Source of the DNA: a virus
Virus record (IMG/VR): IMGVR_UViG_3300043436_001048
Location: 1-28,152 of that record
Length of the DNA stretch: 28,152 bases
Direction: 5' to 3' (one strand)
The notes under the pieces: model-generated
Seen by the model: only the letters and a program-made list of their open reading frames with translations
What the model was told of the DNA's origin: nothing
Database searches by the model: none
Shown here: positions 1-28,152 of the stretch, piece by piece
Numbering within the stretch: the first letter of the stretch is position 1
Layout of the letters: every line of letters starts with the position of its first letter
Position numbers and translations under genes: made by a program

Positions 1-462
1 GCTTGGGATTTTTTTGCTTATTAAATTGTTATTTGTTCCTTGTTCATTGTTACTTGTTTCTTGTTTATCTATACTAACAGTGCTTTGTACTGTGCTTTGG
101 TCTTGCTTTGGTAGTTGCTTTGTACCGTGCTTCGACAGTGCTTTGTCTAGTGCTTTGGTATGTGCTTTGGTATTTTTTACTATGGCAATTATGTTAGATG
201 AGTACTGATTTTTGCTTGTTTCAATCATCTTAATAAATCCAAAATCTACCAATTCATTCAACCCAGCCGAGTAAGTTTTCCAATTCTTTACACCGATTGC
301 CTCCATTGCCATTTGTGATGGAAATCCAAACTTATCTTTCCACCCTAAACGGTTGCAATGCTCCAACGCAAAGAAATAGATTGCGTAGTGAATAGGCTTA
401 ATCCGTTCTGGATTATTAAAAGCCCATTCACAAAAATTTCTGCTTAATTCATAACTATTCAT
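1..462 (-). CDS. Phage replication initiator-like protein, 5' part (3' end outside window)
   Basis: An open frame starts at ATG 462 and runs off the window at base 1, with 154 codons and no stop. It begins inside the last codons of the HNH gene (8-nt overlap). The N-terminal ~100 residues (NFCEWAFNNPERIKPIHYAI..., FGFPSQMAMEAIGVKNWKTY..., LNELVDFGFIKMI) read like the winged-helix DNA-binding domain of phage replication initiators of the lambda O or DnaD-like type. After that comes a low-complexity, K/Q/T/N-rich linker whose DNA is made of tandem repeats described separately. In lambda-type phages the origin lies inside the O gene in exactly such a linker. The inferred role is origin recognition and helicase recruitment. 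The C-terminal part that would confirm the family is not in the window. Confidence 0.7.
   Translation of the reverse strand, partial: MNSYELSRNFCEWAFNNPERIKPIHYAIYFFALEHCNRLGWKDKFGFPSQMAMEAIGVKNWKTYSAGLNELVDFGFIKMIETSKNQYSSNIIAIVKNTKAHTKALDKALSKHGTKQLPKQDQSTVQSTVSIDKQETSNNEQGTNNNLISKKIPS
26..67. repeat. Six tandem AT-rich heptamers TTGTTNN (candidate unwinding element)
   Basis: Positions 26-67 consist of six consecutive 7-nt units, each TTGTT followed by two variable bases (AT, CC, CA, AC, TC, TA). They lie 13 nt from the iteron array. The 7-nt unit is not a multiple of three, so selection at DNA level is likely. An AT-rich tandem repeat beside iterons is the usual layout of an origin's DNA unwinding element; that role is inferred. 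Confidence 0.6.
81..169. repeat. Eight iterons TGCTTTG, period 11-12 nt (candidate replication origin)
   Basis: On the + strand TGCTTTG starts at 81, 93, 104, 116, 139, 151 and 163, and TGCTTCG at 128. Spacings are 12, 11, 12, 12, 11, 12, 12 nt, about one helical turn. Because 11-nt steps occur, the repeat moves through all three codon phases of the gene it lies in (AAA GCA, then AAG CA, then CAA AGC). Conservation is therefore at the DNA level and not for a repeated peptide. The position in the linker of a replication protein gene supports an initiator-binding iteron array. No experiment or database match is available. Confidence 0.75.
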
Positions 463-1039
463 GATTTCTTATTTTGTTCCAAACAATACCACAAAAATAC
501 TTCGTTGCATCACGTGGGTCCGTTATCTTTGAGCAAGATATTTCCATTGCCTCTTCTACTTGTTCAAATCCAATTTGTGAAATAAACTGTTTTATTTGCA
601 ATCTAAACCTTTCAGTTAAGGACCAATCCTCAAAGCAAGATGAATATATATTGCAAATTGAATCTATTTGACCGTTGATTATCTTCTTTTCACGGTTTAA
701 AATCCTTTTGTACTGACTGAATTGTTCTTGAGCTATCTTCATTCGCTCAGCTTTCTCAATAGTGGATAAAGGCATCATTAAAAGTTCTCTAGCTCCTTTG
801 CCTCTATTGCAATCAAAACAGGCTGTAATCAGATTTTCAAAGTCATTAGTGCCTCCAGATTTAACAGGAATAATGTGGTCCACTTCCAAAGGTACTTTTG
901 GTGGTTTTGCTGAACAGTACTGACAAGTAAAATTGTCACGTTTAAGGATTTCAAATCTCAACTTTTTTGAAATCGGCTTTCTTTTTGATTTCATTCGTGG
1001 ATGTATTAAATGATAAAGCCCTGAAAAGAAAAACGGCAT
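455..1039 (-). CDS. HNH endonuclease with extra C-terminal domain
   Basis: The 194-residue frame has a classic zinc-supported HNH module: CxxC at residues 39-42, DH at 54-55 (VDHIIPVKSGG), N69 in the FENL segment, and CxxCN at 74-78 (CFDCNRGKG). The ~100-residue C-terminal part (ERFRLQIKQFISQIGF..., ATKYFCGIVWNKIR) resembles tail modules of phage replication proteins rather than a known nuclease domain. An alternative ATG at 994 (MKSKRKPISKK...) would remove 15 weakly protein-like residues and is the commoner start context for this family, so the start is uncertain. It sits between RusA and the replication protein and overlaps the latter by 8 nt. A packaging or DNA-processing nuclease role is possible, as for HNH proteins of other siphoviruses; a homing role is less likely because no NUMOD domain is visible. 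Confidence 0.85.
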   Translation of the reverse strand: MPFFFSGLYHLIHPRMKSKRKPISKKLRFEILKRDNFTCQYCSAKPPKVPLEVDHIIPVKSGGTNDFENLITACFDCNRGKGARELLMMPLSTIEKAERMKIAQEQFSQYKRILNREKKIINGQIDSICNIYSSCFEDWSLTERFRLQIKQFISQIGFEQVEEAMEISCSKITDPRDATKYFCGIVWNKIRNHE

Positions 1040-1106
1040 CCACTCCGTTAATCAATTCAAGGCTTCTAATAATTTCTTTTATACGGTGTGGATGTTTACC
1101 GTTCAA

Positions 1107-1135
1107 CAAATATAGTTATAAAATCTGAATATCAA
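1107..1135 (-). promoter_or_regulatory. Bacteroidota-type promoter before the HNH and replication genes
   Basis: The minus strand reads TTG (1135-1133), 18 nt, then TATATTTG (1114-1107), matching the TTG / TAnnTTTG consensus of Bacteroidota primary sigma factor promoters. It overlaps the end of the RusA gene and would start transcription near 1100, ahead of the HNH gene. Sequence match only. Confidence 0.55.
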
Positions 1136-1433
1136 TAAACTCGTTTCCTTTTTGCACGATTTCTTTTGTTAAAACAATCTTGTTAATGTAGCGGTCATCA
1201 ATGCCGTACTTTTTCACAATACAGTCAATCGTTTGCTTTGTAGCATTGTCAAGGTCACTCAATTTAGAACTGAACCCGAAGTGTAAATGAACCTCCGAAA
1301 TGCTTTGTAAAGTCACGTTAGGTAGTAATAAAAGCATATCACGTTGAAACTTTACATAGGCAGGTGTCTTGAATCTTTTTCCCTGCCATGCGTTGTTGGT
1401 TGATAGGGGTTTAATCAGCAGCCTCGTTTTCAT
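1116..1433 (-). CDS. rusA: RusA-like Holliday junction resolvase
   Basis: At 105 residues the length is typical of RusA. The signature SDLDNATKQTID (residues 59-70), followed by GIDDRYI (78-83), carries the acidic metal-binding residues (D60, D62, D70, D79/D80) and the conserved N63 and K66. RusA proteins are dimeric Mg-dependent endonucleases that cut four-way junctions; in phages they resolve recombination and replication intermediates before packaging. The N-terminus (LLIKPLSTNNAWQGKRFKT) fits the family's beta-strand plus substrate loop. The start overlaps the end of the upstream 84-residue gene by 23 nt. It works naturally with the RecT and exonuclease genes at the other end of the window. 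Confidence 0.88.
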   Translation of the reverse strand: MKTRLLIKPLSTNNAWQGKRFKTPAYVKFQRDMLLLLPNVTLQSISEVHLHFGFSSKLSDLDNATKQTIDCIVKKYGIDDRYINKIVLTKEIVQKGNEFIDIQIL

Positions 1434-1665
1434 CCTCCGTAAAATTAGTTTCTATCCATTGCCTGAATGCTCGTTGAATGTTCACTTGTTGCTCAATCAT
1501 TGTTATGTCAGCACCTTTCAATATCCATTCGTCAAATGAACGTATTTCCGCAATGATTCTATTTGCTCGTTTCTTGGCTTCAAAGCGAAGTTCTGCATCT
1601 TCCAAGAAGTCAGCAACCACAGGAGCAAGTGCCACGGCTGCGAGTAATTTACCGTTTTTTGTCAT
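1411..1665 (-). CDS. Small hypothetical protein
   Basis: 84 residues. The first ~20 residues (GKLLAAVALAPVVADFL) are hydrophobic, but the segment is short and followed by charged helical sequence (EDAELRFEAKKRANRIIAEIRSFDEWI), so it is more likely a helix-rich soluble protein than a secreted one. The tail is acidic. The ATG at 1665 shares a base with the stop of the upstream 60-residue gene, and the 3' end overlaps RusA, so it is translationally coupled within the early operon. The family is not recognised. Position suggests a DNA-metabolism accessory role; this is inference only. Confidence 0.65.
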   Translation of the reverse strand: MTKNGKLLAAVALAPVVADFLEDAELRFEAKKRANRIIAEIRSFDEWILKGADITMIEQQVNIQRAFRQWIETNFTEDENEAAD

Positions 1666-1847
1666 TAGAATAGTTTTAGTTGATAATCCACGTTTTCAAG
1701 CGAGAAAGGTAGTTCAGCGTTCTTTACAATCTCAATGTGATGACAGCATATAGTCGCTTCAAAACGCTTTCCTTTGTCCTCACATAGTACGTCTAACATT
1801 GGAAAGTCAAAGACGTAATACACCTCGCTAATAATTTCGATTATCAT
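1665..1847 (-). CDS. Small hypothetical protein
   Basis: 60 residues, beginning MIIEIISEVYYVFDFPML and containing ICCHHIEIV with adjacent Cys and His pairs, which could bind a metal though the spacing fits no family I know. The start overlaps the stop of the upstream HTH-like gene by 4 nt, and the stop touches the start of the next gene, so it belongs to the tightly packed early operon. No function can be assigned. Confidence 0.6.
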   Translation of the reverse strand: MIIEIISEVYYVFDFPMLDVLCEDKGKRFEATICCHHIEIVKNAELPFSLENVDYQLKLF

Positions 1848-2098
1848 AGTTTTGATTTATACACTTCGCAGAAGTTCCCATCGATGAAGTCAACGCGGTG
1901 TGTGTAGTTTGCCAATTGTAATACTTCGTTTACCGTTTTGATACATACGTGTTCACGTTGGTTTATTGCTGATGCTATTCGCGTGTAGTTAACTCCGCTT
2001 TTTCTGCATAGTTCCGCAAGTGTTAAGCCTTTTGCATCTAGCTTTTGAATAACGTACAACCTAATAAATCTACGCTGCTTTTGATTCTCTACTTTCAT
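1844..2098 (-). CDS. Small helix-turn-helix-like protein
   Basis: 84 residues from ATG 2098; an in-frame TTG further upstream is less likely. The segment KGLTLAELCRKSGVNYTRIASAINQREHVCIKTVNEVLQL has the spacing of a Cro/CI-like or Xre-like helix-turn-helix, with the turn around RKSGVNYT and a recognition helix following. A small DNA-binding regulator or replication accessory is plausible. It overlaps the DnaA-like gene by 29 nt and the next gene by 4 nt. Being inside the operon rather than divergent from it, it is not obviously a lysogeny repressor. Confidence 0.65.
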   Translation of the reverse strand: MKVENQKQRRFIRLYVIQKLDAKGLTLAELCRKSGVNYTRIASAINQREHVCIKTVNEVLQLANYTHRVDFIDGNFCEVYKSKL

Positions 2099-2501
2099 TT
2101 TTTCCTTTCTTTTTAAATGGTGCAAGCCTGTTATAAACTATTTCCGCGTTGTTTATAAATGCGTAGTCTTTAAACTTAACCGCTTGTCGTGCCACTAAAG
2201 TAGCGTGTAAAACAGTCGCATGATCTCGCCCAAACATTTCGCCAATTTTGTGAAGTGAAAGCGTTGTGTTGTTTCTTAACCAGTACATCATCGCTTGTCT
2301 CATTTGCACCACATCGCGCTTTCTTGAATTGTCTATACCGTAGCTTTCCTTCATTTGCTGAACGGTTTTAAAAATCATTTCTAAACGCTTTTGCTCTTCC
2401 GTTTTGTCTAGGTTCTTTATTGCTTCTATTTGTGCTTGTTGTACTAAGTATCTGTTTACTATATCGACAGCTTGTAAATATTCTTCTACTGTTACCTTCA
2501 T
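2070..2501 (-). CDS. Standalone DnaA domain IV-like DNA-binding protein
   Basis: 143 residues. Residues ~60-105 read RKRDVVQMRQAMMYWLRNNT, then LSLHKIGEMFGRDHATVLHA. This closely follows the DnaA signature: the R..V..RQ...Y..R.....SL..IG..F motif, then GRDHTTVLHA. It contains the helix-turn-helix that reads DnaA boxes. There is no AAA+ ATPase domain; the N-terminal 55 residues are helical and charged. It therefore has the box-reading domain without the ATPase. It may bind host or phage DnaA boxes, compete with host DnaA, or help at the phage origin. Overlaps by 4 nt with the upstream gene and 29 nt with the downstream one. Confidence 0.8.
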   Translation of the reverse strand: MKVTVEEYLQAVDIVNRYLVQQAQIEAIKNLDKTEEQKRLEMIFKTVQQMKESYGIDNSRKRDVVQMRQAMMYWLRNNTTLSLHKIGEMFGRDHATVLHATLVARQAVKFKDYAFINNAEIVYNRLAPFKKKGKNESRESKAA

Positions 2502-2698
2502 TTTATCATGATTTTTAGCCGTTTTGTTTCGTCTACCAAGCCAATCAACTCATTCATCTCGTCAATGTTGATATTGTAACGTGATAGCTTTTGGTACACG
2601 GTGTTGTAGTTCATGTCATGCTTAGCGCAAAAGTCTTTCAGATTCGTTCCATTGTCGTTCAGCAACCTCATGAACTCGCGCAGTAGTTCTTTTTTCAT
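2498..2698 (-). CDS. Small HTH-like protein
   Basis: 66 residues. LNDNGTNLKDFCAKHDMNYNTVYQKLSRYNINIDEMNELI has a helix-turn-helix pattern (LKDFCAKHDMNYNTVYQKL), similar in design to the gene at 1844-2098. Probably a small DNA-binding protein. Start and stop overlap neighbours by 4 nt on both sides, consistent with translational coupling. Family not recognised beyond the fold guess. Confidence 0.65.
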   Translation of the reverse strand: MKKELLREFMRLLNDNGTNLKDFCAKHDMNYNTVYQKLSRYNINIDEMNELIGLVDETKRLKIMIK

Positions 2699-3051
2699 TT
2701 CTTTCTGTCTTTTACATTGTTCGTTCTAATGTCAACTACTTGCAAGTTTTCAAGTCGATTGTTTAAAGGATTGTTATCTATGTGGTCAACCACTAATTTT
2801 CTGTTTCCGTAACTGTGGTTTAAGAATGTAATTGCCATTAATGAATGTACACGTTTAGTATGTTTTTGAACCACACCATCGACCTTTTTGTATAGCGTTA
2901 CTTGTGGGTAATTTCGCCTTTTAACACCGCTTAAATGGTGGTTTAATATGCTTGATTTTTGATCGTTGTATATTATGCCAGACTTGCTTATTGAATACAA
3001 TCCTTCAAACCCTTTTATCGGATAAAATTCAATTTGATTATTTACTCTCAT
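2695..3051 (-). CDS. HNH homing endonuclease with NUMOD4 domain
   Basis: 118 residues from ATG 3051 (an upstream TTG is less likely). Residues 8-30 (EFYPIKGFEGLYSISKSGII) form a NUMOD4 DNA-binding motif. The HNH part follows: KRVHSLMAITFL (66-77), VVDHIDNNPLNNRLENL (88-103), with H69, D89-H90, N93 and N98. It ends after VDIRTNN without the C-terminal NUMOD1 seen in longer relatives. It overlaps the membrane-protein gene upstream by 14 nt and the HTH gene downstream by 4 nt, so it is embedded in the operon without disrupting a recognisable gene. Free-standing NUMOD4-HNH proteins are selfish mobile genes common in phages. Confidence 0.9.
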   Translation of the reverse strand: MRVNNQIEFYPIKGFEGLYSISKSGIIYNDQKSSILNHHLSGVKRRNYPQVTLYKKVDGVVQKHTKRVHSLMAITFLNHSYGNRKLVVDHIDNNPLNNRLENLQVVDIRTNNVKDRKK

Positions 3052-3244
3052 TTCGTTTTTCAATTAATCGTTCAACATCGTGTAAGGATTCGGGAATCAG
3101 AGTCTCATATATGATACTCTGTCGCATCGTTTCAACACCGCTGTCGAATCCTAAATCGTAGCCGTTATTATGTCCCGCTACATAGAACATACCACACGCA
3201 CCAATTAGTGCGAATAGGTATATCAGTTGTTTAAATCGTCTCAT
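3038..3244 (-). CDS. Small membrane-anchored protein
   Basis: 68 residues with one N-terminal hydrophobic segment (QLIYLFALIGACGMFYVAG, ~6-24) preceded by basic residues, then a polar charged tail. This predicts an inner-membrane protein with a single helix and the C-terminal part outside the cytoplasm, or an uncleaved signal peptide. The ATG overlaps the upstream stop (ATGA). Function unknown; a host-takeover or superinfection role is a guess from its early position. Confidence 0.6.
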   Translation of the reverse strand: MRRFKQLIYLFALIGACGMFYVAGHNNGYDLGFDSGVETMRQSIIYETLIPESLHDVERLIEKRNESK

Positions 3245-3396
3245 TTTCGTGTGATGTAATAAGGTTCAACATTGTACTCTTTTTTGAAGTTGGCTAAGGC
3301 ATCATCCATCGATTCGGCAAAAACCGTAATTCCAGTTAGAAGGTCAAGACCTTGCTCATCTTTACCGATTAGCCAACAAATGTGATAAGTTTTCAT
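3241..3396 (-). CDS. Small hypothetical protein (51 aa)
   Basis: A 51-residue frame from ATG 3396 to TGA 3243-3241 fills the otherwise empty gap. It starts MKTYHICWLIGKDEQG and continues with GITVFAESMDDALANFKKEY before ending ITRK. Both boundaries are ATGA overlaps with the neighbouring genes, which is strong evidence that it is a real member of the operon. The VFAESMDDALANFKK segment resembles small phage proteins that end in a beta-alpha unit. No function assigned. Confidence 0.7.
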   Translation of the reverse strand: MKTYHICWLIGKDEQGLDLLTGITVFAESMDDALANFKKEYNVEPYYITRK

Positions 3397-3722
3397 AGTT
3401 CAATTGCTTCTTTGATTAGTTTTTTATGTTCCTTGATTAGTTTTGATATAATTTTGAAGTCAGTACCTTTTTTATCGTGCTTAAAAAGAATCATTAATTT
3501 CATTATGCTTTCAAGATTTGACAGCGTTTTATTCAACATCTTTAGCATTTCAGGTGCCTTGCTGATTAGGAGTGCGTTGGCTTTTGATTCTTCTTCATAA
3601 GTAGTGTCATGATCCCATGAATCGACAGTTGCTATATCCACTTCATCTGTTGAAATTAATATGTCTGGGTATTGTATATTCCAATATATTTCCCACTTTC
3701 CTTTTGTTCCTTTAAATTCCAT
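3393..3722 (-). CDS. Hypothetical early phage protein
   Basis: 109 residues. The pattern GTKGKWEIYW..., ISTDEVDIATVDSW..., EEESKANALLISKAPEMLKML is that of a small phage protein family seen in many phages, in which an N-terminal beta-rich part is followed by ESKANA.LI..APEML. The biochemical role of that family is not known to me. The C-terminal third is lysine-rich helix (KLIKEHKKLIKEAIEL). It overlaps the 51-residue gene by 4 nt. Confidence 0.75.
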   Translation of the reverse strand: MEFKGTKGKWEIYWNIQYPDILISTDEVDIATVDSWDHDTTYEEESKANALLISKAPEMLKMLNKTLSNLESIMKLMILFKHDKKGTDFKIISKLIKEHKKLIKEAIEL

Positions 3723-3737
3723 TGTTATTAGTTTTAG

Positions 3738-4181
3738 TTATATTCCGTTTTCTCTAAATGCGTGGTAACTGTCACACCCTCGCTCAAACCAACAATCTTG
3801 TGACTCGCTTTGATGCTCTAAAAAGTCATCTTCTAATTCGTCACCTACCTTTCCTTCAACTCGGTTGTGAATCATTGTACGCACTGTTTCAAGTAGGTAA
3901 TCAGGTAGCACCAAGTAATCGCCAAAACCATCCTCTTTCAGTATTTGGTCGATGTCGCAAAATAACCCATCTGAATCGAACTTAACATTTCCTGTTACTT
4001 GAATAAGTTTGCCCGTGATAATCTCAATTTCGTAGTGAAATTCAGCGGTGTTGCAATAGATTTCAGTTACTCTTTTCGGCTGTCTACCGCCTTCGTAGAT
4101 TTCCTCAATAACGCTTTCGTAAGATACAAGTGAGTTAAGTTGCTTAATAGCTTTGTCCAATGTTTCATCAAATTTGTTCAT
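3738..4181 (-). CDS. Hypothetical acidic protein
   Basis: 147 residues from ATG 4181; an in-frame TTG at 4214 would overlap the upstream gene and is not preferred. The centre is beta-rich (YCNTAEFHYEIEIITGKLIQVTGNVKFD), the C-terminal third is acidic (EDDFLEHQSESQDCWFERGCDSYHAF). No catalytic motif is recognised. It lies 19 nt after the first gene of the early operon. Confidence 0.65.
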   Translation of the reverse strand: MNKFDETLDKAIKQLNSLVSYESVIEEIYEGGRQPKRVTEIYCNTAEFHYEIEIITGKLIQVTGNVKFDSDGLFCDIDQILKEDGFGDYLVLPDYLLETVRTMIHNRVEGKVGDELEDDFLEHQSESQDCWFERGCDSYHAFRENGI

Positions 4182-4200
4182 GTTGTTTTGTGTTTTTTGA

Positions 4201-4479
4201 TTAAGCGTGTTCAATATTTTGATTATAAAAGCTCATTTTAAAAGCTTCAAAATTACCGTCTTGATCTTTTTTGAAAAAGTGATGCCATTCAGTATCGTTG
4301 TTTTCGTTGTTTAATCCGAAAATAAAACCATTTGACACATAGATAAATTCATTTTCATCAGCCATGTTGTTAAAGCAATTATCAACATTGAACCCTTTTT
4401 CCTCTAATATGTTTTCAACTTCTGAAAATTGAATTTTATTAATTGTTGTTCCTCGGTAATTGAATTGTAACGTTTTCAT
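4201..4479 (-). CDS. Hypothetical protein, first gene of the early operon
   Basis: 92 residues: MKTLQFNYRGTTINKIQF, then an acidic, asparagine-rich body (GLNNENNDTEWHHFF). It is the first gene after the strong promoter at 4521-4550 and the terminator behind the endolysin, so it should be among the earliest and most strongly transcribed genes. Function unknown; small acidic early proteins are often anti-host factors, but nothing in the sequence shows this. Confidence 0.65.
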   Translation of the reverse strand: MKTLQFNYRGTTINKIQFSEVENILEEKGFNVDNCFNNMADENEFIYVSNGFIFGLNNENNDTEWHHFFKKDQDGNFEAFKMSFYNQNIEHA

Positions 4480-4520
4480 AATTTCTTGTTTTTGTTTTAG
4501 TTTTGTTCCTTATCGGTCTT

Positions 4521-4550
4521 CAAATATAGATATAATATTGTTACATACAA
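4521..4550 (-). promoter_or_regulatory. Strong Bacteroidota-type promoter for the early operon
   Basis: The minus strand reads TTG (4550-4548), exactly 19 nt, then TATATTTG (4528-4521): a perfect TTG-N19-TAnnTTTG promoter. It lies between the endolysin terminator and the start at 4479, giving a leader of roughly 35 nt that is A-rich, as usual for this phylum. Confidence 0.75.
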
Positions 4551-4561
4551 CAATTGCATGA

Positions 4562-4600
4562 AAAAAAAATAAAAAAAAATAGGAAGCGGTTAAGCTTCCT
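4562..4600 (-). terminator. Intrinsic terminator after the endolysin gene
   Basis: On the minus strand AGGAAGC (4600-4594), a 6-nt loop and GCTTCCT (4587-4581) form a perfect 7-bp stem, followed by a long T-rich tract to 4562. It ends the lysis transcript and insulates it from the early promoter. Confidence 0.85.
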
Positions 4601-4624
4601 ATCCGTAGTAGTGGTTGTTATTCG

Positions 4625-5107
4625 TTATTCAGGGTAAACAAAACCTAAAAGGCGCAAACCATTTGTGACCCGCCAAGCCTCTTTGCTTAGCACCCTGTGA
4701 CGTTGTGCGACAATTACACCATCTCTACCACCTCGCTCCGTTGTATTTCCCTCAACAGTTGTATAGGTCATGCCATCGACAGCTGTAACTACTCCGATGT
4801 GTCCTGTCGTTTGACGTTTTCCTGATCTGAAAGTCGCCCAAACAACTACCGCACCCTCTTTAGGTTCACTGTGCCAATTACGTGCTTTGGTTGCTTTCTC
4901 GATTATGCGTCTTGAAGATGCGCTTAACAAGCTAATGTCCTGACCAGACTCCTTCCAAACTAACATTGCAAAGAATCCGCACCAAGGCGCACCATCGTAA
5001 AAGCCAACCCCTCTCATTTTCTTGTCAAACGCTTCATCGATAAAACCCATGTTCCCACGTTTCTCCTTTTGTCCGATGTAGGACTCGGCTATTTCTTTAA
5101 TTGTCAT
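4625..5107 (-). CDS. Endolysin, CHAP-type amidase/endopeptidase
   Basis: 160 residues. The CHAP/NlpC-P60-like arrangement is clear: catalytic cysteine C43 in GAPWCGFFAMLV, catalytic histidine H103 in TTGHIGVVTAV, and a polar third residue N121 in TVEGNT. The C-terminal segment GLRLLGFVYPE is typical of this endolysin family. There is no signal peptide and no separate wall-binding domain, so it would need a holin; small membrane proteins are encoded at 5429-5539 and 7236-7713. It cleaves the peptide part of peptidoglycan (exact bond not predictable). Last gene of its unit, directly before a terminator. Confidence 0.88.
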   Translation of the reverse strand: MTIKEIAESYIGQKEKRGNMGFIDEAFDKKMRGVGFYDGAPWCGFFAMLVWKESGQDISLLSASSRRIIEKATKARNWHSEPKEGAVVVWATFRSGKRQTTGHIGVVTAVDGMTYTTVEGNTTERGGRDGVIVAQRHRVLSKEAWRVTNGLRLLGFVYPE

Positions 5108-5117
5108 ATTTCTTTTT

Positions 5118-5432
5118 TTACGAATTTAGTGATTTTGCCCGATAGTATTCTTCAAAGTATTGATGTTCGTAAACCGTGCCATCTTTGCCCTCAATGACCT
5201 TTCGGAATAGATGCAAGTTGCTGAATAGTAGTTGTACCTCTTTGTGGCATAGTTCCCTTGTTAATAGTCCACGTCTGTCGCAGTACCAAATACTTTCAAA
5301 CACCTTATCGCGTTCATCGTCAAAACGTGCGCCAATGAAGTGTTGACATACCGCAAAAGGTTTCTTTTCTGTTAGCAAGTCTTTGAACGATTTGAACCCT
5401 AACATTGTCTTTACTTCCTTTTTCTTTCTCAT
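5118..5432 (-). CDS. Hypothetical protein
   Basis: 104 residues, helix-rich, charged. It contains AVCQHFIGARFDDERDKVFESIWYCDRRGLLT with three cysteines (CQH, YCDRR, LCHKE) that could bind zinc, although the spacing fits no family I know. The ATG overlaps the stop of the 36-residue membrane ORF (ATGA); an alternative ATG at 5405 (MLGFKSFKD) exists. It precedes the endolysin by 10 nt and may be part of the lysis unit. Confidence 0.6.
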   Translation of the reverse strand: MRKKKEVKTMLGFKSFKDLLTEKKPFAVCQHFIGARFDDERDKVFESIWYCDRRGLLTRELCHKEVQLLFSNLHLFRKVIEGKDGTVYEHQYFEEYYRAKSLNS

Positions 5433-5539
5433 TCCTCGTAACGATTAGTAAGTTCATCCTCTTTTCTGTCAAGTGACTTAATCGCCCTCGCAAGGGTAAT
5501 TAGCGCAATCATTCCAAATGCTAATAGTGCTATTTCCAT
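5429..5539 (-). CDS. 36-residue single-span membrane protein
   Basis: ATG 5539 to TGA 5431-5429 encodes 36 residues: a hydrophobic helix (EIALLAFGMIALITLARAI) followed by a charged tail (KSLDRKEDELTNRYEE). Its stop overlaps the next start as ATGA, and an A-rich leader (TAAAAATTAAAACT) precedes it. It is the first gene after the -7 element at 5555. Position two genes before the endolysin makes a holin- or spanin-type lysis role possible, not proven. Confidence 0.65.
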   Translation of the reverse strand: MEIALLAFGMIALITLARAIKSLDRKEDELTNRYEE

Positions 5540-5554
5540 AGTTTTAATTTTTAT

Positions 5555-5562
5555 CAAACCTA
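5555..5562 (-). promoter_or_regulatory. -7 element TAGGTTTG of the lysis-unit promoter
   Basis: The minus strand reads TAGGTTTG at 5562-5555, a perfect TAnnTTTG, just upstream of the 36-residue gene and downstream of the tRNA terminator. No TTG lies 18-20 nt upstream, so the -33 element appears to be missing. Two direct repeats lie further upstream (5593-5626), which suggests activator dependence. Confidence 0.5.
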
Positions 5563-5592
5563 CTTAATAAACCAATCCGATTTCCGTTAATG

Positions 5593-5626
5593 TGATGAGC
5601 GGTAAATAAACTTGATGAGTGGTAAA
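5593..5626. repeat. Pair of 14-bp direct repeats, 20-bp period
   Basis: TGATGAGCGGTAAA at 5593-5606 and TGATGAGTGGTAAA at 5613-5626 differ at one base and are spaced by 20 bp, about two helical turns. They lie about 31-71 bp upstream of the -7 element at 5555-5562, the usual place for an activator site. Confidence 0.6.
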
Positions 5627-5655
5627 AGAAAAAGCGGAGAACAGTATCCTCCGCT
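5625..5655 (-). terminator. Intrinsic terminator after the tRNA
   Basis: On the minus strand AGCGGAG (5655-5649), a 9-nt loop and CTCCGCT (5639-5633) form a 7-bp stem followed by TTTTCTTTT. It starts 13 nt after the tRNA 3' end. Confidence 0.85.
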
Positions 5656-5667
5656 TAGCCTAGTTTG

Positions 5668-5740
5668 TTGCGAGGGCAGGACTCGAACCTGCGACCTTTT
5701 GGTTATGAGCCAAACGAGCTACCAACCGCTCCACCTCACG
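5668..5740 (-). tRNA. tRNA-Met(CAT), initiator type
   Basis: 73 nt fold into a full cloverleaf: acceptor CGTGAGG / CCTCGCA, D stem GAGC/GCTC, anticodon stem TTTGG/CCAAA around loop CTCATAA (anticodon CAT), variable AGGTC, T stem GCAGG/CCTGC with loop TTCGAGT, discriminator A73. Two marks of bacterial initiator tRNA are present: an unpaired C1-A72 and an A11-U24 pair in the D stem. Only two of the three G-C pairs expected at the bottom of the anticodon stem are present (the third is T-A). The 3' CCA is not encoded (CAA follows), so it must be added. It stands alone between two terminators with its own -7 element. Confidence 0.93.
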
Positions 5741-5743
5741 GAG

Positions 5744-5751
5744 CAAATATA
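5744..5751 (-). promoter_or_regulatory. -7 element TATATTTG directly before the tRNA
   Basis: The minus strand reads TATATTTG at 5751-5744, ending 3 nt before the mature tRNA 5' end. Transcription would start at or next to the mature 5' nucleotide. The -33 position is T-rich (TTTT) rather than a clear TTG, and the region overlaps the T tract of the preceding terminator. Confidence 0.55.
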
Positions 5752-5762
5752 CAAATAGTTTT

Positions 5763-5794
5763 TAAAATAAAAAAGCGCACTCCGAAGAATGCGC
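5763..5794 (-). terminator. Strong intrinsic terminator with TTCG tetraloop
   Basis: On the minus strand GCGCATTC (5794-5787), loop TTCG, GAGTGCGC (5782-5775) form an 8-bp stem with one G-T pair, closed by a TTCG tetraloop and followed by TTTTTTATTTT. It ends the long virion transcript after the hydrolase gene. Confidence 0.9.
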
Positions 5795-5834
5795 CAAAAC
5801 CTAACTATGAACAAAAACTGTGTAAATGTACGAA

Positions 5835-6380
5835 TTAAAATACTACACGGCTATACCCTTTTTCGATTGTCTCGAATAAAAGGTCTTTCGGTGTAGGTTG
5901 AGCATTTTTAAAACCTCTAACCAATGCCACGTGTTCGGTGCAATACAAACGCTTCTGCTCTTTATCCTTGCTCTTTTCGTTCCAATTGTCACGCTTCTTT
6001 TTACAGATGCGATTGAGTAGGTCGATGAATCGTTTACGTGGGTGACGAATAACAAGGCTTTCAAAGTCGTAGCGAGTGCCTAACAAGTCAAATTCAATCT
6101 CCTCGTACTGTTTGCGCTTTTCTTCGGTCATCGTTGTCTCACGCATTACGATGAATTTGTAATTGAAACGCTCTACCCATTCATCCCACGGCTTTGCAGT
6201 CAACCCCTCACGTTGCGCATCTACAACGTATGGTTTGCCGTTGATCAATCGGAAATGACCAGCGTGTGAAAACTCGCTGTTTGCAATGGTTGTAATAGCC
6301 TTGCTTAATAAGCCATCACCAACACAAAACAAGATATCGAAATCCTGTAATTGACTTGGGTTTACTTTTACTTCTCTCAT
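5835..6380 (-). CDS. Permuted papain-like (YiiX/NlpC-P60 type) hydrolase
   Basis: 181 residues. The N-terminal DFDILFCVGDGLLSKAITTI..., SEFSHAGHFRLI (H39 or H42) and the C-terminal LYCTEHVALVRG (C147) give the His-before-Cys order of circularly permuted papain-fold enzymes (YiiX/YebB-like). Family members hydrolyse peptide, amide or thioester bonds; the substrate here is unknown, with peptidoglycan or a lipid-linked group possible. The start overlaps the phosphoesterase stop by 4 nt (ATGA-like), so it belongs to the end of the virion/lysis transcript. It could be a virion-associated wall-degrading enzyme complementing the CHAP endolysin. Confidence 0.72.
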   Translation of the reverse strand: MREVKVNPSQLQDFDILFCVGDGLLSKAITTIANSEFSHAGHFRLINGKPYVVDAQREGLTAKPWDEWVERFNYKFIVMRETTMTEEKRKQYEEIEFDLLGTRYDFESLVIRHPRKRFIDLLNRICKKKRDNWNEKSKDKEQKRLYCTEHVALVRGFKNAQPTPKDLLFETIEKGYSRVVF

Positions 6381-7252
6381 AATGGGAATTTAAATGAATC
6401 AATTTGGTTGTGGATTTTCAGTTCACCTTCAACGGTCATAGGCTTTGCAGTAAATTGTAGGATACGCCCTCCGATTGGTTTAGGTGGCGCACCTCTTTCG
6501 ATATGCCATCCTTTTGAGCCGTCACCATACTCCTCTTTGTACGTCCCTGTTATCATCATGTGAATCTGTCTTTGGTCCACATAATACCCTTTTTTCGGAT
6601 GGTTTTTTAGTGTATCCCTTCTAACATCCCACGCCCAATTTTCATGAATGTGACCCATTGAGAACACATCAAAATCTTCATAAGTTTCCATTGCTCGGGT
6701 TAAGTTAATCGCACCTTTGGTAACGATACCCCCACCGCCTGAACCGTGAAAGTATTTTATCTTCCACGTCTTTTTCTGTTCGCTGCTATTGTATAGACGT
6801 TGACGAATGACTATCCAACCACCGTAACCGCCCACCTCAATCTTGGTATTTGCTTTCGCGTTAAGTAAATCAACAAAGCGTTTTAATACGTCTGTTTCTT
6901 GGTGCTTAATTATGCCAGTCTCATGATTACCTTGGCCAAATCCGATGATGTGGTCAGCATATGGCAAAAAGAAATCCACCGCTGTGTTTACGATGGAGTC
7001 AAAGTAGAAAGCGTTGTTGTGTTCTGGTCGAATGTCTGACTTGTTTCCTCTACGATCTCCGCGACCTTGCATAAGGCAGAATGTGTCACCGTTAAAAAAC
7101 ATTGGAATGTTGTTTTTCTTGCAATGTTCTAAGTCACGTTTAAGAACGTCTAAGCGTGTTTTCGGGTTATCCCAATGTAAGTCACTGAACATACCTATTT
7201 GCACTTGGTCACCAACCAAATCAACTACATGAATGTTATTCCCCTTGCTCAT
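6377..7252 (-). CDS. Calcineurin-like metallophosphoesterase
   Basis: 291 residues from ATG 7252; upstream in-frame starts lie inside the neighbouring gene. All calcineurin-like motifs are present in order: D24-x-H26 (FSDLHWDNP), D56 (FFNGDTF), GNHE at 108-111 (GQGNHETG), H169 (KYFHGSGGGG) and GHIH at 200-203 (SMGHIHEN), which together bind two metals. Family members are phosphodiesterases, nucleases or phosphatases. The nuclease-type relatives (Mre11/SbcD) have further domains that are absent here, so the substrate is open. Located between holin-like genes and the papain-like hydrolase, overlapping each. Confidence 0.85.
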   Translation of the reverse strand: MSKGNNIHVVDLVGDQVQIGMFSDLHWDNPKTRLDVLKRDLEHCKKNNIPMFFNGDTFCLMQGRGDRRGNKSDIRPEHNNAFYFDSIVNTAVDFFLPYADHIIGFGQGNHETGIIKHQETDVLKRFVDLLNAKANTKIEVGGYGGWIVIRQRLYNSSEQKKTWKIKYFHGSGGGGIVTKGAINLTRAMETYEDFDVFSMGHIHENWAWDVRRDTLKNHPKKGYYVDQRQIHMMITGTYKEEYGDGSKGWHIERGAPPKPIGGRILQFTAKPMTVEGELKIHNQIDSFKFPL

Positions 7253-7484
7253 CTTCTTGCTCTTTAGATTCAACTTGCGCACCGTCATAAAGTGCAGTAC
7301 CACCCGATAACGCTGCGATTGTAGTTAAGGCAGCAATACCCAAAGGGTTAGTAATAGCACCAACCAATAGCAACGCACTTGCAGCCGTACCTAAAACGGT
7401 CATTAATCGACCTCTACGTTTATTCGCAGCGGGTGTTTTTGCTGTGAATCGTTTAAGCAACTGTTTTAGTTTTCCTCTTTCCAT
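7236..7484 (-). CDS. Small membrane protein, holin-like
   Basis: 82 residues from ATG 7484 (a GTG at 7517 would overlap the upstream gene more). A strongly basic N-terminus (RGKLKQLLKRF..., NKRRGR) is followed by two hydrophobic stretches (LMTVLGTAASALLLVGAI and LGIAALTTIAALSGGTALY) and an acidic tail ending KEQEDEQGE. Size, two helices and charged ends fit class II holins, although a virion role is also possible. It overlaps both neighbours. Confidence 0.55.
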   Translation of the reverse strand: MERGKLKQLLKRFTAKTPAANKRRGRLMTVLGTAASALLLVGAITNPLGIAALTTIAALSGGTALYDGAQVESKEQEDEQGE

Positions 7485-7713
7485 TCGTTTCGATTTTAGT
7501 TTCTTTTGGTAACACACACACTAACTGATTCGGACGAGTGCCGGTATAATCTAACAAGTTTATCGCAGTGCTACGGGTGTAGCAATCATGTAACTGTTGC
7601 TCTACTTTTTCAAGTCGCGTTTCCAACTTGTTGATGTAGATTAAGGATAGGAATAAGGCTACTGTTGCGCCTCCGTTGACCTTGACAAATTGAATAATTT
7701 TTTCCGCATTCAT
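7453..7713 (-). CDS. Small membrane protein with coiled coil, holin- or spanin-like
   Basis: 86 residues. One hydrophobic helix near the N-terminus (GGATVALFLSLIYI, ~14-27) is followed by a short coiled coil (KLETRLEKVEQQLHDCY) and a polar tail. This layout fits small phage lysis proteins with one span and an outward or periplasmic coiled coil. The next gene also encodes membrane spans, suggesting a two-component lysis pair. Assignment rests on topology and position only. Confidence 0.5.
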   Translation of the reverse strand: MNAEKIIQFVKVNGGATVALFLSLIYINKLETRLEKVEQQLHDCYTRSTAINLLDYTGTRPNQLVCVLPKETKIETNGKRKTKTVA

Positions 7714-7773
7714 TGCTTTCTCTAAGTGTGTGTACGTAAATGTACTAATTATTGATTAACAAGAACTAACAAT

Positions 7774-8040
7774 TTAACTATTTGCGTGTTCTTGCGGGTT
7801 ATCACGTTGCAAGTCTATGTTAATCATATCCATTAATGAAGTGACTTGAGGCAACTTTGAAAATGCCGTAAATGAACGCATATAAGACTTCACTTGAATC
7901 GAATCAATGATTTTCTCATCATTGATTTCAAGCCATTCGTTGTACATTATCTGAATAGAATCGCCATCAATGTTAACGTTTATTCCTTTGATTGACCTTT
8001 TTCTAATTAGGTCACCTGAATTTATTAGTTTTTCTGCCAT
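7774..8040 (-). CDS. Hypothetical small protein
   Basis: 88 residues from ATG 8040 (MAEKLINSGDLIRKRSIKG). A start further upstream would lie inside the fibre gene and adds unlikely residues. The sequence is mixed helix and strand, without cysteine or known motif (NVNIDGDSIQIMYNEWLEIND...). It follows the fibre gene by 8 nt with an A-rich leader and may be a fibre-associated or chaperone-type protein; that is inference. Confidence 0.6.
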   Translation of the reverse strand: MAEKLINSGDLIRKRSIKGINVNIDGDSIQIMYNEWLEINDEKIIDSIQVKSYMRSFTAFSKLPQVTSLMDMINIDLQRDNPQEHANS

Positions 8041-8048
8041 GATAAAAA

Positions 8049-9191
8049 TTATTGAAGTGTTAAAAATCCTCCTCCCGCAACTTGGGTAGGGTTGGTTGCC
8101 CATGTAGGGTTGATGAATACCATTCGCACAATGTCACCCGCTACATACGGTATGTTAAGTGAAGTATTTGTGAACGTTCGCACGGTTGCAGAAGTAGAAA
8201 CAGTTTGAACAAGGTAATCAGTTCCTTGGTGACGAACATACAACTGCCAAGATTCATTCGTTCCCGCTACACCCGCTGCAAATGTTGTAAAGTCACACCC
8301 ACGAATCACACCATTTCCACGCATTACGATTTCGTAAGGAGCGGGGGATAACGATGCCAATTGAGGTGTACCAGCTGCCATTCCAAAAGCAACCGTTTGC
8401 GCATCAGTTGGTTGCCATTGTGTGAACATCACTTGCAAAAAGCGAGTTGCTACACCCTGCCAAAATGTTCCGTTGTAAATTTCCTTTCTATTCGTTGTTG
8501 TGTTGTAGATTTCCAATCCTGTTGCGGGTGATGCAATCGCATTGCGTTGTGTTGTGGTCATGCGTGGGAGTAATACACCTTGAGTGGTTGAATCAATCTG
8601 AACCAATGATGAACCTGTTGCAGCCGTACCGTTGAATAACGCTTTACCTTGACAATTCAACGCACCCGATGAACCTGTGTTTTCATAAGGCACAACACCG
8701 TAACCAGAACCTGTTGAGTATGCGTAAACACCCGAACCGCGAGATACACCTACAACTCCGTAAGTATCACCTTGTCCTAATACACCGCTGACACCATTAA
8801 AAACACCACCGTAATCAGTGTTACTTAAACCGCTAACACCCGCACCGCTATTGCTCTCACCTCTTACACCATCTTCAATACCACCAACACCAAGTACACC
8901 GATTCCGCTACCCGTGTTCAATCCGTAAAGTGAACGCGTAGAAGATGCGCTTTCGACCACTACTCCGTTGGTTGTGCCTAAAAAGGTTAATGAGTTACCC
9001 GCTTGTGTAACAGTTCTGTTACTTGTTAACGTTCCGTTTGTGTTGTAGATACTAGTATCTCCTAATTGCGCACCTGTAACGCGCTTTGAAACATAACCAC
9101 CTAATCCATCTGGCTCGGAAATTTCGACCAAGTCTGTTGAACCAATAGTTGAGCCTTTAGCAGGAAGTTCACTTATTTTTTTTGTTGACAT
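8049..9191 (-). CDS. Tail fibre / receptor-binding-like protein
   Basis: 380 residues. The N-terminus MSTKKISELPAKGSTIGSTDLVEISE is the usual short start of Bacteroidota phage fibre proteins. A glycine-rich repeat region (GIGVLGVGG, GVRGESNSGAGVSGL, GVSGVLGQGDTYGVVGV; ~80-170) has a GV.G rhythm typical of beta-helical shafts. Then comes QGVLLPRMTTTQRNAIASPATGLEIYNTTTNRKEIYNGTFW, a motif common in fibre and adhesin-like proteins of this phylum, and a beta-rich C-terminal head. There is no S74 intramolecular chaperone domain. Likely host-recognition role. Confidence 0.75.
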   Translation of the reverse strand: MSTKKISELPAKGSTIGSTDLVEISEPDGLGGYVSKRVTGAQLGDTSIYNTNGTLTSNRTVTQAGNSLTFLGTTNGVVVESASSTRSLYGLNTGSGIGVLGVGGIEDGVRGESNSGAGVSGLSNTDYGGVFNGVSGVLGQGDTYGVVGVSRGSGVYAYSTGSGYGVVPYENTGSSGALNCQGKALFNGTAATGSSLVQIDSTTQGVLLPRMTTTQRNAIASPATGLEIYNTTTNRKEIYNGTFWQGVATRFLQVMFTQWQPTDAQTVAFGMAAGTPQLASLSPAPYEIVMRGNGVIRGCDFTTFAAGVAGTNESWQLYVRHQGTDYLVQTVSTSATVRTFTNTSLNIPYVAGDIVRMVFINPTWATNPTQVAGGGFLTLQ

Positions 9192-9254
9192 TCTCTAATG
9201 ATTTTAGGTAAATCTTAATTTTCTCCGCGTTCTTTTGGCGCGGCTTACTTTGTT

Positions 9255-9755
9255 TTATAGTACCCATCCTATGAAGTAGTTGTCTGAATCTGGTGATACG
9301 TCAGCATTTGAGTTTTCGTTGTACTCTGGGAACAAGTTTTGATTGTAGCAGATGTAGTCGTTCAAACGCTCAGTGTAATTTTGCGCTGTTTGTCGTTCCT
9401 TTTCTACTAGGAAATCAACCTCATTCTTATCAACGCTTTCACTGTTTTCAGCACCGTGTTTAAATACGCCTTTGTTTGCAACCGTATAAGCCGCCCACGG
9501 TAGATATTCGACCATAGCCCAATGAATAAGCACAGGTTTTATGTATTCAGTTACAAGCGTTAAATAATTACCTGACAATGTACCATCTTCAATATCAGAT
9601 TTAATGCGATTCAATAACCGTGTGCCTAGTATATTCTGCAAATGTATATCCTGCGCAATTTTGATGTATTGCACGAACTTGTCAGTATCTGCATTTCCAT
9701 TTAAGGAAGTGAATTTAACCAGATCGTTTCTGTTGATTAAAAGTGCCTCTGCCAT
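9255..9755 (-). CDS. Head-tail connector-like protein
   Basis: 166 residues, mostly helical (LLINRNDLVKFTSLNGNADTDKFVQYIKIAQDIHLQNILGTRLLNRI...). It contains the KFVQYIKIAQDIHLQNILGT segment and an aromatic helix IHWAMVEYLPWAAYTV. This pattern matches small head-completion/adaptor proteins of Bacteroidota phages (gp6-like role, DUF6712-type) that dock on the portal. It follows the portal gene by one base, consistent with a shared role at the neck. Confidence 0.7.
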   Translation of the reverse strand: MAEALLINRNDLVKFTSLNGNADTDKFVQYIKIAQDIHLQNILGTRLLNRIKSDIEDGTLSGNYLTLVTEYIKPVLIHWAMVEYLPWAAYTVANKGVFKHGAENSESVDKNEVDFLVEKERQTAQNYTERLNDYICYNQNLFPEYNENSNADVSPDSDNYFIGWVL

Positions 9756-9756
9756 T

Positions 9757-11532
9757 TTATCCGATGTTTTTCTTTATCCAATTAGGATGATGTCCATTGT
9801 AAGGCATATCCTTTGGAGCAATTTTACTTTGTGCGTTTCCTGTTGGTCTAGGTTGGTATGTCTTTGGTATTGAACTCACCTCTTTAGCTGAACTCAATGA
9901 CTTAAATTCTGTATCTTTTTTAAGGCGATACAAAGCCTCTGACCAATAGTGTGAACAGTTTACACCGCCTTTAAATTTGAATAGGTCATAAGGCTGTTTT
10001 TCATGTCCTAATTCTTTGTTAACTCCTGCGCGACTTGCACGGTCAATATCTTCTAGTCGATAAACAACACCGCTGTTTGTACGTCTCATCATTTGTTTGC
10101 AAAATTCACGACTATTTGCGGATGAATAACGCTCTGAATATTGGTAACGTACTTTGTAGACTGACTTGTCTAAGTAACTATCACGGCTTGGTTGTGCTTT
10201 GATAACTTCTGCAAGTTTTGCAAGGAACGTCTTTTTTGGTTTAATCAAACGATTTGCCCAATCTTCAATAGACTCGTTATCCTCTTTATACTCGCGTGTG
10301 TCAACAAATTCCCACTCATCGTCTAGACTTTCACCTTCAAGTGTTTCTAAGATGCCGTTAAATTCGTTGTCACTCAAATCCGATGACAATTCAACACCTG
10401 TTTCCTCTTGTACTTGCTCTTTGTTTACAGCGTTTTCGACATCTACAAATTCAAGCGGCTGCAATGTCTTAAAGAATAACTCTAATTGAACTTGATTGTA
10501 TTGTAGTATTGTTTCAAATGCATCTGTTAATAGTTCTTGTTTTGGTCGAATAACCATGTTGTCAAATAAGATTGAACTGTTTTTTAATTCATCTGCATTT
10601 GAGGAAAAACCGTTAGTAGATGCAACCCCAAACAAAAGCGGACTAGTAACATTGTGCGATAGCATGATTTTACGCAAACATTCTTCACTTAGGTATTCGT
10701 AATGCTTTGGCGCATCGTTTAAAGGAATATCGTCTACCGTAGTACGCATTTCTGCATTCTGGTTGAATGATACGATAACCTTTTGACCTTTCGAGCCTGT
10801 GAGTTTGTTTAATACCTTTCGGCTAGTTACATTTTGTTGTTCCTCACTTGGTATTCCGTTGTTGAAGTTTACAACCTTTGTACCGCTGAATCCGTTTTGA
10901 ACCTCGTTAATAAGGTAGTCTGATATCTCTTCTTCTAGCAATGCGTAAGGCAAAGCACCTTGGTAATCTACTAAAGAATAGTATTTCATACCCACAGTGT
11001 ACTTGCGCACAAACATAACCTCTAATCCCTCATTTGAAGTTCCGAACGCTGGCACTCTTTTAGGCGGAAACTTCTTTGTTTCGTTCCAATTGTCAGAATA
11101 GTAATAACCTTTAATGTCTCCGTTTTCATCGCACTTTTCAGATCTCCAAAGTTGCACAGGTGAATGATACACGCTTACAATCTTTTTGCGGTCTTTGGAA
11201 TAAATCACTTGAATCATTGCACCACCTAGTAGGTACAAATCATCTACCATTTTACGCACTTCCTCTTTAGGGAATAGCGTTACCATTTGCGCATATTCAT
11301 TCGGGTGCTGAGATGCGTTTAATGCACCCAAACCGCGACCATAAATCAAACGACAAATGTTGTTAATTATCGCATTGTTAGTCGCGCTTCCTGTGTACCT
11401 GTCAATCAAGTATTGATAGAAATCGTTGTTTACTCCGTATTCAACCCATTCATCCTTTTTACTTTCCTGAATCACAGGTGAAGTGTAAGACGATAGTTGC
11501 AATACGTGAACGTTTGTATTATTATCACTCAT
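9757..11532 (-). CDS. Portal protein with C-terminal extension
   Basis: 591 residues from ATG 11532, which overlaps the upstream stop (ATGAGTGA); an in-frame TTG at 11541 is less likely. The first ~400 residues have portal features: NNDFYQYLIDRYTGSATNNAIINNICRLIYGRGL, then VYHSPVQLWR, EEEISDYLINEVQNGFSG and LSHNVTSPLLFGVASTNGFSSNADEL, in the style of HK97-like portals of this phylum. The last ~130 residues carry KVRYQYSERYSSANSREFCKQM... and KGGVNCSHYWSEALYRL. That Cys-His ending is typical of MuF-type minor head proteins, so a portal-MuF-like fusion is likely. Forms the dodecameric packaging gate in the capsid vertex. Confidence 0.82.
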   Translation of the reverse strand: MSDNNTNVHVLQLSSYTSPVIQESKKDEWVEYGVNNDFYQYLIDRYTGSATNNAIINNICRLIYGRGLGALNASQHPNEYAQMVTLFPKEEVRKMVDDLYLLGGAMIQVIYSKDRKKIVSVYHSPVQLWRSEKCDENGDIKGYYYSDNWNETKKFPPKRVPAFGTSNEGLEVMFVRKYTVGMKYYSLVDYQGALPYALLEEEISDYLINEVQNGFSGTKVVNFNNGIPSEEQQNVTSRKVLNKLTGSKGQKVIVSFNQNAEMRTTVDDIPLNDAPKHYEYLSEECLRKIMLSHNVTSPLLFGVASTNGFSSNADELKNSSILFDNMVIRPKQELLTDAFETILQYNQVQLELFFKTLQPLEFVDVENAVNKEQVQEETGVELSSDLSDNEFNGILETLEGESLDDEWEFVDTREYKEDNESIEDWANRLIKPKKTFLAKLAEVIKAQPSRDSYLDKSVYKVRYQYSERYSSANSREFCKQMMRRTNSGVVYRLEDIDRASRAGVNKELGHEKQPYDLFKFKGGVNCSHYWSEALYRLKKDTEFKSLSSAKEVSSIPKTYQPRPTGNAQSKIAPKDMPYNGHHPNWIKKNIG

Positions 11533-11869
11533 AGAAAACAAATTCGTTATTAGTGCTTGTTGCTGTATATTGACCGTTGTTAATTGTAAACGATGTTAGC
11601 GGTTGATTAGTGCAGAACACTTTGTCGTAAAACACTAAATCCGTTCCGTTATAAACCTTAACAATGTAAAACCGATTTTGAACCGTTGGAAATATCGCGT
11701 TGAATGAATAGTAATAGTTCCCACTTGTGCTTGGTATCTGAATATTTGAAATAGTAAGCACCGTTAATTCACCGCTTAATTCATCCAATACCGTAGCACC
11801 ATCGAAACTTGTGCCTTGTGGCATGAATCTGAACGTTTGCGCGCTGTTTGTTTCATTTAGTATTGTCAT
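11525..11869 (-). CDS. Small beta-rich virion protein
   Basis: 114 residues, strongly beta-rich with many Thr, Asn and Tyr (TLSNIQIPS-like strands, NYYYSFNAIFPTVQNRFYIVKVYNG). No cysteine motif except CTNQ. Its stop overlaps the portal start. Position between the tail tube and portal genes suggests a head-tail joining or decoration protein; the family is not recognised. Confidence 0.6.
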   Translation of the reverse strand: MTILNETNSAQTFRFMPQGTSFDGATVLDELSGELTVLTISNIQIPSTSGNYYYSFNAIFPTVQNRFYIVKVYNGTDLVFYDKVFCTNQPLTSFTINNGQYTATSTNNEFVFYE

Positions 11870-11905
11870 ATTTTTATAATAACGAATTTCCGATTTTGTA
11901 TTAAT

Positions 11906-11929
11906 AAAAAAGGGTGACCGTAGCCACCC
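11906..11929 (-). terminator. Intrinsic terminator after the tail tube gene
   Basis: On the minus strand GGGTGGC (11929-11923), loop TACG, GTCACCC (11918-11912) form a 7-bp stem with one G-T pair, followed by TTTTTTATT. Confidence 0.85.
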
Positions 11930-11955
11930 CTCTTAACTCAACAAATGGAAATCTA

Positions 11956-12522
11956 TTAAGACGCAACGATTGAAGAACCTGCACCAAATACAGCACCAGA
12001 AGCATCTGCAAGTGTTGCCTCGCTCGCACAATCCAAGAAATTAGCAGGAATGTTCTCCATTGCTGTGAACGTCAAATTGTAACCATTGAAATCACCCATT
12101 GCAGTACCACTTGAAATTGTACCCGCTGTCATGTCACAACCACGCTCCAATCCCATTAAAAAGAATTGATTTGTGCGTGTCTTAACAACGATGTGTGGAC
12201 GTCCATAAGCTAACAATTTAACTGTTTTGTGTGTAGCAACGTCCTGTTTTTTCAACTGAATCGTTAACACTTGCTCAACGAATGTCGTTCCGTTGTCGCG
12301 TGAAGTTTGAATCGTTTGCTCAAATGAGTTTGCACCTTTCAATTCGTACTTGTACAAAGAAGTAACACCTGCAACGTCAGTGATTAAGTCAGTGTTCGTA
12401 TTGTCGTATGTCACATCAGATTCAGCATCATACGCTCCGTAGTTAATAAAGTAGACTGCATCCAATCCTGATACACTGTCTTTGCAGGATTCTGCTCTAC
12501 CATTTGCAATATCGCAAGCCAT
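11956..12522 (-). CDS. Putative major tail tube protein
   Basis: 188 residues starting MACDIANGRAESCKDSVSGLDAVYFINYG. It is beta-rich with a helix in the middle (TFVEQVLTIQLKKQDVATHKTVKLL) and ends in small residues. The GLERGCDMTAGTISSGTAMGDFNGYNLTFTAMENIPANFL segment resembles tube proteins of Bacteroidota siphoviruses. It lies directly after the major capsid gene and each has its own terminator, which fits the need for many copies of both. A minor capsid role is the alternative. Confidence 0.6.
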   Translation of the reverse strand: MACDIANGRAESCKDSVSGLDAVYFINYGAYDAESDVTYDNTNTDLITDVAGVTSLYKYELKGANSFEQTIQTSRDNGTTFVEQVLTIQLKKQDVATHKTVKLLAYGRPHIVVKTRTNQFFLMGLERGCDMTAGTISSGTAMGDFNGYNLTFTAMENIPANFLDCASEATLADASGAVFGAGSSIVAS

Positions 12523-12544
12523 GTCTTTTAATTTTTAATGTTAT

Positions 12545-12573
12545 AAAAAAGGGTGGTGTTTTTTGCACCACCC
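12545..12573 (-). terminator. Intrinsic terminator after the major capsid gene
   Basis: GGGTGGTG (12573-12566 on the minus strand), a 7-nt loop and CACCACCC (12558-12551) form a perfect 8-bp stem, followed by TTTTTT. The terminator lies between the capsid stop and the tube start, so the tube gene needs read-through or its own promoter. Confidence 0.9.
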
Positions 12574-12594
12574 CATTACCTTGTTTGCTAGTTA

Positions 12595-13551
12595 TTAGTT
12601 AGCGGAGTTAGTGATTCCGTAAGTTACGATGTCACCTGCAAAACCGTACTGAACACCTGCTGTCAAACGCATGATTACGCGAACGTTTTGTGAACCATCC
12701 AAATCACCCATGTCAATCAATTTTACTTCGTTATGGTCAGACAACAATCCTGTACCAAACCACAAGTTTTCTTTTGTAGTCAACATTGCAGTGTTAGCAG
12801 CAAGACCGTTCACCATTTCAACAGGAATACCATCGAAAGACAAACCGCTACCCATTGAGTACCATTGTGTACCTTGGTTGTTTGTACCGTTAGCACCTAC
12901 ACCAGATGCAGCAAAACCACCCAATGCACGTACATACGCTTTGTAGATGTTTTGAGAAACGTACAAAATCAACCCTTCTTTTCCGTACAAACGTGAAGGC
13001 AAAGCATCAACGATTTTACCAAGTTCTGCAACAACGTTAGCAGCGGTTACAGTAGTACCAGCAACTTCTTGTGCAGAAGGCAAAGCAGCATCAGCAGCAA
13101 TCAATGTAGCAAATCCTGCAAATTCACCAGCGTTTGAGTTAACACCTGTCCAAATGTTCGTTTCGTTTTTAGCAGCTACTTTCTCAGCAACGTGTGCCAA
13201 AAGGAAATCAGCAAGAGACTGTGGCAACTGATCGAAAGCTGAATACCCCATAGATACAGCATCCCAATCTGAACGGAAATCTTTTTTACACAATTCCAAA
13301 TTCACTTGGAATTCCTCTGGTTGCAAAACGCGCTCTGCGATTGTTACAGTTGAAGTAGCCGAAAAGTCACAAGTAGCATTTTTCAAGATATCGTCAGTAG
13401 ACAAAGTCTTAACAACTTGCTTGTACTTGATGTTTGGTTTAACCGTGATTAGGTTTTTTGAAATTGTTGGAGCAGAAAGCAATGCAGCAGCGATGTATTT
13501 ACCTGCTGATTCACCTGCGTAAGTTGTAGTGATTGATGTTGTTGTAGCCAT
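12595..13551 (-). CDS. Major capsid protein
   Basis: 318 residues. It starts MATTTSITTTYAGESAGKYIAAALLSAPTIS and continues with TVKPNIKYKQVVKTL, CDFSATSTVTIAERVLQPEEFQVNLELCKKDF, SRLYGKEGLILYVSQNIYKAYVRALGG, LSFDGIPVEMVNGLAANTAMLTT and ENLWFGTGLLSDHNEVKLIDM. Size and the ...GIPVE... / ...NLWFGTGL... pattern fit HK97-fold capsid proteins of Bacteroidota phages. It lies directly after the scaffold and protease genes. Codon use looks biased toward a uniform set, consistent with high expression. Confidence 0.88.
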   Translation of the reverse strand: MATTTSITTTYAGESAGKYIAAALLSAPTISKNLITVKPNIKYKQVVKTLSTDDILKNATCDFSATSTVTIAERVLQPEEFQVNLELCKKDFRSDWDAVSMGYSAFDQLPQSLADFLLAHVAEKVAAKNETNIWTGVNSNAGEFAGFATLIAADAALPSAQEVAGTTVTAANVVAELGKIVDALPSRLYGKEGLILYVSQNIYKAYVRALGGFAASGVGANGTNNQGTQWYSMGSGLSFDGIPVEMVNGLAANTAMLTTKENLWFGTGLLSDHNEVKLIDMGDLDGSQNVRVIMRLTAGVQYGFAGDIVTYGITNSAN

Positions 13552-13556
13552 CTTTA

Positions 13557-14147
13557 TTATTTATTTAAGAATGAATAAACTGATTGTTTAATTGAAGGCG
13601 CGCCTTTTGCACCCCATGTGAAGCCTTCCGACTTCGATTCGTTTTCAGGATTGTGAACGATAGGAGCAGCAGCAGGCTCATCACTTTCCGTAGAAAGTTC
13701 AACAGGCTTTTGCTCTTTCAGTTCTTGAATTTGTGATTTCAAAGATTCGATTTCGGCTTTTAAAGTTGCTACTTCATCAGCACTGAAATACGTTTCCTTA
13801 ACCACAGATTCAACAGTCTTTTTAGGAGCTGTTTGCTCCATTTCAGTAGGTACTGCTTCAGGTGCTTCAATCTCAATTTCGACCTCTTGTTCTGGCTCTT
13901 CCGCTTCTTTGATTTCGGCAATGATTCCTTCCTGCTCGACAACCAAGACGCGCCCATCTTCAAGAGAATACTCTCCAACAGGCAATGCAACAGTACCACC
14001 GTCTGTAACGATAGCAACCTGCATACCTGCTTCAAAAGATTCTGCTTCGATTGTAGTCACTCCATCCTGCAAAACCATTTGAGCTAATTTGACTTCAACA
14101 GCCTTTAACCCTACTGCTTTCAAAATGTTGTTAATTTGTTCTTTCAT
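13557..14147 (-). CDS. Putative scaffold protein
   Basis: 196 residues. The first half has GEYSLEDGRVLVVEQEGIIAEIKEAEEPEQEVEIEIEAPEAVP: beta-strands followed by a highly acidic Pro/Glu linker. Then a coiled coil, SADEVATLKAEIESLKSQIQELKEQ, and a short C-terminal helix (SIKQSVYSFLNK). An acidic, helical, coiled-coil protein directly before the capsid gene is the usual picture for a scaffold. The XkdF-like protease two genes upstream could remove it during maturation. Confidence 0.7.
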   Translation of the reverse strand: MKEQINNILKAVGLKAVEVKLAQMVLQDGVTTIEAESFEAGMQVAIVTDGGTVALPVGEYSLEDGRVLVVEQEGIIAEIKEAEEPEQEVEIEIEAPEAVPTEMEQTAPKKTVESVVKETYFSADEVATLKAEIESLKSQIQELKEQKPVELSTESDEPAAAPIVHNPENESKSEGFTWGAKGAPSIKQSVYSFLNK

Positions 14148-14183
14148 ACAATTAAAATTTAGGATTTACAAAATGTATGTTTT

Positions 14184-14372
14184 TTAGTTGCTCACACGAA
14201 CGATTGTACGCTCCGTGTTTGTGTTGGTAATGTTTGATAATCTTTGACCTGTCGTTGCTCCGATTCCTTGGTTCAACGTTTCGCCTTTACAGTTTTCGAT
14301 GCTGTAAGTGCCATCTTCACCAAGGCATCCACGCTTACCGCCTTCTGGACTTGTGCTTTTCTTTTTAGCCAT
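14184..14372 (-). CDS. Small hypothetical virion-region protein
   Basis: 62 residues: basic start MAKKKSTSPEGGKRGCLGEDGTYSIENCKG, then a Thr/Asn-rich end (RLSNITNTNTERTIVRVSN). The two cysteines (C16, C28) could form a metal site or disulfide. One base separates it from the protease gene. Codon structure and spacing make it real; no function known. Confidence 0.6.
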   Translation of the reverse strand: MAKKKSTSPEGGKRGCLGEDGTYSIENCKGETLNQGIGATTGQRLSNITNTNTERTIVRVSN

Positions 14373-14373
14373 A

Positions 14374-14958
14374 TTACTTGTTGTTTTTAATTACTTCCTC
14401 TAGTTGCTTAATGATATCGTTTTCGTCCGATGCTTTAAACAGTTTATCCAATCCCGAAAACATAGCTTCAATTGAAAAGCCTGAATAGTCACCTGCTTTT
14501 ACTTTACTCCATTCATCATCATTGTATAGCTTCATCTTAACCGCCCAACCGTCTTTAATTGGTTCGATTCCGTACATATTGATTTTGTCATTTTTGACAT
14601 CTTCTGTCATCCACGATTCGATAACACTAACACCGCTAACAGGCTTTTCATGCTCACTTGTAACGTTGTTTAAGTTCAAACGCTTCATGAATAGTTCTGC
14701 AGCTAGTTTTACCGTGTCACCTGTGAAGTAGATATTAAACTCCTTGTCCTGCATTTTACGGTAAATGCGTTTGTCAGGAATGAGCGCATAACCTACTACC
14801 TCGCGCTTTTCTTCGTCCGTTACTTTAAGTTCAATCTTATGTTCTGAAAGCGCAATGAAGTTCTCTTGAATAGCAGGATTTTTCACAAGGCTAATTGCAA
14901 ACACTCCATCCTTTTCAAAATCTTCAATCGTCAATTCAACTTCTGGTAGATTCTTCAT
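14374..14958 (-). CDS. XkdF-like prohead protease
   Basis: 194 residues. It begins with VELTIEDFEKDGVFAISLVKNPAIQENFIAL, typical of Bacteroidota phage prohead proteases of the XkdF group, followed by REVVGYALIPDKRIYRK. The putative catalytic residues are H137-equivalent in TSEHEKPVSGV and Ser in SVIESWMTED. The stretch GWAVKMKLYNDDEWSKVKAGDYSGFSIEAMF is the signature VKMKL.DD..W..VK.GEY.GFSI. Cleaves scaffold and capsid precursors during maturation. The position before scaffold and capsid genes supports this. Confidence 0.8.
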   Translation of the reverse strand: MKNLPEVELTIEDFEKDGVFAISLVKNPAIQENFIALSEHKIELKVTDEEKREVVGYALIPDKRIYRKMQDKEFNIYFTGDTVKLAAELFMKRLNLNNVTSEHEKPVSGVSVIESWMTEDVKNDKINMYGIEPIKDGWAVKMKLYNDDEWSKVKAGDYSGFSIEAMFSGLDKLFKASDENDIIKQLEEVIKNNK

Positions 14959-15000
14959 GTTATTTTTATTTTAAAAGTTTACAGTAATTGTTTTGTATGT

Positions 15001-17031
15001 TTATCCAAACGTGGCATTTCTTACTATGTTTCGGTCTAAAGCCTGTTGACTTGTAACATCGTTACTCACTACATAAGCCTTCACAGGTTGTTGTGTGTCG
15101 AATTGTTTAAGTGGGTTTTCGCTACCTTGGCCAACCAAATTAAATGAAGGTGTAATGCTACCCGCGCCTGTCGAACCGCCACCACCGCCTGTTGCACCCG
15201 CTGATACTGAACCACCGCCATCGAACTTCTGAGCCGCAATCTTCTTAACGTTTGCAATACCTGCAGCAACAGCAGCAGCAGCCGCAATCGCACCACGAAT
15301 TGGTGATGTTGGATCTGGAGCAGGAACGAACTGTGAAGCATAAGCAGCGGTCGCACTTTTGTATGTGTCAATCAAAGCACTCGCAATATTCACAGCCTTT
15401 TGCACTTTAAACGCACGTTCAGCAGATTTCTTAGATTTGCCTGCGAATATTTCAGTTAAAGATGAAATAGTGCTTAGTACATTCTGCGCTGTTTGGATTC
15501 GTTGTTCCTCTCTTAATCGTCTAGCTTCATCTAGCTTATCCTCTTCATCTCTTTGTTTTTTCTTTGCTGATAAATACGCATCAATGCCCGCTTGATTGAT
15601 TTTCTGCATATCATCGTTCTGCTTTATCTCAATCGTTTTGGCTTCTGTTTTACGGTTTTTAAGCGCATCAATATCAGCACGCATATCTTCATTCTCTTTG
15701 CGTATTGCATCTTGACGAATCTTAAACAATGAATCCTGTCGCGCTTGCTCTAAAACCGATGTATCCTGACCATACTTTTTTGCAAGTGCAATTAGTTCAG
15801 CATACTTTTCTTCCGTGCGTTTTATCTCTAATTCATCCGATGAAAGTTTGCTATCTGCGTAATCTTGTTCTGCTTGTTTGATTTTCTCAATTGCTTCACG
15901 TCTAGCATCCGCTGCTTTCTGTGCTGCCTCTTTTTGTTTCTCAGCCATTGCAATAGCAGATTCACCTGATATGCCATTTTGCTTTTCAATCTTTTCGGAT
16001 TCAGTGAGAAGTTTACCTGCAATTTCTTGAAAAGTATTCGCCTCTTTCTGTAACTGATTTACACGCTTTTTAGTACCCTTTGCCTGAGCATCGAATACCT
16101 TTTGAGTACCTTTTTCAGTGTTGCCCAAAGCAAGTGTAATACCCGCTGAAACTTTGTCAGTAAGAGACATATTATTCTCTTGCGCTGCTGTATAAGACTC
16201 AGCCATTTTTTGGGCGCTCAATTCAAATAATGCGTTTGCCTGCGCTTTTTTCGCTTGTGCCTTTACATAATCCTGCCATTTAGACGCGTATAGACGTTCT
16301 GCTTCATCTAGTGATTTAGCCTTACCAAGCGAATCTCCTAGAGTGTCGTTGTACGTCTTTAATGCCTCTTCTTTTGACACAACACCAGAACGCGCCATGT
16401 CGAAAGCAGCCTTTACTTTTTGCGTTTTCAAAGCAGCCTCTTGCGCTCCTGTTTGATATGCTTCTAAACTTTCATTTAATGCCTCTTGTTTTTTATTGCT
16501 TATGCCTAATGATTCCGAAACTTTATCCCAATTAGCAGCCAAAGCACCAACCGCTGCAATAAACACACCAATACCTGTTGCAAGTAACGCGCCCTTAATA
16601 CCTTTGAATGTTTCCATAGCAACAGCACCTAATGCTTTGAATGAACGTCCTGCATCTTCTAATCCTTGCAACCCTTGAGCCAAAGCCATAGCAGATTGCA
16701 CTTTAAGCATTGCCTCTTCAACTTTGCCACCTTCTGCACCAACCAAACCAAGCGCACCTTGCACCGCACTGAATCCAGATGCAGTTGCAGTCAACGATGA
16801 ACCCAAAGCCGTGAACGCTCCGCCCCCTTGCAAGTTCTTAATTGCTTCACCTGTATCGTCAATGATGTCTTTTAATTCCGCTGCACGTTTTGCGGCTGCA
16901 ATAGCCTGCGCTGATGATTCGCCATAAGCGGCTGCCATTTGTTGAAGTTCCTTTTTAGCCTCTGCAAATTGCTGTTTTACAGATTTTAGGTTGTCCTTAA
17001 CTTCTAATTCAATTACTCTTTTATCAGCCAT
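15001..17031 (-). CDS. Tail tape measure protein
   Basis: 676 residues, among the largest in the window and rich in Ala, Lys, Gln and Glu. A long N-terminal coiled coil (VKQQFAEAKKELQQMAAAYGESSAQAIAAAKRAAELKDII) is followed by hydrophobic segments at ~140-165 (ALLATGIGVFIAAVGALAANWDKV) and more coiled coil to residue 550. A GGG-rich segment and an Ala-rich stretch precede the C-terminus. This sets tail length and is ejected with the DNA. The modest size predicts a tail of roughly 100 nm by the usual 0.15 nm per residue relation. The ATG overlaps the stop of a 51-residue gene. Confidence 0.88.
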   Translation of the reverse strand: MADKRVIELEVKDNLKSVKQQFAEAKKELQQMAAAYGESSAQAIAAAKRAAELKDIIDDTGEAIKNLQGGGAFTALGSSLTATASGFSAVQGALGLVGAEGGKVEEAMLKVQSAMALAQGLQGLEDAGRSFKALGAVAMETFKGIKGALLATGIGVFIAAVGALAANWDKVSESLGISNKKQEALNESLEAYQTGAQEAALKTQKVKAAFDMARSGVVSKEEALKTYNDTLGDSLGKAKSLDEAERLYASKWQDYVKAQAKKAQANALFELSAQKMAESYTAAQENNMSLTDKVSAGITLALGNTEKGTQKVFDAQAKGTKKRVNQLQKEANTFQEIAGKLLTESEKIEKQNGISGESAIAMAEKQKEAAQKAADARREAIEKIKQAEQDYADSKLSSDELEIKRTEEKYAELIALAKKYGQDTSVLEQARQDSLFKIRQDAIRKENEDMRADIDALKNRKTEAKTIEIKQNDDMQKINQAGIDAYLSAKKKQRDEEDKLDEARRLREEQRIQTAQNVLSTISSLTEIFAGKSKKSAERAFKVQKAVNIASALIDTYKSATAAYASQFVPAPDPTSPIRGAIAAAAAVAAGIANVKKIAAQKFDGGGSVSAGATGGGGGSTGAGSITPSFNLVGQGSENPLKQFDTQQPVKAYVVSNDVTSQQALDRNIVRNATFG

Positions 17032-17186
17032 TACGCGTATTTTTTAGCGTGCATTTTACGCACCTTTTGTTTGTAGATTTCCTTTGCAGTTGTGTGGTAT
17101 TTATGGCTACCTTTTGCAAAGTCGATGTATGCGCTTTTTCCGTGCCATTCATCTAGAGCCAAAATTTCTAAAAGAATATTAATCAT
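17031..17186 (-). CDS. Small basic protein before the tape measure (51 aa)
   Basis: ATG 17186 to TAA 17033-17031 encodes 51 residues: MINILLEILALDEWHGKSAYIDF, then a basic tail (KEIYKQKVRKMHAKKYA). It overlaps the 773-residue gene by 8 nt, and its stop shares bases with the tape measure ATG (TAATG). The tight coupling on both sides shows it is a real gene. Short proteins immediately before tape measure genes are often tail assembly chaperones; that is a weak positional argument here. Confidence 0.7.
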   Translation of the reverse strand: MINILLEILALDEWHGKSAYIDFAKGSHKYHTTAKEIYKQKVRKMHAKKYA

Positions 17187-19500
17187 ATTGTGAGATTATA
17201 ATATAACAAGTATATGTTTCACCGTTTGTATAGGTGTATGTAACAGGAATTAGGTATGTCAAATCGTCACCTTCTTCATTTCGATGTCGTTCACCTTCTT
17301 CTTGTATTCGTGCAATTCCGTCCTCTGTTAAACGCAAATAAATAGGTGAAGCATTCGCGGGTACTGTAACCGTACAAACTCCATCCGCTGTGAACGTGTC
17401 GGGCGATACCGTGCAACCTGTGCTTGTATCATCTACAAAAGCACTTACAACGCCATTCGGTAAAGTTATGCTTACGTCAACAGTACCGCCTGCATTTTCA
17501 GCGCGATACAGGTTATTGCTACAAACATCACGTAAATCATTCAGCAAGGTAAATTCAACTAGACCGCTTGTAAGGTCTGATTTCATTTCATTGATAATAT
17601 ACCGCTTGTCACGAATTATTAGTTTATCATTCAGTTTTAACGCTGTCAGAATCGAAATAGGCAAAACCGTTTTAACGTATGTCAACCTGTTTTTACGATC
17701 GTATAAATTGTTCAGGTAGTTGAAGTAGTACGTGTTGAATAATCCATTTGTAATTGGGAATAATAGCAATGAACTGACATCGTTCCCAAAGTTCAATGAG
17801 TAATTCAAGTTATTGTAATACAAATCCTGCCCTAGTGGGTAATAAGACGTCACAGCTACATTCGATGAACCGTTGTAGAAGTACCACTGTGAACACGTTT
17901 TTTGTTCGTACTGATAGAATATAATCGGTTTGGTAATGTACGGTTGAAAGTCTTGATTAAGCGCATAGGCTACCTGCAAGTTTGAACCTGTGAATTGTTG
18001 AAACAGGATATTTTCAAACGGTACTTTTATCTGATAGTCAGCACCGTCATAAGGATAAACGTAGGACAAATCTCCGTAATTGATTGAGAAAAGTTCTTTG
18101 TATTCCTTATTCATAAACGATTCAGATTCCTCATGCAGAAACTCAATCTTTTTGTACAGCTTAACACGCTCAACGTCTATGCTTTCAATATCGGTGTAAG
18201 TGGTAATATCGTAAACGCGCCCTGCACCGTACCAATCTTCTAAAGGCAACAGTCTAAACGTAGTGTTGTTTTGCGGCTCAATAGTTAGATTAAACTTTTT
18301 TAGCAACCCAGACAGGTAGTCGTAAATCTTCATGTCTGGCAAATACTGATTCACGTTCATTTGCGCTGTGAATGTCATTGTAGCACAAATACCTGTTTGA
18401 CCGAATGTAACACTACCAACTGGTGTACTTGCGCCTATATTGTAAAACACAACAGGCTTTAAAGACATTCCTTGGTTTGTGCGAATTTTGAAAGTGTAAA
18501 CCGTATTTAATGAGGGTACGTTTATAAGACTCACAGCTAAATAAACACTATTTCCCGAACCGCTTAATGTGTTAGATAAATTTCCGTTCGCATAAATATC
18601 AATGTAATAAATCGCACTTGGTACTGTTACGTTGGTAATGCCAATTGTAATATTATGATATGCTGAAAAAATTATGTTGTTAGCAGGTGTGGTTGGTTGG
18701 TATTCAACAGTCACCTCATTAGTCGTTGTATTTATCGCGCCTGTGAATGAGTTTTGCGATGCAGTTGAAGTGATGTCAATCCCTTGCGCAGGTGTTGTAA
18801 ACTGAAACTTTTGTGCATTCTTGCAATACAGAAACGAACGTTCAAAACGTGGACTTGTAATAAAGTTACCTGTAAACGTAAGACCGTAGGCATTTTCGAT
18901 ACGCTCTAAAATTGCGGTGTTCTTAATCGCAGGGAATAGTTCAGTGAACGCTATTGCACCGCCTGTTGTGTCGATGTTGTTCGCAGCTGTTGCTCCGTTG
19001 TAATCCCATAAACGTGATGAACTTACTAGTGGGTAAGTTACCGAATAGTTATCCGATTGAATACGCGTTAAAACCTCAGTACCGTTGTATGTGTGTGCAT
19101 ATGGTGTAAAGTCTAAGTCCGATAACTTTGCTTCACCAATCGCATCTTTAAGACTAATAACGTCACCGTAAAATGTAAGCGAATAAGAGTGTGGTTTTCC
19201 GTTCTTTACATTCGCCTTTTCAAGTTGTATTTTCCCAGAACGAAAGTGCGTTAAGTCAACTTCAATAACTGACTGTCTCCGTATCTGATAGTCAATCACA
19301 CCGTTTACATCGGATTCATAGAAATGCTCGAATATCCAATTGTTATTAGGTGATGCAGGAACAGTAAACGATTGCGAGAAATCTGTGAATACAAAAGCAA
19401 TGTCACTGATATTCTGAACGGATGAAGAAACGCTTATTTTCTCATCATCGAATAAGTCAAGTAAATAACCCTCAATTCTAATATGTACGCTCCTTTTCAT
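17179..19500 (-). CDS. Large tail-associated structural protein
   Basis: 773 residues, the largest protein here, strongly beta-rich with many Asn, Thr and Tyr. The N-terminal SVHIRIEGYLLDLFDDEKISVSSSVQNISDIAFVFTDFSQSFTVPASPNNN is typical of a large structural protein found in Bacteroidota siphoviruses. The C-terminal ~100 residues (GGTVDVSITLPNGVVSAFVDD..., TVTVPANASPIYLRLTEDG) look like an immunoglobulin-like or BACON-like module that could bind carbohydrate. A role at the tail tip or as a distal tail/receptor-contact protein is likely. It ends one base before the 350-residue gene on its 5' side. Confidence 0.65.
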   Translation of the reverse strand: MKRSVHIRIEGYLLDLFDDEKISVSSSVQNISDIAFVFTDFSQSFTVPASPNNNWIFEHFYESDVNGVIDYQIRRQSVIEVDLTHFRSGKIQLEKANVKNGKPHSYSLTFYGDVISLKDAIGEAKLSDLDFTPYAHTYNGTEVLTRIQSDNYSVTYPLVSSSRLWDYNGATAANNIDTTGGAIAFTELFPAIKNTAILERIENAYGLTFTGNFITSPRFERSFLYCKNAQKFQFTTPAQGIDITSTASQNSFTGAINTTTNEVTVEYQPTTPANNIIFSAYHNITIGITNVTVPSAIYYIDIYANGNLSNTLSGSGNSVYLAVSLINVPSLNTVYTFKIRTNQGMSLKPVVFYNIGASTPVGSVTFGQTGICATMTFTAQMNVNQYLPDMKIYDYLSGLLKKFNLTIEPQNNTTFRLLPLEDWYGAGRVYDITTYTDIESIDVERVKLYKKIEFLHEESESFMNKEYKELFSINYGDLSYVYPYDGADYQIKVPFENILFQQFTGSNLQVAYALNQDFQPYITKPIIFYQYEQKTCSQWYFYNGSSNVAVTSYYPLGQDLYYNNLNYSLNFGNDVSSLLLFPITNGLFNTYYFNYLNNLYDRKNRLTYVKTVLPISILTALKLNDKLIIRDKRYIINEMKSDLTSGLVEFTLLNDLRDVCSNNLYRAENAGGTVDVSITLPNGVVSAFVDDTSTGCTVSPDTFTADGVCTVTVPANASPIYLRLTEDGIARIQEEGERHRNEEGDDLTYLIPVTYTYTNGETYTCYIIISQYD

Positions 19501-20552
19501 TATACCACGCTGTTAATTGTGTCGAATGAATAATCAAACTCTAGTGTGTAGTTTATCATCTTGGTGTTGATCTGTTTCTGCTTTTCTAGTGACTTTGTAC
19601 GCACCTTTGCAGGTTGGTTGTTAATCATGATTCGTTCGCTTAGCATCAACTGTTTAAGCACTTCTGCATAATCATCGTTTACGAATCCTGTATTAACCCG
19701 AATAAACTCTTTACCGTTCGCATTAAATACCTGCCTTTGCCCTTCATAAATTGAATAATTCAATGAATCGGTTTGCATTAGGTTGTATTCGGCATTGTCA
19801 ACTTCTAGCGTTTCAGAAGATGCTTTGTAGAAAAATGCCCTTTGCCATGCTCCAGACTTATTCACAAAGTCACAGGTCACAACATCGTATCTACATTCTT
19901 CAATTGGTCGGAAGTAAAACGTGAACAATACAGCCGTGTTTAACACGTTCTTTATCTCTACCTTATTACCATCTGCATACCACGTATTGTAAACGCAAGC
20001 GTGGTCTTTTGGATCACTTGTAAATCCTGTCGTTTCTGTTGCTCCTGTTCTTAAATTGGTGTACCAAACATTTCCAGAAGCATTAGCTGTTCTAAAAAAT
20101 CCTGCAAAATGCAATGGATTTGTAACGGGTGAAATGCCTGAGTTATAGTAGTAATAAGTCCCCTCTGTAATTGATACTACACCGTTATCTAAGTTTGAGC
20201 CTTCTGAATAATATCCGTAACCGTCAAATGCTCTATGATTTTCTGTATCGATTAAAACACCGTCACTATATTTTTTAACGCTAACATGACACCATTGTTC
20301 GTGAGGTGTGTGTACTGATGCGCTGTAAATAGCTTGTACTGTCGAATGCGTAATGTACTCACGAACATAGTTCGATATGTTGTAAAGCGTTTGTACGTTG
20401 CTCGCACTTGGTACGTTTTTAGATAGTGTGTATTGCGGTTGTGCGGGTGCTGAACCGTTGCCATTCCAAATGAATAATTCGATTTTTGTAGACTGTTGTC
20501 CTGCTTCATTTATCTCAATAATGTACGGTGAACGCACGAATATTCTAGCCAT
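19500..20552 (-). CDS. Tail structural protein
   Basis: 350 residues, beta-rich. It starts ARIFVRSPYIIEINEAGQQSTKIELFIWNGNGSAPAQPQYTLSKNVPS and contains YNISNYVREYI, LTITEGTYYYYN-like strands and several Cys (CRYDVVTC). It reads like the conserved partner of the 773-residue protein next to it; both share the Tyr/Asn-rich beta style and their genes overlap by one base. Probably another distal tail component. No catalytic motif. Confidence 0.62.
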   Translation of the reverse strand: MARIFVRSPYIIEINEAGQQSTKIELFIWNGNGSAPAQPQYTLSKNVPSASNVQTLYNISNYVREYITHSTVQAIYSASVHTPHEQWCHVSVKKYSDGVLIDTENHRAFDGYGYYSEGSNLDNGVVSITEGTYYYYNSGISPVTNPLHFAGFFRTANASGNVWYTNLRTGATETTGFTSDPKDHACVYNTWYADGNKVEIKNVLNTAVLFTFYFRPIEECRYDVVTCDFVNKSGAWQRAFFYKASSETLEVDNAEYNLMQTDSLNYSIYEGQRQVFNANGKEFIRVNTGFVNDDYAEVLKQLMLSERIMINNQPAKVRTKSLEKQKQINTKMINYTLEFDYSFDTINSVV

Positions 20553-20553
20553 G

Positions 20554-21063
20554 TTATCTTAATTTTGGTAGTGTAAATTCCATTAATTCTGCAACGTCTA
20601 AACCGTATGCTTCAACCAATTCTGGCGAAAGTTTCCTAAACGCTTTCTCAAACGGCTTGGTAAAGAATAGACTTGGTTTAATTCCGTTCATGTAAATACC
20701 GCGAGCAATCGCAAAAGACAACCCTTTTCTGTTTTGAAACTGCCCTTTTTCGTTTCGTGTTGCAATGCCTTTGCGTACCATCCATTTATCGAATACTCTA
20801 GCAGGTGGCATCTTATCCTTGTATGAATAAGGTGTGTTATATTTCTTTTTCTTACCGCTAACACCTTTGTCTTGAAATTGACCATAAGGCAACATCTGAA
20901 TATCCAATTCAAAACTGTTTGCGTTTACCTTTACACTACCCTTAATTGATTGATACAGTTTATTAGACGAATTCTTTTTCATTCGTTTAAGGTTGCTTCG
21001 AGATTCCCGAACAACGTACTGCTGAAAGCGTTTAAGCGCGTTATATGTTTCCTCTTTATCCAT
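20554..21063 (-). CDS. HK97 gp10-like / minor virion morphogenesis protein
   Basis: 169 residues, basic, with SRSNLKRMKKNSSNKLYQSIKGSVKVNANSFELDIQMLPYGQFQDKGVSG at the N-terminal half and FAIARGIYMNGIKPSLFFTKPFEKAFRKL towards the end. The order helix, short strands, PYG...D.G..., then a long C-terminal helix with a G...S.FF..P...A pattern is that of HK97 gp10-like proteins that occupy the neck between head and tail. Start and stop overlap neighbours by one or few bases. Confidence 0.68.
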   Translation of the reverse strand: MDKEETYNALKRFQQYVVRESRSNLKRMKKNSSNKLYQSIKGSVKVNANSFELDIQMLPYGQFQDKGVSGKKKKYNTPYSYKDKMPPARVFDKWMVRKGIATRNEKGQFQNRKGLSFAIARGIYMNGIKPSLFFTKPFEKAFRKLSPELVEAYGLDVAELMEFTLPKLR

Positions 21064-21527
21064 TAGTCAGGTACGTTGCAAATTGTCATCTCATTAGGCG
21101 TAAGTACGTCAAATGTCATAGTCCACCCTGCTAAGTTGTTTTCATGTCGTTCTCTAAATGGTTCGCACGTATTCCCACCGTCAATCTGAAAGTTTGTACT
21201 GTAAATGTCACCTCGCGAAATGCGCTCATACACGCGGTTAAGCAATGACAGCTGAGTGTTCAATACATCTTGCTCATTGTCGTTCCCTCTGAACGCGTTA
21301 AATTCAATTTCCTTTGAAATGTCGACAATATCCATTGCGATGATTGAAACGTTGAAACGAATTACATTTTGCTCAAAGGATGCGCTGTTAATTACTAGGT
21401 GTGATAGTGGGAATATGGTTTGTTTTTTTAGATCTATTTCATAAAGGTCGCCTTCTGTAACCGTATTGCAAAACGGCTCTAAAAGTAGCGCATCTTTGAT
21501 TGTGTTTATAACGTGAAAATATGACAT
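21063..21527 (-). CDS. Putative tail terminator / neck protein
   Basis: 154 residues, alpha/beta: VINTIKDALLLEPFCNTVTEGDLYEIDLKKQTIFPLSHLVINSASFEQNVIRFNVSIIAMDIVD and a C-terminal NNLAGWTMTFDVLTPNEMTIC. Order and size next to the gp10-like gene fit a tail terminator, which caps the tube and joins it to the head. The gene starts after the terminator that ends the chaperone-like gene. No specific motif proves the assignment. Confidence 0.58.
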   Translation of the reverse strand: MSYFHVINTIKDALLLEPFCNTVTEGDLYEIDLKKQTIFPLSHLVINSASFEQNVIRFNVSIIAMDIVDISKEIEFNAFRGNDNEQDVLNTQLSLLNRVYERISRGDIYSTNFQIDGGNTCEPFRERHENNLAGWTMTFDVLTPNEMTICNVPD

Positions 21528-21565
21528 TGCTTTATTTTTAAAATAGGATTTCGGTCAATGTGTAT

Positions 21566-21591
21566 AAAACAAAAGCGGGTTACATTCCCGC
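21566..21591 (-). terminator. Intrinsic terminator overlapping the frameshifted stop
   Basis: On the minus strand GCGGG (21591-21587), loop AATGTAA, CCCGC (21579-21575), then TTTTGTTTT. The stop codon of the -1 frame extension (21582-21580) lies inside the loop, so the terminator follows that longer product and not the zero-frame stop at 21648. Confidence 0.8.
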
Positions 21592-21849
21592 CTTCATTTG
21601 TCTTTGCATACGTCTATATTCGATTTCTGCTTTTTCCTTTTCAAATTCTAAATAGGTGAAACACTTAAATAGTGGCTCTTTTGCAACAGCATCAAACTTT
21701 GTAATATCTCCCTTAGCGAGGACATAGATTGATTGATATGCTCCCCAACGTTTTCCAAATTGTGTTGCCTCGCTAAAGTCTTCAAACTCTTGCTCTCTTT
21801 CTCTAAATAGTCCGCTAAAGCGTTTAGTAAGTCTTTGCCTAAATGATAA
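21580..21849 (-). other. -1 frame extension of the chaperone-like gene
   Basis: From the T9 tract (21856-21848) the -1 frame is open for 89 codons to TAA 21582-21580. It has no ATG, GTG or TTG before its last ~13 codons, so it cannot start on its own. The sequence is clearly protein-like: REREQEFEDFSEATQFGKRWG, then AYQSIYVLAKGDITKFDAVAK and PLFKCFTYLEFEKEKAEIEY. A -1 slip on CTT TTT TTT fuses 164 zero-frame residues with these 89, giving about 253 residues. RNA polymerase slippage on T9 would give the same result. The exact slip site is inferred. Confidence 0.72.
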
Positions 21850-22340
21850 AAAAAAAGCGAAGCACCGAATACCACATCCATTGTAACGTGAAGCATAACC
21901 TCTGAGTAAGTCGCGCTACCCTCGTAATCTTCAATTTCATACGTTTGTTTTTTAATTGTCTTTGTTGGTCTATACATGACAGCCATTGCACTGTGAAAGG
22001 TTGACCAATCTTTAAAGTTTGCATCTAAGTCTAAGTATTCACCATACGACATACTTTGCAACTCTGGAATGAATCCAAAGCGTTTACCGCCTATTTCAAT
22101 AATCGGTTGCATAGATGGCTTTTCTTTGAAGTAACCCGCGATTGCATCATGAATTGAATCTACATCTGTTTTCTTCATGAGCCTAACATACTGCAACGGC
22201 ACGCGACAAAAGCAACTTATTGCAAGTAACTTCATCATTTCCTCATTGTCCGCAAACTTCTCGGTTTGCTTCACGTATTCTTGGTACTGTTGCAATGTTA
22301 TCTCATGCAACCCGCTTGGTATTACTAATTCTACTTTCAT
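21648..22340 (-). CDS. Tail assembly chaperone-like protein, zero-frame product
   Basis: 230 residues: MKVELVIPSGLHEITLQQYQEYVKQTEKF..., then YVRLMKKTDVDSIHDAIAGYFKEK, GGKRFGFIPELQSMSYGEYLDLD, YEGSATYSEVMLHVTMDVVFGASLFF. The gene lies directly after the large terminase and carries a T9 slippery run at codons 162-165 with a conserved-looking -1 frame behind it (separate entry). Phage tail assembly chaperones (lambda G/GT) use exactly such a -1 shift to make a short and a long form that coat the tape measure protein. The short form would be this 230-residue product, with 66 residues that overlap the other frame. The family is not identified by sequence, so the chaperone role comes from the shift and the context. 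Confidence 0.68.
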   Translation of the reverse strand: MKVELVIPSGLHEITLQQYQEYVKQTEKFADNEEMMKLLAISCFCRVPLQYVRLMKKTDVDSIHDAIAGYFKEKPSMQPIIEIGGKRFGFIPELQSMSYGEYLDLDANFKDWSTFHSAMAVMYRPTKTIKKQTYEIEDYEGSATYSEVMLHVTMDVVFGASLFFYHLGKDLLNALADYLEKESKSLKTLARQHNLENVGEHINQSMSSLREILQSLMLLQKSHYLSVSPI

Positions 22341-22342
22341 GT

Positions 22343-23547
22343 TTAATAAATATGATATTGTCCGTATCCTGCGTTTACTCCTAGCGTTTCCATTTCATGA
22401 TACCTTACAGCATCAATAGCGTGGTTAAACGTGTCAACAGGCTTTGCTAATGTGTTCCCTTGTTTATCTTTTGCCCATGTGTAATTGCGCAATTCTTTGA
22501 TTAAGTTTAGGCTATTCTTTGTAACCAAATAATCATGCCTTTGCATTACACCTATTCCGTAGTTAATTGAATCTTTGCCCTTTGTCACACCGCGAATCAT
22601 CTTACCGTAACGCTGTATTTCAGCAATAGATTTTGGCTCTGCTGAATCTGCATACACAATTACACCGTCTGGTATTTCGCGTGCAATCATATCGTTAAGC
22701 ATTCCTTTCTTGTACACCTTTTCGTTCAGTATTCGTTTTCCGTTGTAAGTGTATACCTCAATCAGTGCTGCAGGGTCATCTGAATAACCAAAGTCTAAGC
22801 CTAGTCCAATTAAACGCGCTTCATTTGGTATTGTGTCAATTAGTTGATAATTGTTAAATACAACCCCCTCTAAATTTCCGATTTCGCCTAATCCGTAAAC
22901 GCGATACCAATTATCCCAATACGCTGAAGTTTTCGCTTTCTCTTTTGCCTTTAAGATGAACTTTAACGCACTTTCAGGACAGGCTTCATTGTCTTGGTAG
23001 TTTACTATGATAAAGTCAACGTCCTCATCATGTTGCAAGTGTTCGTGAAACCAGAACTCATTGACAGGGTTCCAGTCTAGGTACACGCCTTTTTTGGTGC
23101 GTGATGCAAGCTCAGTGTACGCGTGAAATGTCATGTTGTTGCACTCATTCATGTAAAGATAGTCACGTCTTGCACCACGTAGTTTTGAATCGTTGTCCGC
23201 TGAAAAGAATTCAATCACTGACTTGTTTCCAAATGTGTATTTAAAGTCACTTGCATTCCAATGTGAATCCTGCCACCTGCCTGTTGAAATCATTATCTTT
23301 TTAAAGTCTTTCATTGCACCGCGCTTAAGGTGTGGCATTGATTCGGCAACAACGCTTATTTCAGTCGCTGGATGCTTGGCTGCTATGTGAATAAGGATAG
23401 GCAAAATGCCGAATGTTTTTCCTGCTTAATTGTTCCCCCTGCTACTTAATTCACAGGGGGATAAAAAGCAGATGTGCCACCCTGCACACCCTTCACGAAC
23501 CTTGTAAGACTTCGTATCTTTTTAATACACGTTGTTACTTTAAACAT
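22343..23547 (-). CDS. terL: Terminase large subunit, coding sequence interrupted in Walker A
   Basis: ATG 23547 overlaps the HNH stop by 8 nt. Codons 1-27 start MFKVTTCIKKIRSL and end GVQGGTSA; a 44-nt insert follows, and the protein resumes as GKTFGILPILI in another frame, giving GGTSA-GKT, a perfect Walker A. The joined product would be 386 residues. Later motifs are intact: Walker B YLYMNE, coupling motif DWNP, and nuclease acids in LDFGYSDDP, YADSAEP and NHAIDAVRY. The protein cuts and pumps DNA into the prohead at the portal. Without the first part the remaining ORF (starting TTG 23404) lacks the ATP-binding loop and could not power packaging. Either recoding, RNA removal or a mutation must explain this; the intact downstream frame argues against decay. 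Confidence 0.85.
23424..23467 (-). other. 44-nt non-coding insert in terL (bypass-like element)
   Basis: Between TCT GC (23468) and A GGA AAA lies a 44-nt segment absent from the expected Walker A coding sequence; it is bounded by a GC direct repeat. It holds a perfect 8-bp hairpin, TCCCCCTG (23461-23454) and CAGGGGGA (23441-23434), with a 12-nt loop, and an in-frame TAA (23448-23446) in that loop. The Ala codon GCT (23469-23467) before it and GCA (23425-23423) at its end could be take-off and landing codons for one tRNA-Ala, with a 41-nt gap. A purine-rich AGGGGGA lies ~8 nt before the landing codon. 44 is not a multiple of three, so reading through is impossible. Confidence 0.75.
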
Positions 23548-24088
23548 ACTGCCATTTGAATTTATATGCCGTCTTATATTTTTTCTCCTTTTTGCAACAT
23601 TTAATTATGCCAAAAGAATTAAATCCAAGTTCTCTTTTAATATCCTTTATACAATCAAAAACCTTTATAAATTCACCATTTAGATCAAGTTGCGCAACCT
23701 TCTTTGATTGTTTATTTTCAGCTCCTCTTTTCACAACAAACAAACCTGTTTGAATAGCATGTATTTTATTTTCTCTAGACGTTACCCATTCAAGATTATC
23801 AATATGATTATTTGATTTATTCCCATCTTTATGGTTAACCTCTTTTTTATTCATCGGGTTTTCTATCCAATTTTCTGCAACTAACCTATGCACTAACATG
23901 TAATAAGGCTTGCTTTCTTTTAACAACTTAATCTTTTGATACCCTTTTGAATGAGAATTAATTTTCATAATTCGTTGCATTTTAGTTTTGGGATTTTTAC
24001 TTAAACCATTACCCAAACTTTTAACATTACCCATGTTTGAAATCAAATACAGATTTTCAAAACCTTTTATCTCTTTCCATTTTTCCAT
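23540..24088 (-). CDS. HNH homing endonuclease (NUMOD4-HNH-NUMOD1)
   Basis: 182 residues from ATG 24088 (in-frame TTG two codons upstream is less likely). NUMOD4 (WKEIKGFENLYLISNMGNVKSL, 4-25), HNH (VHRLVAENWIENP at 67-79, then EVNHKDGNKSNNHIDNLEWVT at 84-103, with H68, N85-H86, N94, N98) and a NUMOD1-type helix-turn-helix (KKVAQLDLNGEFIKVFDCIKDIKRELG, 129-155). It is visibly AT- and Lys-richer than its neighbours, a sign of separate origin. It is free-standing between the small and large terminase genes, overlaps the terL start by 8 nt and carries a promoter-like element right at its start. Homing endonucleases cut DNA lacking their insertion; the target may be the adjacent terL. Confidence 0.92.
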   Translation of the reverse strand: MEKWKEIKGFENLYLISNMGNVKSLGNGLSKNPKTKMQRIMKINSHSKGYQKIKLLKESKPYYMLVHRLVAENWIENPMNKKEVNHKDGNKSNNHIDNLEWVTSRENKIHAIQTGLFVVKRGAENKQSKKVAQLDLNGEFIKVFDCIKDIKRELGFNSFGIIKCCKKEKKYKTAYKFKWQYV

Positions 24089-24091
24089 GAG

Positions 24092-24122
24092 CAAATATAA
24101 TAGTTTTACACGCTACTTGCAA
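24092..24122 (-). promoter_or_regulatory. Promoter-like element abutting the HNH start
   Basis: The minus strand reads TTG (24122-24120), 20 nt, TATATTTG (24099-24092), and the ATG follows 3 nt later at 24088. Transcription from here would begin at or next to the start codon, so the message would be leaderless. It would also drive terL. Confidence 0.55.
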
Positions 24123-24134
24123 CCATGCAACATA

Positions 24135-24224
24135 TCAATTCAGCCACAAATAAAAACCCCAATACGTGTTAACACTTGCATACCTTATTTGCATCAAATA
24201 GAAGTCATTGATACCGTTAGTCAT
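24135..24224 (-). CDS. Possible 29-residue ORF after the small terminase gene
   Basis: ATG 24224 overlaps the small terminase stop (ATGACTAA) and runs 29 codons to TGA 24137-24135: MTNGINDFYLMQIRYAS, then an aromatic stretch (TYWGFYLWLN). It occupies the gap between the terminase gene and the HNH insertion. It may be a small coupled gene, a remnant of the sequence displaced by the HNH insertion, or chance. Confidence 0.3.
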   Translation of the reverse strand: MTNGINDFYLMQIRYASVNTYWGFYLWLN

Positions 24225-24645
24225 CTTCTTCGGTGTCACTTTCATCGTCTGAAAATAAAGGTTGTTCGATAACGGTTTGTTCTACCTTGTCAACTAGGTT
24301 GTTCAGTCGTTGTGTGATGCTTGGGTTGTAAATTCCTGCCATGCCACCTTGAATCTGATCTGCACGTATTTCTTTCTTAATACGCGAACAGATGGACAAA
24401 AAGCGTTTATAACGTCCCTGTTGATTGCTAAAAATATGGTCAATACCTTTCGATATACCTTTTTCCCAAACAAAGCATTCAAAGCCTTCAAACGTCAATG
24501 GCTTTTCTTTTTCACGTCTTACTTCGCTCGCATCTTTTCCAACGAAATCATGCACCAAAATAGGTGTGCTTTTCACTTCTTTTTTATACTGCTGAAACAA
24601 TTCATACAGCATTTCTGGTGATTCAATTTTAGGAGGTCGTCCCAC
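24217..24645 (-). CDS. terS: Terminase small subunit
   Basis: 142 residues. It starts MGRPPKIESPEMLYELFQQYKKEV, then EKPLTFEGFECFVWEKGI, a helical FSNQQGRYKRFLSICSRIKKEIRADQI, and GGMAGIYNPSITQRLNNLVDKVEQTV before an acidic tail (SDDESDTEEDD). The GRP start, the helix-turn-helix region and the AGIYNP.I...LN.L.DK motif fit small terminases of Bacteroidota phages. It binds the packaging start site and hands DNA to the large subunit. The large subunit gene follows, but separated from it by the HNH gene. Confidence 0.8.
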   Translation of the reverse strand: MGRPPKIESPEMLYELFQQYKKEVKSTPILVHDFVGKDASEVRREKEKPLTFEGFECFVWEKGISKGIDHIFSNQQGRYKRFLSICSRIKKEIRADQIQGGMAGIYNPSITQRLNNLVDKVEQTVIEQPLFSDDESDTEEDD

Positions 24646-24844
24646 TTTGCCAAATTTTAAGTAAATTTTTCCAATGTAATCCTGTAAGCGTTAATCCATT
24701 TTCACTGTTGAAACTAGGATGATTGAGTGTGTATGTATCCTCATCAATCATCTCCTTCACCATTTTTTCAAACTCAATATTGTGAATGATATTACGCATT
24801 ACTTTGCGCCTGTAATTACGCTGTTCTTTTTCTTGTTTACCCAT
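24629..24844 (-). CDS. Small hypothetical protein
   Basis: 71 residues from ATG 24844, whose TAATG overlap with the lipoprotein stop supports this start over a GTG at 24853. The N-terminus is basic (GKQEKEQRNYRRKVMRNIIHN), then EFEKMVKEMIDEDTYTLNHPSF. It overlaps the small terminase start by 17 nt. No motif recognised. Being coupled to the terminase gene it could be a packaging accessory. Confidence 0.6.
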   Translation of the reverse strand: MGKQEKEQRNYRRKVMRNIIHNIEFEKMVKEMIDEDTYTLNHPSFNSENGLTLTGLHWKNLLKIWQSGTTS

Positions 24845-25089
24845 TAGTTGCACTCAATTACATAGTAAGTGTTCGTGGTCTTTTCTATCACTTTTCCGTC
24901 GTTGTTGCAATCCTGTGAAACTTCCTCACTGTTGTACTGCCAAGTTGAAACAACCTGCATACTCACACCGTTCCACTGAGCCTCTTTAGCGTAATGTTTC
25001 TGGATGCAATCGCACCCTGTTGATTTCGTTTTCTTTTCGCATGACATAAAAACCAATGCTGACACGATTAATAGTTTAATTGTTTTCAT
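24844..25089 (-). CDS. Small lipoprotein
   Basis: 81 residues. MKTIKLLIVSALVFMSC is a signal peptide with a lipobox (VFMSC, C17); mature protein would start at the Cys as a lipid-anchored protein. The mature part has four more Cys (GCDC, SQDCNND, IEC), possibly two disulfides. The residues after the lipid Cys (EKKTKS) are charged; in Bacteroidota, charged residues after the Cys (the export signal) can lead to surface display, and here K-rich sequence makes that uncertain. A superinfection-exclusion role is plausible because phage lipoproteins often block entry or receptor; not shown. Confidence 0.72.
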   Translation of the reverse strand: MKTIKLLIVSALVFMSCEKKTKSTGCDCIQKHYAKEAQWNGVSMQVVSTWQYNSEEVSQDCNNDGKVIEKTTNTYYVIECN

Positions 25090-25105
25090 TCATTTCTGTT
25101 TTATA

Positions 25106-25459
25106 CTATTCAATTAATTTTTGCAATCTGTTAATGATTTCTCTCCAACAACTTGAGCAATTTGTCGGCTGTTGGTTAATGTTAAACACGCGGTTGTAAA
25201 CTTTCAACAGTTGTATTTGTTCGTTTGGTGAATACGAATTTTTGCCTGCTGTTATGATTTCTGTAAGCGTGTTAAATTCACGTTCCTCTAAGCATTCAAT
25301 CTTATTGTAAGGAAACAGTTTATTCAGCTTTTCCTTTCTAGCATCGCATCCGCAATCATCACCAAACAATGCTTTCACTACTGTTTTGATTCCTGTCACT
25401 TCTGTGATTTGTTCGATTGTATCTCCCAATCCTTGCGCTTTTTTTCTTGGTCTACCCAT
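25106..25459 (-). CDS. Hypothetical phage protein with Cys motif
   Basis: 117 residues. MGRPRKKAQGLGDTIEQITEVTGIKTVVKALFGDDCGCDARKEKLNKLFPY, followed by EFNTLTEIITAGKNSYSPNEQIQLLKVYNRVF and NCSSCWREIINRLQ. The CGC in GDDCGCDARKEKLNKLFPY and the CSSC pair could form a zinc site. This type of protein recurs next to terminase genes in Bacteroidota phages, but its role is unknown to me. It overlaps the coiled-coil gene by 8 nt. Confidence 0.7.
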   Translation of the reverse strand: MGRPRKKAQGLGDTIEQITEVTGIKTVVKALFGDDCGCDARKEKLNKLFPYNKIECLEEREFNTLTEIITAGKNSYSPNEQIQLLKVYNRVFNINQQPTNCSSCWREIINRLQKLIE

Positions 25460-25688
25460 TTTCTCTTGTGTTTAGTTCTTCTGTTAAAAATTTAATCTTT
25501 TCAATCATTCGCGTTTCGTTTTCTGTCTTGAAGTTTGACAGCTTAAACAAATCGTTTCTTAACTGTTCGTTTTCTTTTTTAAGGTCAGCAACCGTGCCGC
25601 GTAGTTTTCCGATTTCTTTAAAGTACAATTTCAGCTTTCGGTTCAAATCCTCAATTTCGTTCATCAATAGTTTTAGTGTGTGTTTCAT
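25452..25688 (-). CDS. Small coiled-coil protein
   Basis: 78 residues, almost entirely a charged coiled coil: NEIEDLNRKLKLYFKEIGKLRGTVADLKKENEQLRNDLFKLSN. Heptad leucines are clear. It lies between the sigma-like factor and the Cys-motif protein, 7 nt after the former. Likely oligomerises, partner unknown. Confidence 0.6.
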   Translation of the reverse strand: MKHTLKLLMNEIEDLNRKLKLYFKEIGKLRGTVADLKKENEQLRNDLFKLSNFKTENETRMIEKIKFLTEELNTRENG

Positions 25689-25695
25689 AGTTGTT

Positions 25696-26235
25696 TTATA
25701 TTAGTTCCAAATCTCCATTTTTTAAGTCTTGGTAATCTTCTGATATGTCACTGAATTTTGATCGTATCGACTTCATATCTTTACACAGATAGTCTTTGTT
25801 TATTCCTGTTGCCTCTTGAATATCTCGGTAACTCTTTTCATGTTTAACGTGAATTGTTATCAAATGTTGCTCGTATTCATCAAGCTTCTTTATCTGTTCT
25901 TGTGTAGCGTAAAAAATCTCCGTTTGCTTTTGAATATACTCTACAACGCAAGGTGGCTCTGGTAAGTTTCTGATTGCTTCAATGTCAACCTTTTTGATTT
26001 TATCCTGTTGCCTTTTAAATTGAATGAATATATTTTGCAAGGTCTTGTAAACGTATGGAATGTTCACTGAATCTTTATTCAGCACCTTTTCCGTTTTACC
26101 GTATTTGTGCATGAGCAAGTACATTTCTTGCACCAAGTCCTCGCAGTAATCCGATTCGCCAAACGTCTTAATGATTCGCACCCACATATCATGATGCTCG
26201 GCTACTTTATTCAAAATCAATTCTTTTTCGCTCAT
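25696..26235 (-). CDS. Sigma-70-like RNA polymerase sigma factor
   Basis: 179 residues from ATG 26235 (MSEKELILNKVAEHHD); a longer frame would start with TTG inside the preceding terminator. Residues ~15-80 match region 2 (WVRIIKTFGESDYCEDLVQEMYLLMHKY, then YVYKTLQNIFIQFKRQ), where -7/-10 recognition occurs. Residues ~113-160 match region 4 (LDEYEQHLITIHVKHEKSYRDIQEATGINKDYLCKDMKSI), a helix-turn-helix. It probably redirects host RNA polymerase to phage genes, or is a degenerate, adapted relative. First gene after a terminator. Confidence 0.78.
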   Translation of the reverse strand: MSEKELILNKVAEHHDMWVRIIKTFGESDYCEDLVQEMYLLMHKYGKTEKVLNKDSVNIPYVYKTLQNIFIQFKRQQDKIKKVDIEAIRNLPEPPCVVEYIQKQTEIFYATQEQIKKLDEYEQHLITIHVKHEKSYRDIQEATGINKDYLCKDMKSIRSKFSDISEDYQDLKNGDLELI

Positions 26236-26256
26236 CGGAGTTGCTATTTCATACCA

Positions 26257-26283
26257 CGAATATACAACTTTTTGGAAAAACAA
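26257..26283 (-). promoter_or_regulatory. Weak promoter-like element before the sigma-like gene
   Basis: The minus strand reads TTG (26283-26281), 16 nt, TATATTCG (26264-26257), one base off TAnnTTTG and with a short spacer. It lies between the terminator and the ATG at 26235. Suggestive only. Confidence 0.35.
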
Positions 26284-26304
26284 AACCCCACTATTAAAGT
26301 GAGG
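26282..26304 (-). terminator. Intrinsic terminator ending the recombination operon
   Basis: CCTCACT (26304-26298 on the minus strand), a 5-nt loop and AGTGGGG (26292-26286) form a 7-bp stem with one G-T pair, followed by TTTTGTTTTT. On the + strand the stem is followed only by CTTTTA, so action on that strand is weak. Confidence 0.72.
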
Positions 26305-26395
26305 CTTTTATCAATCTAAAAACTTTTTTCAACTCATTCGCTAACAAAGCGCAAGCGGCATTAAAACGACCACCTGCACGACTGTTAGCGCACAT
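26294..26395 (-). CDS. 33-residue basic peptide
   Basis: ATG 26395 lies inside the exonuclease gene end and the frame runs to TAA 26296-26294, just inside the terminator hairpin. The product, MCANSRAGGRFNAACALLAN, then ELKKVFRLIKASL, is an amphipathic, basic helix. The frame fills the 100-nt gap exactly between the two genes, it overlaps the upstream stop by 11 nt, and its composition is protein-like. No family recognised. A membrane-active or nucleic-acid-binding peptide is possible. Confidence 0.5.
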   Translation of the reverse strand: MCANSRAGGRFNAACALLANELKKVFRLIKASL

Positions 26396-27242
26396 ACCCA
26401 CTCATTAACTCATCAAAGTAATTCCGTGCGAGTGTCACGTGTTCTTTCACCTTTTCGCGATCGGATTCTGTCAGGTCAACTCGGAATGTCTTAACTCTCG
26501 CCCAATCGGGTAAGTGGTCGAAGTTGTGCATCTCACGCACTTGGTCAACGAATGATTCATCGGGTTGTCCTTCGTTTCCGCTTTCTTTCCAAAGTTTCCA
26601 AGCCTCGGATAAAATTAGTTGTTCAGGTGTGTTTTCAAGCGAGAAACAAACGTACCAATGGTCGAACCCCGACATCATTGCGTATCGCTTTGCCTGCCAT
26701 TCGTATCGGTTGAATGAAGACTTCGCTGCCTCTTTCAAATCCTTTGCAAATAACGGAAATGTGTCATCTGAAAAACTGCATTTCGCATCGAAGCCAAAAC
26801 GTGCATTCGTGTAAATTGCATCGGGGTGACCGTGTCCGTATTGGTCATTCAATTCAATGCCAAGTTTGTTAGCGTTAAGCGGTGCATTCCATCCGTTCAC
26901 CTTTGCTATGCGTGCGAGTGCCATGTTTTCAAGTTGCTTTCCTTTTTCAACGTACTTGTTTGACAAGTGCATCTTTGAAGTGCCACGAACCTCGCTATTG
27001 AAATACTGCTTTACAAGCGTTTTTGCCGTGTCAGATAGTTCGGGTAGTGCATCACGTTTCTCGATTAGCCTATCTCGCTCCTTTGCTTGATTTTCGGTCA
27101 GCTTAATTTTGGTCATGTAGTCACGAAGAGTTATCTCCTGCTTTTCAGTTAGGCTATTCTTTGTCAGCGAACCCATCAAATCGCCAAAGTTGTAGGTGCG
27201 AAACATTAAGTCCGCACCTTTTATGTTAGTGTTGTGTGTCAT
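26385..27242 (-). CDS. YqaJ-like exonuclease (PD-(D/E)XK)
   Basis: 285 residues. The nuclease core: E105 in GKQLENMALARI, PD at 140-141 in HGHPDAIYTNAR, DAK at 152-154 in FGFDAKCS, and Q in NRYEWQAKRYAMM, in the order of YqaJ/lambda-Red-alpha exonucleases (E, D, D-x-K, Q). These degrade one strand of duplex DNA so that a partner annealase can load. The partner is RecT just upstream. An alternative ATG at 27206 (MFRTYNFGDLM) is also reasonable. Confidence 0.82.
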   Translation of the reverse strand: MTHNTNIKGADLMFRTYNFGDLMGSLTKNSLTEKQEITLRDYMTKIKLTENQAKERDRLIEKRDALPELSDTAKTLVKQYFNSEVRGTSKMHLSNKYVEKGKQLENMALARIAKVNGWNAPLNANKLGIELNDQYGHGHPDAIYTNARFGFDAKCSFSDDTFPLFAKDLKEAAKSSFNRYEWQAKRYAMMSGFDHWYVCFSLENTPEQLILSEAWKLWKESGNEGQPDESFVDQVREMHNFDHLPDWARVKTFRVDLTESDREKVKEHVTLARNYFDELMSGYVR

Positions 27243-27243
27243 G

Positions 27244-27468
27244 TTAATCTATATTTATAAAATGAATTTTATTTTCAGAATCTACAAATTCACCTAAATA
27301 TTCAATTATTTGCTTTTGCAAAATTGTTTTTAAAAATGGTACTTTTTGATTTAGACACATTTTGTGAGCCACAAATTGCCTGTAATCTTCAACAACCCTT
27401 GTTTTACTATATCTTAAAACAACTGTTCTGCCAAAATAATTAATGCTGCAAACTATGTAATCCTTCAT
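27244..27468 (-). CDS. Small hypothetical protein between RecT and the exonuclease
   Basis: 74 residues from ATG 27468, right after the RecT stop (TAGGATG); an ATG at 27495 inside RecT would give 83 residues. MKDYIVCSINYFGRTVVLRYSKTRVVEDYRQFVAHKMCL, mixed alpha/beta. The AT content is higher than in the flanking genes, suggesting it may be a more recent addition. No motif recognised. It may be a regulator of the recombination pair; unproven. Confidence 0.6.
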   Translation of the reverse strand: MKDYIVCSINYFGRTVVLRYSKTRVVEDYRQFVAHKMCLNQKVPFLKTILQKQIIEYLGEFVDSENKIHFINID

Positions 27469-27469
27469 C

Positions 27470-28152
27470 CTATCCAAATTTAAGTAGTTGCTCATCCGTT
27501 ACCGTGTAGGTCGTTTGAATCTGTGTAAGCGTTGCGCCTTGTTCGATTAATGCAGCTACTTGTTCATCCGTAATTGTTGGTAACTGTTCTGCATTCGGCT
27601 CGCTTGCATCGATGTATTCGACATCCAATGTTTCGGCATCTTTAATGATTGCTTGGTCTGCGATTGTTGCCGTCTGCATTTCGATTGACAAGATACCCCA
27701 CTTTGAAAGTGTGTTCTTTAGCACGGTCTTTTTTGCCATTGCATCGAAATCACTTTTCCAAACACCGCCACCGTAAGTTTTACTGAATCGTTTAGCGTGC
27801 TTTTCAACGTCTGCAACTGACCAATAAGATGTTTTCTCAAAGCCGTTCAATAGTTTGAAATAAGCAACGTACCCGACAATCTTACCACTCGGTTCTTGTG
27901 TGAAGTCTGCATCCAATTCCTCGGTCAATCGGTTGAATGACTTGAATTGATTTTCGTACACTTCCACAACGTTGATTGCTTTGTATTGACCAGTGCGATT
28001 CGCAAGTTGAACCAAGCCTTTCCACCCGACTACAAACTGTGCTTGGCCACCGTATGGTACTATCCACGCAAAGCCTAATGAATTGTTGATTGGTAAATCC
28101 AAAGTGGCCGCAACCGCTGCACAATTGTACACGCTTTCGGGAGTTGCTTTCT
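27470..28152 (-). CDS. recT: RecT-family single-strand annealase, 5' end outside window
   Basis: The frame is open to the window edge at 28152. The visible part includes ATPESVYNCAAVAATLDLPI, then NNSLGFAWIVPYGGQAQFVVGWKGLVQLANRTGQYK, the most conserved RecT block, and KTYGGGVWKSDFDAMAKKTVLKNTLSKWGIL, which fits the family's DNA-binding core. The GTG at 28132 is an internal Val codon, not the start, since the family motif ATPESV continues upstream. The C-terminal tail is acidic and Thr-rich. RecT anneals complementary single strands made by the neighbouring exonuclease. Confidence 0.9.
   Translation of the reverse strand, partial: KATPESVYNCAAVAATLDLPINNSLGFAWIVPYGGQAQFVVGWKGLVQLANRTGQYKAINVVEVYENQFKSFNRLTEELDADFTQEPSGKIVGYVAYFKLLNGFEKTSYWSVADVEKHAKRFSKTYGGGVWKSDFDAMAKKTVLKNTLSKWGILSIEMQTATIADQAIIKDAETLDVEYIDASEPNAEQLPTITDEQVAALIEQGATLTQIQTTYTVTDEQLLKFG

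Follow-up and report, generated by a model that had tools for sequence, protein, structure and literature searches.

A hairpin insert in the Walker A codons of phage terL genes: a candidate mobile translational-bypassing element beside homing endonuclease genes

An HNH gene and an interrupted terL gene

The window, that is, the whole 28,152-nt stretch of DNA analysed here, comes from an IMG/VR virus record. On its minus strand an HNH gene directly precedes a terL gene whose Walker A codons are split by a short insert into those for GGTSA and those for GKT. The locus comprises the following features:

24217..24645, minus strand: terS, the upstream neighbour, GP3_package family (Pfam PF16677, 1e-7)
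23543..24088, minus strand: I-HmuI-like homing endonuclease gene (NUMOD4-HNH_3-NUMOD1), 182 aa, predicted from Pfam, phmmer and PHROG
23467..23547, minus strand: terL 5′ exon, MFKVTTCIKKIRSLTRFVKGVQGGTSA, from the ATG at 23547 to the take-off codon; resembles the N-termini of intact relatives
23467..23469, minus strand: putative take-off codon GCT (Ala), from the comparison of 47 distinct inserts
23424..23467, minus strand: 44-nt insert (coding gap) in the Walker A codons, precisely absent from intact relatives
23434..23461, minus strand: hairpin predicted by folding, with arms 23461-23453 (TCCCCCTGT) and 23442-23434 (GCAGGGGGA) and loop 23452-23443
23423..23425, minus strand: putative landing codon GCA (Ala); GCN/GTN landing in 36/37 Ala-class inserts
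22343..23422, minus strand: terL main exon, GGA AAA ACA (GKT) to stop, from PHROG and Pfam

The HNH open reading frame starts with the ATG at 24088 and ends with the TAA at 23542-23540 on the minus strand (coordinates rechecked), and it overlaps the terL start (ATG, 23547-23545) by 8 nt. From there terL runs uninterrupted for 26 codons and two bases before it meets the insert. A preliminary description of this DNA had placed the HNH gene immediately before terL and the interruption 73 nt past the HNH stop, and both statements are exact by coordinates. The insert reads TTTTTA TCCCCCTGT GAATTAAGTA GCAGGGGGA ACAATTAAGC and folds with an mfe of −17 kcal/mol over its 44 nt; this number of skipped nucleotides counts the landing codon in. 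The main exon matches the PHROG terminase large subunit (3e-35) and Pfam Terminase_3C (2e-15). The closest isolate relatives of the window TerL are Flavobacterium phages with an intact gene (51% identical). We also note a tRNA-Met (CAT) gene on the minus strand at 5667-5740.

The window HNH protein has Pfam matches to NUMOD4 (9e-11), HNH_3 (4e-9) and NUMOD1 (1e-5), a PHROG match to HNH endonuclease (8e-42), and similarity over residues 3-179 to PDB 1u3e (“HNH homing endonuclease”; phmmer E 9e-16). Its HNH core, NUMOD modules and whole-length similarity mark it as an I-HmuI-like HNH homing endonuclease. The I-HmuI gene itself lies within a group I intron (PMC2988022), whereas the window gene is free-standing, with no intron family detected. 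Two more HNH genes lie on the minus strand of the window, at 455-1039 and 2695-3063; one of the pair matches Pfam HNH (PF01844), the other HNH_3 with a weak NUMOD4.

Recurrence of the insert at one terL position

An exact search found the 26-nt hairpin core of the window insert in a second, diverged phage, where it occupies the identical codon position. The HNH and TerL proteins of this phage are 60% and about 63-64% identical in amino acids to those of the window, and a core shared at the same codon across so large a TerL distance argues that the window insert is not a product of chance. Relatives of the HNH gene (L004-L011; L numbers denote loci) carry two further inserts of different sequence. 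Pattern scans (CARGGNGGNACNTCNGC, a 22-52 nt gap, GGNAARACNTWYG) returned 51 and 19 contigs of viruses as well as one from a Chitinophagales MAG, a version of the pattern with AGY serine gave two additional contigs, and a GIY-YIG search gave two additional insert types.

The combined set amounts to about 75 contigs with 47 different inserts, which are 32-44 nt long, share one terL position, represent all three frame classes and group into at least about 16 sequence families. Since the sampled loci are mutually related, these counts overstate the number of independent events. One pattern match, in L235 (Eubacterium), was rejected as a chance hit (mfe −1.3, open frame, unrelated). Searches by DNA similarity with four queries found no insert in isolated phages, and for 49 HNH relatives that are more distant and have other gene neighbourhoods, the 400 nt downstream contained no similar CCCC hairpin. 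The insert-bearing phages probably infect Bacteroidota.

Closed reading frames and selection on TerL

In the window, the zero frame closes at a TAA after ...AFYPPVN, and in the frame of GKT a TAA sits immediately ahead of the GCA codon. With both frames closed, the two parts of terL cannot be joined by one readthrough event or one frameshift. Eight other out-of-frame inserts likewise offer no single-shift path, and in-frame inserts with 2-4 stops cannot be joined by one readthrough either; readthrough or a single frameshift was thus discarded as impossible for the window and many other inserts. Stop codons bar ordinary decoding in most of the inserts; 17/43 are in frame and have a single stop. 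In L192, the closest relative of the window with the same insert, the stop has been lost, yet the insert is still out of frame.

Downstream of the insert, TerL shows dN/dS values of 0.01-0.07 among insert-bearing pairs. The window and L192, which share the same insert with one difference, have a TerL pS of 0.47 and a dN/dS of 0.013. Moreover, each of 13 records 27-37 kb long has a single terL, with no second intact copy found elsewhere in any of them. Taken together, the low dN/dS and the single terL imply that the product of the interrupted gene must be made. The insert is itself under constraint and evolves more slowly than nearby synonymous sites: between L168 and L197, 1/43 insert bases differ, whereas for third positions the figures are 11/24 in the exon and 50% downstream.

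Insert geometry and coupling of putative take-off and landing codons

Comparison of the inserts reveals a common geometry. In 41/43 inserts measured together, the stem starts 5-6 nt past the take-off codon, which lies outside the stem; among the 43, stems are mostly of 8-11 bp and are separated from the landing codon by 1-8 nt. Folding energies lie below those of dinucleotide shuffles in 45/45 inserts tested (z from −5.8 to −2.3), and the inner stem pairs vary between inserts (TA, AT, CG, GC, GU) with pairing kept. Four inserts discovered afterwards also obey the geometry rule. A stop codon occupies position 1 or 2 past take-off in 25/43 inserts (directly 3′ of take-off in 4/43, one codon later in 21/43); in the window it is codon 7.

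The inserts fall into two classes. In the Ala class (n=37), the codon preceding GGN AAR ACN is GCA in 23 inserts, GTA in 9, GCT in 2, and GTT, GCG and ATA in one each, so that landing is on GCN in 26/37, GTN in 10/37 and ATA in 1/37, with 11 non-GCN cases. The window, with GCT at take-off and GCA at landing, has matched Ala codons. In the Gly class (n=10), GGN comes after the Ala (or Ser) codon, and take-off and landing are both GGN in 10/10; the codon before landing is here unconstrained and never GYN (GGA, ATT, AAC, CTT, AAA, TTT, ATT, ACT, TTT, AAA). This coupling between take-off and landing gives a Fisher p of 4e-8 for 37 vs 8 inserts, related members of which are not independent, and of 4e-4 for 10 vs 7 families. 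Landing on GTN, chiefly GTA, could proceed via a middle G.U pair with the Ala anticodon UGC. Because codon coupling is predicted by bypassing and not by splicing, it favours the former.

All gaps (32-44 nt) are shorter than the 56-nt sliding limit of T4 gene 60, below which ribosome sliding is highly processive (PMC11194080). The basic 27-aa TerL N-terminus is similar in intact and insert-bearing genes, and comparison of the two sets of N-termini found no special nascent-peptide signal.

Movement of the insert between genomes

Insert presence changes at least 17 times on a TerL tree, with 7 changes forced by well-supported (starred) branches; the tree is a quick one of 89 sequences with long branches present. 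The family of the window insert alone requires 11 changes. Close pairs of genomes reveal how locally the sequence is replaced. Between L218 and the intact L100, identity is 93% across the 811 nt upstream, drops to 69% within the 75-nt terL 5′ exon and returns to 92-97% right after the insert, and a similar pattern is seen for L216/L100 and L180/L110. In fact, the replaced tract consists of the terL 5′ end and the insert and shows 67-69% identity inside flanks of 92-97%, and the confinement of low identity between such flanks indicates that 5′ exon and insert arrived jointly in a short tract. We therefore find that the gap moves between genomes. Short replaced tracts are as expected from homing with co-conversion, in agreement with the earlier proposal that the insert is co-inherited by repair.

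Homing endonuclease genes beside terL

Among the HNH loci found, the nine closest (L003-L011), which come from six or more metagenome samples in addition to that of the window, all lie directly before an insert-bearing terL. An endonuclease gene precedes terL directly in 25/66 assessable insert loci, namely the window and 24 further loci (19 HNH, 6 GIY-YIG-like), vs 3/70 intact loci (Fisher p about 7e-7, for loci that are partly related and two samples gathered differently). Within the TerL-similarity sample alone, the figures are 2/3 insert vs 3/70 intact loci (p 0.011). The HNH gene has a dN/dS of 0.095 in a single pair (L167/L186).

A recognised endonuclease is absent from 41/66 insert loci (about 60%), L192 among them, even though it carries the insert of the window. 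Close relatives of the GIY-YIG gene are located directly before terL in 24/24 cases, of which 9 are insert-bearing and 15 intact (L244-L248, L250-L256, L260-L262), and HNH genes precede an intact terL in L114 (58 nt before the Q codon) and in L092 and L097 (about 200 nt). The many insert loci lacking an endonuclease and the GIY-YIG clade beside intact terL together make the homing unit a loose one. The preliminary description had proposed that the HNH gene and the insert form one homing unit: the arrangement is recurrent, as it would have it, but not obligate. Co-occurrence of the two in relatives, proposed there as a check, holds for all nine closest HNH loci and breaks down in L192, which has the insert only, and in L114, L092 and L097, which have the HNH gene with an intact terL. 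Insert without HNH gene and HNH gene without insert, both named beforehand as evidence against a unit, thus do occur, yet they are expected from gain, fixation and loss of endonucleases.

As a separate observation, 15/15 intact GIY-YIG loci encode GKTFS in place of GKTFG/GKTYG, mostly with an AGY serine, and this change of the putative target may serve as alternative self-protection.

A mobile bypassing element and its alternatives

In view of the anatomy, recurrence, conservation and patchy distribution of the insert, the local replacement tracts and the association with two endonuclease families, we interpret the locus, with a probability of roughly 0.78, as a mobile programmed translational-bypassing element whose adjoining HNH homing endonuclease would target intact terL and whose insert would be protective. 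Ribosomes on terL would halt with peptidyl-tRNA-Ala at GCT (23469-23467), release, and slide across the hairpin-containing gap. The peptidyl-tRNA would re-pair at GCA (23425-23423), and decoding would restart at GGA AAA ACA to yield an intact Walker A motif, GGTSAGKT. The I-HmuI-like HNH protein, in turn, would nick or cut the intact terL of competing phages around the Walker A codons, and repair would copy the endonuclease gene, the terL 5′ end and the insert into the recipient, which the insert would thereafter protect. We infer the hop, the cleavage site and the protection from comparative sequence analysis. Weighing against this reading, the signals of T4 gene 60 are present only in part, 11 Ala-class inserts land on codons other than GCN, and the tie to an endonuclease is loose. 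The preliminary description explained the tolerance of the insert by the hyperconserved nature of the target; this does not suffice alone, and translational bypassing provides the best answer.

We further consider it fairly probable that mobile inserts in Bacteroidota phages widely rely on bypassing to survive, with at least about 16 unrelated hairpin families, HNH or GIY-YIG carriers, repeated settling in the terL Walker A codons, Ala or Gly hops and even G.U-wobble landing on GUA.

A bypassed element could also spread by ordinary phage recombination, the endonucleases being independent guests with a preference for the position upstream of terL. Such guests would sit comfortably with the 41/66 insert loci lacking a recognised endonuclease and with intact terL at 15/24 GIY-YIG loci and 3 HNH loci. 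However, the association is strong both ways for the closest HNH relatives, two unrelated endonuclease families occupy the same place beside the same kind of insert, and endonuclease loss after fixation accounts for the remaining loci. We therefore regard independent guests as unlikely.

Removal of the insert from the RNA, as a minute intron or by other excision, is a distinctly poorer explanation than skipping by the ribosome. Excision would restore the frame at any insert length, and the insert does contain a hairpin, but 32-44 nt is far under the size of any known self-splicing intron, and Rfam intron families gave no match at the locus at E up to 1. Splicing should also be indifferent to the codon before the 3′ junction, where the Ala class has GCN/GTN and the Gly class does not, and the stem spacing is fixed relative to the codon and not to the sequence junction. 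A group I or II intron, which spans hundreds of nucleotides as compared with 44, was rejected on the same Rfam result.

It is quite improbable that TerL is made with extra residues, or with a replacement Walker A motif, via readthrough or re-initiation in the second half of the insert. Many 42-nt inserts read VVGGDNAGKT, L004 contains an ATG (KLVVGDDNAGKT), the GGDNAGKT or similar of the 42-nt group is a correct GxxxxGKT, and the 17 single-stop, in-frame inserts could be read through. Nevertheless, the proposal fails in the window, where TAA directly precedes GCA in the GKT frame, in the eight other out-of-frame inserts and in in-frame inserts with 2-4 stops, and L192, although without a stop, is still out of frame. 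A replacement motif from the insert was thus set aside as fitting only part of the 42-nt group. We note that the ATG in the L004/L005 insert opens the frame MKLVVGDDNAGKT (L004, 3635-3670), an alternative Walker A start, and that in other 42-nt inserts an in-frame GGDNAGKT lies behind a stop.

HNH genes often neighbour terminase genes and have been implicated in packaging (as cited in PMC4351075), but a role of the HNH protein in the packaging motor rather than in homing is very improbable given its NUMOD4-HNH_3-NUMOD1 make-up and full-length similarity to 1u3e, the lack of an HNH gene in most close relatives, including L192, and the presence of a GIY-YIG gene in its place in other loci. An assembly error or a decayed phage with a broken terL, for which nothing speaks beyond the frame disruption itself, can be dismissed in view of identical or related inserts in dozens of independent metagenomes, the dN/dS of 0.01-0.07 and the one terL per record.

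Comparison with known bypass systems

To our knowledge, T4 gene 60 has for decades been the sole well-studied natural long translational bypass in phages or bacteria. It is also the only comparable mobile skip cassette that is well documented in phages. The T4 mobA/gene 60 cassette works in the way proposed here, as a mobile bypass with an endonuclease (PMC5009743, PMC3014915, PMC2988022). The terL element differs in residing in terL instead of a topoisomerase gene, with no sequence similarity seen, in its gap of 32-44 nt as compared with 50 nt, and in its take-off on an Ala or Gly codon. The T4 stem includes the take-off codon and the stop (GGA UAG), whereas terL-insert stems start 5-6 nt after take-off, and the stop is usually one codon further in terL inserts. 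Similarly, the terL-insert endonuclease is directly adjacent and intact, whereas T4 mobA is annotated as defective and lies about 800 nt away. Two endonuclease families and many phages carry terL inserts, while T4 gene 60 has been described as unique (PMC3014915). The terL element thus belongs to the mobA/gene 60 cassette neither in descent nor in its geometry.

The mitochondrial byps of Magnusiomyces capitatus resemble the terL inserts in being many short translation-skipped inserts, with take-off and landing not always matched (PMC5009743). They are, however, mitochondrial, spread over many genes and context-independent, with no adjacent endonuclease described in the available part of that account, whereas terL inserts keep to a single codon position of a single phage gene and have a fixed geometry. 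A bypass at UUA is suspected in the terminase gene of Streptomyces phage Hau3 (PMC5009743), but its gap is much shorter, tied to rare UUA decoding and proposed to be regulatory, and there is no Walker A hairpin insert; apart from this suspected and different case, we found no account of bypassing in connection with the large terminase subunit in the literature searched. A 29-nt hop was reported for the adhesin gene of Prevotella loescheii, a member of the Bacteroidota (PMC5009743); this concerns a host gene, and the report had no follow-up.

If the interpretation as a mobile bypassing element is true, no intron or intein is needed for a homing element to occupy a hyperconserved catalytic motif, and 47 natural gaps of common geometry in an essential gene make the rules of take-off, hairpin and landing readable from natural variation. 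The pattern would also be useful to gene callers, to which insert-bearing phages seem to be without an intact large terminase.

Finally, in the codons that lead up to the insert (23467-23484 in the window, and the corresponding positions elsewhere), insert-bearing terL alleles have CAG, GGY and TCY much more often than intact alleles, which have CAA, TCA and AGT, a preference partly fixed by the search pattern, which partly imposes TCN. Common ancestry, a signal for bypassing or a remnant of the endonuclease target could each account for it.
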